A DNA stretch of 64,000 nucleotides, taken from assembly GCF_018881595.1 (NCBI RefSeq), contig NZ_JACVQA010000007.1, forward strand, positions 1 through 64,000, read 5' to 3'. Within the stretch, counting starts at the first letter, position 1. Each line of letters opens with the position of its first letter. Positions 1-64,000 of this stretch are shown in pieces. The DNA comes from Polynucleobacter sp. UK-Gri1-W3. Lineage in GTDB: Bacteria; Pseudomonadota; Gammaproteobacteria; Burkholderiales; Burkholderiaceae. The translations under genes and the position numbers were made by a program. The notes below the pieces were generated by a model, which made no database searches, was not told where the DNA came from, and was given only the letters and a program-made list of their open reading frames with translations.

Positions 1-302
1 CGTTCAGTTTGGCTAAGGTGTTGATAGGTCATGGCTACTTTGACTTGCAGGTCTAGAAGCTTTGGATACTAAAACATCCTTAGCCTCCTTAACTAGTTGT
101 TCAAAGTTGCACTTCGTAGTTGAATCCACCGTGTTTAATGGCAGATTAATTCCCATTTAAGTAAAAATGCGTTTCAAGAAAAGGCCACTCAATGAGTGGC
201 CTTTTCTTTGTTATCAACTCTTAAGTTACTGCCGTTATGAAAACCGCACCGAGTATCAATTGCTTAATTAGTCTTCAGACTATCAAACATGCGCAAAGAT
301 TC
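1..302. other. Left-edge intergenic region
   Basis: No gene is supported here. The plus strand has an open frame from base 3 that closes at a TAG at 54-56, which could be the last residues of a gene starting left of the window, but the peptide is too short to recognise. The minus strand has a 47-codon frame (13-156) with no Shine-Dalgarno sequence and no recognisable product. The only clear signal is the terminator hairpin at 179-205. The rest, about 210-300, holds only a short inverted repeat near 272-285. Confidence 0.6.
179..205 (+). terminator. Rho-independent terminator hairpin
   Basis: A run of A leads into a GGCCACTCA arm (183-191), one unpaired base, and the exact complement TGAGTGGCC (193-201), followed by TTTTC. 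The A run at 179-182 also pairs with the T run at 202-205. It probably ends a plus-strand transcript coming from left of the window, and the symmetry means it could also serve minus-strand transcripts leaving the operon that ends at 303. Confidence 0.8.
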
Positions 303-1094
303 TTAGAGTTTAAGGGGCTCCACTGGATTCCAGCCGCGGTATGGTGACACGCCGATAAATAGAAAGATGACTGCCGTCACAATACACAATGAGGCGATCG
401 ATAAAGATACTTTCATTGCCTTCATGCTTCCCAGGTGGACTATGCCGACCGACAACAGCAGCAAGAATGAGAAGACTGGTATTGATGGCCATTTTTTTAA
501 GCTATCGTTGTCATATGCCAGTGATTGCCTAATTTGTCTGTCATGGCGCATGGTTCCGATGGCTGACAGTAGCTGATTCTCGACGCTGCTTCGTTGATTG
601 GGTTGATAGGCGATATCACTAATAATTTTATTTAAGGCCAGAAATTCAGGGGTCGCAATTTCACGTTTACTAACATCTCTACTCTCAATAGCAGGCCATT
701 CTTTTTCAATGACTGCAGATAAATAATTTTTAAGTCCTGAGTGGATCTCTATTTGATCTTCCTTAGGGAGGATAGTTGCCGTGCTAATAATGGTTTCGAT
801 CGCATTTGATTCAGTGATTAAGTTCGAAATGGCTGACTGATGATGATCAAATGAATAGCCCGCTAAAGTTGAAATCGCAAGGCCAAAGATAAAGGAAGTG
901 ATTGATAGAAATGATGGCACAACCGCATCTGAATCATGAAGCCATCGAGCTATTGGCGAGTCATTGAGCGCCCAGTAAATCGCATAAGCAACACCAGCAG
1001 TTATCAGTGTTACTGCGACAATCAACATTAGTAATTCGGTAGTGAAGAGGCTCATTGAGTATGTATAGATCAGTTGTTTAAGGCTTGAAACCAC
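303..1094 (-). CDS. DUF4239-like (bestrophin-like) membrane protein
   Basis: This 263-residue protein has two hydrophobic segments near the N terminus (about residues 18-40 and 61-80), a hydrophilic middle of about 120 residues, and two more segments near the C terminus (about 206-224 and 229-250). The middle contains an acidic, helix-rich stretch with an E-W-P motif near residue 136, as in the DUF4239 family of bestrophin-like proteins. That membership is by resemblance only, and no transport activity is established here. The frame opens with GTG at 1094. An in-frame ATG at 1055 is an alternative, and neither has a convincing ribosome-binding site. It lies 11 bp after the oligopeptidase gene, so it is probably the last gene of that operon. 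Confidence 0.6.
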   Translation of the reverse strand: MVSSLKQLIYTYSMSLFTTELLMLIVAVTLITAGVAYAIYWALNDSPIARWLHDSDAVVPSFLSITSFIFGLAISTLAGYSFDHHQSAISNLITESNAIETIISTATILPKEDQIEIHSGLKNYLSAVIEKEWPAIESRDVSKREIATPEFLALNKIISDIAYQPNQRSSVENQLLSAIGTMRHDRQIRQSLAYDNDSLKKWPSIPVFSFLLLLSVGIVHLGSMKAMKVSLSIASLCIVTAVIFLFIGVSPYRGWNPVEPLKL

Positions 1095-1105
1095 TCATCT
1101 TGTTG

Positions 1106-3232
1106 TTAGGTGAGCCCGCCATGACGTAGCAAAGCATCAATACTGGGCTCTCTGCCTCTAAAGGCTCTAAAGGATTCAGCAGCAGGGCGGCTGCCACCAA
1201 CCTCTAAAATCTCTTCGCGATAACGAGTGCCTGTTTTTTCATCCAAGACGCTACCAGTAATTTTTGCCGCCTCTTCAAAGGCAGAGTAGACATCGGCAGA
1301 TAGCACTTCGGCCCACTTATAACTGTAGTAACCAGCTGCATAACCACCTGCAAAGATATGGCTAAAGGTATTAATCCAGCGCGAGATCTTCGGTTGCGCA
1401 ATAACATTAAATTGATCTGCAATGGATCTAGAGAGTTCCAACACCGCTTGGCCTTGGGCATTCTTTGCATCAAAGCTGGCGTGCAAACGCCAATCTGTTA
1501 ATGACATCACAATTTGACGTAAGGTCATATAGCCATTTTGGAAGTTCTTGGCTGCGAGAATCTTGTCAAACAATTCGCGAGGGAGTGGTTTGCCTGTTTC
1601 GGCATGTGCTGTCATTTTTTCTAAGACTTCCCATTCCCAGCAGAAGTTTTCCATAAACTGACTTGGCAACTCTACGGCATCCCACTCAACACCATTGATA
1701 CCGGATACGCCTAAGGCACTAACTTGAGTCAAGAGGTGATGTAAACCGTGGCCACTTTCATGGAAGAGGGTAATCACATCATCATGAGTAATGGTGGGCT
1801 GGCGTAAAACACCATCCACCTTAACTGGCGGTGCAAAGTTGCATACTAAGTAGGCTACAGGGACCTGAATCTCCCCATTAGGCAATACTCTGCGGCCCCG
1901 AGCATCATCCATCCAAGCCCCACCACGCTTACCAGGGCGGGCATAAGGGTCTAAGTAAAAATAAGCCACGATATTGTCTTTGGCATTCTTGACTGAGAAA
2001 GATTGCACGTCCGAATGCCATATAGGTAAATCTGCCGCCTCTATCTTGACGCCAAATAAAGTCTGAATGACTTGGAAGAGACCATCCAATACTTTAGGTA
2101 ATGGAAAGTATTGTTTGAGTTCATTTTCAGAAAAGGAGTAGCGCTCTTGCTTCAATCTTTCTGATGCAAAGGCAACATCCCATGGTTCTAATCCATCAAC
2201 AATGGATAGTTCAGTCTTAGCAAATTCAGATAACTCTTGCCAATCCTTTAATGCAAATGGCTTGGCCTTTTGGGCGAAATTGGTTAAAAAAGAATCAACC
2301 TCTTCAACGCTGCTTGCCATCTTTGGTGCCAAGCTCAGAGCGGCATAGTTTTTAAAGCCCAGCATGCGTGCTTCTTCATCCCGCAGCCTTAACTGCTCCA
2401 ACATATTTTGAGTATTGTCCCAATCTAATTTGCCCTTAGCAAACTCGGGCGCCAGTTCAGAGGCACGAGTTACATAGGCCTCATACATCAGGCGACGTAA
2501 AACCCGGTTTTCTGAATACTGCATGACTGGATAATAGGAAGGGAAGTGAAGTGTAAATGCCCAGCCTTGCAATTTCTTCTGCTGGGCGGTATCTGCGGCA
2601 GCAGCAATGGCATCCTCAGGCAGGCCGATTAAGTCTGCTTGATCAGTTACGAGATGAACAAAGCCATCAGTAGCGTCTAAAACATGATCCGAAAAGGCTT
2701 TACCCAATGTTGCTTGTTCATCCTGAATTTGAGAAAAGCGTGGCTTATCAGCATCGCTGAGTTCTGCACCACCCAGACGAAAATCCCGTAAGGAGTTCTC
2801 GATCACTTTTTTCTGTGCTGAACTCAACTTTGAAAAGTCAGATGCTTTGCTTAGTTCTTTAAACTTTTTGTAGAGCTCTAAATTTTGCCCAAGGCTCGAA
2901 AAGAAAGCGGTGACCTTAGGCAACATCTCGCCATACGCAACACGCAACTCTGGTGTGTCTGCAACACTATTGAGGTGAGAGATCACACCCCAAGATCTGC
3001 CTAAAGATTCTGTAGCATCCTCCAGGGGTTCGGCCAAGCAATTCCAGGTAGATGGAGTATTTGGATTAACGGCCAAATCAACAGCGTCTTGCGCATGCTT
3101 GAGGAGATATTCAATCGCAGGTGCAATGTGCTCAGGCTTGACCTCTGAATAGGCGGCGATACCGCGCCCAAAAGTGGTCAGAGGGTTGTTTTGTAGTTCA
3201 GCGGGGAGGCTATTTGTGAGGGATGTAGTCAT
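1106..3232 (-). CDS. prlC: Oligopeptidase A (M3 family zinc metallopeptidase)
   Basis: Cytoplasmic zinc endopeptidase that degrades short peptides, including cleaved signal peptides. At 708 residues it is slightly longer than E. coli PrlC (about 680). The M3 zinc motif HESGH is at residues 491-495 (H491, E492, H495), and the surrounding thimet-oligopeptidase features are present: a conserved PGKRGGAW stretch upstream and a glycine/tyrosine-rich YAAGYYSYKW segment towards the C terminus. It follows folD after 68 bp and precedes the DUF4239 gene by 11 bp, consistent with one minus-strand operon. The ATG at 3232 fits the family N terminus. Confidence 0.95.
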   Translation of the reverse strand: MTTSLTNSLPAELQNNPLTTFGRGIAAYSEVKPEHIAPAIEYLLKHAQDAVDLAVNPNTPSTWNCLAEPLEDATESLGRSWGVISHLNSVADTPELRVAYGEMLPKVTAFFSSLGQNLELYKKFKELSKASDFSKLSSAQKKVIENSLRDFRLGGAELSDADKPRFSQIQDEQATLGKAFSDHVLDATDGFVHLVTDQADLIGLPEDAIAAAADTAQQKKLQGWAFTLHFPSYYPVMQYSENRVLRRLMYEAYVTRASELAPEFAKGKLDWDNTQNMLEQLRLRDEEARMLGFKNYAALSLAPKMASSVEEVDSFLTNFAQKAKPFALKDWQELSEFAKTELSIVDGLEPWDVAFASERLKQERYSFSENELKQYFPLPKVLDGLFQVIQTLFGVKIEAADLPIWHSDVQSFSVKNAKDNIVAYFYLDPYARPGKRGGAWMDDARGRRVLPNGEIQVPVAYLVCNFAPPVKVDGVLRQPTITHDDVITLFHESGHGLHHLLTQVSALGVSGINGVEWDAVELPSQFMENFCWEWEVLEKMTAHAETGKPLPRELFDKILAAKNFQNGYMTLRQIVMSLTDWRLHASFDAKNAQGQAVLELSRSIADQFNVIAQPKISRWINTFSHIFAGGYAAGYYSYKWAEVLSADVYSAFEEAAKITGSVLDEKTGTRYREEILEVGGSRPAAESFRAFRGREPSIDALLRHGGLT

Positions 3233-3300
3233 CCCTCTAGCTTAATGGACTGGGAGCAATTTTGCCAAAAGTCCCAGTTAAATCCTTGGTGCCCAGTTAG

Positions 3301-4155
3301 TTAATGCTTTGCGGCCTTTTCAGCGGCTTCCAGGGTATTCATGAGCAGCATAGTGATGGTCATTGGGCCGACACCACCAGGAACCGGGGTAATCCAGTCA
3401 GCTACGTACTTAGCGGTATCAAAATCTACGTCACCACAAAGCTTGCCATCAGGCATGCGATTGATGCCAACGTCAATGACAACAGCTCCGCTCTTCACCA
3501 TATCCCCGGTGATCATTTTGGGTTTGCCGGTAGCAACCACCAAAATATCTGCATCTTTTGTATGGTGGGCCAAGTCGCGTGTCTTGCTATTGCAAATGGT
3601 GACAGTTGCCCCGGCTTGCAATAGCAGCATTGCCATTGGCTTACCTACGATATTGGATGCACCAACAATCACTGCACGAGCGCCGCGAATCGGATATTCA
3701 ATACTTTCCAGAATCTTCATGCATCCATAGGGCGTGCAGGGTTTGAACTCTGGTTGACCGACCATCAAGGCTCCAGCATTCGCAACGTGAAAGCCATCCA
3801 CATCTTTTTCTGGGGCAATTGCCTCAAGAACCCGCTCAGAAGCAATGTGTTCTGGCAAAGGAAGTTGTACCAAGATCCCATGTATTGCAGGATCTGCATT
3901 GAGGGTAGCAATACGAGCAAGTAATTCTTCTTCGCCAAGTTCAGCAGAGTAGCGCTCTAAAACAGAATGAAAGCCAACCTCTTCACAGGCTTTCACTTTA
4001 TTGCGGACATACACCGCACTGGCAGGGTTGTCGCCAACCACAATGACTGCTAAACCAGGTCTTGTGCCTTTGGCAGTAACAATAGCGCCGCGCGCAGCAA
4101 TTTCAGTGCGCAGTTTTTTAGAAAGGGCGTTTCCGTCTAATAATTGTGCTGGCAT
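3301..4155 (-). CDS. folD: Bifunctional methylenetetrahydrofolate dehydrogenase/cyclohydrolase
   Basis: FolD interconverts 5,10-methylene-, 5,10-methenyl- and 10-formyl-tetrahydrofolate, using NADP+, in the cytosol. The 284-residue length is normal. The substrate-binding segment [11 protein letters not shown] (about residues 49-59, with the catalytic lysine), the QLPLP loop (about 97-101), a Rossmann nucleotide-binding stretch [12 protein letters not shown], and the signature PGGVGPMT near the C terminus are all present. It lies 14 bp downstream of the response-regulator gene. That linkage places one-carbon metabolism behind the same promoter as the two-component system. Confidence 0.97.
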
Positions 4156-4169
4156 TGAAAACCCTGTAT

Positions 4170-4817
4170 TTAATTGGGCTGGGGGTCGGATAAAGCCAAG
4201 CGGAGCAGGTCTGCAACCGTATTGACATTGAGCTTTTCCATGATGTTGGCGCGATGCGCCTCAACAGTCTTAATGGAGATACCCAGATCATCGGCAATTT
4301 GTTTATTTAGTCGACCAGCAACAATACGCTCTAGAACTTGGCGCTCACGACCTGTTAGCTTGCTGAGTAAGCTTTGGGTAATTTTTCGCTGACTAGCTTG
4401 TGAATAGTCGATGCGTGCTTTGGCAAGCATGCGATCTACTAAACCACAAAGATCATTTTCTTTAAAGGGCTTTTCAATGAAATCTACTGCACCACGTTTC
4501 ATGGTGGAGACTGCCATTGAGACATCACCATGACCAGTGATGAAGGCAACTGGCATTGGCAAGTTTTCGCTGGTGAGGCGCTCTTGTAATTCGAGGCCAG
4601 ACATACCAGGCATGCGCACATCCAAAATGGCACAAGAGATAGTAGTTTTATCGGTGCTTTGCAAAGACTGCAAGAAGCGTTCTGCGCTTGCATGGCAACG
4701 CACAACATAACCATTGCTTTCTAAGAGCCAAGTAAGCGAGTCTCTGACTGCTTCATCATCATCAACTACATAGACCACTTCGGCTTGGTTTGGTTTTGCA
4801 GCAGCGCTTAAGTTCAT
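4170..4817 (-). CDS. FixJ/TtrR-type response regulator
   Basis: This 215-residue DNA-binding response regulator has an N-terminal receiver domain (about residues 14-128) with the acidic pocket D19-D21, the expected phospho-acceptor D66 in LDVRMPG, and a conserved lysine in EKPF. A LuxR-type helix-turn-helix follows (about residues 148-205), with the [11 protein letters not shown] and [15 protein letters not shown] signatures of the FixJ/NarL group. It is 24 bp downstream of the sensor kinase and almost certainly its partner. Target genes cannot be read from the protein. The divergent pyruvate dehydrogenase operon is a natural candidate. Confidence 0.93.
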
Positions 4818-4841
4818 ATCAGCTCTCGTGAGGTAAATCTG

Positions 4842-7364
4842 TTAAATATTAACCTTGGATTGCGTTGATTCCAAGGGTAAAAGTATTGTAAAGGTGCAGC
4901 CAGCCAGCTTCGTCTGTTCTGAGTCTTGGACATTGGTAGCCCATAGCCTGCCATGGTGAGATTCAATAATAGAGCGGCAAATATTGAGTCCCATGCCCAT
5001 TCCATCCGATTTTGTGCTGAAAAATGGTTCAAACATGCGTTCCAGTACGTTTTCAGAGATACCACCCCCGGTATCGGTGACTTGGATTCTGAGCATGGCT
5101 GGGAAAATGCTGGTGTCTAAATCTGCTCTAATCCGAACTGGTGGCGCCGACCAACGGGAGGAGAGGGGGTATGCCTCTCGCACGCTGTCCAGGGCATTTT
5201 TGAGCAGATTAACTACTACTTGCAAGATTAATACGGGGTCGAGATTAACGACGGGCAGATTTTCGGTAATTTCGGAGGAGATGGTTAAGCGGTGTCGATG
5301 CGCTTCAATTTCCACCAAGCCAACGGCATCATTAATGATCTCAGCAATATTGGATTCTTTGCGTTGTGGCTCACTGCGTTTCACAAAGCCTCGAATGCGT
5401 TGAATGATAGTACCTGCTCGATGCGCCTGTTCAGCTGCCTTCTCGAGAGCGGGCAAAATTTCTTTATTTAGTGCAGGGTCTAAGTTGCCTTCTAAGCGTT
5501 TCGCAACACCCATGCAGTAGTTTGAAATAGCTGAGAGGGGTTGGTTTAGTTCATGTGCTAAAGAGGATGCCATTTCACCCATCGTGGTGAGACGGCTAGT
5601 GAACTGCATACGCTCTTGTTGTTGAAGCGCTAGATCATCTGCCTCCTTGCGCGTAGTAATGTCGGTAGCGATTAATAATTGCGCAAGATGTCCGTCTACC
5701 CATGGGATAAAGCGACGCCTAACTTCAAACCATTGATTGCTTTCATCGCTTAACTGAACTTCTTCTGATTCGGATTCTTGATACAGGAATGAGCTTGGAA
5801 TTCCGGGGGTAAATTCTTCTAAATCTTCTGCAATATCTCGCATTGTCGTGTTATTGGAGTCGCTGCCGGCCAACTGGTAGTGTCCTTTAGAGTCGTCTCC
5901 AAAGCGCTCTCGATAAAAACGGTTAGCAAAAAGTAGGGCGTTGGTTTCTAGAGAGACTACCGACACAGCGGCATCAAGACTTTCTAAAACAGTAGTGAAG
6001 CGTTCTTGAGATGCGGCCAATTCTTCACGAATCTTTTTAGGCTCTGAAATATCAATCAGGGATGTAACCCAACCAGTCTGCTTATCTTTTTCATTAATCA
6101 GTGGAGAGATAAATGTACGCGTCTGCATTAAGGTGCCATCTCGTTTTAAGATCGCACCCTCAATGCCGACTCTCATAATGAGGTTGACATCGGATTTCAT
6201 CGCCAGATTCATTTTTTCAACAAGCTCATCCTTTCTGCTGTCAGGCCAAAATGGAAACGGTGGCGTTAGGCCAATAAGCTCATCCGCGCTCCAGCCCGTC
6301 ATTTCACAGAAGGCTCGATTCACATAGGTAATACGCTTTTGCATATCGTGCGCACGAATACCCACTGGAGTGGAGTTTTCCATAGCATTACGAAATCTTG
6401 TTTCTGCACGTAGACTCGCTTCGGCCTCTTGACGAACTTGCATCTGTTTCAGAACAGACCAAAGACTCCAAACCACGAATGCACTCAAACCGAGTACAAC
6501 GCCAATTAACATTCTGAAGGTGAGATTGGTTGGTGGCGGATAGGTGTCAATCCGCAAAGTGAGGTTGGGGCTTAAAACCCCAATATCTAAACTAGTCTGA
6601 TTGCTAAACGCTCTTTTGGGAGTATTTTTATCTGAAGAGATGCCCAATACTCTTTCATCATCAGTGAGTAGAGTGAAGCGATAATTCGATTTTAGCTCCG
6701 CTGGAATGACATCTAATATGCCTTGGGTGGTGTAGAGAGCTGCTAAGAATCCGACAATTTCCCCGCTGACAATATTGGGAACTACTTGCCATAAAACGAT
6801 TCTTCTCTCTGCGGAGATTGGTTCATCACCCTGGAGGTTTAAGGAAACAAATTGACTAAAAGCCGCTCGACTCGTTACGCGGCTAAGCTCGATTGTTGAT
6901 GCAAGGCTTGAATTAATGAGCTGTTCATTTTGGGTTTTACTAATCCAATCGGATTTACCACTTTCAGCTGGAACAACCCATTCACGCTGTTGATCATTGT
7001 TTAACCAAATGATTTTGATAATTTCATGATTGTTGACAACTAGGTCTTCTGCTTGCTCGCGAGCAATTTGCTTTAACTTGAACTGGTCTGCACTAGCTGC
7101 AACTTCTCGATTGATCGTAGTCAATGTATCGAGGTTGCTAGTAAAGCGAGTTTGAATGCGTTGCTTTGCAAAAGAGAGCTCCCTAAATAAGGCAGCCTCT
7201 TGCTGGGTCTTTTCCTGAAGATGCAGCGTACCCAAAATAATGCCCATCACTGCTGTAAACAGAACGATCGCAAGTAGCGGGGTGTAAACAATCCTAAATC
7301 CGCGTATTTTGCGGAGCCATCTGATGGGGCCAAGGATTAGTCCGGAATAGGCTGTTTTTTTCAT
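4842..7364 (-). CDS. PAS-domain sensor histidine kinase with periplasmic sensor
   Basis: This 840-residue membrane histidine kinase has one transmembrane helix near residues 24-48, a large extracytoplasmic region to about residue 282, and a second helix at about 283-308. These are followed by one clear PAS domain (about 320-450) and a probable second PAS (about 450-575). The HisKA domain has the phosphorylated histidine H604 in HELNQPLSAISNY. The ATPase domain has the N box NLLKNALDS, the G1 box DTGGG and an FFSTK...GMGLNI lid. The architecture resembles DctB/FixL-type kinases that sense small molecules or redox state. No heme-binding PAS histidine could be assigned. The ligand is unknown. 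It is transcribed away from aceE across a 204-bp gap. Confidence 0.92.
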   Translation of the reverse strand: MKKTAYSGLILGPIRWLRKIRGFRIVYTPLLAIVLFTAVMGIILGTLHLQEKTQQEAALFRELSFAKQRIQTRFTSNLDTLTTINREVAASADQFKLKQIAREQAEDLVVNNHEIIKIIWLNNDQQREWVVPAESGKSDWISKTQNEQLINSSLASTIELSRVTSRAAFSQFVSLNLQGDEPISAERRIVLWQVVPNIVSGEIVGFLAALYTTQGILDVIPAELKSNYRFTLLTDDERVLGISSDKNTPKRAFSNQTSLDIGVLSPNLTLRIDTYPPPTNLTFRMLIGVVLGLSAFVVWSLWSVLKQMQVRQEAEASLRAETRFRNAMENSTPVGIRAHDMQKRITYVNRAFCEMTGWSADELIGLTPPFPFWPDSRKDELVEKMNLAMKSDVNLIMRVGIEGAILKRDGTLMQTRTFISPLINEKDKQTGWVTSLIDISEPKKIREELAASQERFTTVLESLDAAVSVVSLETNALLFANRFYRERFGDDSKGHYQLAGSDSNNTTMRDIAEDLEEFTPGIPSSFLYQESESEEVQLSDESNQWFEVRRRFIPWVDGHLAQLLIATDITTRKEADDLALQQQERMQFTSRLTTMGEMASSLAHELNQPLSAISNYCMGVAKRLEGNLDPALNKEILPALEKAAEQAHRAGTIIQRIRGFVKRSEPQRKESNIAEIINDAVGLVEIEAHRHRLTISSEITENLPVVNLDPVLILQVVVNLLKNALDSVREAYPLSSRWSAPPVRIRADLDTSIFPAMLRIQVTDTGGGISENVLERMFEPFFSTKSDGMGMGLNICRSIIESHHGRLWATNVQDSEQTKLAGCTFTILLPLESTQSKVNI

Positions 7365-7449
7365 GAATGTGACGATTTTGCCCTACTTATTCACCCTGGA
7401 ATGCAATTCTATGGCTTGGAGAGCTGCTTATTTGCAGTGCAATAAATTA

Positions 7450-7480
7450 CCACATTATGAGAAATATTATCATTATGTGG
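7450..7480. promoter_or_regulatory. Inverted repeat in kinase-aceE intergenic region
   Basis: CCACATTATG at 7450-7459 and CATTATGTGG at 7471-7480 form two 10-base arms that are complementary at nine positions, separated by 11 bases. The repeat sits near the middle of the divergent region, about 86 bp from the kinase start and about 89 bp from the aceE start. No T run follows, so an operator is more likely than a terminator. Binding by the adjacent FixJ-like regulator is inference only. Confidence 0.45.
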
Positions 7481-7568
7481 AAAATTGCTTGTTTACACTC
7501 ATATACCTTCCTAGAATATTGCCTATAAAGTTGATGACAAATTAAGCACTATTTAATGGAGACAAAAG

Positions 7569-10265
7569 ATGGCAGCAGTTCCAGACCAAATATTAGGTAA
7601 ACAGAATGTCCAGGACGCTGATCCAGGAGAAACTCAAGAATGGTTGCAAGCGCTAGATGGCGTTATTCGCAACGAGGGTCCCGAGAGAGCTGCCTATCTA
7701 ATCGATCAACAAATTTCTCATGCGCGTGTAAATGGAGTGGTGCAGCCTTTCCATGCTGAGACTCCTTACATCAACACTATCCCTGTTGAAAACCAAGCAC
7801 GTTTGCCTGGTGATCAAAACGTAGAGCACCGCATTCGTTCTTACACTCGTTGGAATGCCATGGCGATGGTTCTGCGTGCAAACAAAGACACTAACGTTGG
7901 TGGACACATTTCTTCATTCCAATCAGCGGCCACTTTGTATGACGTAGGCTTTAATCATTTCTGGCATGCACCATCTCCTGAGCATGGCGGGGATTTGATT
8001 TTTGTTCAAGGTCACTCAGCGCCTGGTGTATATGCACGCGCTTTTATGCTGGGCCGCCTCGAAGAGGGTCAACTCAATAACTTCCGCCAAGAAGTGGGCG
8101 GTAAAGGCATTTCTAGTTATCCACATCCTTGGTTGATGCCAGACTTCTGGCAGTTCCCAACAGTGTCGATGGGTCTGGGTCCCATCATGGCGATTTATCA
8201 AGCTCGCTTTATGAAGTACCTCACTGATCGTGGATTTATTCAAGAGCAGGGTCGTAAGGTTTGGGCTTTCCTGGGTGATGGCGAAACCGACGAACCAGAA
8301 TCATTGGGTGCGATTGGCATGGCTGGTCGCGAAAAACTCGACAACCTCATCTTTGTTATTAACTGTAACTTGCAGCGCTTGGATGGACCAGTACGCGGTA
8401 ACGGTAGCATTATTCAAGAGCTCGAGAGTGAATTCCGCGGTGCAGGCTGGAATGTGATCAAAGTAGTGTGGGGTGGTCAATGGGATGCCCTGTTTGCGCG
8501 TGACAAGAAGGGCATCTTGATGCAACGCCTTGGCGAGATCGTCGATGGCCAGTATCAGACTATGAAATCTAAGAACGGCAGCTATGTTCGTGAGACAGTT
8601 TTTAACACTCCAGAGTTAAAAGCTTTGGTGAGTGATTGGAGTGATGATGAGATCTGGCAACTGAACCGCGGCGGTCATGATCCACATAAAGTTTACGCAG
8701 CATTCCATGCGGCGGTAAATCACAAGAAGCAACCTACTGTGATCCTAGCCCACACCATTAAAGGCTATGGCATGGGTGGCTCAGGTGAGGCAATGAACAT
8801 TGCTCACCAGGCGAAGAAGATGAATGATGACGATGTACGTCGTTTCCGTGATCGTTTTGAGATCCCAGTAAAAGATGAACAATTAGAAGAAATGCCTTTG
8901 GTGAAGTTTGCCGAAGGTAGCCCTGAATTGGAATACATGAAGGCGCGCCGTCAAGAGTTGGGCGGTTATTTGCCACAACGTCGCACAAAAGCCGAGAGCT
9001 TGCCGGTACCAGCATTGGATGTATTTACACCATTGCTTGAGGCAACTAGTGAGGGCCGTGAGATTTCAACCACCATGGCATTTGTGCGCATTCTCAATAC
9101 GGTAGTGCGCGATAAGGTTTTAGGTAAACGTGTAGTTCCGATTGTTCCAGATGAGTCCCGTACCTTTGGTATGGAAGGCATGTTCCGTCAACTCGGTATT
9201 TGGAATCAATTAGGTCAGCTTTACACACCAGAAGATCACGATCAATTGATGTTCTATAAAGAGGATAAGACGGGCCAAATTCTGCAAGAGGGTATTAACG
9301 AAGCTGGCGGTATGTGTGACTGGATCGCTGCAGCAACTTCATACTCTACGCATGGCGTACCGATGTTGCCTTTCTACATCTTTTACTCCATGTTTGGTTT
9401 CCAGCGTATTGGTGACTTAGCTTGGGCAGCCGGTGATATGCGTAGCCGCGGTTTCTTGCTCGGGGGTACAGCAGGTAGAACTACTCTGAACGGCGAAGGC
9501 TTGCAACACGAAGATGGCCATAGTCATTTGTGGAGTGGTGCGGTTCCAAACTGCATTAGCTATGACCCAACCTTTTCATTTGAATTGGCAGTAGTGATTC
9601 AGGATGGTATGCGTCGTATGTTAGAAGTTCAGGAAGACGTTTACTACTACGTTACTTTGATGAATGAAAATTATTCACATCCAGCAATGCCTAAGGGTGC
9701 GGAGAAAGACATCATCAAGGGTATGTATAAGCTCAAGTCAGTTGGTGATGACAAGGCAAACTTGCGTGTACAACTTTTGGGTTCAGGCACCATCTTCCGC
9801 GAAGTGATCGAGGCTGCAGAGATTCTTCATAAAGACTGGGGCATTGCTTCTGACTTGTGGGGCTGTCCAAGCTTTACTGAGCTTGGTCGTGATTGGACTG
9901 CGGTACACCGTAGCAATCTGTTAAACCCAGCTACTGCACCTGCGTTATCTCACGTCGAGAAATGCCTTAAAGACACCGTTGGCCCTGTGATTGCTGCAAC
10001 TGACTATGTCCGTTTGTTCGCCGAGCAGATTCGTCCAGCGATTCAGCATATGGGTCGTCGCTACGAAGTTCTGGGCACTGACGGCTTTGGTCGTTCCGAT
10101 ACTCGTGAAAAACTCCGCGACTTCTTTGAAGTAGATCGTCGTTGGGTGGTTCTAACTGCTTTGAGATCTTTGGTTGACTCTGGTCAGCTTGACCGCTCTA
10201 AGTTGGTTGAGGCGATCAAGAAATACGACATCGATACTACTAAACCAAACCCAATGATGGTTTGA
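7569..10265 (+). CDS. aceE: Pyruvate dehydrogenase E1 component (homodimeric type)
   Basis: E1 of the pyruvate dehydrogenase complex uses thiamine diphosphate to decarboxylate pyruvate and acetylate the lipoyl groups of AceF. The 898-residue length matches the homodimeric gammaproteobacterial/betaproteobacterial type. The thiamine-diphosphate/Mg2+ motif GDGETDEPES starts at G236, and the conserved N-terminal HxSxFxSAATLYDVGFNHFW region is present. A Shine-Dalgarno sequence (GGAG at about 7559-7562) precedes the ATG. It is the first gene of aceE-aceF-lpdA, with gaps of 15 and 9 bp, and is probably driven from the 7365-7568 region shared with the sensor kinase. Confidence 0.98.
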   Translation: MAAVPDQILGKQNVQDADPGETQEWLQALDGVIRNEGPERAAYLIDQQISHARVNGVVQPFHAETPYINTIPVENQARLPGDQNVEHRIRSYTRWNAMAMVLRANKDTNVGGHISSFQSAATLYDVGFNHFWHAPSPEHGGDLIFVQGHSAPGVYARAFMLGRLEEGQLNNFRQEVGGKGISSYPHPWLMPDFWQFPTVSMGLGPIMAIYQARFMKYLTDRGFIQEQGRKVWAFLGDGETDEPESLGAIGMAGREKLDNLIFVINCNLQRLDGPVRGNGSIIQELESEFRGAGWNVIKVVWGGQWDALFARDKKGILMQRLGEIVDGQYQTMKSKNGSYVRETVFNTPELKALVSDWSDDEIWQLNRGGHDPHKVYAAFHAAVNHKKQPTVILAHTIKGYGMGGSGEAMNIAHQAKKMNDDDVRRFRDRFEIPVKDEQLEEMPLVKFAEGSPELEYMKARRQELGGYLPQRRTKAESLPVPALDVFTPLLEATSEGREISTTMAFVRILNTVVRDKVLGKRVVPIVPDESRTFGMEGMFRQLGIWNQLGQLYTPEDHDQLMFYKEDKTGQILQEGINEAGGMCDWIAAATSYSTHGVPMLPFYIFYSMFGFQRIGDLAWAAGDMRSRGFLLGGTAGRTTLNGEGLQHEDGHSHLWSGAVPNCISYDPTFSFELAVVIQDGMRRMLEVQEDVYYYVTLMNENYSHPAMPKGAEKDIIKGMYKLKSVGDDKANLRVQLLGSGTIFREVIEAAEILHKDWGIASDLWGCPSFTELGRDWTAVHRSNLLNPATAPALSHVEKCLKDTVGPVIAATDYVRLFAEQIRPAIQHMGRRYEVLGTDGFGRSDTREKLRDFFEVDRRWVVLTALRSLVDSGQLDRSKLVEAIKKYDIDTTKPNPMMV

Positions 10266-10280
10266 TAAGAGATAAATACT

Positions 10281-11906
10281 ATGAGTCAAATAATTGAAAT
10301 CAAAGTCCCGGATATCGGTGACTATAAAGACGTGCCAGTCATCGAAGTCTTGGTTAAGGCTGGTGACAAAGTGGAGAAAGAACAATCTATCGTTGTGCTT
10401 GAGTCTGATAAAGCCACAATGGATGTGCCTTCGTCACACTCGGGTATTGTCAAAGAAGTCAAAGTTAAAGTAGGTGATAACCTTTCTGAAGGTTCTTTGG
10501 TAATTACCTTGGAAGAGGGTGCTTCAACTTCAGCTCCAGCAGCAACACCAGTAGCAAGTGCTCCGGAACAAGCCCCTGTAGTAGCGAGTGCAGGCAGCGC
10601 TCCAATTGAAATCAAAGTCCCGGATATCGGTGACTATAAAGACGTGCCAGTCATCGAAGTCTTGGTTAAGGCTGGTGACAAAGTGGAGAAAGAACAATCT
10701 ATCGTTGTGCTTGAGTCTGATAAAGCCACAATGGATGTGCCTTCATCGCACTCGGGCATTGTCAAAGAAGTCAAAGTCAAGATAGGCGATAACCTTTCTG
10801 AAGGATCAGTAGTTGTGATCTTGGAAGGCGGCGCTTCAGGTTCTGTATCCGCTCCTGCATCCGTATCTGCGGCACCAGCAGCTATATCAACTCCAGTAGC
10901 TCCCGCAGCCAAAGCTGTTGAACCACCAATTGCGCGTGCTCCAGCACCCCCTCCTATTAGTAATACACCTCCACCAGCAGATGCCGCAGCAAGTCATGCA
11001 AGCCCATCTGTGCGTAAGTTTGCGCGTGAACTAGGTGTCACTATTAATCAGGTCAAGGGATCCGGTCCTAAAGGTCGTATTACTCAAGAAGATGTCCAGG
11101 CATTTGTGAAGGCCGCAATGAGTGGTGGCGCAGGTAGTCCTGCAGCTGCTTCTAGTGGCGGTAGTTTAGGTGGTTTGAATTTGATTCCTTGGCCGAAGGT
11201 AGATTTCACGAAGTTTGGTGAGATCGAGCGTCAGCCACTCAACCGCATTAAGAAACTCACGGCAGCCAATTTGGGTCGCAATTGGGTGATGATCCCGGCC
11301 GTGACGTATCACGAAGATGCTGACATTACTGACTTAGAAGCGTTCCGCGTTCTCACCAATAAAGAGAATGAGAAGAAGGGTGTCAAGATCACGATGCTGG
11401 CTTTCTTAATGAAAGCTGCAGTAGCTGCGTTGAAAAAATATCCAGAGTTCAATAGTTCTTTGGATGGCGATGATCTGATCCTGAAGAAATACTTCAATAT
11501 TGGTTTTGCAGCAGATACTCCAACTGGATTGGTTGTACCGGTGATTAAAGATGTGGACAAAAAAGGCATCTTTGAATTGGCTAAAGAAACTTCAGACTTA
11601 GCCGCTCTTGCACGCGATGGCAAATTAAAGCCAGACCAAATGCAAGGTGCTAGTTTTACGATCTCCTCTTTAGGTGGAATCGGCGGTACATATTTCTCAC
11701 CAATCGTTAATGCACCAGAGGTAGCGATTATGGGTGTGAGCAAGGCAGCTATGAAGCCAGCTTGGGATGGCAAGCAATTTGTGCCACGCCTGATTTGCCC
11801 ATTGTCCCTTTCTGCGGATCATCGCGTGATTGACGGTGCCTTAGCGACGCGTTTTAACGTGTACATTGCTCAGCTCTTGGCCGACTTCCGTCGTGCCAGT
11901 CTGTAA
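10281..11906 (+). CDS. aceF: Pyruvate dehydrogenase E2, dihydrolipoamide acetyltransferase
   Basis: E2 forms the core of the complex and transfers acetyl groups to CoA. The 541 residues comprise two lipoyl domains (about 1-80 and 106-183) with lipoylated lysines K44 and K148, and Ala/Pro-rich flexible linkers. An E3-binding domain (about 238-275, SPSVRKFARELG...GPKGRITQEDV) and a catalytic acetyltransferase domain (about 310-541) follow, with the catalytic histidine H514 in DHRVIDG. The two lipoyl domains are nearly identical at DNA level: 140 bases match exactly at an offset of 312 bp (104 codons). E. coli AceF has three lipoyl domains, while two is common in betaproteobacteria. Confidence 0.98.
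   Translation: MSQIIEIKVPDIGDYKDVPVIEVLVKAGDKVEKEQSIVVLESDKATMDVPSSHSGIVKEVKVKVGDNLSEGSLVITLEEGASTSAPAATPVASAPEQAPVVASAGSAPIEIKVPDIGDYKDVPVIEVLVKAGDKVEKEQSIVVLESDKATMDVPSSHSGIVKEVKVKIGDNLSEGSVVVILEGGASGSVSAPASVSAAPAAISTPVAPAAKAVEPPIARAPAPPPISNTPPPADAAASHASPSVRKFARELGVTINQVKGSGPKGRITQEDVQAFVKAAMSGGAGSPAAASSGGSLGGLNLIPWPKVDFTKFGEIERQPLNRIKKLTAANLGRNWVMIPAVTYHEDADITDLEAFRVLTNKENEKKGVKITMLAFLMKAAVAALKKYPEFNSSLDGDDLILKKYFNIGFAADTPTGLVVPVIKDVDKKGIFELAKETSDLAALARDGKLKPDQMQGASFTISSLGGIGGTYFSPIVNAPEVAIMGVSKAAMKPAWDGKQFVPRLICPLSLSADHRVIDGALATRFNVYIAQLLADFRRASL
10293..10744 (+). repeat. In-frame direct repeat of the aceF lipoyl domain
   Basis: Bases 10293-10432 and 10605-10744 are identical by eye over 140 bp. 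Beyond that the copies stay similar but carry scattered differences up to about 10500 and 10812, mostly at third codon positions. Each copy encodes one lipoyl domain. The 312-bp offset keeps the reading frame. The exact match suggests recent duplication or ongoing gene conversion. Confidence 0.92.
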
Positions 11907-11915
11907 GGGGGATCT

Positions 11916-13703
11916 ATGGCTAAGCAAATGATCCTTGTTCCGGATATTGGGGACTATGCAGATGTACCAGTAATCGAAGTACTGGTTAAAGTAGGTGATG
12001 TCATTGAAAAAGAACAGCCACTATTAGTGCTCGAATCAGATAAAGCCACTATGGAAGTGCCGGCTGATGCTGCTGGTACTGTCACTAGTATTGCAGTCAA
12101 GTTAGGCGACAAGGTGAGTAAGGGCGCTGTGATTGCTGAGATTGAAGCTAGCAGTGCAGCCCCTGCACCTCAACCAGCAGCAAAACCTGCCGCACCAGCA
12201 GCGCCTGCTGTATCTACAGTGGCAGCTGCCCCTGCACCAGTAGCCGGGCAGTACAGCGGCAAGGTAGACCATGAGTGTGAAGTGTTGGTACTTGGTGCTG
12301 GCCCTGGTGGTTATAGTGCGGCATTTCGCAGTGCCGACCTAGGCATGAACACTATTTTAGTAGAGCGCTATCCTACTTTGGGCGGAGTTTGCTTAAACGT
12401 CGGCTGCATTCCATCAAAGGCATTGCTGCACACAACTTCAGTAATGGATGAAGTCAAAACAATGGCTAAACATGGCATTACTTTTGGCGCACCCAAGATT
12501 GAGATTGATCAACTGCGTGGGTACAAAGAATCTGTCATTGCCAAATTAACTGGCGGTCTTGCCGGCATGGCAAAGGCGCGTAAGGTAAAGGTGGTACGCG
12601 GTCTTGGGAAGTTCTTAGATGCAAACCATGTCGAGGTAGAGTTAACCGATGGCACTGGCCAGGATCTCACTGGCAAAAAAGAAGTGGTGCGTTTTCAGAA
12701 GGCCATTATTGCCGCTGGCAGTCAGCCTGTGAAGTTGCCTTTCTTGCCGGAAGACCCACGCATTGTGGATAGTACTGGTGCTTTATTGCTTAAGAGCATT
12801 CCAAAGCGCATGCTCGTCATTGGCGGTGGCATTATTGGTTTGGAGATGGCCACTGTTTACAGCACTCTAGGTTCACGCATTGATATTGCCGAGATGATGG
12901 ATGGCCTCATGGCTGGCGCTGACCGTGATTTAGAAAAAGTCTGGGAGAAGTTCAATGCCGGTCGTTTTGAAAAAATCATGCTCAAGACCCGTGCCTCTAA
13001 AGCAGAAGTAAAACCTGATGGAATTCAGGTGAGCTTTGAAGGTGAAAATGCACCAGCAGAACCGCAAACCTATGACTTGGTATTGGTTGCAGTTGGACGC
13101 ACGCCGAATGGTAAGAAAATTGATGCTGGCAAAGCGGGTGTTCAAGTGAATGAACGTGGCTTTATTCCTGTTGATAAACAAATGCGTACCAACGTCCCGA
13201 ATATTTTTGCCATTGGTGACTTGGTTGGTCAGCCCATGTTGGCGCATAAAGCAGTACATGAAGGTCACGTTGCAGCCGAAGTTGCTGCAGGTGAAAAATC
13301 TTACTTTGATGCGAAGCAAATTCCATCGGTTGCCTACACCGATCCTGAAGTTGCCTGGGCTGGTTTGACAGAAGAGCAGTGTAAGGCTCAAGGTATTGCT
13401 TATGAGAAGGGTTTATTCCCATGGGCTGCTAGTGGCCGTGCAATCGCTAATGGACGTGATGAAGGTTTCACAAAACTCATTTTTGATGCAACTACCCATC
13501 GCATTATTGGTGGTGGAATTGTTGGCACGCACGCTGGTGATTTAATTGGCGAAGTGTGTTTGGCAATCGAGATGGGTGCTGATGCAGTGGATATCGGTAA
13601 AACGATTCATCCGCATCCTACGCTGGGAGAGTCGGTTGGATTGGCGGCTGAGGCAGCGCACGGTCATTGCACCGACTTGCCGCCAGTGAAAAAGAAGTCT
13701 TAG
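11916..13703 (+). CDS. lpdA: Dihydrolipoamide dehydrogenase (E3) with N-terminal lipoyl domain
   Basis: E3 reoxidises dihydrolipoamide of the E2 core, passing electrons through FAD to NAD+. At 595 residues it is longer than the usual 470 because of an N-terminal lipoyl domain (about residues 1-80, lipoyl lysine K43 in ESDKATME) and an Ala/Pro linker to about 115. The flavoprotein follows, with GxGxxG at GAGPGG and the redox disulfide C159/C164 in CLNVGC. An NAD-binding GGGIIGLE stretch and the C-terminal HPHPT motif with the active-site histidine complete it. This lipoyl-fused form is known from Burkholderiales and Neisseria. The gene is 9 bp after aceF and is followed by a terminator. Confidence 0.97.
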   Translation: MAKQMILVPDIGDYADVPVIEVLVKVGDVIEKEQPLLVLESDKATMEVPADAAGTVTSIAVKLGDKVSKGAVIAEIEASSAAPAPQPAAKPAAPAAPAVSTVAAAPAPVAGQYSGKVDHECEVLVLGAGPGGYSAAFRSADLGMNTILVERYPTLGGVCLNVGCIPSKALLHTTSVMDEVKTMAKHGITFGAPKIEIDQLRGYKESVIAKLTGGLAGMAKARKVKVVRGLGKFLDANHVEVELTDGTGQDLTGKKEVVRFQKAIIAAGSQPVKLPFLPEDPRIVDSTGALLLKSIPKRMLVIGGGIIGLEMATVYSTLGSRIDIAEMMDGLMAGADRDLEKVWEKFNAGRFEKIMLKTRASKAEVKPDGIQVSFEGENAPAEPQTYDLVLVAVGRTPNGKKIDAGKAGVQVNERGFIPVDKQMRTNVPNIFAIGDLVGQPMLAHKAVHEGHVAAEVAAGEKSYFDAKQIPSVAYTDPEVAWAGLTEEQCKAQGIAYEKGLFPWAASGRAIANGRDEGFTKLIFDATTHRIIGGGIVGTHAGDLIGEVCLAIEMGADAVDIGKTIHPHPTLGESVGLAAEAAHGHCTDLPPVKKKS

Positions 13704-13742
13704 GTCTTACTGATTTCTTGAGTATTAAGAAAGCCCCGAGAA

Positions 13743-13768
13743 AAAAGCCCCGAGAGATTGGGGCTTTT
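13743..13768 (+). terminator. Terminator of aceE-aceF-lpdA
   Basis: AAAAGCCCC (13743-13751) pairs perfectly with GGGGCTTTT (13760-13768) around an 8-base loop, about 40 bp after the lpdA stop. A second copy of AAGCCCCGAG just upstream (from about 13731) gives an alternative left arm. The symmetrical A and T runs mean it may also end the minus-strand gene at 13796. Confidence 0.85.
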
Positions 13769-13795
13769 AAGTTTTAGTGCGGATGAATTTAGTTC

Positions 13796-14170
13796 TTATG
13801 AAATGAGTTCTGCCTTGAGTTCTCGAATACGCTCATCGACATAGTAGCCTCCACACTCTGTATATCGAAGGTATTTGCATCCACAGTGCTTGCAATCAAA
13901 TACATCAGACTTGTTATAGGGATGTAAAGAGACTGAGATAGGAGCTTCCTTAGACCAGATGGTCATTCCTTTGGGGAGGCCTTCTTCCCAGCATTCAGGG
14001 GCGTCTTCAATCCTAAGTGTTCCGATGCGCTCCAGAGAATTTGTCATAAAACCTCCAGGAATGGTTTCCCAGCCTGCACAGCTAAGTGATAGACAGTCAG
14101 GGCATTTATCTTTTGAGTCAAAAGACATGGCGAGGGATAGCAGATCTTCTCTATTGATGCTTTTGGTCAT
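13796..14170 (-). CDS. Small hypothetical protein with two Cys pairs (zinc-ribbon-like)
   Basis: A predicted 124-residue soluble protein from the ATG at 14170. The frame continues upstream to 14239, but the extra residues look like non-coding sequence. Near the N terminus it has CPDCLSLSC and towards the C terminus CKHCGCKYLRYTECGG, so four or more cysteines could bind zinc. No signal peptide or membrane segment is visible and the family is not recognised. There is no good Shine-Dalgarno sequence. It stands alone between two terminator hairpins of similar sequence (13743-13768 and 14249-14274), which isolates it from lpdA and from the phasin gene. Function is unknown. Confidence 0.6.
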   Translation of the reverse strand: MTKSINREDLLSLAMSFDSKDKCPDCLSLSCAGWETIPGGFMTNSLERIGTLRIEDAPECWEEGLPKGMTIWSKEAPISVSLHPYNKSDVFDCKHCGCKYLRYTECGGYYVDERIRELKAELIS

Positions 14171-14248
14171 TTCAAAAATTGATATAAAAGTGTGCTGATT
14201 GAAGTCGATCTTTAGCCAAGAATAAATCAAGACTCTCAAAACATAAGT

Positions 14249-14274
14249 AAAAGCCCCGACTAATCGGGGCTTTT
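14249..14274 (-). terminator. Terminator downstream of phasin gene
   Basis: AAAAGCCCCGA (14249-14259) and TCGGGGCTTTT (14264-14274) form a perfect 11-bp stem with a 4-base loop, 25 bp past the phasin stop on the minus strand. The stem shares its AAAAGCCCC core with the hairpin at 13743-13768. Confidence 0.88.
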
Positions 14275-14298
14275 ACTTTGCAGGACTCACTGCATTTC

Positions 14299-14853
14299 TT
14301 ATTTCTTCTTAGAAGTTTTGCTGGCTGCTCCAGCAGTCTTTAATACTGTTTCTGTAGCGCCTGTAAGGTTAGTTTGCGCAACTTCAACTGCATGTTTCAC
14401 AGCCTTTTGACTCGTTTCAAATACATTGTTCGCAGAAGCAATTGCTTGCTTCATAGCTTGCACAGCAGCATCAGAACCGGCTGGCGCATTCTTTGTCCAC
14501 TCTTCAACTAAAGAGTTCATTTTCTTTTGACCTACTTGAAATTCTTTTTCGGCGGACTCTGTGAAACTATTTTGTGTTTCATGGGCTAATTCATATAGGT
14601 GACGGCTATAGGCCATAATTTTTTCGGCCATCGGCTGAACTGCTTCTGCCTGATGAGCGAGTAATTGCTGAATGTCTTTTACTTCAAAGGCTTTCTTGGC
14701 GTTGTTCATGCTATCGCTCAAGCTTTGTTTGGCTATATGCATATTGAGCTCAACTAATTTTTCAATACTTTGCAATGCTTGATTGGTTAATCCGCTCAAG
14801 GTTTCTAAGTTTGCTTTTTGAGCTGCTGCAATTTGTTCTGGCGTTAAGTTCAT
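14299..14853 (-). CDS. phaP: Phasin family protein (PHA granule-associated)
   Basis: Phasins coat polyhydroxyalkanoate granules and control their number and size. This 184-residue protein is soluble and helix-rich, beginning MNLTPEQIAAAQKANLETL, which is typical of the Burkholderiales phasin family, and ending in an Ala/Lys-rich tail (AASKTSKKK). The ATG at 14853 is chosen because an AAAGAG Shine-Dalgarno sequence lies just upstream. An ATG at 14928 would add 25 basic, non-homologous residues. It is monocistronic and ends at a strong terminator. A 3-hydroxybutyryl-CoA dehydrogenase gene at 26126 fits a PHB-producing organism, although phaC and phaB are not in the window. Confidence 0.88.
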   Translation of the reverse strand: MNLTPEQIAAAQKANLETLSGLTNQALQSIEKLVELNMHIAKQSLSDSMNNAKKAFEVKDIQQLLAHQAEAVQPMAEKIMAYSRHLYELAHETQNSFTESAEKEFQVGQKKMNSLVEEWTKNAPAGSDAAVQAMKQAIASANNVFETSQKAVKHAVEVAQTNLTGATETVLKTAGAASKTSKKK

Positions 14854-15051
14854 ATATATCTCTTTCCGTTTGACTGGTTTTTTGTATTTTGACTTTAGGC
14901 TTTTTCTAAATGTACTCTCTTTGACCATTGTATTGCCTACATGTTGCGTTGCAGCATAATTTCCACAGAGTTTGACTGAAAAGATTATTTATGAAAAGAG
15001 CCTAAAATTGAGGCCTTAGTAAAAAATCTCAATATTTTCAGTAAGTTACCT

Positions 15052-15939
15052 ATGAAGCTTTCGCTTGATAACGCTATTGCACCGATATTTGTCCTTATTT
15101 GGAGTACCGGCTTTGTAATTGCACGGCTGGCCATGCCTTACGTAGAGCCAGCTACCTTCCTGTTTTGGCGTTTTGCAGGCGTTCTAGCGGCGATGGCAGC
15201 ACTCAGCCTAGTTTGGAGAATAAGCTGGCCCAGTTGGTCGCAAATCAAGCATATTGCCTTTGCTGGCATCTTGCTGCAGTTTGGCTATTTACTGGGGGTT
15301 TGGTTTGCAGTCAGATTGGGTATGACAGCAGGTTTGGTGGCCATCATTGTTGGACTGCAGCCGATCGTCACTGCCTGGTTTGCAGCTTGGATTTCTGAAA
15401 AGGTCACCCCGCGTCAATGGATAGGGCTTGGTTTTGGATTTGCAGGCGTTGCCCTGGTGGTTGCAGAGAAGATTGGCTTTGTGCACATTCCTCTGCTTAG
15501 CTACGTATTAGCGTTTATCGCACTCTTATCCATTACGTTTGGTACGCTGTATCAAAAGAAATTCTGTCCCGTATTTGATCTGCGTGCTGGATCTTCTATT
15601 CAGTTTGGTGTTTCGGCAGTGCTGTGCTTTATCTGTATGTATTTGTTTGAGTCAGGAGAGATGGTTTGGAACCTCCCCGTCACCGGCGCGTTGCTTTGGG
15701 CAATCTTTCCCTTATCAATTGGATCAATTAGCTTGCTATTTATGATGATTCGAAAAGGGGCTGCAACTAAAGTCACGAGCTTTCTCTACTTAGTGCCACC
15801 GACAACGGCTGCAATGGCTTGGATGTTGTTTGATGAGCCATTCACTTTATTAATGGCGGTGGGCTTGTGTTTGACGATGACTGGCGTGGTACTCGTAAAT
15901 GCCCGTCAGAACAATACAGTAGCGACGATTGCCGAGTAG
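15052..15939 (+). CDS. DMT superfamily (EamA) transporter
   Basis: A 295-residue inner-membrane protein with about ten hydrophobic helices arranged as two EamA repeats (about residues 8-138 and 150-285), the usual size and topology of drug/metabolite exporters. The first repeat begins with APIFVLIWSTGFVIARLAMP, a common N-terminal EamA signature, and the second ends with MTGVVLVN. Substrate cannot be predicted. It is divergent from the phasin gene across about 200 bp and is followed after about 110 bp by a penicillin-binding protein gene, with which it probably has no functional link. Confidence 0.88.
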   Translation: MKLSLDNAIAPIFVLIWSTGFVIARLAMPYVEPATFLFWRFAGVLAAMAALSLVWRISWPSWSQIKHIAFAGILLQFGYLLGVWFAVRLGMTAGLVAIIVGLQPIVTAWFAAWISEKVTPRQWIGLGFGFAGVALVVAEKIGFVHIPLLSYVLAFIALLSITFGTLYQKKFCPVFDLRAGSSIQFGVSAVLCFICMYLFESGEMVWNLPVTGALLWAIFPLSIGSISLLFMMIRKGAATKVTSFLYLVPPTTAAMAWMLFDEPFTLLMAVGLCLTMTGVVLVNARQNNTVATIAE

Positions 15940-16048
15940 GGCGCTTATTTAGTGGGGTGAATTACCTAGGTTGAGGCGAATAAAACAGCCTTGCCTTAGG
16001 AAATTAATTATCATTCCGTATGTTGAAAGTTTTGGAAGGTATTTTGGG

Positions 16049-17053
16049 ATGCGTTTGAATCGATTTTGGCCCCTAGTCATTGCATTACTCTTTTCGTTTG
16101 GAGTATTGGGTAACGCACCTGTTCAGGCCGCAACAAAAGATAAGCAGAAGCAAGCAAAATCGACAAAAGTGGTGACTAAGTCACCCAAAAGAGCCAAGAC
16201 TGTCCGCGTCACTGTTACTAGATCATCTGCACCTGTAGTTGCAGGACCTCCATCATTGGCTACTGCATTAGGTTTACGTGGTCAGCGCGATGAGCTCAAC
16301 CTTAAATCCACTGTAGTGATGGTGGTCAATCAAGATACGAAGGAAGTCTATTACGAGAAGAATCCTTCCGTCAGTTTGCCAATTGCTTCTATCACCAAAC
16401 TCATGACTGCCATGGTGACGCTCGATGCAAAATTGCCAATGGATGACGTCATTGTCATTAATGCTGAAGACGCGCATATTTATCGGCATTCTCGTTTGGC
16501 TGAAGGCACTTCACTTACTCGAGAAGATGCGCTGCATTTGGCTTTGATGTCCTCTGAGAACCGCGCTGCATATACTTTAGCCAGAAACTATCCCGGCGGC
16601 CTACCCGCATTTGTTGCTGCTATGAACCGTAAGGCAAAAGATCTCGGCATGGAGCACTCTCATTTTGAGGATCCTACTGGACTGACTAGTGAGAATGTTG
16701 CTTCGGCAGAAGATCTCACGCGGATGCTAAATGCCGCCTATCAGTACAAGACTATTCGTGAGTTCTCAACTTGGCCAGATTTAACTATGGTGATCGCAAA
16801 TCGCCCGCAAAAGTTTTTGAACACAAATCGTTTGGTGCGCTCTGGGGATATGGACATTGGACTGCAGAAGACGGGCTTTATTAACGCCGCAGGTAGATGT
16901 TTAGTAATGCAAGCAAGAGTAAACAACACGCCATTGTTATTGGTCTTCTTGGATTCCGTAGGAACGCAATCACGTTTTGCAGATGCAGTACGGGTGCGCG
17001 ATTGGTATGAGCGCATGCCATCTGGCACGCAACCCATTCGTCGCTTGATGTAA
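16049..17053 (+). CDS. pbpG: D-alanyl-D-alanine endopeptidase, PBP7/8 family
   Basis: Periplasmic serine peptidase of the S11 family that trims peptidoglycan cross-links. The 334-residue product has a signal peptide (residues 1-27, ending around PVQA), a basic linker rich in Lys and Thr, and the three penicillin-binding motifs: SITK at S114-K117, SEN at S169-N171 and KTG at K274-G276. The domain is short and lacks the C-terminal PBP5 extension, which points to PBP7 rather than PBP5. The ATG at 16049 is preferred over the upstream TTG at 15971 because a GGAAGG sequence precedes it and the signal peptide starts there. Confidence 0.92.
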   Translation: MRLNRFWPLVIALLFSFGVLGNAPVQAATKDKQKQAKSTKVVTKSPKRAKTVRVTVTRSSAPVVAGPPSLATALGLRGQRDELNLKSTVVMVVNQDTKEVYYEKNPSVSLPIASITKLMTAMVTLDAKLPMDDVIVINAEDAHIYRHSRLAEGTSLTREDALHLALMSSENRAAYTLARNYPGGLPAFVAAMNRKAKDLGMEHSHFEDPTGLTSENVASAEDLTRMLNAAYQYKTIREFSTWPDLTMVIANRPQKFLNTNRLVRSGDMDIGLQKTGFINAAGRCLVMQARVNNTPLLLVFLDSVGTQSRFADAVRVRDWYERMPSGTQPIRRLM

Positions 17054-17065
17054 CTGATTAGTCTA

Positions 17066-17890
17066 TTAAGCTGCTGAGCCTGGCTCGGCAGACTTGGGTT
17101 TAAAGCCCATTCCTTTAGATATCTGCAGGGCAGTTTCTTGTAAGGCGCGTAGCCAATCCGCCTGAATACGATCGGTTGGAGCGCTCAGCGATAAGCCGGC
17201 AACCAGTTTTCCGGTGTCATCCAAGATAGCGGCAGCTAAGCAGCTCACACCCAACTCTAATTCTTCATCATCACGAGCGCTACCAACTTTACGGACGTGA
17301 TTGAGTTCGGTTTCGAGCTTACCAAGATCGGTAATGCTATTACGTGTGTGACCTGATAAACCAGTACGAGTCACGTACGCGCGCACCTGCCCAGGATCAT
17401 CACTGGCTAAAAAGAGTTTGCCAACAGATGTGAGGTGTAGCGGGGCACGACCACCAATGGCGCGGACAACCTGCATACCGGAGCGCTCGCTATAAGCGCG
17501 GTCGACGTAGACGATTTCATCACCTTGTCGGACGGATAGGTTTACGGTTTCACCAGTGAGTTTATGAAGGGTGCGCATCGGTAGTTGAGCAGCCTCACGA
17601 ACTGAAAGACGTGCTTTGACTAAGTTGCCTAACTCTAATAGCTTGAGGCCAAGTCGATAAGTGCCACCATCGCCGCGCTCAACTAAGCGGCAGGCAACCA
17701 TATCGTTCAGAATTCTATGGGCAGTAGAGGGGTGAAGACCCGTAATCTCAGCCAGATTCTTCAGACTGCTAGAGTCCTCTTGATCGGCAAGTGCGTCGAG
17801 CAAATTCATCATGCGCTCCACCACCTGGATGGCAGTTTTGCCAACTTCGCCAGTAGATCTAGGAGTTTTGATGGTGTTCATAGCCCACAT
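17066..17890 (-). CDS. IclR family transcriptional regulator
   Basis: This 274-residue regulator has an N-terminal winged helix-turn-helix (about residues 20-85; HPSTAHRILNDMVA is the recognition region) and a C-terminal IclR effector domain (about 95-260) that binds a small carboxylate or aromatic ligand. The ligand is not predictable. Two in-frame ATGs (17890 and 17881) are nearly equivalent and neither has a strong Shine-Dalgarno sequence. The gene is convergent with the PBP gene, 12 bp apart. A perfect ATTTCA-GA-TGAAAT palindrome lies just upstream of the start and could be its own operator. Confidence 0.93.
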   Translation of the reverse strand: MWAMNTIKTPRSTGEVGKTAIQVVERMMNLLDALADQEDSSSLKNLAEITGLHPSTAHRILNDMVACRLVERGDGGTYRLGLKLLELGNLVKARLSVREAAQLPMRTLHKLTGETVNLSVRQGDEIVYVDRAYSERSGMQVVRAIGGRAPLHLTSVGKLFLASDDPGQVRAYVTRTGLSGHTRNSITDLGKLETELNHVRKVGSARDDEELELGVSCLAAAILDDTGKLVAGLSLSAPTDRIQADWLRALQETALQISKGMGFKPKSAEPGSAA

Positions 17891-17897
17891 TGTAGCG

Positions 17898-17911
17898 ATT
17901 TCAGATGAAAT
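17898..17911. promoter_or_regulatory. Palindrome upstream of the iclR-family gene
   Basis: ATTTCA at 17898-17903 and its exact complement TGAAAT at 17906-17911 are separated by GA. A further TGAAAT occurs at 17921-17926, 15 bp on. The site lies 8 bp upstream of the regulator's start codon, a position suited to autorepression. The assignment to this regulator is inferred. Confidence 0.45.
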
Positions 17912-17986
17912 TGCATAATATGAAATCCTATTTTAGGAGGCTATCCCAGCAAATTGAGGTATTTCTAGGGCCGTCCTAAGTTTGAC

Positions 17987-19021
17987 TTAAGGCTGTCTTA
18001 AGGCCTTTGCACACTCACTAACAAGATCCGGACCGCGATAGATGAGTCCGCTATAGAGCTGTACTAGGCTAGCGCCCGCCATGATCTTCTCCCGGGCATC
18101 TGCGCCCGATAAGATGCCGCCAACACCAATGATCGGTAGCTCATTACCCAGTCTGGCTTTTAAGGCTTTAATTACTACATTAGACGCATTGCGCACGGGG
18201 GCGCCTGATAGGCCACCCGCTTCAGTACTAAATTCCATGCCTTGCACTGCTTCTCGCGAGATGGTTGTGTTGGTTGCAATGACCGCATCAATTCCAAACT
18301 CCATTAAAAGATCGGCAATCAGGTTGATATCGCTAGGGTCTAAGTCTGGTGCAATCTTCAGAAAGAGTGGCTTACGGACGCCATAGCGATCGCTCAGGCG
18401 TTTTCTAGCGTCATCCAGGCTTCCCAATAATTCGCGGAGCATTTCCTCGCCTTGTAAGGCGCGTAGATTTTGGGTGTTTGGTGAAGAGATATTAACGGTA
18501 ATGTAAGTAGAAATTTCGTAGACCGCTTCCATTGCCAAAACATAGTCACGAGACGCCTCTTCAATTGGAGTGCTGGCATTCTTACCAATATTCAAGCCAA
18601 GTACGCCACCGTTTTGCCAGAACTTCGAGCGACGAGCTCTGGCAACACAGGCATCAACACCATCATTATTAAAGCCCATGCGATTGATGATCGCCTGAGC
18701 TTCAGTTAAGCGAAACATGCGGGGTTTAGGATTGCCAGGTTGTGGTCGAGGCGTTACTGTGCCAATTTCTAAGAATCCAAAACCCAACGCAGCGAGTGCA
18801 TCAATATGTTTACCGTCTTTATCTAATCCTGCAGCTAATCCAACAGGATTCGGAAATTCAATGCCGCACAGTGTTTGGGGATCGTTAATTGGCTTGCTAA
18901 CGAGGCGCTCTAATAATCCCCAGCGCTGCAAGCGATGCATATTGTCCAGAGTGAGGTTATGCGCTTTTTCTGGGTCTATACAAAAAAGCCAAGGGCGTAG
19001 AAGGGAGTAACGATCGATCAT
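17987..19021 (-). CDS. pyrD: Dihydroorotate dehydrogenase (quinone), class 2
   Basis: Membrane-associated FMN enzyme that oxidises dihydroorotate to orotate in pyrimidine synthesis and passes electrons to ubiquinone. The 344-residue length and the amphipathic N-terminal segment ([20 protein letters not shown]) are those of class 2 enzymes. The GLNIGKN FMN-binding stretch, the NISSPNT motif with the catalytic serine and the [14 protein letters not shown] phosphate-binding region are present. It lies 9 bp after the tRNA-protein transferase gene, at the end of a long minus-strand run. Confidence 0.97.
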
Positions 19022-19030
19022 GGGTAGATA

Positions 19031-19777
19031 TTATGACTCAGACAGTACCTGCCAATGGTCATCTATCAAGCCTTCCATCGGCTGAAATTTCACCTTATAT
19101 GACATCTTGTCGCTTTCCTTGATGTAGTACCCAAGATAAAGGTAAGGCAAGCCTAGTATGCGAGCTTGTTCAAGCTGCCACAAAATGCTGTAGCTGCCAT
19201 AACTCGCAGATGAGATTGAAGTGTCATAAAAGGTATAAACAGAGGAAATGCCTTGCTCCAAAATATCGATCATGCTCACCATGCGCAATCGACCGGGATG
19301 CGGATCATGTGGACCGTCCCGAAATTCCACAATGCGTGAGTTCACTCGACTTTGCAATAAAAACTGCATGTATTGATTTTGATCATCACTATCCATATCA
19401 CCACCTGCGTGTCGTTCAGTTTGATAGCGCTGATAGAGTTGGTAGTGCTCTTCTTGATAACCTAGATTGAGAACGGAGGCTTCAAGGCCAGCATGTTTTT
19501 TCTGGGCACGGCGTTGACTGCGAGAGGGTTCAAACTGATTTACTAAAAGACGCGTAGAGATACAGGCCTTGCATTCATCACAGTAGGGGCGATAGGTGTA
19601 CAAACCACTGCGTCGAAATCCAGCATTGATTAAATCGTTGTAAGCATCCGCATGAATCAGATGGGAAGGCGTCGCTACTTGTGAGCGAGCAGTCCTATTG
19701 GGAAGATAACTACACTCGTATGGCGCTGTTGCATAGAACTGCAGTGCGGTGAGGGGGAGTTCTTTAAGCTGAGTCAT
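19031..19777 (-). CDS. bpt: Aminoacyl-tRNA-protein transferase (Bpt/Ate type)
   Basis: Transfers an amino acid (leucine in bacterial Bpt, arginine in Ate) from tRNA to the N terminus of proteins and so marks them for ClpSAP degradation. The 248-residue protein has the N-terminal Cys region ([15 protein letters not shown] and [12 protein letters not shown]) and the C-terminal acyltransferase part with [15 protein letters not shown]. The stop of aat overlaps its start by 4 bp (ATGA), so the two N-end-rule enzymes are translationally coupled, which strengthens both calls. Distinguishing Bpt from Ate specificity by eye is uncertain. Confidence 0.93.
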
Positions 19778-20511
19778 AGCCAGCGATGCAAGATGGTTTT
19801 ATTAAAAGTCCAGGATTGCTCAATCTTAGTTTGATTTATGGATATTTGCAGTTGCTCTAAAAAAGCCTGTCTTGGCATTGGGGCAGCCCCCAATGAAAGA
19901 AGATGAGCTGTCTCTTGCTGGCAGTCGATCATGTGAATATCGTTGCTAAGGCACCAAGCGCTCAGGGCAGCCAAGGCAATCTTCGAGGCATTGGTCTTAT
20001 GGCTAAACATTGATTCACCAAATACCATTCCCCCAAAGGATACGCAATACAGGCCACCAGTCAGCCGACCATCTTCCATAACAGCAATGCTATGGGCATT
20101 TCCTTGTTCATGCAGCGCAGTGTAGGCGTCAATAATTTCATGGGTAATCCATGTGCCATCTTGATTCTTGCGTGAGCTAGTGGCGCATGAGCGGATGACT
20201 GCGCCAAAATCACCATCTACTACTATCTGCGATTGGGCATTTTGACAAAAGGAGCGAATAATTTTCCTTAGTGAGTCGCTGCATTTAAATTCCTGAGGCT
20301 TTAATACCATTCTAGGATCAGGAGACCACCACAGGATGGGCTGGTTATCTGAGTACCAAGGAAAAATGCCTTGTTGATAGGCGCGAGCAAGTTGCCCCGG
20401 ATAGATTTGTTCACTAACTGCAATTAATCCAGGAACGCTGGGGTCAGGATCAGCCTCTAAAAGGGGATTTGGAAAGGGATCGTGAGGACCTAACCAGGCA
20501 ATCTGACTCAT
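19774..20511 (-). CDS. aat: Leucyl/phenylalanyl-tRNA-protein transferase
   Basis: Adds Leu or Phe from aminoacyl-tRNA to proteins with N-terminal Arg or Lys, creating primary N-degrons. At 245 residues it is the normal length. The [21 protein letters not shown] region and the [20 protein letters not shown] core are strongly conserved in the Aat family. It is 6 bp downstream of the NUDIX gene and overlaps the bpt start by 4 bp. Confidence 0.97.
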
Positions 20512-20517
20512 GCCAAC

Positions 20518-21078
20518 TCAAATTCGTTCGGATGGTAAAACATCGCGACTACGCACATGAAATTCTTTCCCTGAATCTAAAAGGCCGGCAGCACGATCAG
20601 CAAAAAACCATTTAAGAGTTTGCTGAATGGTAGGAAAGGCCAATTCATCCCAGGGAATTTCGTGTTCATGAAATAGGGCTACTTCTAAGCTCTCTTCGCC
20701 AGCAGAAAACTCTGGCGTTGGCATCGTAGCTAAATAAAATAAATGTACTTGTTCCGCATGAGGCACATTGAGTAATGAATAGAGCGGCCCAATTTCCACA
20801 ACGGCACCAGCTTCTTCGAGAGTTTCACGTGCGGCACCCTGACTGGTACTTTCGCCTAATTCCATAAACCCAGCAGGCAAGGTCCAAAATCCATGACGTG
20901 GCTCAATCGCTCGGCGACATAAAAGAATCTGTTTGCCATACACCGGAATACTGCCCACTACATTACGGGGATTTTGATAATGAATGCTGCCACAGGCTTC
21001 GCATACATGACGTTCACGAGAATCATCCGCTGGAATTTTGATGGTTAATACAGAGGCGCAGTTAGGGCAATACTTCAT
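20518..21078 (-). CDS. NUDIX hydrolase with N-terminal zinc ribbon
   Basis: This 186-residue protein begins with a zinc ribbon (CPNC at residues 4-7 and CEAC at about 27-30) followed by a NUDIX domain. The Nudix box fits G-x5-E-x7-R-E-x2-E-E-x-G in the segment from GFMELGE to EEAGA (about residues 70-92). This layout resembles NudC-type NAD(H) pyrophosphatases and ADP-ribose pyrophosphatases, but it is shorter than NudC. The substrate is therefore open. It is in an operon with pabB-pabC (9 bp upstream) and aat (6 bp downstream). The ATG at 21078 fits the family start. Confidence 0.9.
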   Translation of the reverse strand: MKYCPNCASVLTIKIPADDSRERHVCEACGSIHYQNPRNVVGSIPVYGKQILLCRRAIEPRHGFWTLPAGFMELGESTSQGAARETLEEAGAVVEIGPLYSLLNVPHAEQVHLFYLATMPTPEFSAGEESLEVALFHEHEIPWDELAFPTIQQTLKWFFADRAAGLLDSGKEFHVRSRDVLPSERI

Positions 21079-21087
21079 ACAGACTTT

Positions 21088-22914
21088 CTAAAAGTGGGCT
21101 TTTATGGCACCACGTAGGGCATTGCTAAGAATAATCTCTTCTGCCATTGAAACATCTTTAATAGTCAGGTTGGCTTCACGGGCATTCATAGAGGGCTCAG
21201 CAAGCAATGCTGCACGCATTACCCCAGGCAGAAGACCTGCTGAAACTGGAGGTGTGAGCCATTCAGGGCTACCAGCGTGTTTGATAAAAATGCTAGTCCT
21301 GCCACCCTCGGTAACAAAACCTTGTTCATTGACAAATAGGGCGTCAAATCCATTTTGCTTCACAGCCTCTTGCCAAGCTTGATCATAAAGAGTGCGATTG
21401 CTAATTTTATGGCGCAATAAAGCATCCCCAGAGAGCATGGTTACATCACCAGGAAGAATATCTTTCGCCCAGAATATTTTGACGGGTTCATTTATTGGAT
21501 CAATAACAGCGCTTGTAATAGAAAGCTCGCCATTGGCCGCAAGATCGAGTCTTAGTCTATATGACAATTCTTTATCAAGTGATGCACAGGTGCTCTTAAT
21601 CAAATTCTTTGCAGCCTCTGAATTGAAGGCAATTCTCAGAGAGTGAGCGGAGGTTTGCATTCTATGCAGATGTTCCTCAAGTCGCATTGCCTCACCCTTG
21701 AAGATTGCAATGGTTTCAAATAAACCTGTAGTACTTGGCAGATCCATGAGGAATGCTGCTTTAATGCGGCACTCTTGCCACTCTTGGCTAGCATCAGAAT
21801 CATTGGTAATGCCAGCACCAATTCCAAGTGTGAAATGAGATGCGTGAGACTCTTCATCCTGATGAATCTCCACTGTCCGAATCGGCACGCTAAAGGCAAA
21901 ATTGCCATTAGGGTCAAGCCAGCCCAAGGCACCACAGTAATAGCCACGGTCCTCAGGCTCTAACTCTTGAATAATTTCCATACTGCGTTTTTTGGGCGCG
22001 CCCGTAACCGACCCACATGGAAATACTGATTTGAAAATATCAAATAAAGAAGTTTCAGGCTTGATCTGACCCTGTACAGTGGAAGTCATTTGCAATACAT
22101 CACCATGTCTTGCCACATCAAATAAGTTCGGAACAGCAACTGTGCCCGGTAGGGAGATACGACTCAAATCATTGCGTAAAAGATCCACAATCATGACATT
22201 CTCTGCTTGATTCTTAGGGTCTTCGGATAGGGCACTTGCCGCCGAAGATAAGGCGCTAGCAGTACCTTTCATTGGCATGGCTTTTAAAGTATCACCGTCG
22301 CGCGCAATAAATAACTCAGGCGATTGCGATAAAAGGTAGCTTCCACTGTGCTCTATAAAAGCGCCAAAGCGTCCGGGCTGGCGATCCCTCAAGCGGCTAT
22401 AGAGGGCTAGTGGAGCGCCATAAGCCTTACCGTTGATGCGGTAGGTGTGATTGATCTGGTAGGTATCACCATTACGAATGTATTCCTGAATTGCGGCAAT
22501 ATCACTAGAAAATTGCTCTTTATTCAGAGTTTCCTGAATCTCCATCACCCCAGAATTTTTTTGGGATTGATCAAGGGAAACCAGTTTTTGGCTAATGCAA
22601 AGATCTACATCTTGCTTTGATAATTTTGTGAAGTCTGCAAAGGACCAGGCCTCGATCAGCGGGTGCAGGCTATGCGATCGATTGATTCTCTGAGGCAGTT
22701 TATGAATTTGTCTGCCCAATTCATAAGCGAAAGCAGAAACGACAAACTCACCCCTAGCCAGGACGGCTGATATTCCTTCTAAGCAGGCTTGAGTTGCAGC
22801 TAAATCTTGAGTGTTATCGCCAGTAGGAAGTACGCGCCAATAATGTAGCGCATCTTCATAGAGACGACTAGTAGGAGAGGCCGCGGTACTTTGCGCATCA
22901 TCGAGCAAAATCAT
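21088..22914 (-). CDS. pabBC: Fused aminodeoxychorismate synthase component I / aminodeoxychorismate lyase
   Basis: A 608-residue fusion for para-aminobenzoate synthesis in the folate pathway. Residues about 90-375 form a chorismate-binding PabB domain, with MPMKGTA, the PCGSVTGAPKKRSMEII segment and an FSVPIRT motif. Residues about 390-608 form a PabC-like PLP-dependent lyase domain of fold type IV, including the NEQGFVTEGGRTSIF region. The fusion allows glutamine-derived ammonia, chorismate amination and pyruvate elimination to be coordinated. The amidotransferase partner PabA is not in the window. It starts 24 bp after the cyclophilin gene. Confidence 0.93.
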   Translation of the reverse strand: MILLDDAQSTAASPTSRLYEDALHYWRVLPTGDNTQDLAATQACLEGISAVLARGEFVVSAFAYELGRQIHKLPQRINRSHSLHPLIEAWSFADFTKLSKQDVDLCISQKLVSLDQSQKNSGVMEIQETLNKEQFSSDIAAIQEYIRNGDTYQINHTYRINGKAYGAPLALYSRLRDRQPGRFGAFIEHSGSYLLSQSPELFIARDGDTLKAMPMKGTASALSSAASALSEDPKNQAENVMIVDLLRNDLSRISLPGTVAVPNLFDVARHGDVLQMTSTVQGQIKPETSLFDIFKSVFPCGSVTGAPKKRSMEIIQELEPEDRGYYCGALGWLDPNGNFAFSVPIRTVEIHQDEESHASHFTLGIGAGITNDSDASQEWQECRIKAAFLMDLPSTTGLFETIAIFKGEAMRLEEHLHRMQTSAHSLRIAFNSEAAKNLIKSTCASLDKELSYRLRLDLAANGELSITSAVIDPINEPVKIFWAKDILPGDVTMLSGDALLRHKISNRTLYDQAWQEAVKQNGFDALFVNEQGFVTEGGRTSIFIKHAGSPEWLTPPVSAGLLPGVMRAALLAEPSMNAREANLTIKDVSMAEEIILSNALRGAIKAHF

Positions 22915-22938
22915 CGCGGCTGAACTAATAAGTTCTAA

Positions 22939-23514
22939 TTACTTCAGAATCGTTGCGGATTCAATAGTGACTGTCTTGCTTGGAACATCGCCCATTCTGC
23001 CCATGCGAGGAGTAGGCGCAACCATGGTTGGTACTTTGCGGATGGCATCAATAGTCTGTGTGCCAGAGATTACTTTGCCAAACACGGTGTATCCGTTCCC
23101 CATAGCATTAGGGTAGTCCAGCGCAGCATTGTCTTTTACATTGATGAAGAACTGTGAAGTTGCAGAATCTGGATCGGATGTACGAGCCATCGCAATCGTA
23201 TAAACATTGTTTTTAAGGCCATTCTGCGCTTCAGACACTACTGGAGCATCTGTTTGCTTCTGGTTCAAGTCAGCAGTAAATCCACCACCCTGAATCATGA
23301 AGCCATCAATCACGCGATGAAAGATAGTGCCGTTATAAAAACCGCTTTTGACGTAATTTAAAAAGTTGGCAGTTGTCTTAGGCGCCTTCACATCATCGAG
23401 CTCCACTACGAAATTACCCATCGTGGTTTTGAATTCCACCTTTGGCCCTGCAAATGCTGCATGACTAGCAAAACAAGAAACGGCAACTGCAAGGGCAACA
23501 AATAACTTACGCAT
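22939..23514 (-). CDS. ppiA: Periplasmic peptidyl-prolyl cis-trans isomerase (cyclophilin)
   Basis: A cyclophilin-type folding catalyst of 191 residues. A signal peptide covers residues 1-22 (ending SHAAFA), so the mature enzyme is periplasmic, as in E. coli PpiA. The cyclophilin core is complete: FHRVIDGFMIQGG (catalytic arginine), MARTSDPDSATSQFFIN and the NGYTVFGKVI region. The start is supported by an AAGGAG sequence 8 bp upstream of the ATG. It heads the pab-NUDIX-aat-bpt run. Confidence 0.94.
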   Translation of the reverse strand: MRKLFVALAVAVSCFASHAAFAGPKVEFKTTMGNFVVELDDVKAPKTTANFLNYVKSGFYNGTIFHRVIDGFMIQGGGFTADLNQKQTDAPVVSEAQNGLKNNVYTIAMARTSDPDSATSQFFINVKDNAALDYPNAMGNGYTVFGKVISGTQTIDAIRKVPTMVAPTPRMGRMGDVPSKTVTIESATILK

Positions 23515-23598
23515 AAGAACTCCTTAAACAAGATATAAATAGGTGATATTTGATTGTATTGCTCAATACTGCGGCAGGGGTAAACAGGCTCGGGACTA

Positions 23599-24225
23599 TC
23601 AGATTAGCCCATTAGGAACGTTGCCAGCATAGACATAAGAAGCCTCATCAAACATGCCGGGTCTAGCGAGGTAATCTAGAACCCAGTCAATGGTATCTAC
23701 ACCCCAAAAGCAGTGTTGGTTGATGATTAGGGCAGGTACCCCAAAAGCACCATGGGCTTTAGCTTGATTGGTATTGGCAATCAACTGAGCTTTTACTTCT
23801 GGACTTTCAGGTTTAGGAGTATCAGCCGATAAGCCTAAGTAAGTACAAAATTCTGGCCAAGATAGGTTGGGGTCCTTGCCTTCTACCCAAACATAGTCAA
23901 ACGCACGCTCAACCATAGTCCAATCAGCATTTTTTTCTATTAGGAGGCGTTGAGCTGCAACGGTCATAAACGGATGGTGCTCAGGAAAGCGAAAAGGAAT
24001 GCCCAGCTTCTCCGCTTGCCAAACGCAAAACTGATAGGTATGTGGGCGTTTAGCGGCTACCTCCCCAGGGCCTTTGTTCTCAGCGGCTCTCAGTAGACCA
24101 CCCAATAAAATAGGAACTGGCTTGATATCTAGCTTACCTTCAAGGCGTTGTCTTTGCTTAACGTAAATATAAGCAAAGGGTGAGACGATGTCGTAATAAA
24201 AAGTGGCTGCTGTCTTTGTGCTCAT
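23599..24225 (-). CDS. DsbA-family / 2-hydroxychromene-2-carboxylate isomerase-like protein
   Basis: A 208-residue soluble thioredoxin-fold protein of the DsbA/kappa-GST group. It begins TFYYDIVSPFAYIYVKQ, in which a serine replaces the redox cysteine pair, as in glutathione-dependent 2-hydroxychromene-2-carboxylate isomerases. The GVPALIINQHCFWG motif near the C terminus matches the family (cis-proline and FWG). The real substrate is unknown, because no naphthalene-degradation genes are nearby. It is 29 bp after rarA and 84 bp before ppiA. Confidence 0.87.
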   Translation of the reverse strand: MSTKTAATFYYDIVSPFAYIYVKQRQRLEGKLDIKPVPILLGGLLRAAENKGPGEVAAKRPHTYQFCVWQAEKLGIPFRFPEHHPFMTVAAQRLLIEKNADWTMVERAFDYVWVEGKDPNLSWPEFCTYLGLSADTPKPESPEVKAQLIANTNQAKAHGAFGVPALIINQHCFWGVDTIDWVLDYLARPGMFDEASYVYAGNVPNGLI

Positions 24226-24254
24226 ATTGCCTTACTTGTTATTTCTCAATTTAT

Positions 24255-25568
24255 TTATTTCTTCTTGTACTCTTCATCAAGCTTTTTCAAAAAAGCCATT
24301 TTTTCTTTGATCTGCATCTCAAGACCACGTTCAACTGGCTCATACCAATGGGGTTCTTTCATGCCTTCTGGCAGATAGCTTTCTCCAGCAGCATAGCCAT
24401 GCGGCTCATCATGGGCGTAGCGATACGCTTTCCCATGACCGAGCTCTTTCATCAACTTGGTAGGTGCATTGCGCAGATGGTTGGGAACCCCTTTGGACTG
24501 ATCATTTGATACATAAGCGCGGGCTGCATTAAAAGCGTTATAGCTTGCATTGCTCTTGGAGGCGATCGCAAGGTAAACCACCGCTTGTCCTAGAGCAAGC
24601 TCTCCCTCAGGAGAGCCCAGTCTTTCATAGGTCTGCGCTGCATCGTTGGCTAATTGCATGGCTCTTGGATCTGCTAGGCCAATATCTTCCCAGGCCATCC
24701 GAATGATGCGTCTGGCTAAGTAACGGGGGTCGGCACCACCATCAAGCATGCGACAAAACCAATACAAGGCTGCATCTGGATTGGATCCTCGAACGGATTT
24801 GTGCAGAGCAGAGATCTGATCATAGAAGTGATCGCCGCCTTTATCAAAGCGCCGTGCTTGAGCACTCAGTGCATTTTCAATAAATTGTTGATCAACTACC
24901 TTAACTTCAGCATTTGGTGTGAGGACTGCATTGCGCACTTGTTCTACTAAGTTGAGTAGACGCCGCGCATCGCCATCAGCATTTGAGATGAGCGTATCAA
25001 TTGCAGTAGATTCAAATTGCACATCGGGCATTGCATATTGATGCGCACGTTTAAATAGTAATTTCAACTCATCGGCGGTCAGTGACTTTAAGACGTAGAC
25101 CTGAGCGCGTGATAACAGTGCTGAGTTGACTTCAAATGATGGGTTCTCAGTAGTAGCGCCGATGAAAGTAAAAAGGCCTGACTCTACATGGGGCAGTAGG
25201 GCATCTTGCTGGCTTTTATTAAAGCGATGGATCTCGTCGACAAACAAAATGGTCTGTTTGCCGTATTGCGCCATATTTTGTTGGGCTTGCTCAATGGCTT
25301 CGCGAATTTCCTTTACACCAGCTAGAACTGCGGAGATCGCAATAAACTCTCGATCAAATGCTTTAGCAGAGAGACGCGCTAGAGTTGTTTTGCCAACACC
25401 TGGAGGCCCCCACAAAATCATCGAGTGGGGCTTGCCAGAGGCAAACGCAAGATTGAGTGGTTTACCGCTTGCTAATAAATGGGCTTGTCCAATGACTTCT
25501 TCAATCGTTTTTGGGCGCAATGCTTCGGCCAAGGGTGGAGGGGGCGCGCTATCAAAAAGATTGCTCAT
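24255..25568 (-). CDS. rarA: Replication-associated recombination protein A (AAA+ ATPase)
   Basis: RarA (MgsA) acts at stalled replication forks and is related to clamp loaders. The 437-residue protein has a Walker A motif (GPPGVGKTTLARL, near residue 55), Walker B DEIHRFNKSQQDALL, a sensor GATTENPSFEVN, and the C-terminal tetramerisation region with YPHxxx-like PEGMKEPHWYEP. The gene is 4 bp downstream of the DUF3429 gene, so the two are co-transcribed. Confidence 0.96.
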   Translation of the reverse strand: MSNLFDSAPPPPLAEALRPKTIEEVIGQAHLLASGKPLNLAFASGKPHSMILWGPPGVGKTTLARLSAKAFDREFIAISAVLAGVKEIREAIEQAQQNMAQYGKQTILFVDEIHRFNKSQQDALLPHVESGLFTFIGATTENPSFEVNSALLSRAQVYVLKSLTADELKLLFKRAHQYAMPDVQFESTAIDTLISNADGDARRLLNLVEQVRNAVLTPNAEVKVVDQQFIENALSAQARRFDKGGDHFYDQISALHKSVRGSNPDAALYWFCRMLDGGADPRYLARRIIRMAWEDIGLADPRAMQLANDAAQTYERLGSPEGELALGQAVVYLAIASKSNASYNAFNAARAYVSNDQSKGVPNHLRNAPTKLMKELGHGKAYRYAHDEPHGYAAGESYLPEGMKEPHWYEPVERGLEMQIKEKMAFLKKLDEEYKKK

Positions 25569-25572
25569 TGCA

Positions 25573-26052
25573 TCATGCTTGAGTAAAGAGAATCACTAGG
25601 GATGCCCAAGTGAGGCATGCGGCAGCAACATAGGTTAAGCGATTGCGCATCGTCATAAATGCGTTGCGCGCTGCTTCATCAGAAAAATAATATTGATAGG
25701 TGTTCTGATCAATATTGCGCTGAATAACCAAAGTAGAAGCCAGGATCAGTAAACCCACTGGTATGTAAATATGCAGCGCTAACCAAGCAACTAAGGCCGG
25801 AATGACGCCCCAGATCCAGGCATTACGGTCTTCCCAGCGGTCACCAGCAGGCGCTTTACCTAATAGATGTAAATTGGCACCCCAGTGCAAAGCACCCATA
25901 AAGGAAGTAATCACAGCGCCATAACCCGCTAAAGATTCAGCGCTTAAGTAATTTAATGGAGTTGGGGCCAACTGAACCATTAAGGCCAGTCCAACAAATG
26001 GAATCAGGCCGGCATAGCCAAGTTTACGAACTATTGATGGGATTGGGTTCAC
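25573..26052 (-). CDS. DUF3429 family membrane protein
   Basis: A 159-residue protein with five or so hydrophobic segments (about 10-28, 40-57, 82-100, 100-118 and 138-156). The ITSFMGALHWG motif (about 48-58) is characteristic of DUF3429 proteins, which are widespread in proteobacteria and of unknown function. The ATG at 26052 fits the family start. It is 73 bp downstream of the hydroxybutyryl-CoA dehydrogenase gene, a gap that contains three 12-bp tandem repeats, and it sits 4 bp before rarA. Confidence 0.85.
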   Translation of the reverse strand: MNPIPSIVRKLGYAGLIPFVGLALMVQLAPTPLNYLSAESLAGYGAVITSFMGALHWGANLHLLGKAPAGDRWEDRNAWIWGVIPALVAWLALHIYIPVGLLILASTLVIQRNIDQNTYQYYFSDEAARNAFMTMRNRLTYVAAACLTWASLVILFTQA

Positions 26053-26073
26053 GATTGAGGTATTTAAGTTAAT

Positions 26074-26109
26074 GAACTAAGTAAAGAGCTAAGTAAAGAA
26101 CTAAGTTAA
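26074..26109 (-). repeat. Three 12-bp tandem repeats between hbd and the DUF3429 gene
   Basis: The units GAACTAAGTAAA (26074-26085), GAGCTAAGTAAA (26086-26097) and GAACTAAGTTAA (26098-26109) follow each other without gaps. They begin about 17 bp after the hbd stop on the minus strand. The similar sequence TTAAGTTAATGAAC flanks them at about 26065-26077. No gene or hairpin is visible in the unit. Confidence 0.85.
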
Positions 26110-26125
26110 TGAAGTGTGAGTCAAA

Positions 26126-26980
26126 TTATTTGTCGTAGGTATAAACGCCGCGACCTGTTTTGCGTCCAAGATATCCGGCGGCAACCATTTCACGCAATAG
26201 CGGGCAAGGGCGATACTTGGAATCGCTGAAGTTTTCAAAGTAGACTTCCATAACCGCTAAGCAAGTATCGAGTCCAATCAAGTCTGCCAAAGCGAGTGGG
26301 CCAATCGGTTGATTACAACCCAACTTCATACCGGCATCAATATCCTCTGGACTTGCAAGTCCTTCCGATAAAACAAAGAATGCCTCGTTAATCATTGGCA
26401 ACAAAATGCGATTGACTACAAAGCCTGGCGAGTTTTTGACGGTGATGGGCTCTTTGCCAACGCGCTTAGCCATATCAATAATGGCAGCGTGTGTAGCATC
26501 ACTGGTTTGCAAGCCGCGTATCACTTCCACCAAAGCCATCAGGGGCGGTGGGTTAAAGAAGTGCATACCTATAAACCGTGCAGGGTTGGAGTCGAGCGCT
26601 GCGAGTTTAGTAATGGACAGTGAGGAGGTGTTAGTAGCAATGATGGTGTCTTTGCTCACAATCTCATCTACTTGCTTAAGAATTTTTTCTTTAATTGCTT
26701 GATTCTCGGTGGCCGCTTCAATCACTAAACCCAAACCCTTAAGGTCAGCATAAGAAGTACTGCCTTTAATGCATTTGAGGGCAGATTCCTTTGCTGCAAC
26801 GGTAAGTGTTTCTTTTTTGACGAGACGATCAAGGCTCTTGATGATTTGCTCAAGACCGCGTTGCACTGCTGCCTCATTAATATCAACCATGACTACATCC
26901 AAGCCAGCAACGGCACACACTTGTGCAATTCCATTGCCCATAGTGCCGGCGCCAATGATGCCTACTGATTGAATACTCAT
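26126..26980 (-). CDS. hbd: 3-hydroxybutyryl-CoA dehydrogenase
   Basis: NAD(P)-dependent dehydrogenase of the L-3-hydroxyacyl-CoA family, interconverting 3-hydroxybutyryl-CoA and acetoacetyl-CoA. The 284-residue enzyme has the Rossmann motif GAGTMGNGIAQV (about 9-20), the conserved FFNPPPLMALVE region and the C-terminal GRKTGRGVYTYDK. The ATG at 26980 is chosen because an AGAGGAAA sequence precedes it and the family begins there. The frame extends to 27037 but that would overlap the GST gene. It starts 1 bp after the GST stop, so it is translated from an operon with the GST and an aminotransferase. Confidence 0.95.
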   Translation of the reverse strand: MSIQSVGIIGAGTMGNGIAQVCAVAGLDVVMVDINEAAVQRGLEQIIKSLDRLVKKETLTVAAKESALKCIKGSTSYADLKGLGLVIEAATENQAIKEKILKQVDEIVSKDTIIATNTSSLSITKLAALDSNPARFIGMHFFNPPPLMALVEVIRGLQTSDATHAAIIDMAKRVGKEPITVKNSPGFVVNRILLPMINEAFFVLSEGLASPEDIDAGMKLGCNQPIGPLALADLIGLDTCLAVMEVYFENFSDSKYRPCPLLREMVAAGYLGRKTGRGVYTYDK

Positions 26981-26981
26981 A

Positions 26982-27713
26982 TTATTTCCTCTTTTGATAC
27001 TGGGTGGAACCAAATAACTGCTCTCCTGCCTTGTCATCGTGCAAGGGCTTGCGTAATGCGGTTAATACTTCGCAACCACGTTTTACTGCTGGTCGCGCAC
27101 CAATCTTTTCAAACCACTTTTTAAAATGCGGGTAGTCGTTGATATCAATGCCTTGATTCTTCCAATTACGTGTCCATGGATAAATCGCAATATCGGCAAT
27201 AGAGTAGGATTTGCCGGCAATGTAAGGATTATCTTTCAGTTGACCATCCAATACCCCATAAATACGCTTGGCCTCATTGGTGTAACGATTGATAGCGTAC
27301 TCAATTTTCTCGGGGGCGTAGAGGCGGAAGTGGTGGTTTTGTCCAAGCATGGGGCCAAGACCACCCATTTGGAACATTAGCCACTGCAACACCTCATACT
27401 TGCCACGCGTATCTTGCGGTAAAAACTTCCCAGTTTTGCCTGCGAGGTAGATCAGAATAGCCCCAGACTCAAAGATATTGATGGGTTTGCCGTCAGGACC
27501 ATTGGGGTCAACGATGGCAGGAATCTTGTTATTGGGGCTGATCTTTAAGAACTCGGCAGCAAATTGGTCTCCGGCGCCAATATCTATTGGGTGGGCGATC
27601 CAGTCACGACCTAGGCGATAGCCACATTCTTCGAGCATGATGTGTACCTTATGGCCGTTTGGTGTTGGCCAGCTATAAACATCAATCACGCTATTGGATT
27701 TTGGGTTTGCCAT
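26982..27713 (-). CDS. Glutathione S-transferase (YghU/YfcG Nu-class)
   Basis: A 243-residue GST with an N-terminal thioredoxin-like domain (about 8-90: YSWPTPNGHKVHIMLEECGY and a nearby IPAIVDPNGP cis-proline loop) and an all-helical C-terminal domain. The Thr-Pro-Asn active-site segment is that of the YghU/YfcG Nu-class, which shows disulfide reductase activity with glutathione. Substrate in vivo is unknown. ATG 27713 is preferred because AAAGG precedes it by 5 bases and the extra 23 residues from 27782 lie inside the upstream aminotransferase. Confidence 0.92.
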   Translation of the reverse strand: MANPKSNSVIDVYSWPTPNGHKVHIMLEECGYRLGRDWIAHPIDIGAGDQFAAEFLKISPNNKIPAIVDPNGPDGKPINIFESGAILIYLAGKTGKFLPQDTRGKYEVLQWLMFQMGGLGPMLGQNHHFRLYAPEKIEYAINRYTNEAKRIYGVLDGQLKDNPYIAGKSYSIADIAIYPWTRNWKNQGIDINDYPHFKKWFEKIGARPAVKRGCEVLTALRKPLHDDKAGEQLFGSTQYQKRK

Positions 27714-27721
27714 ATATACCT

Positions 27722-28918
27722 TTATAAAGTTTGTAAGCGCAGTAGCGCATTTGCAAGAGTCCGCTCTTGCTTTGCAAAACAAAAACGAATAACGCCTGAC
27801 TCAGTAGGTTGATCATAAAATGCCGAGACTGGAATAGCAGCCACTCCAATTTCAGTAGTGAGCCATTTACAAAAATCAGCCTCATTTAATTTTGCTTGAG
27901 GGATGCCTAGCGCGGAATAATCGGCGCATTGAAAATAGCTACCTAGAGTAGGGAGCAATTTGAACTTGGTTTGGTTTAAGCCTGCTCTAAAAAAATCTCG
28001 TTTCGCTTGATAAAAAGCTGGCAGATCTAAGTAATGTTTTTCTTCTGAAAGATAACTGGCTAAGCCGAATTGCATTGGTGTATTGACCGCAAATACATTG
28101 AACTGATGCACCTTACGAAACTCTTTGGTCAAAGAGGGTGGTGCGGCTATGTAGCCTACTTTCCAGCCGGTAACGTGAAAGGTTTTCCCAAAGCTAGAAA
28201 CCAGAAAGCTCCTTGCCGCTAGCTCCGGATGGGACGCAACGCTGTGATGCGTGGCGCCGTCATAGACCATATGCTCATAGACTTCATCGCTCAGAATGCA
28301 TGCTGAAGTATTGCGAACGAGCGCTGCCAAATGATCTAGGTCTGACTTATCCCAAATCATGCCAGTCGGATTATGGGGAGTATTAATCAAAATAAGTCGC
28401 GTTTTGGGATTGATTGCGTTTGCTAATAAGTCCCATGGAATTTCATAGGCTGCAACTTGTCCTGATTCATCACGGACTACTTGCAATGAAATCGCAATCG
28501 TTTTGCCTCCAGCCAAATCAATTGCAGGGCGATAGCAGTCAAATGCAGGTTCAATGATGATGACTTCATCGCCAGGGCCAACGCAAGAGAGTATGGCTGT
28601 AAAAATGGCTTGCGTACCACCCGCGGTAATAGTGATTTCCGTGTCAGGGTTGTAGTGATGACCATATAAATTTTTAATCTTCTTGCTAACACCATTGCGA
28701 AGCTCTGCAACCCCAGTCATGGGTGGGTATTGATTTTGATCTGCCAACATCGCAGCGTTTACGTCTGCAATCAGCCCTCTGTCGCATGGAAAGTCTGGGA
28801 AACCCTGTCCAAGATTAATGGCTTGATGCTCCGCAGCAAGGGCAGACATCACTGTGAAGATCGTGGTTCCCACCTGCGGTAGGCGGCTCTGAAAAGAAGG
28901 GGTCTCTAATGGGTTCAT
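27722..28918 (-). CDS. PLP-dependent aminotransferase (methionine aminotransferase-like)
   Basis: A class I/II aminotransferase of 398 residues. The SSFGKTFHVTGWKVGY motif carries the PLP-binding lysine, the DEVYEHMVYDG region carries the cofactor aspartate and tyrosine, and NTPHNPTG is the substrate/cofactor loop. The overall sequence resembles E. coli YbdL, a methionine/keto-acid aminotransferase. That specificity is inferred, and kynurenine- or glutamine-phenylpyruvate-type aminotransferases are alternatives. The gene starts the GST-hbd run (8 bp to the GST) and is divergent from yaaA with an 84-bp gap. Confidence 0.9.
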   Translation of the reverse strand: MNPLETPSFQSRLPQVGTTIFTVMSALAAEHQAINLGQGFPDFPCDRGLIADVNAAMLADQNQYPPMTGVAELRNGVSKKIKNLYGHHYNPDTEITITAGGTQAIFTAILSCVGPGDEVIIIEPAFDCYRPAIDLAGGKTIAISLQVVRDESGQVAAYEIPWDLLANAINPKTRLILINTPHNPTGMIWDKSDLDHLAALVRNTSACILSDEVYEHMVYDGATHHSVASHPELAARSFLVSSFGKTFHVTGWKVGYIAAPPSLTKEFRKVHQFNVFAVNTPMQFGLASYLSEEKHYLDLPAFYQAKRDFFRAGLNQTKFKLLPTLGSYFQCADYSALGIPQAKLNEADFCKWLTTEIGVAAIPVSAFYDQPTESGVIRFCFAKQERTLANALLRLQTL

Positions 28919-29002
28919 GGATGAAGGGGTGGTGATCAGCCTTTTAAAGCAGATATACCCGGTAGTCGCTAGAATGGTAAAAATACATTAACAAATTGTG
29001 CC

Positions 29003-29779
29003 ATGCTGATCGTCCTCTCTCCCGCTAAATCTCTGGATTACAAGACTCCCGTTACAGTCAAAGCACCAACCTTGCCTGAGTTTGTCTCAGAATCAGCCAA
29101 ACTCATTGCAGACCTCAAGAAGCTGGCACCTCAGGATGTCGCAAAATTGATGGGTCTATCCGATCAGTTGGCCATTTTGAATGTTGGCCGTTATCAGGAT
29201 TGGTCCAAGAAATTCACCGCAGAGAATAGTAAGCCAGCAATCTATGCTTTTAATGGGGATGTCTACGATGGATTTGATGTCAAAACCTTAAATGCCAAAG
29301 CGGTAGCGTTTGCTCAAGACCATATTCGCATTTTGTCGGGCCTTTATGGAGCACTTAAGCCATTGGATTTGATGCAACCCTACCGTCTAGAGATGGGTAC
29401 TGCATTTAAGAATCCTAGAGGTAAGGATCTCTATGCTTTTTGGGGTAGCCGCGTAACGGATTCTATTAAGAAGGATTTGGAGAAGCAAAAGAAGCCTGTA
29501 CTCTTGAACTTGGCTTCGGAAGAGTATTTCAAGGTGCTCCAGCCCAAAGAGCTGGACTGCCAAGTGATCTCCCCAGTGTTTCAGGATGCCAAGGACGGCA
29601 AGTACAAGATCATTTCTTTTTATGCCAAGCGTGCGCGTGGCTTAATGGCGCGCTTCGTAGTTGAAAATCGCATCACTGACCCAGCAGATTTAAAAGGCTT
29701 TAATTTAGATGGGTATAAATACTATGCTGCAGAATCTACAGTAGACAAGCCAGTATTTAGAAGGGCAGAAAGAAAATAA
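29003..29779 (+). CDS. yaaA: Peroxide stress protein YaaA
   Basis: YaaA lowers intracellular free iron and protects DNA from hydrogen-peroxide damage in E. coli. The 258-residue length is typical. The conserved N-terminal [12 protein letters not shown], the central FNGDVYDGF and the [15 protein letters not shown] motif near the C terminus identify the family. Its stop and the ATG of the next gene overlap by one base (TAATG), indicating translational coupling with the DUF2863 gene. The promoter lies in the 84-bp divergent gap with the aminotransferase. Confidence 0.96.
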
Positions 29780-30990
29780 TGGCAGTGCATCGCACCAAAT
29801 CATCGCAACGCAATTCTCCCGAAGTTGAGAAGCTGGTAGCTGATGCTATTTCTTTGGCGGCGTCTGGAAGTCAGGTGGAGGATCGTTTTTGGGAAGAGCG
29901 TTTGAACGTGCGTTTAATGCGTTTACTCAAAAGTCAAAATCAAAATGTCATTGATGCCGCTTTAGATCAGACCTTTCGCATTAATACGGTCGCCTTTGAG
30001 GTGCTTGCAGACATCGCAGAAACGTTGGCCGAGTCATTAAGGGTTGAGCATGAGGGGCAAGAGTGGGATGTACTGTTACTCGCCATGCCTATTGTTGCCC
30101 ATACGCGTTATCAGATTCCATCAGGACCATTGCCAGTCAATATTATTGAGTCAACCGCCCAGGCTTTACATAGTTCTATAGCCTCAACGGATACGCGCAT
30201 AGCCATTGTTCCCTGGCTTTACAGCATTGATCAAATGCCGCATTCACATTGCCAAACTCGTATTCTGACTGAGGCCTTAGCAACTGCCGCAATCTCTGGA
30301 AAAGAAGTCAAGCTTGAGTTGCGTGATATGTCGGAAACTATTGCCGTATTAGCAGACCCCCGTTTTATTATTGCCGCCTTGAGTGCGCCGAGCGGTTCGC
30401 CAATATTTCGTTGGCAAGCAGAGCCACCAGCACGTCAAGAGCGCGGTGTCAGTTTGATTGGTTGGCAAAATGCCATGCAAGATCCGATTGCATCTTTGTT
30501 GCCCGGTTGCGAGTTCGAATTGCTTTTGCCTGAGGCGTATTTCACAAATTGCCGCTTAGCGGATAAGCATGTGCGGCCCTTAAGCATTCGTGCAGCAGTC
30601 AACTTTCTAGAAAGCACTTTGGGAATAATGCCTGCGGGCTTGTCTTGTGTAGTCGGTGCTTTTGGCGAAGAGCAGGCAGATGAATATCGTATTTCTTTCA
30701 GCGCAAAGGGTTCCTCTGAAGTGATGTACGGGGTCATTTGGCCCTTGTATGACCGCGAGAGCGTGGCGAGCGATGCTTTGAATGATTTATCGGATGATGA
30801 AAGTCCGATTAAGAAGATTTGTGATGCCTTGCATGATGCAGGAGTGGAGGATGTGTTCCGTCATGCCATGCTTTTTGATCCAGAGCTCTGTGATGACTGT
30901 GGCGCCCCTTTGTTTCCAGATCGTTCTGGTGAAGCTGTTCATGCTGAAATGCCAGACGATGCACCATCACAACAGCCCTTGTTTCATTAG
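29779..30990 (+). CDS. DUF2863 family protein
   Basis: A 403-residue cytoplasmic protein that matches the Burkholderiales-restricted DUF2863 family in length and composition. No catalytic motif is recognised. It is rich in acidic residues and ends with a CDDCGAP cysteine pair (about 369-375) that could bind zinc or be redox active. No signal peptide or membrane segment is visible. Coupling to yaaA by a one-base overlap suggests, but does not show, a role in oxidative-stress or iron homeostasis. It is followed by three 15-bp tandem repeats and a strong terminator. Confidence 0.8.
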   Translation: MAVHRTKSSQRNSPEVEKLVADAISLAASGSQVEDRFWEERLNVRLMRLLKSQNQNVIDAALDQTFRINTVAFEVLADIAETLAESLRVEHEGQEWDVLLLAMPIVAHTRYQIPSGPLPVNIIESTAQALHSSIASTDTRIAIVPWLYSIDQMPHSHCQTRILTEALATAAISGKEVKLELRDMSETIAVLADPRFIIAALSAPSGSPIFRWQAEPPARQERGVSLIGWQNAMQDPIASLLPGCEFELLLPEAYFTNCRLADKHVRPLSIRAAVNFLESTLGIMPAGLSCVVGAFGEEQADEYRISFSAKGSSEVMYGVIWPLYDRESVASDALNDLSDDESPIKKICDALHDAGVEDVFRHAMLFDPELCDDCGAPLFPDRSGEAVHAEMPDDAPSQQPLFH

Positions 30991-30995
30991 ATAGA

Positions 30996-31040
30996 AAATA
31001 AACAAACAACGAATAAACAAGCAACGAATAAACAAGCAAT
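30996..31040 (+). repeat. Three 15-bp tandem repeats after the DUF2863 gene
   Basis: The units AAATAAACAAACAAC (30996-31010), GAATAAACAAGCAAC (31011-31025) and GAATAAACAAGCAAT (31026-31040) begin 5 bp after the stop codon. They are A-rich and lack a hairpin. The terminator follows at 31072. Confidence 0.9.
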
Positions 31041-31071
31041 TACTGAACAAGTAGCTCAAGAGCCAAACAAT

Positions 31072-31100
31072 AAAAAAGCCGAGAATTTCTCGGCTTTTTT
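31072..31100. terminator. Bidirectional terminator between DUF2863 and secreted-protein genes
   Basis: AAAAAAGCCGAGAA and TTTCTCGGCTTTTTT form a near-perfect stem (31072-31100) with only about two bases in the loop. A and T runs on both sides make it usable in either direction, ending the plus-strand DUF2863 transcript and the minus-strand transcript at 31121. Confidence 0.92.
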
Positions 31101-31120
31101 ATTTAACGCAATACCAGAAC

Positions 31121-31495
31121 TTAATTCTGCACAAAAGGCTCCGTACCAGCAAACAAATGCGGTAACTTACCTGACTTCATCTCTGCTGTTTGGCAGAAAT
31201 CGGCAAGTCGAACACCAGCTTTAATGTTGAATAACATTGCTTTGTTACCCAGCACCACTAGATCGAAACCAGAGTTCATATTTTTATAACGCAAGCTACC
31301 CGGTAGGGAAGTTTGGCGCTCTAAATCATATGATTTTGATTCCCAAATTAAGCGAACCTTATCATTGATGCCAGAGGTTTTGAATTGCTTGCCCTCTTGG
31401 CATGTCCATGTAAATGCTTCTTCATCAGCGCTCACGTTTGTAGCACCCAAGAGGCTTACTAGCACAATGCTAATTGCGAGAAGGTTTTTCTTCAT
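31121..31495 (-). CDS. Secreted MliC-like protein (putative lysozyme-inhibitor fold)
   Basis: A 124-residue protein with a signal peptide (MKKNLLAISIVLVSLLGA..., cleaved near residue 23) and a mature domain of about 100 residues. The mature part has two cysteines flanking a beta-rich segment: WTCQEGKQFKTSG near the start and LADFCQ near the end, with the Y-L-P/S-G-RY-like rhythm seen in MliC/PliC C-type lysozyme inhibitors. The homology is by pattern only. It lacks the lipoprotein cysteine of classical MliC and so would be soluble periplasmic. ATG 31495 is chosen for the AAGGA sequence upstream and the signal peptide. It follows mdh by 10 bp and probably shares its transcript. Confidence 0.55.
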   Translation of the reverse strand: MKKNLLAISIVLVSLLGATNVSADEEAFTWTCQEGKQFKTSGINDKVRLIWESKSYDLERQTSLPGSLRYKNMNSGFDLVVLGNKAMLFNIKAGVRLADFCQTAEMKSGKLPHLFAGTEPFVQN

Positions 31496-31505
31496 CAATT
31501 TTTCC

Positions 31506-32495
31506 TTATGAGAGCAAGTGCTTAACGCCAGCTTGCTCTTCGAGTAATTCATTCAATGTATGTGTCATGCGCTCACGGGAGAATTCATCGATCTCTAGGC
31601 CTTCGATCATTTTGTATTCGCCGTTTTCGCATACCACTGGGAAGCCATAAATGACTTCAGCAGGAATATCGTATTCGCCCTTAGACGGAATACCCATAGT
31701 TACCCACTTACCATTTGTGCCCAGAACCCAATCATGAATATGATCAATGGCTGCATTCGCTGCAGAGGCTGCAGAAGAAAGGCCGCGAGCTTCGATGATG
31801 GCTGCACCACGCTTACCAACGGTAGGGATGAAAACATCTTTATTCCATGCTGCATCGTTGATGGAATCTTTTACTGATTTGCCATCGATGGTTGCAAAGC
31901 GATAGTCTGGGTACATTGTTGGGCTATGGTTACCCCAAACAACTAATTTCTCAATATCGGCAACAGGCTTATTCAACTTGCTGGCTAATTGTGAGAGAGC
32001 GCGGTTGTGATCGAGGCGCAACATTGCAGTGAAGTTTTTCGCAGGAATATCTGGAGCAGATTTCATAGCGATGTAAGCGTTGGTGTTTGCTGGGTTGCCA
32101 ACAACCAATACTTTTACAGTCTTCTTAGCAACTGCATTTAATGCCTTGCCTTGAGCTGTGAAAATTTGTGCATTAGCGGAGAGTAAATCCTTGCGCTCCA
32201 TACCAGGACCACGTGGACGTGCGCCAACCAAAAGGGCGACATCGATATCTTTAAAAGCAGTCATTGGGTCAGAGTGAGCTGTCATACCTGCCAAGAGTGG
32301 GAATGCGCAGTCTTCTAGCTCCATCATTACGCCAGTTAAGGCTTTTTGAGCTTTTTCATCAGGAATCTCAAGCAATTGCAGGATGACGGGCTGATCTTTG
32401 CCCAAAAGGTCGCCATTGGCGATACGGAATAAAAGGGAATATCCGATTTGACCGGCTGCACCGGTTACGGCGACACGCATTGGGGCTTTTGCCAT
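31506..32495 (-). CDS. mdh: Malate dehydrogenase
   Basis: NAD-dependent oxidation of malate to oxaloacetate in the TCA cycle. The 329-residue protein is of the larger, bacterial/plant-cytosolic type, with the [15 protein letters not shown] nucleotide-binding motif (about 12-26), the substrate-binding [14 protein letters not shown] loop and the catalytic histidine in [13 protein letters not shown]. The ATG at 32495 with GGAG 9 bp upstream is preferred over the in-frame ATG at 32510. It is divergent from a GntR-type regulator, with a perfect palindrome in the shared intergenic region. Confidence 0.97.
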
Positions 32496-32593
32496 TACTG
32501 AGAACTCCAAATGAAGGTTATGTAGGTTAAGTAAAGAAAACTTTTCTATTATCCATTCAAGTGTAGGGACTTTAGCTTTACACTGTCAATGAT

Positions 32594-32607
32594 GTCTTAT
32601 ATAAGAC
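32594..32607. promoter_or_regulatory. 14-bp perfect palindrome, candidate GntR operator
   Basis: GTCTTATATAAGAC at 32594-32607 is an exact palindrome. It lies in the divergent mdh-gntR gap, about 99 bp upstream of the mdh start and 47 bp upstream of the chosen gntR start. GntR-family regulators commonly bind short palindromes of this form, often with an AT-rich centre. The target set is inferred. No second exact copy was found by eye in the rest of the window. Confidence 0.6.
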
Positions 32608-32653
32608 TAGAATTGCCTTGAATTTTATCCAATTGACGCGGTTTGGAGTTAAT

Positions 32654-33391
32654 TTGTCTGATGTGACTTTGCCCATTGCCTCATTTAGCCCTCTGTACGA
32701 GCAGATTAAAGCGATGATTTTGGCTAGTTTGCAAGCCTCGGAGTGGCTGCCAGGGGCGGCTATTCCCAGCGAAATGGAGCTTGCAGCCCGTTATGCTGTC
32801 AGCCAGGGCACCGTTCGCAAGGCCATTGATGAGCTTGCCGCTCAAAATCTCTTAGTTCGAAGACAGGGTAAGGGTACCTTCGTAGCCACCCACCAAGAAG
32901 ACGAATGGCAATACCGTTTTTTGCGTTTAGCACCTGATTCTGGTGAAAAATTCCATCTCACCAATCAATTTTTATCCTGCGAAAAGACTAAAGCATCAGT
33001 CTATGTGGCCAATTTGCTTAAATTAAAGGCAGGTGACCCCATTATTCATATCGACCGAGTTCAGAGTTTTGCGGGCAAACCCATTGTTTTTGAAGAGATT
33101 TTTCTGCCTGGAGTCCGTTTTAAGGGTTTGGATCTTGAGGCTCTCAATACTTGGCATGGTCCGATGTATGCTTTTTATGAGGGGCATTACGCCACACATA
33201 TGGTGCGCGCAGAAGAAAAAATTAAGGCTGTGGCTGCTGATGCGGTGCTGGCTAAACATTTGCATCTGAAGGAGGGCGCGCCGCTCCTTTCGGTAGAGCG
33301 TGTGGCATTTACCTACGGGAATAAACCAGTAGAAATTCGGCATGCAAGGTACGACACTTTAGAGCAGCATTACGAGAACAAATTGAACTAA
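32654..33391 (+). CDS. GntR/HutC family transcriptional regulator
   Basis: A 245-residue regulator with an N-terminal winged helix-turn-helix (about residues 10-75; IPSEMELAARYAVSQGTVRKAIDELA is the DNA-binding part, here described by position) and a C-terminal UTRA effector domain (about 95-240), the HutC subgroup. The effector is unknown. The first start codon in frame is TTG at 32618, but TTG at 32654 is preferred because GGAG lies 5 bp before it. The gene is divergent from mdh and lies directly before sdhC, suggesting control of TCA-cycle genes. That role is inference. Confidence 0.9.
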   Translation: MSDVTLPIASFSPLYEQIKAMILASLQASEWLPGAAIPSEMELAARYAVSQGTVRKAIDELAAQNLLVRRQGKGTFVATHQEDEWQYRFLRLAPDSGEKFHLTNQFLSCEKTKASVYVANLLKLKAGDPIIHIDRVQSFAGKPIVFEEIFLPGVRFKGLDLEALNTWHGPMYAFYEGHYATHMVRAEEKIKAVAADAVLAKHLHLKEGAPLLSVERVAFTYGNKPVEIRHARYDTLEQHYENKLN

Positions 33392-33401
33392 GATAAACCA
33401 G

Positions 33402-33423
33402 AACTGCAGAAGAACTACAGAAG
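33402..33423 (+). repeat. Two 11-bp tandem repeats after the gntR gene
   Basis: AACTGCAGAAG (33402-33412) and AACTACAGAAG (33413-33423) are adjacent and start 10 bp after the stop codon at 33389-33391. A partial third unit (AGCTA) follows. The pattern resembles the post-stop repeats at 26074 and 30996. Confidence 0.75.
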
Positions 33424-33503
33424 AGCTAAATCAGTAAAAACCAGTAATTCACCCCTTTAAACGCTAAAAAATCCCCACCACCCCTAAGGTTTCCAATAGA
33501 ATA

Positions 33504-33518
33504 TGTTGCGATACAACA
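33504..33518. promoter_or_regulatory. Inverted repeat upstream of sdhC
   Basis: TGTTG (33504-33508) and its exact complement CAACA (33514-33518) flank a 5-base spacer, CGATA. The site is about 40 bp upstream of the sdhC ATG. A TAGAAT that could serve as a -10 box lies just before it at 33497-33502, but no good -35 box was seen. An operator is possible and unproven. Confidence 0.35.
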
Positions 33519-33557
33519 AAACCACAATGAACCTCCACCTAAAGATAGAGATTACCC

Positions 33558-33977
33558 ATGGTTGATTCACAGCAAAACGTAAAAAAAGATAGACCGGTTT
33601 ATAAAAATATTGGTCTTGCCCAATTGATTAAATACCGCCTCCCTTGGGCCGGTAAAGTATCAATTCTTCATCGTATTAGCGGAGCAGTACTATTTTTAAT
33701 GCTGCCTTTCTTGCTTTATCTTTTAGATCAAAGCTTGGCCTCAGAGGTCAGCTATCAAACGTTCCAAGCGATTACTGGCCATGTGCTGGTGAAAATTGTT
33801 TGCCTTGGATTGATTTGGTGTTTCTTGCACCATTTCTGCGCTGGTATTCGTTATCTCCTATTGGACTTAGAAATTGGTGTTGAAAAAGTGGATGCAAATC
33901 GCTCGGCGATCTTTGTATTTTGCTTGGGCCTGGCTTTGACTGCGGTCGTTGGCCTCAAACTATTCGGCTTGTACTAA
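33558..33977 (+). CDS. sdhC: Succinate dehydrogenase cytochrome b556 subunit
   Basis: Membrane anchor subunit of complex II. The 139 residues contain three transmembrane helices (about 38-58, 73-98 and 114-135). The conserved R-P-x-Y region and KYRLPWAGKVSILHRISG precede helix 1, with the HR that contacts ubiquinone or heme, and HHFCAGIRYLLLDLE follows helix 2 and supplies a heme-ligand histidine. It is the first gene of sdhCDAB-sdhE-gltA, 24 bp before sdhD. The promoter region of about 150 bp separates it from the gntR-type gene. Confidence 0.95.
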   Translation: MVDSQQNVKKDRPVYKNIGLAQLIKYRLPWAGKVSILHRISGAVLFLMLPFLLYLLDQSLASEVSYQTFQAITGHVLVKIVCLGLIWCFLHHFCAGIRYLLLDLEIGVEKVDANRSAIFVFCLGLALTAVVGLKLFGLY

Positions 33978-34001
33978 GCACACATTATTTAAGGAAATCT
34001 C

Positions 34002-34367
34002 ATGCCTATTTATCAAATTGGACCAAAGCGCTTAGTTGTAGGTGCCCACTACGGCCTTAAAGAATGGATCATCCAACGCGCTACTGCGATTGTGATGGTA
34101 GTTTTCACAATCGTTTTGCTAGTTGATTACTGCATAACTGGTAGCGCTACTTATGAAGGCTGGGCTGCTTTGTTTAGCAACCAATTCATGAAATTGTTGA
34201 CGCTCCTGGCATTCATCAGTTTGTTCTATCACGCTTGGATTGGAATCCGTGACATCTGGATGGATTACATCAAGCCTGTCAGCATTCGTTTAACACTGCA
34301 AGTGTTAACCGTTTTGTATCTCGTAGCCTGTGCGGCTTATGCCGTTCAAATTTTGTGGAAAGTGTAA
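34002..34367 (+). CDS. sdhD: Succinate dehydrogenase membrane anchor subunit
   Basis: Second membrane anchor of complex II. The 121-residue protein has three transmembrane helices (about 26-46, 62-83 and 94-116). The GLKEWIIQRATAIVM stretch and the conserved FYHAWIGIRDIWMDY segment, whose histidine is a candidate heme ligand, identify the SdhD family. It is preceded by a good Shine-Dalgarno sequence (AAGGAA) and is followed 4 bp later by sdhA. Confidence 0.95.
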   Translation: MPIYQIGPKRLVVGAHYGLKEWIIQRATAIVMVVFTIVLLVDYCITGSATYEGWAALFSNQFMKLLTLLAFISLFYHAWIGIRDIWMDYIKPVSIRLTLQVLTVLYLVACAAYAVQILWKV

Positions 34368-34371
34368 TTCG

Positions 34372-36150
34372 ATGACTGCAATACAAAAATCATTGCCACG
34401 CCGCCGTTTTGATGCGGTGATTATTGGTGCGGGTGGCTCAGGCATGCGTGCTTCATTGCAGTTGGCTGAAGCCGGCTTGAATGTTGCCGTGCTAACTAAG
34501 GTATTCCCAACACGCTCGCATACCGTTGCTGCGCAAGGCGGTATCGGCGCTTCATTAGGCAATATGAGTGAAGATAATTGGCACTATCACTTTTATGACA
34601 CCATCAAAGGATCTGACTGGTTAGGCGACCAAGATGTGATCGAGTTTATGTGTCGTGAAGCTCCTAAAGTTGTTTATGAGCTAGAGCACTATGGCATGCC
34701 GTTCGACCGTAACCCAGATGGCACGATTTATCAGCGTCCATTTGGCGGTCACACAGCCAACTATGGCGAAAAGCCAGTGCAGCGTGCTTGTGCTGCTGCT
34801 GACCGTACTGGTCATGCAATGTTGCATACCTTGTATCAACGTAACGTACGTGCGAAAACCAACTTCTTTGTTGAGTGGTTAGCGCTCGATTTGATTCGCG
34901 ATGATGACGGTGATGTTGTTGGGGTAACTGCCCTCGAAATGGAAACAGGTCAGGTATATATCCTGGAAGCCAAGGTTGTGATGTTGGCTACTGGTGGTGC
35001 AGGCCGTATTTGGGATGCATCTACTAATGCGTTCATTAATACTGGTGACGGTATGGGTCTTGCGGCTCGCGCAAATATCCCATTGGAAGATATGGAATTC
35101 TGGCAATTCCACCCAACTGGCGTAGCTGGTGCGGGTGTGTTGTTGACAGAGGGTTGTCGTGGTGAAGGTGCTATTTTGCGTAATAAAGACGGCGAGCGTT
35201 TTATGGAACGCTACGCGCCAACCTACAAGGATTTGGCGCCTAGAGACTTCATTTCACGCTGTATGGACCAAGAAATTAAAGAAGGGCGCGGTTGTGGGCC
35301 TAACGGTGACTATGTTGTGCTCGATTTGACGCACATTGGCGCTGAGACAATCATGAAGCGTCTGCCATCTGTTTACGAAATCGGCATTAACTTTGCAAAC
35401 GTTGATGTGACCAAAGAACCAATTCCAGTTGTACCAACTATTCACTATCAGATGGGTGGCATTCCTACCAATATCAATGGTCAAGTAGTTGTGCCAGCGA
35501 ACGGTATTCATAATGAAATCGTCAATGGCTTGTATGCCATTGGTGAGTGTTCATGTGTGTCTGTCCATGGTGCCAACCGCTTGGGCACTAACTCGTTACT
35601 CGACCTCTTGGTATTCGGCCGCGCCGCAGGTAATCACATCGTTGGTTTGAATCTGAAGGATCGCGAATTCAAACCTTTGCCTGCAAATGCTGGTCAGCAA
35701 ACTTTGGAGCGTATTGCTAAGTTGGATAACTCCACTTCTGGTGAGTACGCGCAAGATGTGGCTAACGATATTCGTAAATGCATGCAGAAATACGCTGGTG
35801 TATTCCGCAATCAAGAGTTGATGGATGAAGGTGTTCGTCAAATGGCTAAATTGACAGAGCGCGCCAATAATTTGTGGCTTAAAGATAAATCCGAGATTTT
35901 CAATACAGCACGTATTGAGGCATTGGAAGTGGCCAACCTGGTTGAGACTGCAAATGCAACCATGATTTCTGCGGCTGCTCGTAAAGAGAGTCGTGGTGCG
36001 CATTCGCATGATGATCATCAAGAGCGTGACGATGAGAATTGGATGAAGCATACCCTTTGGTACAGCGAGGGAAATAGGCTGACTTACAAGCCAGTTGTGT
36101 TGAAGCCTTTAACTGTCGAGTCCTTCCCACCTAAAGAACGTACTTTCTAA
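34372..36150 (+). CDS. sdhA: Succinate dehydrogenase flavoprotein subunit
   Basis: FAD-binding catalytic subunit that oxidises succinate to fumarate. At 592 residues it is the standard length. The N-terminal GAGGSGMRASLQLAEAG dinucleotide motif, the SHTVAAQGG stretch with the histidine that binds FAD covalently, and the active-site HPTG and R-rich GANRLGTNSLLD region are present. The ATG at 34372 is chosen. An upstream in-frame ATG at 34330 would overlap sdhD by 38 bases and adds residues not found in the family. The gene has normal spacing to sdhD (4 bp) and sdhB (17 bp). Confidence 0.98.
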   Translation: MTAIQKSLPRRRFDAVIIGAGGSGMRASLQLAEAGLNVAVLTKVFPTRSHTVAAQGGIGASLGNMSEDNWHYHFYDTIKGSDWLGDQDVIEFMCREAPKVVYELEHYGMPFDRNPDGTIYQRPFGGHTANYGEKPVQRACAAADRTGHAMLHTLYQRNVRAKTNFFVEWLALDLIRDDDGDVVGVTALEMETGQVYILEAKVVMLATGGAGRIWDASTNAFINTGDGMGLAARANIPLEDMEFWQFHPTGVAGAGVLLTEGCRGEGAILRNKDGERFMERYAPTYKDLAPRDFISRCMDQEIKEGRGCGPNGDYVVLDLTHIGAETIMKRLPSVYEIGINFANVDVTKEPIPVVPTIHYQMGGIPTNINGQVVVPANGIHNEIVNGLYAIGECSCVSVHGANRLGTNSLLDLLVFGRAAGNHIVGLNLKDREFKPLPANAGQQTLERIAKLDNSTSGEYAQDVANDIRKCMQKYAGVFRNQELMDEGVRQMAKLTERANNLWLKDKSEIFNTARIEALEVANLVETANATMISAAARKESRGAHSHDDHQERDDENWMKHTLWYSEGNRLTYKPVVLKPLTVESFPPKERTF

Positions 36151-36167
36151 GCGAAGAGAAATAGAAA

Positions 36168-36872
36168 ATGAGTGATATCCGTATATTCGAAATTTACCGC
36201 TACGATCCAGATGTCGATGCTACTCCGCGCATGGAACGCTATGAGTTAGAGCTCACTGGTGAGCGTATGTTGTTGGATGCTTTGATTTCTTTGAAGAAGC
36301 AAGACGAATCGATTTCTTATCGTCGTTCATGCCGTGAAGGTGTGTGCGGTTCAGATGCAATGAACATTAACGGTAAAAATGGTTTGGCTTGTTTGACCAA
36401 TATGTTGACTTTGCCTAAGGTCATCACATTGCGCCCATTACCTGGCTTGCCAGTAGTACGCGACTTGATCGTTGACATGACTTTGTTCTTCAAGCAATAC
36501 TTGTCCATCAAGCCTTACTTAGTAAACGACAACCCGCCGCCTGAAAAAGAGCGCCTCCAGAGTCCTGAAGAACGTGAAGAGTTGAATGGTCTGTATGAGT
36601 GCATCTTGTGCGCTTCATGCTCAACTTCATGCCCATCTTTCTGGTGGAACCCAGATAAGTTTGTTGGTCCAGCCGGCTTATTGCAGGCCTATCGCTTTAT
36701 TGCTGATAGCCGCGATGAGGATACCAACCAGCGTTTGGATAACTTGGAAGACCCATACCGTTTGTTCCGTTGCCACACCATCATGAATTGCGTAGACGTA
36801 TGTCCTAAGCACTTGAATCCAACCAAGGCAATTGGCAAGATCAAGGAGTTGATGGTCCGCAGGGCAGTATGA
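36168..36872 (+). CDS. sdhB: Succinate dehydrogenase iron-sulfur subunit
   Basis: Electron-transfer subunit of complex II. The 234-residue protein has the plant-type [2Fe-2S] motif SCREGVCGSDAMNI with a fourth cysteine at CLTN (about residues 56-85), and two ferredoxin-like motifs near the C terminus (CILCASCSTSCPS and CVDVCPKHLNPTKAI) for the [4Fe-4S] and [3Fe-4S] clusters. Its last 4 bp overlap the start of sdhE. Confidence 0.98.
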   Translation: MSDIRIFEIYRYDPDVDATPRMERYELELTGERMLLDALISLKKQDESISYRRSCREGVCGSDAMNINGKNGLACLTNMLTLPKVITLRPLPGLPVVRDLIVDMTLFFKQYLSIKPYLVNDNPPPEKERLQSPEEREELNGLYECILCASCSTSCPSFWWNPDKFVGPAGLLQAYRFIADSRDEDTNQRLDNLEDPYRLFRCHTIMNCVDVCPKHLNPTKAIGKIKELMVRRAV

Positions 36873-37138
36873 CCCTCGGTAATGCAGAGTTATATCGTCT
36901 AAAGAGTGATGCTCGCAGGGGCTTACTAGAGAACGATTTAATTCTGCAGCGTTTCTTTGAGCGTTACGGCACTCAGTTAAGTGTAGAGGATGGAAGAGTT
37001 TTGAGCCAGTTATTGGCCTTAGATGACAACGACTTAATGGATTTATTAATTGGTCGCAAAGACTCAGTAGCAAGCTTAGAGAAAGAGATGCAGGCTGACT
37101 CTTTCAAAATGATTTTACAAAGGCTGAGAGAGAAATAA
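36869..37138 (+). CDS. sdhE: FAD assembly factor SdhE (CptB family)
   Basis: An 89-residue soluble protein that promotes covalent flavinylation of SdhA. The RRGLLENDLILQRFFERYG segment (about residues 16-34) holds the conserved RGxxExD core of the family. The 4-bp overlap with sdhB (ATGA) shows translational coupling with the subunits it helps to assemble. Confidence 0.95.
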   Translation: MTLGNAELYRLKSDARRGLLENDLILQRFFERYGTQLSVEDGRVLSQLLALDDNDLMDLLIGRKDSVASLEKEMQADSFKMILQRLREK

Positions 37139-37216
37139 CTCAGCTATTGCTGTGGCTGTAGAGATGTATGAACGAATAGTGCAGTAATCATAATTTTGAA
37201 TGACTAAGGATTAGAA

Positions 37217-38530
37217 ATGATTGAATCGGACATCAAGGCAAAACTCTCGTTTTCGGATGGCACACCAGATATTGATCTGCCAATTTACAAAGGGACAGTT
37301 GGTCCTGACGTAATCGATATTCGTAAGCTTTATGGTCAGACCGGTAAGTTCACTTACGATTCAGGCTTCTTATCTACTGCGTCATGCAATAGCAAAATTA
37401 CCTATATCGATGGCGATAAGGGGGAGTTGCTCTATCGTGGTTATCCAATTGAAGACTTGGCAAACAACTGCGACTTCTTAGAAGTTTGCTACCTCCTGAT
37501 TAATGGCGAATTACCAAATGCCACGGAGAAAAAATCATTTGATGAAATGGTGATGCACCACACCATGGTTCATGAGCAAATGCAGTTCTTCTTGCGTGGA
37601 TTCCGCCGTGATGCGCATCCAATGTCGGTATTGACTGGTTTGGTTGGTGCAATGGCTGCCTTCTACCATGATGCAATCGATTACAGCCAGCCTAAGGCGC
37701 GCGAAATTGCGCAAATTCGTTTAATTGCGAAGATGCCAACTTTGGTTGCGATGGCATATAAATATTCCGTAGGACAACCATTTATCTATCCAGATAATTC
37801 TTTGTCATACACCGCTAACTTTATGCGCATGATGTTTGCAACTCCATGTGAAGACTACAAAGTAAACCCAGTATTGGTTCGCGCTTTGGATCGTATCTTC
37901 ACATTGCATGCAGACCATGAGCAAAATGCTTCTACTTCTACAGTACGCTTGTGCGGCTCATCGGGCACTAATCCATTTGCCGCTATCTCGGCTGGTATTG
38001 CTTGCCTCTGGGGCCCAGCTCACGGCGGTGCAAACGAAGCCTGCTTGCAGATGTTGAATGAGATCCAGGCTAACGGCGGCGTAGACAAGATTCATGAATT
38101 CATTGCGCAAGTAAAAGACAAGAACTCAAGCGTTCGCTTGATGGGCTTTGGTCACCGTGTTTACAAAAACTTTGACCCAAGAGCTAAATTGATGCGTGAA
38201 ACTTGCTATGAAGTATTGAATGAACTTGGTCTTCAGGATGATCCATTGTTCAAGCTTGCAATGACTCTTGAAAAGATCGCTTTGGAAGATGAATACTTTG
38301 TCAGCCGTAAGCTCTATCCAAACGTAGACTTCTACTCAGGAATCGTGCAACGTGCGCTTGGCGTCCCAACAGAAATGTTCACCTGTATTTTTGCATTAGC
38401 AAGAACAGTAGGTTGGATTGCTCAGTGGGAAGAAATGATTACTGACCCTGAGTACAAGATTGGTCGTCCACGTCAGTTGTACGTAGGCGAAACCACTCGC
38501 AAAGTACCAAACATCTCAGTTCGTAAATAA
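37217..38530 (+). CDS. gltA: Citrate synthase
   Basis: Condenses oxaloacetate and acetyl-CoA to citrate. The 437-residue type II (hexameric, NADH-sensitive) enzyme has the catalytic histidine in [13 protein letters not shown], the second histidine and arginines in [14 protein letters not shown] and the catalytic aspartate near NVDFYSGI. It lies 78 bp after sdhE in the same direction and may be transcribed both from the sdh promoter and from its own. It is 17 bp before leuC. Confidence 0.98.
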
Positions 38531-38547
38531 GGCAATTAAGGTCTCTC

Positions 38548-39957
38548 ATGTCTCGTACGCTTTATGACAAATTGTGGGATGACCACGTTGTTTACTCTGA
38601 AGAAGATGGCACAGCCACGATTTATATCGATCGTCAGTTGCTGCATGAGGTAACTAGCCCTCAAGCATTTGAAGGATTGAATTTGGCTGGCCGTCCAGTC
38701 TGGCGCATTTCCGCCAATTTAGCGGTTTCTGATCACAACGTGCCAACAACGGATCGTTCTGAAGGTATTGCTGATCCAATTTCTAAGTTGCAAGTCGATA
38801 CCTTAGATCAAAACTGCGATGCCTTTGGTATTACCCAATACAAAATGAACGATACCCGCCAAGGGATTGTTCATGTCATCGGGCCGGAGCAGGGCGCAAC
38901 CCTGCCAGGCATGACTGTAGTTTGCGGTGATTCACATACCAGTACACATGGCGCCTTTGGTGCTTTGGCATTTGGTATCGGAACGTCTGAGGTTGAGCAC
39001 GTATTGGCAACCCAAACCTTGCTCATGAAAAAGAGCAAGAACATGTTGGTGCGTGTAGATGGTCGTCTACAGCCCGGTTCCACAGCTAAAGATATCGTAC
39101 TTGCCGTCATTGGCAAGATTGGTACTGCAGGTGGCACTGGTTACACCATTGAGTTTGCGGGTGAAGCGATTCGTAACCTGTCAATGGAAGGTCGCATGAC
39201 AGTTTGCAATATGGCGATTGAGGCTGGGGCACGTGCCGGTTTGGTTGCTGTAGATGAAACTACGATTGAATACATTCAAGGCCGTCCATATGCGCCTAAG
39301 GGTCCTGCGATGTTGCAAGCTTTGCAATATTGGAGAACCTTACATTCAGATGTTGATGCTAAGTTCGATGCAGTAGTGGAGTTACGTGCAGAAGAAATTG
39401 CTCCGCAAGTGACTTGGGGTACTTCACCTGAAATGGTGCTTGCCATTAGCGAGCGTGTTCCTGATCCAGAAAAAGAACGTGATCCAAACAAGCGCTCAGC
39501 AATGGAGCGCGCTTTGGAGTACATGAACCTCGTACCAAATACGCCTTTGAGCAGCATTGCAATAGATAAAGTATTTATCGGCTCTTGTACTAACAGCCGC
39601 ATTGAAGATATGCGCGCTGCTGCTAAGGTGGTAGATCGTTTAGGTAAAAAAGTTGCCGCTAATGTGAAGTTAGCTTTAGTGGTGCCTGGTTCTGGTTTGG
39701 TAAAAGCCCAAGCGGAACGTGAAGGTTTAGATCGTATTTTTAAGGCTGCAGGCTTTGAATGGCGTGAGCCTGGTTGCTCCATGTGCTTAGCGATGAATGC
39801 TGATCGCCTTGAGCCGGGTGAGCGCTGCGCTTCAACGTCGAATCGTAATTTCGAAGGTCGTCAAGGCAATGGTGGGCGGACCCATTTGGTTAGTCCTGCT
39901 ATGGCCGCTGCAGCAGCGATCGAAGGCCACTTTGTTGATGTTCGCAAGATTTCATAA
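38548..39957 (+). CDS. leuC: 3-isopropylmalate dehydratase, large subunit
   Basis: Aconitase-family enzyme of leucine biosynthesis that, with LeuD, isomerises 2- to 3-isopropylmalate. The 469-residue protein has the three cysteines of the [4Fe-4S] cluster, in FIGSCTNSR and CSMCLAMN, and active-site motifs [15 protein letters not shown] and the GRTHLVSP tail. It is followed 12 bp later by a small entericidin-like gene and then leuD, so the two subunit genes are separated by one small gene. Confidence 0.97.
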
Positions 39958-39969
39958 GGAAATAGATTC

Positions 39970-40176
39970 ATGAAATTATCTTCACTCTCTTTAATTTCAA
40001 GGTTAGCAATTATTGGCGCTATCGGAATGATTATTTCTGCTTGTAGTAGCACCATGGAAGGTGTTGGTAAAGACTTGCAGAACATGGGAACCTCCATGGG
40101 TGGATCAAGTAATACACAACAAAATAATCAATCTCAAACCAAGGGTAAGGATGTAGTTGTTACCCCTGTGAAGTAA
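39970..40176 (+). CDS. Entericidin A/B-like small lipoprotein
   Basis: A 68-residue lipoprotein with a hydrophobic N-terminal segment ending in the lipobox ISAC (cysteine at about residue 25), followed by SSTMEGVGKDLQNMGTS, the short stretch typical of the entericidin EcnA/EcnB family. In E. coli EcnA is an antidote and EcnB a bacteriolytic toxin, but many homologues have unclear function. It sits between leuC and leuD, 12 bp and 32 bp away, an arrangement that recurs in Burkholderiales. Only one of the pair is present. Confidence 0.88.
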   Translation: MKLSSLSLISRLAIIGAIGMIISACSSTMEGVGKDLQNMGTSMGGSSNTQQNNQSQTKGKDVVVTPVK

Positions 40177-40208
40177 ATAATTAGAGCAAATAGAGTAAAA
40201 GTCGAATC

Positions 40209-40856
40209 ATGGAAAAATTTACGGTATACAAAGGTTTAGTTGCTCCGCTTAATCGTGAGAACGTGGATACCGATGCCATTATTCCGAAGCAGTTTCTTAA
40301 ATCCATCAAGAAGACCGGTTTTGGTCAGAATCTCTTTGATGAGTGGCGCTATTTAGATCATGGTGAACCTGGACAGGACTGCAGCAAGCGTCCTATTAAC
40401 CCAGACTTTGTTCTTAATCAGCCACGCTATAAAGGCGCTGGGATTTTGTTGGCACGCAAAAACTTTGGCTGCGGCAGTTCTCGTGAGCATGCTCCTTGGG
40501 CCTTGGATCAATTTGGCTTTAGAGCGGTGATTGCACCTAGCTTTGCCGACATCTTCTACAACAACTGCTTCAAAAACGGTGTTTTGCCGATCGTTTTGAC
40601 TGAATTGCAGGTTGACCATCTTTTTAATGAAACCCAAGCTTTTAACGGTTATCAGTTAACAATTGATTTAGATGCTCAGCAGGTAGTTACCCCTGATGGC
40701 AACGGTTACAGCTTTGAAGTGGCTCCCTTTAGGAAGTATTGCCTGCTCAACGGCTTAGACGATATTGGCTTAACTCTGCAACATGCAGATAAAATCAAGG
40801 CTTATGAAGCCGAGCGCATTCTCAAAATGCCTTGGCTTGCTACACAATTGCCGTAA
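40209..40856 (+). CDS. leuD: 3-isopropylmalate dehydratase, small subunit
   Basis: Small subunit of isopropylmalate isomerase, 215 residues. The N-terminal [13 protein letters not shown] segment, the [20 protein letters not shown] core and the FKNGVLPI region are diagnostic of LeuD. It is in line with leuC (separated by the entericidin-like gene) and leuB (23 bp downstream). Confidence 0.97.
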
Positions 40857-40879
40857 TTTCGTTGATTTAAAGGCCTTTC

Positions 40880-41950
40880 ATGAAAATTGCAGTCCTACCG
40901 GGCGATGGTATCGGCCCGGAAATCGTTGCTCAAGCCGTTCGAGTGCTCAAAGCGCTTGGACCTCAGTTCGACTTAGAAGAAGCGCCCGTAGGCGGAGCTG
41001 CTTATGACGTCGCTAGACATCCTTTGCCACCAGCCACCTTAAAGCTCGCTAAAAAAGCAGATGCTATTTTGTTTGGTGCAGTAGGCGATTGGAAATACGA
41101 CACGCTCGCACGTGAACTGCGTCCTGAACAAGCCATCTTAGGTTTACGTAAGCATCTTGAGTTGTTTGCTAACTTTAGGCCTGCTATTTGCTATCCAGAA
41201 CTTACTGCTGCATCCAGCCTTAAGCCAGAAATTATTGGTGGCTTGGATATTCTGATTGTTCGTGAACTCAATGGTGACATCTATTTTGGTCAGCCACGCG
41301 GTATTCGTACTTCCGAGTTGCCATTATTCAAAGGTGCGCGTGAAGGTTTTGACACTATGCACTACAGCGAGCCTGAAGTAGAGCGCATTGGTCACGTTGC
41401 TTTTGAGGCTGCACGTAAGCGCGGTAAAAAAGTCTGTAGCGTTGATAAGGCAAACGTTCTGGAGACTTCACAGCTCTGGCGTGAAGTGATGATTCGAGTT
41501 TCTAAAGAGTATCCGGATGTCGAGTTGTCTCACATGTATGTGGATAACGCTGCAATGCAGTTGGTTAAAGCGCCTAAGGCGTTTGACGTAGTGGTCACAG
41601 GCAACTTGTTTGGTGACATCTTGTCTGATGAAGCTGCAATGTTGACAGGCTCTATTGGTATGTTGCCATCCGCATCATTAGATAAGAACAATAAAGGTCT
41701 GTACGAGCCAAGTCATGGCTCAGCTCCCGATATTGCTGGCAAAGGTATTGCTAATCCATTGGCAACGATTTTGTCGGCCGCAATGATGCTGCGTTATTCA
41801 TTGGGTATGCCTGCGCAAGCGGATCGTATTGAAAAGGCGGTACAGAAGGTACTGGCGCAAGGATTGCGTACGGCCGATATCTATACCGAAGGTACGAAAA
41901 AAGTATCAACGGTTGAAATGGGTGATGCAGTAGTTGCAGCACTTGTGTAA
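40880..41950 (+). CDS. leuB: 3-isopropylmalate dehydrogenase
   Basis: NAD-dependent oxidative decarboxylation of 3-isopropylmalate in leucine biosynthesis. The 356-residue protein has the [11 protein letters not shown] terminus, [10 protein letters not shown], the [15 protein letters not shown] substrate region, and the [22 protein letters not shown] stretch that binds Mg2+/Mn2+ and NAD. The stop is followed by a 78-bp gap with A-rich direct repeats before asd. Confidence 0.98.
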
Positions 41951-42000
41951 GAAATTAAAAAGAATCAAAGAAATTAAACAGAAGCAAACAAAAGCAAAAC
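41949..42000 (+). repeat. A-rich direct repeats between leuB and asd
   Basis: AAGAAATTAAA occurs at 41949-41959 and 41968-41978 (19-bp offset), and AAGCAAA at 41982-41988 and 41992-41998. They begin at the leuB stop codon. No hairpin or terminator is visible in the stretch. It resembles the post-stop repeats at 26074, 30996 and 33402. Confidence 0.75.
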
Positions 42001-42028
42001 AATCACATTTACTAGATAGTTAAAGATC

Positions 42029-43186
42029 ATGGCAAATTCAAAGACACCTTTGGTTGGTTTAGTTGGCTGGCGCGGTATGGTTGGCAGCGTTCTCATGGAG
42101 AGAATGTTGGCAGAGAAAGACTTCGACTTTATCGAGCCCATTTTCTTTAGTACTAGTCAAGCAGGTGGAGAAGTCCCGCTCTTGAACGGTCAAAAAGTAA
42201 CTAAGAGTGAAAGCATTTTGCAGGACGCCAATGATATTAAGGCGCTCTCACGCTGCGACATTATTCTCACTTGCCAAGGTGGCGATTACACGAATGATAT
42301 TTTTCCTAAGCTGCGTGCAGCTGGGTGGAATGGCCATTGGATTGATGCCGCCAGTGCATTGCGCATGAAAGATGACGCAGTATTGATTCTCGATCCGGTT
42401 AATCGTCCGGTGATCGACAAAGCTTTGGCTGCAGGTGGCAAGAACTGGATTGGCAGTAATTGCACTGTGAGCTTGATGATGATGGCTATGGGTGGCTTAG
42501 TAAAGGCTGATATGGTTGAGTGGATCAGTGCGATGACTTACCAGGCGGCTTCAGGTGCTGGTGCACAGAATATGCGCGAGTTGCTTTTGCAAATGGGTGC
42601 ATTGCATGACAGCGTGGCAACTGAATTAGCTGATCCTTCATCATGGATTTTGGATATTGATCGCAAAGTGACTGAGACATTGCGCTCTGCCGATTTTCCG
42701 AAAAAGAATTTCCGCAACACAGCGTTAGCAGGCAGCTTGATTCCTTGGATTGATGTGCCGGTTGAGAACGGTCAGACTAAAGAGGAGTGGAAGGGTGGAG
42801 CTGAGTTCAACAAGATCTTGGGTCGTCCGGCATTTCGTACTCCTGGCAGCATTCCGGTAGATGGTTTATGTGTGCGCGTAGGTGCGATGCGCTGCCATTC
42901 ACAAGGCTTAACTGTTAAGTTGAAAAAAGACATTCCCCTTAAAGAGATCGAGGCGATTTTGGCCGCAGATAATCAGTGGGTCAAAGTGGTTCCAAATGAT
43001 CGTGAGACTACTGAGCGTGATTTATCTCCCGCTGCGGTAAGTGGCACATTGACTGTGCCGATTGGCCGCTTGCATAAGATGGCGATGGGCCCAGAATATT
43101 TAGGTGCTTTCACAGTTGGCGACCAACTCTTGTGGGGTGCTGCTGAGCCATTGCGCCGCATGCTGCGCATCTTGCTTGAGAAGTAA
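42029..43186 (+). CDS. asd: Aspartate-semialdehyde dehydrogenase
   Basis: NADPH-dependent reduction of aspartyl phosphate to the semialdehyde that feeds lysine, threonine, methionine and cell-wall diaminopimelate synthesis. The 385-residue protein has the [14 protein letters not shown] dinucleotide motif, the catalytic cysteine in [12 protein letters not shown] and the conserved C-terminal [10 protein letters not shown] region. It is the longer, gammaproteobacterial-type enzyme. The fimV-like gene begins 10 bp downstream. Confidence 0.97.
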
Positions 43187-43196
43187 TTCAACTTTT

Positions 43197-44582
43197 ATGT
43201 CTCGCATTAGCCAGCTAAGCTTATTAAAGCTCCTGAGCGTTGTTTTGCTTGGCTGGTCAACTATCGCTGGAGCGATTACTTTAGGCGCTCCTCAGCTGCA
43301 GTCCCGTCCCGGAGAACCTCTACGCGTTGAGATCCCGATTCGAGTCGGTGCCGATGAGCGTAGTGATTTATCCAGTCTTAATGTGGCAATCCCAAATAAA
43401 GCAGCTTACGAGCGCTTAGGTATTTCTCAAAAGATTCTCGATCTCAATCCTCAAGCGATGGTTTATCGCAATCGCCAAGAGCAACTCATGGTGTTGGTCG
43501 AGACGGTGAATTCTGTCCCAATGACCGATGATCCATTTATAGATATTCTGGTGAATCTTCATTGGTCGAGTGGAAGTCTTACTAAGACATTTACATTGCT
43601 ATTGGGCGATGTGCAAAAAATCACTGTAAAGCCTGGTCAAAGCTTATCTGAGATTGCCGCCATTATTGCTCCGCAGCTAGAGGGGGCGACCTTAGATCAA
43701 ACCATGATGGCTTTATATAAAGCTAATCCTGATGCGTTTGCAAGCGGCAGTATTAATCGTCTGGCTGCTGGCGCTGAATTAACAAAACCAAGTCAGGCGC
43801 TCCTACGCTCCATTAGCCCTGCAGAAGCAAATCAGTTTGTTGCAGATGCGAATGAACAATGGCGCCAAGATCATGGTGATAAGGATGGAGCTACAGGACC
43901 CTCTAAATCCGCCAACGCTAAATCTACCGAAGCTTCGCCTAAGGATCTCCTAAAGATTGGTTCGAGCGCTGAAGGCAATGATCAAGAGCGACGCTATACA
44001 GAAGAGTTGGTGGCTCAAGAAAAAATGCTGGAGCAAACAAAAGCTCGCGTTGCTGAGTTAGAAAAGAATATTGCTGATCTACAAAAGCTTTTAGATAAAT
44101 CCAAAGAGAAAAAAGCGGTAGATAACAACTTTGGCCTAGGTGGCTTTGGGCCAGCGATCCTTGCTCTCACCTTGATTGCTTTGACTGGTGTATTGCTCTG
44201 GGGATTGGCTCGCAATGCTCGACGCTCAGAGATGCCAAGCTTTCACGCGGATACCCATCAAGCTCCCAAAGATGAAAAGACTGCACCTGGATCTCCTTTT
44301 GAAATGCCGGCACGTGCCAAGGCATTATTCGAAGGAATTGACCTCGATCTTACAAAGCCTGTAAAAGAAGTTCTCGCAACCACAACTGCTCCGGTATCAA
44401 ACCCCCTGGCAGATACCTTGCGAGTGAAATTGAATTTAGCGCGCGCTTACATCACGATTGAAGATTTTTCTGCAGCTAAAAAGTCAATTGAAGAAGTATT
44501 GCGTGTAAGTAATTCTGTTGATCCAGCAATTACCATTGAAGCGCAGGGCTTGCTGGCAGAGATTTCGCATCGCAATACCTAG
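43197..44582 (+). CDS. fimV: FimV/HubP-type polar scaffold protein (short form)
   Basis: A 461-residue protein with a signal or anchor segment at the N terminus and a conserved beta domain (about residues 20-135). A LysM-like peptidoglycan-binding region follows (about 138-205, starting VKPGQSLSEIAAII), then a coiled-coil stretch (about 260-300), one transmembrane helix (about 315-337) and a TPR-like FimV C-terminal domain. FimV scaffolds localise polar proteins and affect twitching. This one is much shorter than Pseudomonas FimV and lacks the long acidic middle. The ATG at 43197 is preferred. An earlier frame from 43104 overlaps asd and encodes no family residues. Confidence 0.87.
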   Translation: MSRISQLSLLKLLSVVLLGWSTIAGAITLGAPQLQSRPGEPLRVEIPIRVGADERSDLSSLNVAIPNKAAYERLGISQKILDLNPQAMVYRNRQEQLMVLVETVNSVPMTDDPFIDILVNLHWSSGSLTKTFTLLLGDVQKITVKPGQSLSEIAAIIAPQLEGATLDQTMMALYKANPDAFASGSINRLAAGAELTKPSQALLRSISPAEANQFVADANEQWRQDHGDKDGATGPSKSANAKSTEASPKDLLKIGSSAEGNDQERRYTEELVAQEKMLEQTKARVAELEKNIADLQKLLDKSKEKKAVDNNFGLGGFGPAILALTLIALTGVLLWGLARNARRSEMPSFHADTHQAPKDEKTAPGSPFEMPARAKALFEGIDLDLTKPVKEVLATTTAPVSNPLADTLRVKLNLARAYITIEDFSAAKKSIEEVLRVSNSVDPAITIEAQGLLAEISHRNT

Positions 44583-44585
44583 ATC

Positions 44586-45461
44586 ATGCGCATAGCTCTT
44601 GGTCTTCAGTACGATGGTAGTCCTTATTCCGGCTGGCAAACCCAGGTCAATCACAACACAGTACAAGATGAATTAGAAAAAGCGATTTCTGCTTTTGTTG
44701 GCGAGCAATCTATCGCGCAATGCCCCATCCATACCATTACAGCTGGCAGAACCGATACTGGAGTTCATGCGTTAGGGCAGGTAGTGCACTTTGATACTAA
44801 TGTAGAGCGCGAAGATTTTTCATGGGTAAGGGGGGTAAATACATTCCTGCCTACCTCGATTGTCATTAATTGGGCAAAGACAGTTTCAGATGAGTTCAGT
44901 GCGCGTTTTTCTGCATATGAGCGTGAATATATTTACGCCTTACAAGCAGGCCCTTGTCGCTCCCCGATGTCGCATTCACGTGCAGGTTATTTAATGCTGC
45001 CGCCAAATCAATGGCTTGATGTTGAGTCCATGAAAAAATCAGCCGAGTATTTAATTGGCAAACATGATTTCAGTTCATTCAGATCATCTGAGTGTCAGAG
45101 CAAAACCCCTGTAAAAACCATTTACTCCATTGAGATTATTTCTGAGCAACCATGGCTGTATTTTCGGATTCGAGGCAATGCTTTTTTGCATCACATGATT
45201 CGCAATGTGGTCGGTTGCTTTTTGCAGATCGGCCAAGGTAGACAAAAGCCAGAATGGATGGCGGAAGTCTTGTCAGCCAAGAATAGGAAAATTGCTGCGC
45301 CCACCTTTATGGCTGATGGCTTGTATTTAGCCAAGATTACTTACCCAGATGAATTTGCTATCCCACAACCTTGGCTGGAAAACTCCTGGCTGCCAGCCCG
45401 GGTCATCGGGAAGCAAAAGCAAGAAGAAAGCCAAGAACAACAGAAAGAGCAAAAGAAATAA
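44586..45461 (+). CDS. truA: tRNA pseudouridine(38-40) synthase
   Basis: Isomerises uridines 38-40 in the anticodon arm. The 291-residue enzyme has the [13 protein letters not shown] terminus, the catalytic aspartate D57 in [13 protein letters not shown] and the C-terminal [14 protein letters not shown] motif. A highly polar Gln/Glu/Lys-rich tail of about 20 residues extends beyond the usual end. It is 3 bp after the fimV-like gene and precedes trpF by 26 bp. Confidence 0.97.
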
Positions 45462-45487
45462 TAGGCCCCAGGCCTTATCATTCATTT

Positions 45488-46165
45488 ATGGGCTTATTAA
45501 CATACTCTTCTGGCCGAACTAGGGTCAAAATCTGTGGTTTAAAGACTGCAGCAGATGTGGATTTTGCTGTTTCTGCAGGGGTGGACGCGGTTGGCTTTGT
45601 CTTTTACCCACCAAGCGTGCGTGCTGTAAGCCCTAATATCGCTGCCCAGCTCATTTCCAGGCTTCCAGCAGGGGTAGATGCCGTTGGGCTGGTCGTTAAC
45701 CCTACAGATGAGGAATTTGCCGCTATTCGAGCTGCCGCTTCAATCACTTTATGGCAATTTCATGGTGATGAGACCCCGGAGCGTTGTGCAGAGCTCGCTG
45801 CAGGGGAGCCTTGGATGAAAGCTGCCCGTGTAGGTGATGACTTCGCTTTCGATGATTTTTCCCTACAATATGGGGATGCAAACGCTTTTCTGCTGGATGC
45901 CCTCGTCGAGGGATACGGTGGTGGGGGCGTTCCTTTTGATTGGCAAGGGATTCCACAGACATGGGTAAGCGAAAACGCGCCTCGGGTCGTTTTGAGTGGT
46001 GGATTGAACACGCACAACGTGGGCGAGGCGATCGCTCGTCTGCATCCTTGCGCGGTTGACGTCAGTAGTGGCGTAGAAAGCAGCAGGGGTGTTAAAGACC
46101 CTGCGCTCATGACTGAGTTTGTAAAAGCAGTGCGCGCAGCAGATGCCAAAGCATCATCCCAATAA
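45488..46165 (+). CDS. trpF: Phosphoribosylanthranilate isomerase
   Basis: Third-from-last step of tryptophan synthesis. The 225-residue TIM-barrel enzyme has the N-terminal VKICGLKT motif with the catalytic cysteine, an FVFYPPSVRAV segment, and the LSGGLNTHNV and VDVSSGVESS-GVKD phosphate-binding loops. The ATG at 45488 is preferred. A longer frame from 45371 overlaps truA by 91 bases and encodes a low-complexity basic region. trpB follows after 30 bp. Confidence 0.96.
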   Translation: MGLLTYSSGRTRVKICGLKTAADVDFAVSAGVDAVGFVFYPPSVRAVSPNIAAQLISRLPAGVDAVGLVVNPTDEEFAAIRAAASITLWQFHGDETPERCAELAAGEPWMKAARVGDDFAFDDFSLQYGDANAFLLDALVEGYGGGGVPFDWQGIPQTWVSENAPRVVLSGGLNTHNVGEAIARLHPCAVDVSSGVESSRGVKDPALMTEFVKAVRAADAKASSQ

Positions 46166-46195
46166 TTTGCTGTAAATAAATCAAAAGAGGTAGCT

Positions 46196-47389
46196 ATGTA
46201 CGACAAGCCAGATGCACGAGGACACTTCGGTCCATACGGTGGCGTGTTTGTTTCTGAGACATTGATGTTTGCCTTAGATGAACTCAAAGAAGCATATGCA
46301 AAATATCAATTCGATCCAGAATTCATTGAAGAGTTTCATTACGAGCTGAAACACTTTGTAGGCAGACCTTCGCCGGTGTATCACGCTAAGCGTTGGAGCG
46401 AAATGCTAGGTGGTGCGCAGATCTACCTCAAGCGTGAAGATTTAAATCACACTGGCGCACACAAAATTAATAACGTCATTGGCCAAGCAATGTTGGCTAA
46501 ACGCATGGGCAAGCCCCGCATCATTGCTGAAACAGGCGCTGGTCAACATGGTGTTGCTACAGCAACTATCTGTGCCCGTTTTGGCTTGGATTGCACGGTA
46601 TATCAAGGATCTGTTGATGTGGCTCGTCAGGCACAAAATGTATTTCGCATGAAATTACTTGGTGCCAAAGTAGTTCCAGTCGAGTCTGGCACTAAGACTT
46701 TAAAAGATGCGCTGAACGAAGCAATGCGCGATTGGGTTACTAACGTAGACAACACTTTCTACATCATTGGTACTGTTGCCGGCCCTCATCCTTACCCAAT
46801 GATGGTGAGAGATTTCCAAAGCGTGATTGGTGAAGAGTGCAAGGTACAGATGCCAGAGATGACTGGTCGTCAACCAGACTATGTTTTAGCTTGCGTTGGC
46901 GGTGGTTCAAATGCCATGGGTATTTTTTATCCGTATATTGATTTTCCAGAAGTGAAGCTCGTTGGTGTTGAGGCTGCAGGACATGGTTTGGGAAGTGGTT
47001 TGCATTCGGCAGCACTTTGCGTTGGTACGCCCGGCGTGTTGCATGGCAACCGTACTTATTTATTGCAAGACAAGAATGGCCAAATTTCTGAGACACATTC
47101 GGTTTCTGCTGGCATGGACTACCCAGGAGTTGGGCCTGAGCATGCTTGGTTGAAAGATTCTGGTCGTGCAGATTATGTGGCGATTACGGATGAAGAGGCG
47201 CTTCAAGCATTTCATGATTGCTGTCAGATTGAAGGCATCATTCCAGCCCTAGAGTCCTCGCATGCGATTGCCTATGCCTGTAAGTTGGCCAAGACTTTGC
47301 CAAAAGACAAGACGATCTTGGTAAACCTCTCGGGTCGTGGTGATAAAGATATGCATACCGTTGCACAGGCAACAGGATCAGAAGGTTAA
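46196..47389 (+). CDS. trpB: Tryptophan synthase beta chain
   Basis: PLP enzyme that joins indole and serine to tryptophan. The 397-residue protein has the PLP lysine in [11 protein letters not shown], the GAGQHG loop, a GGGSNAMG phosphate-binding loop and the C-terminal LSGRGDKD motif. It is preceded by a Shine-Dalgarno sequence (AGAGG) and forms trpF-trpB-trpA. trpEGDC are not in the window, as expected for a split trp pathway. Confidence 0.98.
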
Positions 47390-47398
47390 GAATTAGAT

Positions 47399-48196
47399 AT
47401 GTCGAAAATAACTACGCTCTTTAAGGAGCTAAAAGCAACAGGCAAAAAAGGATTGATTCCTTTTATTACTGCTGGAGATCCAGATCCTAAGCAAACCGTT
47501 GAATTGATGCATGCTTTAGTGCGTGGCGGCTCAAGCGTGATTGAATTAGGCGTGCCATTTTCAGATCCAATGGCTGATGGTCCAGTGATCCAGAGATCAT
47601 CGGAGCGCGCATTGACTCAAGGCGTCACTTTGCGCGGTTGTTTAGAGATGGTGAAAGAGTTTCGTAAGAGCGACGTCAATACACCGGTTGTTCTGATGGG
47701 CTATGCAAACCCAGTTGAACAAATGGGGGCGGAGCATTTTGCAGCGGAAGCGAAGGTTGCTGGCGTTGATGGTGTTCTCGTGGTCGATTACCCACCAGAA
47801 GAGTGTGTCGACTTTGCAGCTCGTATGCGCGCTGCTGGTATTGACCCGATTTTCTTGTTAGCGCCGACTTCATCACATGAGCGCATTAAAGAAGCAGCCA
47901 AAATTGCTTCTGGTTATCTATATTACGTCTCTATGAGAGGGGTTACTGGTTCTTCTAATCTCAATACTCAGGATGTGGCCAGCATCATCCCGAAAATTCG
48001 TGAAGAGACCGACATTCCTATCGCTGTTGGCTTTGGAATCAGCGATGCAGCTAGCGCCAAGGCGGTATCGGTGAGTGCTGATGCCGTTGTGATTGGTAGC
48101 CGAATTATTCGTCTTTTAGAAGATGCACCCCCTGGGCAGGCAGTACAATCACTGGAAACCTTCATTCGTGAGATTCGCGACGCATTGGATAGTTAG
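47399..48196 (+). CDS. trpA: Tryptophan synthase alpha chain
   Basis: TIM-barrel lyase releasing indole from indole-3-glycerol phosphate for TrpB. The 265-residue protein has the catalytic glutamate in [17 protein letters not shown], the catalytic aspartate near [11 protein letters not shown], and [12 protein letters not shown]. It is 9 bp after trpB and 6 bp before accD. Confidence 0.98.
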
Positions 48197-48202
48197 AAAC
48201 TA

Positions 48203-49090
48203 ATGAGCTGGATAGATAAATTACTCCCACCCCAAATTCAACACACTGATCCTGCAAATCGCAAGTCAGTACCTGAGGGATTGTGGGTCAAGTGCCCCAG
48301 TTGTGAAACTGTTCTATACAGCACTGACATTGAAGCAAATTTATCTGTATGTCCAAAATGCAGTCATCACATGCGTATCGGAGCACGTCTGCGCTTAGAC
48401 AGCTTGTTAGATGAAAAAGGTCGCTACGAAATCGGTGCCGATATCTATCCAATAGATCCTCTCAAATTTAAAGACTCTAAAAAATATACAGATCGCATTA
48501 AAGAAGCGAACGATGCTTCTGGTGAGTCTGAAGCCTTGATTGTGATGGTTGGCAAAATTGAAGCCATTCCTGTAGTGGCCGCTTGTTTTGAATTCCAATA
48601 TATGGGTGGCTCTATGGGCTCTGTAGTGGGCGAGCGTTTTGCCCGCGGTGTTCAGGAAGCAATTCATAAGAAGTGCGCTTTCATCTGCGTCACAGCTACT
48701 GGCGGTGCTCGTATGCAAGAAAGTTTGCTATCCCTTTTTCAGATGGCCAAAACCAACTCGATGTTGACCTTGTTGGCTAAAAAAGGTTTGCCATACATCA
48801 GCGTTCTCACTGACCCAACAATGGGCGGTATTTCTGCTAGCTTTGCATTTATGGGTGATGTAGTGATGGCTGAGCCAAAAGCCTTAATTGGTTTTGCAGG
48901 TCCTCGCGTGATTGAGCAAACTGTTCGCGAGAAATTGCCAGAGGGATTCCAAAGATCTGAGTTCTTGATGCAAAAGGGCGGCATTGACATGATTGTGGAT
49001 CGTCGTCAGATGCGTAGTGAAATTGCCCATCTACTTGCTTTGTTACAGAAGCTTCCTGAGCCTGCAATAGCGGGTAGCGCAGTCGTTTAA
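48203..49090 (+). CDS. accD: Acetyl-CoA carboxylase carboxyltransferase beta subunit
   Basis: Beta subunit of the carboxyltransferase that makes malonyl-CoA for fatty-acid synthesis. The 295-residue protein has an N-terminal zinc ribbon (CPSC and CPKC, about residues 30-55) and the crotonase-like domain with [18 protein letters not shown] and [13 protein letters not shown]. It links the trp genes with folC, which starts 4 bp downstream. AccA is elsewhere. Confidence 0.98.
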
Positions 49091-49094
49091 GCGC

Positions 49095-50420
49095 TTGAGC
49101 TCAGCCCACCAATCCCCCTCATTATTTACCAGCCTAGAGGCTTGGCTTAGCCACCTCGAAACTGCTCACCCTGTCGGTATCGATATGGGGCTTGAGCGCA
49201 TCAATCGCGTGAAGGCGGCATTAGATCTACATTTTGATTGTCCAGTGATTACTGTTGCTGGTACGAACGGTAAGGGATCTACCTGCGCTTTTCTGGAGAG
49301 TATTCTCTTAGCGTCTGGTTACCGCGTTGGTTGTCACACCTCTCCACACCTTCTTAAGTTTAATGAGCGCGCTCGTATCAATGGCCAGGATGTAAATGAC
49401 AACATCCTGTTAGAACATTTCGCTGCCGTAGAAAATGCTCGTGTAAGTTTGGTGGATGCACCGACCTTAACCTACTTTGAGTTCACCACCTTAGCCATCA
49501 TGCATTTGTTTTCTAAATCGAATCTAGATGCAGTTGTACTAGAGGTTGGTATGGGTGGTCGATTAGATGCTGTCAACATCGTGGACGCAGACTGTGCCAT
49601 CGTGACTAGCATCGATATCGATCATGCAGAGTTTTTGGGTGGGACACGCGAGGCGATTGGCTTAGAGAAGGCGGGTATTTTCCGTCCAGGACATATTGCC
49701 GTTTGCGGTGATCCTGTGCCACCACAATCACTGATTGAGCATGCTGAAAAACTCGGCTGCGATCTCTGGTTGCAAGGGCGTGATTACAACTTTCAAGGTG
49801 ATAAGCAGCAATGGGGTTGGGCAGGGCGCAAAAAACGCTTTAGTGGGCTTGGATATCCAGCACTGCGCGGTGCTAATCAGATTCTGAATGCGTCTGCTGT
49901 TATTGCTGCCTTAATGGCTTTGCACCAGCGTCTACCAGTCAGCGCTCAAGATATTCGCAATGGCTTTGCTTTGGTGGAGTTGCCAGGCCGTTTCCAGGTC
50001 TTGCCTGGTCAGCCTACTGTTGTTCTGGATGTTGCCCACAATCCCCATGCCGCTGCTACTTTGGCTCAAGGGCTCGATAAGATGGGTTATCACCCTTATA
50101 CCTATGCCATTTTTGGAGCTATGGCCGACAAGGACATCGAGGGGGTGATTAAACCCCTCTTAAACATTGTGGATTTCTGGTTTTGCACAGATTTACCGAC
50201 TCCCAGGGCTGCCAGCGCTAAGGTCTTGGCCGAGAAGCTTGAAGCTATGGGCGTAAAGCCTAAAAATGGGACGGATGGGGGTATTGAATGCTTCTCAGAA
50301 CCCGCTTTAGCGTATCAAAAAGCGCTATCTTTAGCGGGTGAGGGTGATAGAATTGTTATCTTCGGATCCTTCTTTACCGTTGCAGGCGTAATGACTTACC
50401 GAAACAACCAGGCCCACTGA
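49095..50420 (+). CDS. folC: Bifunctional folylpolyglutamate/dihydrofolate synthase
   Basis: ATP-dependent ligase that makes dihydrofolate and adds glutamates to folates. The 441-residue protein has the Mur-ligase P-loop GTNGKGSTCAFLE near residue 55, the HTSPHLLKFNERARI stretch, EVGMGGRLDAVN and the DVAHNPHA motif. The start is TTG at 49095, 4 bp after accD. The next in-frame ATG would remove conserved residues. SPOR and cvpA genes follow. Confidence 0.95.
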   Translation: MSSAHQSPSLFTSLEAWLSHLETAHPVGIDMGLERINRVKAALDLHFDCPVITVAGTNGKGSTCAFLESILLASGYRVGCHTSPHLLKFNERARINGQDVNDNILLEHFAAVENARVSLVDAPTLTYFEFTTLAIMHLFSKSNLDAVVLEVGMGGRLDAVNIVDADCAIVTSIDIDHAEFLGGTREAIGLEKAGIFRPGHIAVCGDPVPPQSLIEHAEKLGCDLWLQGRDYNFQGDKQQWGWAGRKKRFSGLGYPALRGANQILNASAVIAALMALHQRLPVSAQDIRNGFALVELPGRFQVLPGQPTVVLDVAHNPHAAATLAQGLDKMGYHPYTYAIFGAMADKDIEGVIKPLLNIVDFWFCTDLPTPRAASAKVLAEKLEAMGVKPKNGTDGGIECFSEPALAYQKALSLAGEGDRIVIFGSFFTVAGVMTYRNNQAH

Positions 50421-50423
50421 TCC

Positions 50424-51230
50424 ATGATTCGTTTACCAAGCTTTTTTAAGCGAAAAACCCAGTCTGATGACCTTGAATTAGGTTCAAGGGGTGGTCGCAC
50501 TGCCAAAAGAGCGGCCCCGCGAAGTTTTCAGCGCGCAGCAGAAGCCGAAGAACTTGCCCTCACAGAAGATCCAGAACAACAACGAGCGCGTCACCGCCTT
50601 ATCGGTGCAGCCGTTTTGGTGTTGATTGCAGTTGTTGGCTTACCCCGTATTTTGGATAACAAACCAAAGTTATCGCCTAACGATATTGCCGTCAACATTG
50701 TGACGAGCTTGCCAATTCCAGGAACTGAAGCAAAACCTGATGAGAAACCTAAGGCTGAAGTTGTTGCAGAGCCAGCAAAAGAAGTTCCTAAGATTGCAGC
50801 TACTCCCGAAGTAAAGCCAGAGGCAAAAGCAGACGCTAAGGCGGAAACTAAGCCAACAGTACCTGCAGTAAATAAATCCGGAACATTGGGATTGGCGGCG
50901 GGCGAAGAGGTGGTTGCTACTGCAAGTACCAAGACCGAGACAAAACCTAAAGCGGATGATGTAAGCAAACCTGCAGCCTCAAATGGATCAGGTAAGTACG
51001 TTATTCAGATAGGTGCTTTTGCTTCTGAAGACAGAGCTAAAGGTTGGATTGCAAAGCTCAAAGATCAAAAGATTCCAAACTACGTCTTAAATAAGACTGG
51101 TGCTGATGGTGCAAAGTTGTATGTATTACGTGCAGGTCCATACACCGATAAAGACACCGCAGAAGCGGCGGAAAAGAAAATTAAGGCGATGGGTCTTTCA
51201 CCAAGACTCGTCGAAACCGGTAAGCAGTAA
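50424..51230 (+). CDS. dedD: SPOR-domain protein (DedD-like)
   Basis: A 268-residue inner-membrane protein with a basic cytoplasmic N terminus (about 60 residues), one transmembrane helix (about 60-77), an Ala/Lys/Glu/Pro-rich periplasmic linker and a C-terminal SPOR domain (about 190-265, starting KYVIQIGAFASEDRA). SPOR domains bind denuded septal peptidoglycan, so it is probably a cell-division protein. The position between folC and cvpA is that of E. coli dedD. Its stop overlaps the cvpA start by one base. Confidence 0.92.
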   Translation: MIRLPSFFKRKTQSDDLELGSRGGRTAKRAAPRSFQRAAEAEELALTEDPEQQRARHRLIGAAVLVLIAVVGLPRILDNKPKLSPNDIAVNIVTSLPIPGTEAKPDEKPKAEVVAEPAKEVPKIAATPEVKPEAKADAKAETKPTVPAVNKSGTLGLAAGEEVVATASTKTETKPKADDVSKPAASNGSGKYVIQIGAFASEDRAKGWIAKLKDQKIPNYVLNKTGADGAKLYVLRAGPYTDKDTAEAAEKKIKAMGLSPRLVETGKQ

Positions 51231-51796
51231 TGGAGTTTTTATCCACCCTCAAGCTAACATCGGTGGATTACTTCACCCTAGTTGTGCTCTTGGTTTCTGC
51301 TTTAGTCGGTATCTCGCGCGGCTTGTTTAAGGAAGTGCTTGCTTTGGCCTCTTGGTTCGCAGCAGCATGGGTTGCTTATCACTACAGCAATTACCTTTCA
51401 GTCGAGTGGTTGTCGACATTTCATCTGGATGAGTTACTCAGTCTAGGTTTGAGCTTCATCATTTTGTTTGTTTTAACCCTCGTCATCTGCGGTTTATTTG
51501 GTGGGGTGGTGCAAAAAATTATTTTGTCAGTTGGTCTTAGTTTGACTGACCGTTTCTTGGGTTTGGTATTCGGTGTGATTCGTGGTGGCTTGATTGTTGT
51601 GGTCCTTGCTACCTTAGCTGCACTCACCCCTATCCCAGAAAGTATGGCCTGGAAAAATGCTATTACCAGACCAGCAATTGATATGGCAACCGGTTTAATT
51701 AAAGGCTGGTTGCCAAGCGACTGGGCTAAGCAATTGGGTGATGCTATGCCTAAGGTTACCCCTACCATTACTCCTAAAATAACAATAGGAATCTAG
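51230..51796 (+). CDS. cvpA: CvpA family membrane protein
   Basis: A 188-residue inner-membrane protein with four transmembrane segments (about 9-33, 38-58, 72-94 and 107-130). The N-terminal VDYFTLVVLLVSALVGISRGLFKEV pattern (given by position 8-32) is typical of CvpA, which is required for colicin V production and bile/stress tolerance in enterobacteria. The cvpA-purF order is conserved. One-base overlap (TAATG) with dedD and 4 bp before purF indicate coupling. Confidence 0.94.
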   Translation: MEFLSTLKLTSVDYFTLVVLLVSALVGISRGLFKEVLALASWFAAAWVAYHYSNYLSVEWLSTFHLDELLSLGLSFIILFVLTLVICGLFGGVVQKIILSVGLSLTDRFLGLVFGVIRGGLIVVVLATLAALTPIPESMAWKNAITRPAIDMATGLIKGWLPSDWAKQLGDAMPKVTPTITPKITIGI

Positions 51797-51800
51797 AAAT

Positions 51801-53339
51801 ATGTGCGGCGTCGTCGGAACTGTTTCTCACTCACCAGTAAATCAACTTCTCTATGATGCTTTGTTGCTTTTGCAACATCGTGGTCAGGATGCGGCAGGCA
51901 TTGCAACGATGAATGGTAATTCGTTCACGATGCATAAAGCCAATGGCCTAGTTAGAGACGTCTTTAGAACTCGCAATATGCGTAGCTTGGTTGGTAGCGC
52001 TGGTATTGGCCAAGTGCGCTATCCAACTGCAGGCTCTGCAAGCAGCGAAGAAGAGGCGCAACCGTTTTATGTCAGCGCACCTTACGGCATTATCTTGGCG
52101 CATAACGGTAACCTGACCAACGCACCAAGTCTGCGTGTTGAAATGGCCTATCGTGATCGTCGCCATATTAATACCAGCTCAGACACTGAAGTATTACTCA
52201 ACGTTTTGGCTGACGAGCTTCAAAAAGAAACCAATAGCGCAGCTCTTGATGAGGGTGCGATGTTTAATGCTGTTACTGGCGTAACCAATCGGGTTAAAGG
52301 TTCTTATGCGGTAGTTTCTTTGATTGCAGGTTATGGCTTATTGGCCTTCCGTGACCAGTACGGCATCCGTCCTCTTTGTATTGGACGTATCGATACGCCT
52401 CAAGGCCCTGAATGGATGATTGCGTCTGAGTCTGTAGCGCTTGAAGGTCTCGGATTTACATTCGTGCGCGATGTGAACCCAGGTGAGGTAATCTATATTG
52501 ACTTGGATGGTAATTTCTATTCACGTCAATGTGTGCCTAATGCAGTATTAACGCCTTGTATTTTTGAATATGTTTACATGGCAAGACCAGATTCCACAAT
52601 TGATGGTGTCACTGTCTACAACGTTCGTATGCGGATGGGCGATTATTTGGCTGAAAAGATCCGCAAGGAGACTGATGTTTCTGAGATCGATGTAGTAATG
52701 CCAATTCCAGACTCAAGCCGTCCGGCAGCAATGCAGGTGGCAAAGAAGTTAGGCGTTGATTACCGCGAAGGTTTCTTTAAGAATCGTTACATCGGTCGCA
52801 CCTTCATAATGCCAGGGCAGGCTGTGCGTAAGAAGTCTGTGCGCCAAAAACTCAATGCCATGCGTATTGAGTTTAAAGACAAGACCGTATTGATTGTGGA
52901 TGACTCTATTGTTCGTGGCACCACCTCTTTTGAGATCGTGCAGATGGCACGCGAATCTGGTGCTAAGAAAGTGATTTTTGCTTCTGCTGCGCCGCCAGTT
53001 CGCTTCCCGAATGTCTACGGTATAGACATGCCAACGCGTAGTGAATTGGTTGCCTATGGTCGTACCGATGAAGAAATCAACAAGATGATTGGTGCCGATC
53101 AGTTGATCTATCAAAGTATTGAAGATATGAAGCAGGCAGTCAGAGACGTAAACCCTGACATTAAGAACTTTGAGGCTTCTTGCTTTGATGGCTTCTATAT
53201 CACCGGTGATATCACCGAGTCATATCTCGATGCCCTGGAGGCTGCCAGAAATACCTCAGCCGCTAAAGCAGATCGCCAAAAGGATTCGAGCGACTTCGCT
53301 CGTTCACAGCTCCACCTGCATTTGGCTACCGAAGACTAA
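51801..53339 (+). CDS. purF: Amidophosphoribosyltransferase
   Basis: First committed step of purine synthesis. The 512-residue enzyme begins MCGVVG with the catalytic Cys2 of the class II glutamine amidotransferase domain (about 1-230). The phosphoribosyltransferase domain includes the PRPP loop VLIVDDSIVRGTT (about 363-375). The N-terminal cysteine shows no propeptide, as in E. coli. It is part of the cvpA-purF pair. Confidence 0.98.
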   Translation: MCGVVGTVSHSPVNQLLYDALLLLQHRGQDAAGIATMNGNSFTMHKANGLVRDVFRTRNMRSLVGSAGIGQVRYPTAGSASSEEEAQPFYVSAPYGIILAHNGNLTNAPSLRVEMAYRDRRHINTSSDTEVLLNVLADELQKETNSAALDEGAMFNAVTGVTNRVKGSYAVVSLIAGYGLLAFRDQYGIRPLCIGRIDTPQGPEWMIASESVALEGLGFTFVRDVNPGEVIYIDLDGNFYSRQCVPNAVLTPCIFEYVYMARPDSTIDGVTVYNVRMRMGDYLAEKIRKETDVSEIDVVMPIPDSSRPAAMQVAKKLGVDYREGFFKNRYIGRTFIMPGQAVRKKSVRQKLNAMRIEFKDKTVLIVDDSIVRGTTSFEIVQMARESGAKKVIFASAAPPVRFPNVYGIDMPTRSELVAYGRTDEEINKMIGADQLIYQSIEDMKQAVRDVNPDIKNFEASCFDGFYITGDITESYLDALEAARNTSAAKADRQKDSSDFARSQLHLHLATED

Positions 53340-53350
53340 AAAGCGACAGG

Positions 53351-53374
53351 AATTTGCCTCACCCGAGGCAAATT
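53351..53374. other. Perfect hairpin between purF and metZ
   Basis: AATTTGCCTC (53351-53360) and its exact complement GAGGCAAATT (53365-53374) flank a 4-base loop, ACCC. The stem lies 11 bp after the purF stop and ends about 25 bp before metZ. It lacks a T run, so termination is doubtful. An mRNA-processing or transcript-stabilising stem is an alternative. Confidence 0.6.
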
Positions 53375-53399
53375 CACATTTCGGTGTCAAAATAGCAGG

Positions 53400-54608
53400 A
53401 TGAAGAGCAAAACTACTCGCAAAAAACCGGATTTTTCTAAGCTAGCGCTTGAGACCTTGGCTGTCCGCGCCGGCACTCGTCGCACAGCTGAGTATCAAGA
53501 GCATTCAGAGGCGATGTTCTTAACTTCCAGCTTCTGCTTTGATAGTGCAGAGCTGGCTGCAGATGGCTTTGCTCATGCTGATCAAGGCTTTATCTATTCA
53601 CGCTTTACCAATCCTACTGTAAGCATGTTCCAAGATCGCTTGGCTGCCTTAGAGGGCGGTGAGGCTTGTATCGCAACTGCTTCTGGAATGTCTGCGATTC
53701 TCACAATGGCAATGGCGCATTTACAAGCAGGCGATCACGTTATTTGTTCGCGTTCGGTATTTGGGGCAACGATTCAGTTGTTCACTAATATCTTGGGACG
53801 TTTTGGAATCACAACAACGTATGCAGATTTGGCAGATACCAAGTCATGGAAGGCTGCTGTTCAGCCAAATACTAAGCTGTTCTATTTAGAGACACCTTCG
53901 AATCCTTTAACTGAGATTGCAGATATCAAAGCGATTTCAAAGATTGCAAAGAAGGCAGGTGCCTTATTTGCAGTTGATAACTGTTTCTGCACACCGGCAC
54001 TACAAAAACCATTGGCGCTTGGTGCTGATGTTGTTATTCATTCGGCCACTAAGTACTTAGATGGACAGGGCAGAATGGTTGGTGGAGCAATTGTTGGTAG
54101 CAATGATTTCATCATGGGCAAAGTATTCCCATATGTACGTACCGCAGGACCAACACTCTCTGCATTTAATGCTTGGGTATTCTTAAAAGGCTTAGAGACT
54201 CTAGAGCTTCGCATGAAGCAGCAGAGTCAAAATGCACTTGACTTAGCCCAGTGGTTAGAAAAGCAATCAGGAGTGGAGCGCGTTTATCATCCAGGCCTGA
54301 AATCACATCCCCAACATACGTTGGCAATGCGTCAGCAAAAAGCAGGCGGTGCGATTGTCTCTTTCACCTTAAAGGGTGGCAAGAGGGCTGCGTTCAAGCT
54401 CATTAATCAGACTAAGCTTTGTTCGATTACAGCAAACCTGGGCGATACCCGCACAACGATTACGCATCCTGCAACAACAACACATTGCCGCGTGACGCCT
54501 GAAGCTCGTAAAGCTGCTGGCATTACCGATGGCTTGGTGCGTATTGCAGTTGGACTTGAAAACATCAACGACTTAAAGAATGATCTTGTTGGTGGACTCA
54601 AAAAATAA
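53400..54608 (+). CDS. metZ: O-succinylhomoserine sulfhydrylase
   Basis: PLP enzyme of the Cys/Met metabolism family that replaces succinate of O-succinylhomoserine with sulfide to give homocysteine. The 402-residue protein has the PLP lysine in HSATKYLDGQGR, the YSRFTNPTVSMFQ and SGMSAIL segments, and the C-terminal GDTRTTITHPATTTH. Substrate choice between succinyl and acetyl esters is by family resemblance. A 60-bp gap with a hairpin separates it from purF. Confidence 0.93.
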   Translation: MKSKTTRKKPDFSKLALETLAVRAGTRRTAEYQEHSEAMFLTSSFCFDSAELAADGFAHADQGFIYSRFTNPTVSMFQDRLAALEGGEACIATASGMSAILTMAMAHLQAGDHVICSRSVFGATIQLFTNILGRFGITTTYADLADTKSWKAAVQPNTKLFYLETPSNPLTEIADIKAISKIAKKAGALFAVDNCFCTPALQKPLALGADVVIHSATKYLDGQGRMVGGAIVGSNDFIMGKVFPYVRTAGPTLSAFNAWVFLKGLETLELRMKQQSQNALDLAQWLEKQSGVERVYHPGLKSHPQHTLAMRQQKAGGAIVSFTLKGGKRAAFKLINQTKLCSITANLGDTRTTITHPATTTHCRVTPEARKAAGITDGLVRIAVGLENINDLKNDLVGGLKK

Positions 54609-54630
54609 TCAAGTTCATCAGGATAGGTCA

Positions 54631-55248
54631 ATGAGTTTCGCGGATGCCACCCAGTTCTGGAACGAACGCTTCGACAAGGAAGAGTTCATCTTTGGCAAAG
54701 AGCCAAATGAATATCTCGTTGAAAAGACGCATCAATACTTAAAACCCAAAGACAAGGTCCTGTGTATTGCTGATGGTGAGGGGCGCAATGGCGTGTGGCT
54801 GGCTAAGCAAGGCATGCAAGTCGTTGGATTTGATGCTTCGGATATCGCTCTGGCCAAGGCAAAGCAGTTTGCCAAAGACAATCAAGTAGAGGTTGATTAC
54901 TCTTTCTCGGATACAGATAGCTATGCTTGGCAAGCAAATACATATGACGCTGTCATTGGCATCTTTATTCAGTTTGCTGATCCAGCAATGCGCGCCAGAA
55001 TCTTTGAACAGACTTATAAAACATTAAAGTCGGGCGGCCTCTTTATTCTGCAGGGCTACACACCCAAACAACTTCAATATAAAACTGGTGGGCCATCGCT
55101 CGTTGAACATCTCTATACAGAAGAGTTGATCAGAGATCTTGTCAAAGACTTTGAAGTGCTTGAGCTCGTTATTTACGAGAAAGAACTCTCTGAGGGTCCA
55201 AGACATACCGGTATGTCTGCGATATTGGGACTCGTTGCTAGAAAGTAA
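54631..55248 (+). CDS. Class I SAM-dependent methyltransferase (TehB/thiopurine-like)
   Basis: A 205-residue soluble methyltransferase with a Rossmann-like fold. The motif I region is VLCIADGEGRNGVWLAKQG (about residues 44-62), an unusual DGEGRNG version found in TehB-like and other small methyltransferases of this type, followed by an acidic VVGFDAS at the end of strand 2. Substrate is not predictable. ATG 54631 with an AGGATAGG sequence upstream is preferred over 54580, which overlaps metZ. It is convergent with modC across 8 bp. Confidence 0.85.
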   Translation: MSFADATQFWNERFDKEEFIFGKEPNEYLVEKTHQYLKPKDKVLCIADGEGRNGVWLAKQGMQVVGFDASDIALAKAKQFAKDNQVEVDYSFSDTDSYAWQANTYDAVIGIFIQFADPAMRARIFEQTYKTLKSGGLFILQGYTPKQLQYKTGGPSLVEHLYTEELIRDLVKDFEVLELVIYEKELSEGPRHTGMSAILGLVARK

Positions 55249-55256
55249 TTGATTTC

Positions 55257-56363
55257 TTATTTTGTAAAGCGACGAGGATCATTGATTGGGCGCAATGGCA
55301 TGATGTGAATCTTGCTGCCATCAATTTCAAGATTTGTATTTTTGCCCACATCCAAGCAAAGTCGTTTAACCTCTGCAACCGAGGCCTCCCAAGTAATCGC
55401 ATGCCCACCATCAAGCGTACGCAGCTGAATTACAGCTATCTGACCTAAGGCGCTTATTTGTTCAACAGTCACTGCGATAGTGCCTGTGCTGGAGCTGAGG
55501 TGCAGGCTTAACCCTTGCGCTGGAATAACCCAAGCAACAGGAGTATTTGGTGGGATCTTGCCTTTATCAGCTACATCAAAGATGCGTTGACTGCCATCCC
55601 AGCTTAACTTTCCTGCAGTAAAGACGCCTTCAAACTTATTGCTAATGCCGACCAGTTCTGCAACCCGTGAGTTTCTCGGCCTATCGAATAATACTTGTGG
55701 AGGAGCAGTCTGAAGTCCTACGCCTTGATCTATTACGGTGATACGATCAGCCAATAAATCCGCCTCTCGTAAATCATGAGTAACCAACAGGATGGGTATA
55801 TTTAAATCTTTGCGAAGATCAGCCAAGGTCTTATAAAGGCTTTGGCGAGTAGGTGCATCAATTGCAGAGAAGGGCTCATCAAGCAATAGTATTTTTGGTG
55901 ATCGCGCCAACGCTCTGGCAAGGGCAACTCGTTGTTGTTGTCCGCCGGAAAGTTGGTTTGGCATACGGTTGGCTAACTCTCCAATGCCCATGCGATTTAA
56001 CCATTGCTGTGCTTTAGTCTTACGCTCCGTAACTAATGGTTCTGAGTTGTATAGCGGTATGCATACATTCTCAAGGGCAGTTAAGTGCGGAAAGAGTGCA
56101 TATTGTTGAAATAGGAATCCGCATGAGCGTTCTGCCGACCCCAAAGCGGTGGTGATGCCACTTACTTCATTCGCTTCGAACCACAATTGGCCATCACACT
56201 CAATTTTTCCAATCTCGGCATTATTTAAGCCGGCAATAGTACGCAAAGTAGTTGTCTTACCGCTCCCAGAGGGGCCCACCAAGGCATGCAACTCCCCAGG
56301 AATACATTCAATATTGAGTTGTAATGGATTTGGAGATACTTGGGAGAGTCTGACTTTGAGCAT
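55257..56363 (-). CDS. modC: Molybdate ABC transporter ATP-binding protein
   Basis: ATPase of a molybdate importer. The 368 residues comprise an ABC domain with Walker A GPSGSGKTTT, signature LSGGQQQRVALARAL, Walker B ILLLDEPFSAID and an H-loop THD. A C-terminal TOBE/MOP-type domain (about 285-350) is typical of molybdate and related transporters. ATG 56363 follows GGAGAGG, and the TAATG junction with modB indicates translational coupling. An upstream GTG at 56375 is less likely. Sulfate or tungstate transport remains possible, because modA is not adjacent. Confidence 0.9.
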   Translation of the reverse strand: MLKVRLSQVSPNPLQLNIECIPGELHALVGPSGSGKTTTLRTIAGLNNAEIGKIECDGQLWFEANEVSGITTALGSAERSCGFLFQQYALFPHLTALENVCIPLYNSEPLVTERKTKAQQWLNRMGIGELANRMPNQLSGGQQQRVALARALARSPKILLLDEPFSAIDAPTRQSLYKTLADLRKDLNIPILLVTHDLREADLLADRITVIDQGVGLQTAPPQVLFDRPRNSRVAELVGISNKFEGVFTAGKLSWDGSQRIFDVADKGKIPPNTPVAWVIPAQGLSLHLSSSTGTIAVTVEQISALGQIAVIQLRTLDGGHAITWEASVAEVKRLCLDVGKNTNLEIDGSKIHIMPLRPINDPRRFTK

Positions 56364-57019
56364 TAGCCTCTCCACTTTTTAGAGTGCGCCGGATTGCGCC
56401 CAAATATGCCATAGGACAGTGCAATTGCAACCAATGATGTGCCTAGCAGGAAGAGCGATAGGGCGCCAGCTCCAGAGCTATCAAAACTTTGCACCTTGTC
56501 GTAGATCGAAATTGATACTGTTTTGGTTTCACCTGGAATGGCGCCACCAACCATCAGGATGACTCCAAACTCACCCAAGGTATGCGCAAAAGTCAGTACA
56601 GCAGCACTGGTAATTCCACGCCAAGCGAGCGGTAGCTCAATTAAGCGAAAGATTTGCCACTTAGAGAGACCACTTACTTGGGCTGCCTCAAGGATTTCAG
56701 GATTAATCGCCTCAAAGGCTCTTTGGATGGGTTGAATCGCAAAGGGCAAATTCACAATAAGAGAGGCGATCAGAATTCCGGCAAACGAAAACACCAATGG
56801 GATGCCAAAGAAGCTTTTTCCACCTAGGCCAACCAGAAGGTAGTAACCCAGAACGGTGGGGGGGAGCACTAGAGGCAAGGCCAAGACAGCCTCAATCCAG
56901 GACCGACCTTTACCCATGCTTTGAAGGGAATGTGCCACCAAGACTCCAAAAGGGAGTATCAGGACCAGCGTCCAAATGGCTAGCTTTAGCGAGAGGAATA
57001 GAGCCTCTAAATCAAACAT
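56363..57019 (-). CDS. modB: Molybdate ABC transporter permease
   Basis: A 218-residue permease with five transmembrane helices and the PLVLPPTVLGYYLL segment that characterises ModB (about residues 47-60). The EAA-like loop near AINPEILEAAQVSGLSKW contacts ModC. It is transcribed divergently from soxY over about 166 bp. Periplasmic binding protein modA is not beside it, so it must be elsewhere if this is a complete system. Confidence 0.9.
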   Translation of the reverse strand: MFDLEALFLSLKLAIWTLVLILPFGVLVAHSLQSMGKGRSWIEAVLALPLVLPPTVLGYYLLVGLGGKSFFGIPLVFSFAGILIASLIVNLPFAIQPIQRAFEAINPEILEAAQVSGLSKWQIFRLIELPLAWRGITSAAVLTFAHTLGEFGVILMVGGAIPGETKTVSISIYDKVQSFDSSGAGALSLFLLGTSLVAIALSYGIFGRNPAHSKKWRG

Positions 57020-57036
57020 CTATTGAGGTTGCCTTA

Positions 57037-57064
57037 AGGTGAATAATTACCCCCATTTTCACCT
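57037..57064. promoter_or_regulatory. Inverted repeat between modB and soxY
   Basis: AGGTGAA (57037-57043) and its exact complement TTCACCT (57058-57064) are separated by 14 bases in the divergent modB-soxY region, 18 bp upstream of the modB start. It could be an operator for modBC, and a hairpin in the modB leader is an alternative. No known ModE, molybdenum-cofactor or SoxR motif was recognised. Confidence 0.4.
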
Positions 57065-57099
57065 ATCTTGGAGTAAATCAAACTATTGGCGATTCTGGT

Positions 57100-57128
57100 T
57101 TGCTACAGATTGAGCAATCCCCTTTAAA
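57100..57128 (+). promoter_or_regulatory. Possible soxY promoter
   Basis: TTGCTA (57100-57105) and TTTAAA (57123-57128) are 17 bp apart and each match the sigma-70 consensus at four of six positions. They are about 58 bp upstream of the chosen soxY start. The match is weak and the call tentative. Confidence 0.3.
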
Positions 57129-57185
57129 GTAGAGGTTTGTGGCAATTTTTAATGACCCAGAATGAGGGTTTTCAAAAGGATGGAT

Positions 57186-57638
57186 ATGAATCAGCAGCGT
57201 CGCGACTTATTGCAATATTCGACGGTATTTGGCCTTATGGCCTCTGCAGGCTTAATCACCTCCGCACAAGCGGAAGAGTGGAATAAGGCAGCGTTTGAGG
57301 GTAAGAGTCTTGAAGATGTATTTAAGGCTTTGGGAACCAGCACTCCAGATAAGTCAGGTGCAGTTGTTATTAATGCGCCTGATATTGCGGAAAACGGCGC
57401 AGTAGTTCCTGTCGGTATCACCACCAACTTAAAGGGGGCTCAGTTAGCAATCTTGGTTGAGAAAAATCCAAGCCCACTAGCCGCTCAATTTTTTATTCCT
57501 GCCGGCACGGAGCCAATGGTGACCACTCGAATTAAGATGGCCCAAACCTCAAATGTCTATGCATTAGTAAAGGCGGATGGAAAGTGGTTGATGGCAGTTA
57601 AGGAAATCAAAGTGACTCTAGGTGGATGCGGCGGCTAA
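57186..57638 (+). CDS. soxY: Thiosulfate-oxidising Sox system carrier SoxY
   Basis: Periplasmic carrier protein that binds sulfur intermediates on a cysteine. The 150-residue precursor has a Tat-like signal (RRDLLQ followed by a hydrophobic stretch, cleaved near ITSAQA) and ends in the invariant GGCGG, whose cysteine C148 carries the substrate. ATG 57186 is chosen because AGGA lies 5 bp before it. Upstream ATGs at 57162 and 57180 are in frame but poorly placed. It is the first gene of soxYZAXB. Confidence 0.96.
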   Translation: MNQQRRDLLQYSTVFGLMASAGLITSAQAEEWNKAAFEGKSLEDVFKALGTSTPDKSGAVVINAPDIAENGAVVPVGITTNLKGAQLAILVEKNPSPLAAQFFIPAGTEPMVTTRIKMAQTSNVYALVKADGKWLMAVKEIKVTLGGCGG

Positions 57639-57697
57639 TAAGTTCCTCGCATAAATACAGAATCATTTAAATAGATAAAAAAAGTAAAGGAAATACG

Positions 57698-58006
57698 ATG
57701 GGTGATCCAATGCGCATTCGGGCAGCCGAATCAAATGGAATTGTGGATGTCAAAATTTTGATGAAGCATGACATGGAATCCGGTCAACGCAAAGATGCTT
57801 CCGGCAAATTAATTCCAGCATGGTTTATTTCTACAGTATCGGTTAAGGCTCAGGGTAAAGAAGTCTTCTCCGCAGACTTTGGCTCAGCTATTTCTAAAGA
57901 CCCGTTCTTGAACTTTAAGTACAAAGGCTCCAAGGGCGATAAATTGGTTGTGAGCTGGGTCGACACTAAGGGTGATAAACGTAGTGATGAAGCCACTGTT
58001 TCTTAA
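57698..58006 (+). CDS. soxZ: Sox carrier subunit SoxZ
   Basis: Forms the SoxYZ heterodimer that presents sulfur-substituted SoxY. The 102-residue protein has no signal peptide, as usual, because it is exported together with SoxY. The GDPMRIRAAESNGIVDVKILMKHDME N terminus (given as positions 2-27) and the immunoglobulin-like WxDTKGDKRSDE ending match the family. It follows soxY after 59 bp and precedes soxA by 7 bp. Confidence 0.96.
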   Translation: MGDPMRIRAAESNGIVDVKILMKHDMESGQRKDASGKLIPAWFISTVSVKAQGKEVFSADFGSAISKDPFLNFKYKGSKGDKLVVSWVDTKGDKRSDEATVS

Positions 58007-58013
58007 ATAGATC

Positions 58014-58826
58014 ATGAGAAAAAAACTAAGCCCTGTGTTTGGGTTGCTTCTAGCAGGTGGGGCATTCTTTTTTGCCTCAACCGGTTTTGCTCAATCAACT
58101 GCAGATGAAATTGCTAAATATCGTCAAATGATTGCTGATGGCAATCCTTCAGAGCTCTATGAGGATGCTGGCGCTGAATTATGGATGAAGCCTGCAGGGC
58201 CTAAAAATGCCACACTTGAAAAATGTAACCTAGGGCTTGGCCCCGGAGTTATAAAGGGCGCTGCAGCACAGTTGCCGAGATATTTTGCCGATACCAATAA
58301 AGTGCAAGATTTGGAGTCTCGTTTGATCACTTGCATGTCTACTTTGCAAGGTATTTCAGCACAAGAGATTGTGGACGCACCATTTCAAAAAGGTTTAAAG
58401 AAGGATATGGATGCGTTGGTTGCGTATGTTGTTACTGCATCCAAAGATCAAAAGATCAAAGTCAGTACGCAGCATCCAAAAGAAAAAGAAGCTTATGAAT
58501 TAGGTAAGCGTGCTTTTTATTATGAGGGTGGTCCAATGGACTTCTCCTGTGCAACCTGCCATGGATCAAATGGCAAGAGAATTCGATTGCAAGATCTTCC
58601 TAATTTAACGACGCAAGCTGGTGCAGCCGCTGGATGGGGCTCTTGGCCTGCGTACCGCGTTTCTAGCGGTCAATTTTGGACTATGGGCTTACGCTTAAAT
58701 GATTGTTACCGCCAGCAGCGCTTTCCATTCCCAATTTACGGCTCAGATCTATTAACAGCAGTATCAATGTACATGGCAGTTAATGCGAATGGTGGCACGA
58801 TGCAAACTCCCGGCTTGAAACGTTAA
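58014..58826 (+). CDS. soxA: L-cysteine S-thiosulfotransferase subunit SoxA (monoheme form)
   Basis: Catalytic subunit of the SoxAX cytochrome that attaches thiosulfate to SoxY. The 270-residue precursor has a signal peptide (about 1-26). Only one heme motif is present, C179-A-T-C182-H183. The N-terminal half has C71 and C107 in place of a CxxCH, which marks the single-heme type with a likely disulfide. The active-site cysteine is C231 in LRLNDCYRQQR. soxX is 5 bp downstream. Confidence 0.94.
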   Translation: MRKKLSPVFGLLLAGGAFFFASTGFAQSTADEIAKYRQMIADGNPSELYEDAGAELWMKPAGPKNATLEKCNLGLGPGVIKGAAAQLPRYFADTNKVQDLESRLITCMSTLQGISAQEIVDAPFQKGLKKDMDALVAYVVTASKDQKIKVSTQHPKEKEAYELGKRAFYYEGGPMDFSCATCHGSNGKRIRLQDLPNLTTQAGAAAGWGSWPAYRVSSGQFWTMGLRLNDCYRQQRFPFPIYGSDLLTAVSMYMAVNANGGTMQTPGLKR

Positions 58827-58831
58827 GGCCA

Positions 58832-59455
58832 ATGACTATGAAAATAAAATTACTGCTGTCAGCTACGTTTCTCACTACGCTCTCTTGTGCTGCCTTTGCC
58901 CAATCTGGTTTGGATGCAAAGTTCCAGAAAATGATTTCTGAAGGCTTTAGGGCTGAAGGTATTGCTGGTTTAGATCGGATCAAGCAAGATGAAACGCAAA
59001 AGTTTTGCTCTGATCCTAAGCTAGTAAACACAAAGCAGGGTGCTGCTAAGGCTATTGAAATCCAGAAGATGAATATGGCCTCAATTATTCAGCCTACCGA
59101 TGGTAAATATATTGGAGATTGGAAGAATGGTGAGGCGATTGCCCAAAGTGGCCGCGGTGCAACCTGGAGTGATAAGCCGGATACCGTGAATGGTGGCGGA
59201 TGTTATAACTGTCATGAGATCAATAAAAAAGAAATCTCTTACGGTAATTTGGGCCCAAGTCTTTGGAATTACGGTAAAGATCGCGGCTACTCCAAAGAGG
59301 TATTGGTTTATACCTGGAATCGCATTAACAATTCAAAAGCATATAACGCTTGCAGTAATATGCCGCGCTTTGGGCATTTCAAATTGTTAACGCAAGAGCA
59401 AATGCAAGATGTAATGGCCTTGCTCTTAGATCCTCAGTCTCCTGTTAATCAATAA
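58832..59455 (+). CDS. soxX: Sulfur oxidation c-type cytochrome SoxX
   Basis: Electron-accepting monoheme subunit that pairs with SoxA. The 207-residue precursor has a signal peptide (about 1-24, ending AAFA). The heme motif C124-Y-N-C127-H128 follows a glycine-rich stretch (GGGC), and SNMPRFGH towards the C terminus supplies a likely axial methionine. The order soxA-soxX-soxB differs from the Paracoccus operon but is common in betaproteobacteria. Confidence 0.94.
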   Translation: MTMKIKLLLSATFLTTLSCAAFAQSGLDAKFQKMISEGFRAEGIAGLDRIKQDETQKFCSDPKLVNTKQGAAKAIEIQKMNMASIIQPTDGKYIGDWKNGEAIAQSGRGATWSDKPDTVNGGGCYNCHEINKKEISYGNLGPSLWNYGKDRGYSKEVLVYTWNRINNSKAYNACSNMPRFGHFKLLTQEQMQDVMALLLDPQSPVNQ

Positions 59456-59464
59456 CAGGTCCTC

Positions 59465-61198
59465 ATGTCACTCAATCGCCGGGAGTTTATACAGGCTTTA
59501 GCCATTGCCTCAGTTGGCGGTATGAGCCTGCAATCGGAATTGGCTTCTGCTCAAGCACAAGCAAGATCTTTTTATGATCTACCTCGCTTTGGTAATGTGC
59601 ATTTATTGCATTTCACAGATTGCCATGCCCAACTTCTCCCGGTGTATTTTCGTGAGCCCAATGTCAATATTGGTGTGGGGCCACAAGCAGGAAAAACGCC
59701 ACACCAAGTGGGCGATTATTTTTTAAAAGCCAATAAGATTGCATCTCATACGCGTGATGCTCATGCTTTTACTTATTTAGATTTCACGGCTGCAGCTCAT
59801 CAATATGGCCAAATGGGTGGCTTTGCCCATCTCGCAACTCTGATTAAGCAGCTAAAAGCATCAAGGCCTGGTGCTTTGCTTCTAGATGGTGGAGACACTT
59901 GGCAGGGCTCAGGAACTGCGCTTTGGACGCAGGGTCAGGATATGGTGGATGCAGCACTTGAGCTTGGTGTAGATGTTATGACTGCTCACTGGGAGATGAC
60001 TCTTGGCGAGAAGCGGGTGATGGAGATTGTGCAAAAGGATTTCCAAAATAAGATCTCTTTTATTGCACAAAATATCACAACCACTGATTTCGGCGATGAA
60101 GTTTTTGCTCCTTATGTGATGCGTGAGATGAATGGTGTGCCAGTGGGGATTATTGGTCAAGCCTTTCCCTATACGCCGGTTGCCAACCCAAGATACTTCA
60201 CGCCAAATTGGACATTTGGAATACAAGAGCAAAATCTGCAAAAAACCATTGATCAAGTGCGCCGAAAGGGTGCTAAGGCAGTGGTATTGCTATCTCACAA
60301 TGGCATGGATGTTGACCTTAAGCTGGCGTCAAGAGTGAGAGGTTTAGATGCAATCTTGGGCGGTCATACGCATGATGGAGTGCCAATTCCTATAAAGGTT
60401 AAAAATGCAGGTGGAGTCACTTTAGTCACCAATGCAGGATCGAACGGTAAATTTTTGGGCGTCCTTGATTTTGATGTCAAGGGTGGGAAGGTGGTTGATT
60501 TTCGCTATAAGTTGCTCCCCGTATTTTCAAGCTTGATTACGCCAGACCCCAAAATGAGTCAGCTGATTACGCAAATTCGTAAGCCATTCGAAGCGCGTCT
60601 TAATGAAAATCTGGCGATGACAGATGATCTTTTGTATCGTCGCGGTAATTTCAATGGCAGCTTTGATCAAGTTATTTTGGATGGCTTGATGGCGCAAAAG
60701 AATGCAGAAATTGCTTTCTCACCAGGCTTTAGGTGGGGAACATCTTTATTGCCGGGTCAGGCAATCACGATGGAACATTTGTTGGATCAGACCGCCATAA
60801 CCTATCCATACACTACCGCCTCCAATATGACTGGTGAAACTATCAAGACTATCCTGGAGGATGTGGCCGATAACTTATTTAACCCCGATCCTTATTATCA
60901 GCAGGGCGGCGATATGGTTAGGGTTGGCGGATTGCAATACACCATTGATCCCAATGCCAGTATGGGTAAGCGCATCTCTGAAATGAGGCTTAATGGATCA
61001 CTCATCGAGGCTGATAAAAATTATCGCGTTGCAGGGTGGGCCCCAGTGAGTGAGGAAGCTAAATTATCCAATTCAGAGCCAATCTGGGATTTAATGTCCA
61101 GACATTTAAAAGAAGCAAAGATCATTAAGCCCAAGAAATTAAATGAGCCAATTATCAAAGGGCTCGTTAAAAATGCCGGCATTGAATCTATTAAGTAA
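59465..61198 (+). CDS. soxB: S-sulfosulfanyl-L-cysteine sulfohydrolase SoxB
   Basis: Dimanganese enzyme that hydrolyses the terminal sulfonate from SoxY-cysteine S-thiosulfonate, releasing sulfate. The 577-residue precursor has a Tat signal (NRREFIQALAIASVGG) and a calcineurin-like phosphoesterase domain with LLHFTDCHAQLLPVYFR, GGDTWQGSGTALWTQGQDM and GGHTHDGVP metal-binding motifs, then a 5'-nucleotidase C-terminal domain. It is the last sox gene in view. No soxC or soxD follows. Confidence 0.97.
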   Translation: MSLNRREFIQALAIASVGGMSLQSELASAQAQARSFYDLPRFGNVHLLHFTDCHAQLLPVYFREPNVNIGVGPQAGKTPHQVGDYFLKANKIASHTRDAHAFTYLDFTAAAHQYGQMGGFAHLATLIKQLKASRPGALLLDGGDTWQGSGTALWTQGQDMVDAALELGVDVMTAHWEMTLGEKRVMEIVQKDFQNKISFIAQNITTTDFGDEVFAPYVMREMNGVPVGIIGQAFPYTPVANPRYFTPNWTFGIQEQNLQKTIDQVRRKGAKAVVLLSHNGMDVDLKLASRVRGLDAILGGHTHDGVPIPIKVKNAGGVTLVTNAGSNGKFLGVLDFDVKGGKVVDFRYKLLPVFSSLITPDPKMSQLITQIRKPFEARLNENLAMTDDLLYRRGNFNGSFDQVILDGLMAQKNAEIAFSPGFRWGTSLLPGQAITMEHLLDQTAITYPYTTASNMTGETIKTILEDVADNLFNPDPYYQQGGDMVRVGGLQYTIDPNASMGKRISEMRLNGSLIEADKNYRVAGWAPVSEEAKLSNSEPIWDLMSRHLKEAKIIKPKKLNEPIIKGLVKNAGIESIK

Positions 61199-61221
61199 TC
61201 TATCAGGTGATTTCTAACAAC

Positions 61222-61677
61222 ATGAACCAATCAAACTACTTTTCCAAGCTTTTAAAACAAGTATTGGTACTGAGCGCTATTGCATCTGTTGGTATATTTT
61301 TTTGTGAGCCAGCTTTTGCGCAAACTAAAGTGGTGTATCACATTGATGACGCTCAGGCTCAGGGCTTAAAAGGATTGCGTAATATTCGCAACCATCTTGA
61401 TACTGCGCCTCAAACCAAGATTATTGTCGTTACCCATGCAGCAGGAGTAGATCTTCTAATGGAAGGTGCCAAAGATCAGAAAAATAACATTGAATATGGC
61501 CCATTGGTTTCCGCACTTAAATCCCGTGGGGTGGTATTTGAAGTTTGCGAAATTACCCTAAAGAATCGCAATCTTAATAAAAATCAATTCCTTTTAGATG
61601 CGGACTTCACGCCTTCTGGTGTGGTGAAGATTGCCGACCTGCAGTATCTAGACCATTACGCCTATATAAAGCCCTAA
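61222..61677 (+). CDS. Periplasmic DsrE/DsrF-like protein
   Basis: A 151-residue precursor with a signal peptide (about residues 1-34, ending near PAFAQ) and a DsrE/F-like fold: KVVYHIDDAQAQGLKGLRNI (about 36-55), then IIVVTHAAGVDLLMEG and a region with one conserved cysteine (VFEVCEITL). DsrE relatives act in sulfur transfer. The cysteine would be the functional residue. It lies 23 bp after soxB and 30 bp before a YeeE/YedE transporter, which supports a sulfur role. ATG 61222 is preferred over GTG 61207. Confidence 0.8.
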   Translation: MNQSNYFSKLLKQVLVLSAIASVGIFFCEPAFAQTKVVYHIDDAQAQGLKGLRNIRNHLDTAPQTKIIVVTHAAGVDLLMEGAKDQKNNIEYGPLVSALKSRGVVFEVCEITLKNRNLNKNQFLLDADFTPSGVVKIADLQYLDHYAYIKP

Positions 61678-61707
61678 TTCTCGCTAGCAGACACGTAAAA
61701 TAGAAAT

Positions 61708-62829
61708 ATGGACATCGTAGACATCTCCTTTATTAGCCAAAAAGCACTGTGGGCAACCTTTGTTGTAACTTTGTTGCTCGGCGCAATCATGCAGCGAACG
61801 AGCTTTTGCACAATGGGTGCGATTGCTGATCTATATGTGATGTCAAACTTATCTAGATTGCGTCAGTGGTTTTTAGCTATTGGAATTGCAATCTTAGGCG
61901 TGATGCTCATGTCTTCATTTGGGTTAATAGATATCACCAAGTCTATCTACACCTCCAGCAAACTAATGTATCTCTCTATTTTGGTTGGCAGCACTCTGTT
62001 TGGTCTTGGTATGGTCCTAGCCTCAGGCTGCGGAAGTAAGACACTCATTCGCATTGGTGGAGGCAACCTTAAATCGTTAGTAGTATTTCTGGTCTTGGGT
62101 CTAGTTGCTTATATGACGCTGCGGGGATTCTTGGCGGTGATTCGTATTAATGCTTTAGATACATTTTTCATTACGCTAAATTCAAACCAAGATCTACCAA
62201 GCATTGTGAGCTCTTGGTTTGGTCAGAGTCGTGCAAGTGCGCATTTGTTGCTCGGGTTAATTATTGGTGGATCTTTTGTTCTTTTTGCGCTTGCCAATAA
62301 ATCATTTTGGACAGCTAAAAATCTTCTAGCTGGCTTGGGGGTGGGCCTTGCAATCTGTGCGGTATGGTGGATTTCTGGTTACTTAGCGTTTGTTGCCGAG
62401 GACCCTAATACTTTAGAAGAGGTATTCGTAGCCACCAACTCAGGCAAGATAGAAAGCCTTTCATTTGTTGCCCCATATGCATACTCATTGGAGTGGCTCA
62501 TGTTCTATAGCGATACCTCTAAAGTACTCACTATTGGTGTCGTTGCTGTGCTGGGCATGGTTTGTGGTTCAGCAATCGTTTCGTTGATAACAAAAACTTT
62601 TCGCTGGGAGAGTTTTTTGAATGCAGAAGATACTGCCAACCATTTAATTGGCGGAGCCTTAATGGGCTTTGGTGGTATCACTGCTTTGGGATGCACCATT
62701 GGGCAGGGTCTGAGCGGAATTTCAACACTAGCGCTTGGATCTTTTTTAGCAATTCCAGGATTCTTTCTGGGTGCTTACATAGGTTTGCGTTACTTACAAA
62801 TGCGCCTTGCTCCTAATCCTTGCGCTTAA
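61708..62829 (+). CDS. YeeE/YedE family (TsuA-like) sulfur-compound transporter
   Basis: A 373-residue inner-membrane protein with nine or more helices and the pseudo-twofold architecture of the YeeE/YedE (sulfur transport) family. The conserved cysteines that relay thiosulfate in TsuA-like proteins can be aligned to C34 (SFCTMGA), C108 (ASGCGSKTL) and C329 (LGCTIGQGLSG). This supports thiosulfate or a related sulfur anion as substrate, but the ion is not demonstrated. It follows the DsrE-like gene by 30 bp and precedes a split second transporter. Confidence 0.88.
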   Translation: MDIVDISFISQKALWATFVVTLLLGAIMQRTSFCTMGAIADLYVMSNLSRLRQWFLAIGIAILGVMLMSSFGLIDITKSIYTSSKLMYLSILVGSTLFGLGMVLASGCGSKTLIRIGGGNLKSLVVFLVLGLVAYMTLRGFLAVIRINALDTFFITLNSNQDLPSIVSSWFGQSRASAHLLLGLIIGGSFVLFALANKSFWTAKNLLAGLGVGLAICAVWWISGYLAFVAEDPNTLEEVFVATNSGKIESLSFVAPYAYSLEWLMFYSDTSKVLTIGVVAVLGMVCGSAIVSLITKTFRWESFLNAEDTANHLIGGALMGFGGITALGCTIGQGLSGISTLALGSFLAIPGFFLGAYIGLRYLQMRLAPNPCA

Positions 62830-62847
62830 ATAGACCGGATACAAGTT

Positions 62848-63285
62848 ATGCAAATTGATTGGTTCTCGTTTACGCCCATTCCTTCTTTATTGGGGGGGAT
62901 GATTCTTGGAGTTGCTGCGGCTCTCTACGTATTGCTTCACGGGCGCATTTTAGGTATCAGTGGAATTGTTGCTGGTTTATTACATCCCAAGCTGACTGAT
63001 TCAGCATGGCGAGTCAGCTTGGTTTTGGGTCTAGTCTCCGCACCATTTCTTGCGGCATTGTTCTTTGGGATATTCCCAATTGTTGAAATTGAGTCTGATT
63101 GGATTGCCATTGTGATCGCCGGTCTTTTGGTTGGCTTTGGTGCTCACTACGGATCTGGTTGTACTAGCGGTCATGGCATCTGTGGGCTCTCGCGTTTATC
63201 GCCGCGATCTCTTGTTGCTACCCTCTCTTTTATGGGCGCAGGCTTTCTGACTGTTTTTATTCTTCGTCATTTGATCGGGGCCTAG
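62848..63285 (+). CDS. YeeE/YedE-type transporter, N-terminal half
   Basis: A 145-residue membrane protein with about four helices and the cysteine motif GCTSGHGICGLSRLSPRSL near residues 106-124, the first-half signature of the YeeE/YedE superfamily. It lacks the second repeat, which is supplied by the next gene one base downstream. The two genes together equal one transporter of about 290 residues, so a heterodimer is likely. The substrate is inferred to be a sulfur compound from its neighbours. Confidence 0.87.
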   Translation: MQIDWFSFTPIPSLLGGMILGVAAALYVLLHGRILGISGIVAGLLHPKLTDSAWRVSLVLGLVSAPFLAALFFGIFPIVEIESDWIAIVIAGLLVGFGAHYGSGCTSGHGICGLSRLSPRSLVATLSFMGAGFLTVFILRHLIGA

Positions 63286-63286
63286 G

Positions 63287-63733
63287 ATGAAAAAACATTT
63301 TGGTCTTTTGAGTCAGTATGCTATCGGCGTTCTATTTGGTTGGGGCTTAATCATCTCGGGCATGAGTAATCCTCAGAAGGTGTTGGGATTTTTAGATTTA
63401 GCCGGTAACTGGGATCCTTCGTTGATGTTTGTGATGTTAGGTGCCGTTTTGGTAGGCCTTGGCGGCTTCTACGTAGTGAGTAAGAGAACAGAAGCTTTTT
63501 TTGGCGGCGCATTGCATATCCCAACGCGCAGAGATATCACGAAACCCCTGATTGTTGGCAGTCTTATTTTTGGTGCAGGCTGGGGAATTGCTGGTTTTTG
63601 TCCTGGTCCAGCATTGGTGGCCCTGGGTGCTGGTCACCTGAAAGCCTTAGTGTTTGTTGCTGCCATGCTTGTGGGTATGGAAATCTGCGAGCGTTTCTTC
63701 TCGGCTCATAAAAAGGTTTCCAGCCAAGTCTGA
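63287..63733 (+). CDS. YeeE/YedE-type transporter, C-terminal half (DUF6691-like)
   Basis: A 148-residue membrane protein with four helices (about residues 8-24, 44-64, 82-101 and 105-128). The start MKKHFGLLSQYAIGVLFGWG and the CPGPALVALGAG motif near residues 105-116 are typical of the DUF6691 half-transporters. It begins one base after the stop of its partner, indicating tight co-translation. The DUF442-type gene follows after 53 bp. Confidence 0.87.
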   Translation: MKKHFGLLSQYAIGVLFGWGLIISGMSNPQKVLGFLDLAGNWDPSLMFVMLGAVLVGLGGFYVVSKRTEAFFGGALHIPTRRDITKPLIVGSLIFGAGWGIAGFCPGPALVALGAGHLKALVFVAAMLVGMEICERFFSAHKKVSSQV

Positions 63734-63786
63734 TAGGCCTGATTTAGAATGACCCTATTACGAATTATTGAATGTAGAGGGTTTTT

Positions 63787-64000
63787 ATGAGTCTTCCTAT
63801 TTCTTGTCATAACGATCAGTTTGGCACTCTTGGTCAGATCGATCCAAGCCACTTGGCTGAAATTGCGGCAATGGGTTATAAAAGCGTGATCAATAACCGT
63901 CCTGATGGTGAGGGCGGGCCAGATCAACCAACTAGTGCAAGTATTCAGGCGGAAGCCGAAAAGTTGGGATTAAATTATGCCTATTTACCGGTCGTGCCTA
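63787..64000 (+). CDS. DUF442/TIGR01244-like sulfurtransferase (5' part)
   Basis: Partial gene running off the right edge. The 71 visible codons begin MSLPISCHNDQFGTLGQIDP and contain GYKSVINNRPDGEGGPDQP, the phosphatase-like DUF442 N terminus known from TIGR01244 proteins and from beta-lactamase-hydrolase-like proteins, where it is often fused or linked to persulfide dioxygenase. The cysteine motif that decides catalytic type lies beyond the window. GAGG lies 8 bp before the ATG. Confidence 0.85.
   Translation, partial: MSLPISCHNDQFGTLGQIDPSHLAEIAAMGYKSVINNRPDGEGGPDQPTSASIQAEAEKLGLNYAYLPVVP

Follow-up and report, generated by a model that had tools for sequence, protein, structure and literature searches.

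A palindrome between mdh and a HutC-type regulator gene in Polynucleobacter is very probably an SdhR-type operator

Introduction

Which protein, if any, recognises the short palindrome that separates mdh from a divergent regulator gene of the GntR family in Polynucleobacter, and which other genes carry the same mark? We address this question for a 64,000-nucleotide stretch of DNA from this genus (the window) by comparing it with the rest of its genome and with related genomes. Judged from sequence comparison, the palindrome, GTCTTATATAAGAC, very probably serves as operator for the HutC-type regulator next to it, a protein of the SdhR type. The SdhR motif has already been published, and the site described here adds a case of a known type. 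The comparison also names a concrete set of candidate operators: mdh/sdhR, aceA and acnB in this genome, and icd, isocitrate lyases and others in its relatives.

The palindrome and its surroundings

Inspection of the sequence confirms what the first-pass annotation had said of this locus, namely that a perfect 14-bp palindrome lies between mdh and a HutC-type GntR gene (Table 1). The same annotation had seen the exact sequence only once in the window and not before sdhC, and on both points it was correct: the nearest match elsewhere in the window, at 51084-51097, has one mismatch, and the 166 bp upstream of sdhC hold nothing better than a match with six mismatches, so that a site before sdhC was rejected. 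A single match with three mismatches lies at window position 48111.

The palindromic form of the site is not significant in itself: there are 8 perfect 14-bp palindromes in the window, and 30 simulations under an order-1 Markov model gave 5.0 on average (range 1-11). As a specific sequence, GTCTTATATAAGAC is more than chance; an order-1 model expects it 0.0037 times in the 2.3-Mb genome. Another of the perfect 14-bp palindromes, GCTTTATATAAAGC at 43710-43723, has the centre TTATATAA in common with the site and lies inside an open reading frame (43104-44582).

Table 1. Positions in the window of the operator core and of the genes and promoter elements around it
Feature	Position	Strand	Basis or remark
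SdhR-type operator core GTCTTATATAAGAC	32594..32607	.	Core of the published motif; 8/12 outer half-site letters differ
mdh, malate dehydrogenase, divergent from sdhR	31506..32495	-	Sequence and first-pass naming
sdhR, regulator with GntR HTH and UTRA domains	32654..33391	+	Probable TTG start, inferred from sequence
Candidate mdh promoter: TTGACA 32584-32589, 18 bp, TACACT 32560-32565	32560..32589	-	Consensus match only
Candidate sdhR -10 TAGAAT, abutting the operator	32608..32613	+	By eye; present in most of the 30 close relatives compared
Gap between sdhR and sdhC, no site	33392..33557	+	Mismatch scan

The mechanically called frame of sdhR runs from 32618 to 33391. We prefer a TTG start, which has GGAG a few bases upstream, and with this start the operator ends 46 bp before the gene. 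Downstream of sdhR, the sequence and the first-pass naming give sdhC, sdhD, sdhA, sdhB, a small sdhE-like frame and gltA; the small frame (36869-37138) resembles the sdhE assembly factor by eye. On the other side, the operator sits 4 bp upstream of the candidate mdh -35 element. The search for an mdh promoter found one consensus match against a mean of 1.8 in shuffled sequences, and the -35 region is conserved in 47 loci of the genus.

A match to the published SdhR motif

The passage available from PMC4494728, which cites Suvorova et al. 2012, J Bacteriol, describes SdhR as a factor of the HutC subfamily with the motif TCTTATGTCTTATATAAGACATAAGA, a 'palindrome with additional symmetry'. GTCTTATATAAGAC is the exact 14-letter inner core of that motif, and the regulator of the window has the HutC-type domain make-up, its GntR and UTRA domains scoring 70.9 and 103 bits, both above the gathering score. 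Literature searches with the 14-mer and with its inner 12-mer returned PMC4494728 alone, which was also the only relevant result for SdhR together with GntR; a search on the wider regulon gave nothing on SdhR, judged by titles and the beginnings of abstracts, and the main text of PMC5343134 does not name SdhR.

The match is not complete. The outer half-sites of the motif, TCTTAT and ATAAGA, are mostly lost here (8/12 letters differ, the flanks being identical to those of locus L211), a loss that concerns the site and not the protein. The right outer half-site is present at aceA, and nearly the full 26-letter motif is found in relatives, Ralstonia and Caballeronia among them. Among the 80 named loci introduced below, the outer half-sites are often present outside Polynucleobacter and absent in most loci within it.

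By the motif core beside its gene and its GntR/UTRA domain make-up, the regulator is a putative SdhR. Named members of the same domain family fit less well, as all NCBIfam scores of the window's regulator for UTRA regulators are far under the curated cut-offs: 114.1 bits for the histidine utilization repressor HutC (TIGR02018) against an equivalog cut-off of 220, and 114 bits for PhnF against 157. The usual GT-4 nt-AC form is missing from the SdhR motif. The regulator of Polynucleobacter sp. JS-Polo-80-F4 is 96% identical to that of the window. Among solved structures, the best match to an SdhR profile is PDB 3cnv, a 'putative GntR-family transcriptional regulator' of 162 residues (E 5e-61, profile positions 79-239; the next-best match has E 3e-26). 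Unlike the full GntR and UTRA regulator, it comprises the effector domain only; it probably represents this domain of an SdhR orthologue, and we take its source organism to be Bordetella bronchiseptica.

Conservation beside the regulator gene

Two sets of loci, which have organisms in common, were used to follow the site beyond the window. The first holds 100 loci from 93 distinct genomes (the best 30 of a genus search, the best 30 of a family search and 40 taken for variety); the second holds 80 named loci, which ranked highest among 593 confirmed, from Polynucleobacter, Ralstonia, Cupriavidus, Pandoraea, Burkholderia, Caballeronia, Undibacterium, Massilia, Herbaspirillum, Rhodoferax, Hydrogenophaga and others. 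If up to two mismatches are allowed, a site is present in the 450 bp before the regulator match in 89/93 distinct genomes and upstream of the regulator in 79/80 named loci (43 exact, 32 with one mismatch, 4 with two, the last with four), counts that are not independent because the genomes are related. The four upstream regions of the first set without a site are those of L174, where transposase-like sequence was seen by eye upstream of the regulator, of L210, where the regulator is a 34% paralogue, and of L208 and L209 (genomes G046 and G078), in which mdh diverges from a regulator 47-50% identical with no site between the two; each of these last genomes has one exact copy of GTCTTATATAAGAC elsewhere, which in G046 adjoins isocitrate lyase. 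In the 500 bp that follow the regulator gene, no site with up to two mismatches was found in the 76 evaluable of the 80 named loci, and one of these has a match with three.

The sequence also travels with the gene. The exact 14-mer occurs in 77/101 genomes of the genus, against 2/101 for a control with reversed letters, and these 77 are all among the 92 genomes with an SdhR-like gene, defined as a regulator match of at least 46% identity; it occurs in 0/9 genomes without one (Fisher p 6e-7, kinship uncorrected; G003, G009, G015, G021, G025, G043, G062, G075 and G100, several of them incomplete). Of the nine, G003 and G043 were also scanned at one mismatch, and neither has a site. Within the locus itself, conservation over the 47 genus loci is on average 1.89 bits per column at the site, compared with 1.34 for the 60 columns to its left, where the promoter of mdh lies, and 0.70 for the 40 columns to its right.

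Further sites in the genome, the genus and other genera

Four matches with one mismatch occur in the genome of the window: two precede aceA and acnB, respectively, one lies in the gap between rplM and the OsmC gene, and one falls in the open reading frame around window position 51084. There is no bulk enrichment at up to two mismatches, because 11 sites stand against 27 control sites, and since these counts show no excess, the case for SdhR rests on position and conservation. The small regulon or degenerate site that the first-pass annotation had expected agrees with the near-copies before aceA and acnB, both outside the window, and its operator reading is right in kind, given the published SdhR core and the co-occurrence with the regulator gene.

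Upstream of aceA (isocitrate lyase), CTCTTATATAAGACATAAGA is present in 30/30 fetched loci (41 genomes searched). Before acnB (aconitase), a site with no or one mismatch is present in 24/29 evaluable loci of the 30 fetched from 41 genomes searched; it is absent in L098, L104, L106, L108 and L109, and L110 was incomplete and uncounted. The acnB site overlaps the -35 region that belongs to a TATAAT 13 bp downstream. The copy at 51084-51097 was rejected as a site, as it lies inside the open reading frame 50424-51230 and drifts among relatives: among the 20 loci fetched, its own included, after a search of 41 genomes in which 31 matched, one mismatch is seen in 5, two in 3 and at least three in 12. 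The drift of this coding-region copy is a negative control for the conserved promoter sites.

A further site with two mismatches was seen between a yccA-like gene and rlmD (L017 2994-3007; C14:62493-62506 of the same genome), with CAATCTA at its left. With up to three mismatches it is present in 16/18 fetched loci (18 of the 41 genomes searched gave a match), a biased count because several of the matches comprise little beyond the site. By eye, a short minus-strand frame about 60 bp away may be its target.

Nine genomes from other genera (G109, G111, G119, G137, G144, G153, G203, G217 and G238) together hold 34 sites with up to one mismatch, against 4 for the reversed pattern. By neighbour, they fall at mdh/sdhR (8), the NADP-isocitrate dehydrogenase gene icd (7), a monomeric isocitrate dehydrogenase (1), isocitrate lyases of two types (7), acnB (3), malate synthase G (1, with pepE on the opposite side) and argF (3, with DUF3579 on the opposite side in 2); the 4 remaining sites, all in G153, lie near a response regulator, near an acyl-CoA dehydrogenase and, in two cases, within open reading frames. 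The isocitrate node is the common theme of these predicted targets. Three of the sites (L295 1465, L299 1514, L300 1665) lie upstream of argF, a gene for ornithine carbamoyltransferase that has no obvious TCA-cycle role, and the gaps upstream of argF at these three loci hold no RF02278 small RNA at E up to 0.001.

Proposed mode of action and alternatives

We consider it highly probable, as one joint reading of the sequence evidence, that an SdhR operator lies at mdh/sdhR, that sdhR is autoregulated, that aceA and acnB belong to the same regulon, and that SdhR represses and is released by a metabolite. The inverted TCTTAT half-sites would be bound by an SdhR dimer, and one site would serve the divergent mdh and sdhR promoters. 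The copies before aceA and acnB would extend this control to a small regulon centred on malate and isocitrate. Repression by SdhR probably works through promoter occlusion, a mode suited to acnB because the site covers the -35 region, and to sdhR because the site stands directly before TAGAAT. Despite the name of the regulator, there is no operator at sdhC in this window; as sdhCDAB is without a site of its own, sdh would be reachable only by read-through from the sdhR promoter, which could occur. A metabolite from this part of the cycle probably releases SdhR, as the family and the targets suggest; our guess is a di- or tricarboxylate, and the literature passages retrieved name no SdhR ligand.

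Another reading of the site holds that no protein is bound, the palindrome being promoter letters or a transcript hairpin kept by overlap with promoters. The site indeed touches the candidate -10 of sdhR as well as the promoter of mdh, but it is better conserved than its flanks and recurs at aceA, acnB, icd and other genes at varied distances from them, and we give this reading almost no credence. Slightly less remote, though still very improbable, is the proposal that another regulator of TCA-cycle promoters uses the palindrome and that the GntR gene is a mere neighbour: G046 and G078 keep an exact copy without a close SdhR, yet the site stays beside the regulator gene across many genera, the 14-mer is missing from all nine genus genomes that have no SdhR-like gene, and the motif was published for SdhR, according to the passage of PMC4494728.

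With SdhR as the preferred binding protein, the sign of its effect on mdh has to be weighed separately. The regulator might activate mdh while repressing its own gene, as the operator lies just upstream of the TTGACA and the genus conserves this -35 region. Against this, the acnB site covers a -35 region, which suits repression, and DasR and YvoA, HutC-type relatives with solved structures, are both named as repressors. We regard activation as unlikely, but far less so than the two readings above; either sign is possible for mdh, given the operator 4 bp upstream of its -35, and activation there can coexist with repression elsewhere.

A site beside a growth-slowing small RNA

The one-mismatch site in the rplM/OsmC gap (L012 2995-3008; C1, 155094-155107 of the same genome) lies 17 bp upstream of a match to the Rfam family RF02278, 'Betaproteobacteria toxic small RNA' (L012 2977-2917, minus strand, 52.8 bits, gathering score 50). 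Among the best 30 genus loci of this RNA (61 genomes searched), 28 keep the site with up to one mismatch, one with two and one with four. In 17 further genus loci the picture is mixed: the site stands 15-17 bp ahead of the RNA in 5 (three with one mismatch, two with two), and 12 (L423-L434) are without it at that place; 10 of these 12 come from genomes with an SdhR-like gene, and L425, L427 and L428 have instead a two-mismatch match 105-122 bp upstream. Sites with up to two mismatches are found in 34/35 loci of one group of the genus, and 12 other genus loci are without. Most variants differ from the core by one change (GTCTTATACAAGAC, GTCTTGTATAAGAC, GTCTTCTATAAGAC, CTCTTATATAAGAC), and they resemble those of the sdhR promoter. 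In other genera, the 120 bp upstream of the best 30 RF02278 copies hold no match with fewer than four mismatches, and these copies were rejected as SdhR targets.

The other-genus copies are preceded by TTGCRTYGCA-like and TGTGTATA-like elements. In Polynucleobacter, similar elements, TTGCGTTGCACCA ... TGTGTAGAAT, lie farther upstream, also in several of the loci without a site, and from their position the site would fall about 10-25 bp after the start of transcription, in the position of a roadblock; it probably lies just after that start. Whether SdhR also controls this double-hairpin RNA in a large part of Polynucleobacter is a matter on which we lean, by a small measure, towards doubt. A rival reading takes the palindrome at this locus as a hairpin of a longer RNA form. 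Passages of PMC5688073 and PMC10987360 report that overexpression of the Burkholderia cenocepacia homologue ncS27 attenuates growth and that ncS27 accumulates in biofilm and under growth arrest. According to passages of PMC11722255, the Bordetella RNA S17, which shows similarity at the 5' end, arises from a longer form by processing. The term 'GntR' is absent from the main text of these three papers, and our literature search found no link between SdhR and the RF02278 RNA.

This site is the one fresh lead of the analysis, limited to part of the genus. Were it real, a regulator of the TCA cycle would have been recently wired to a growth-slowing small RNA, the two being joined within a single genus, and the gain of this regulatory link would be directly testable. 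Elsewhere in the same genome (C6; L354 1473-1858), a match to the cspA thermoregulator that stays below the threshold (40.9 bits, where 78 are required) adjoins a 40-base stretch that is 88% alike to part of the small-RNA locus used as query.
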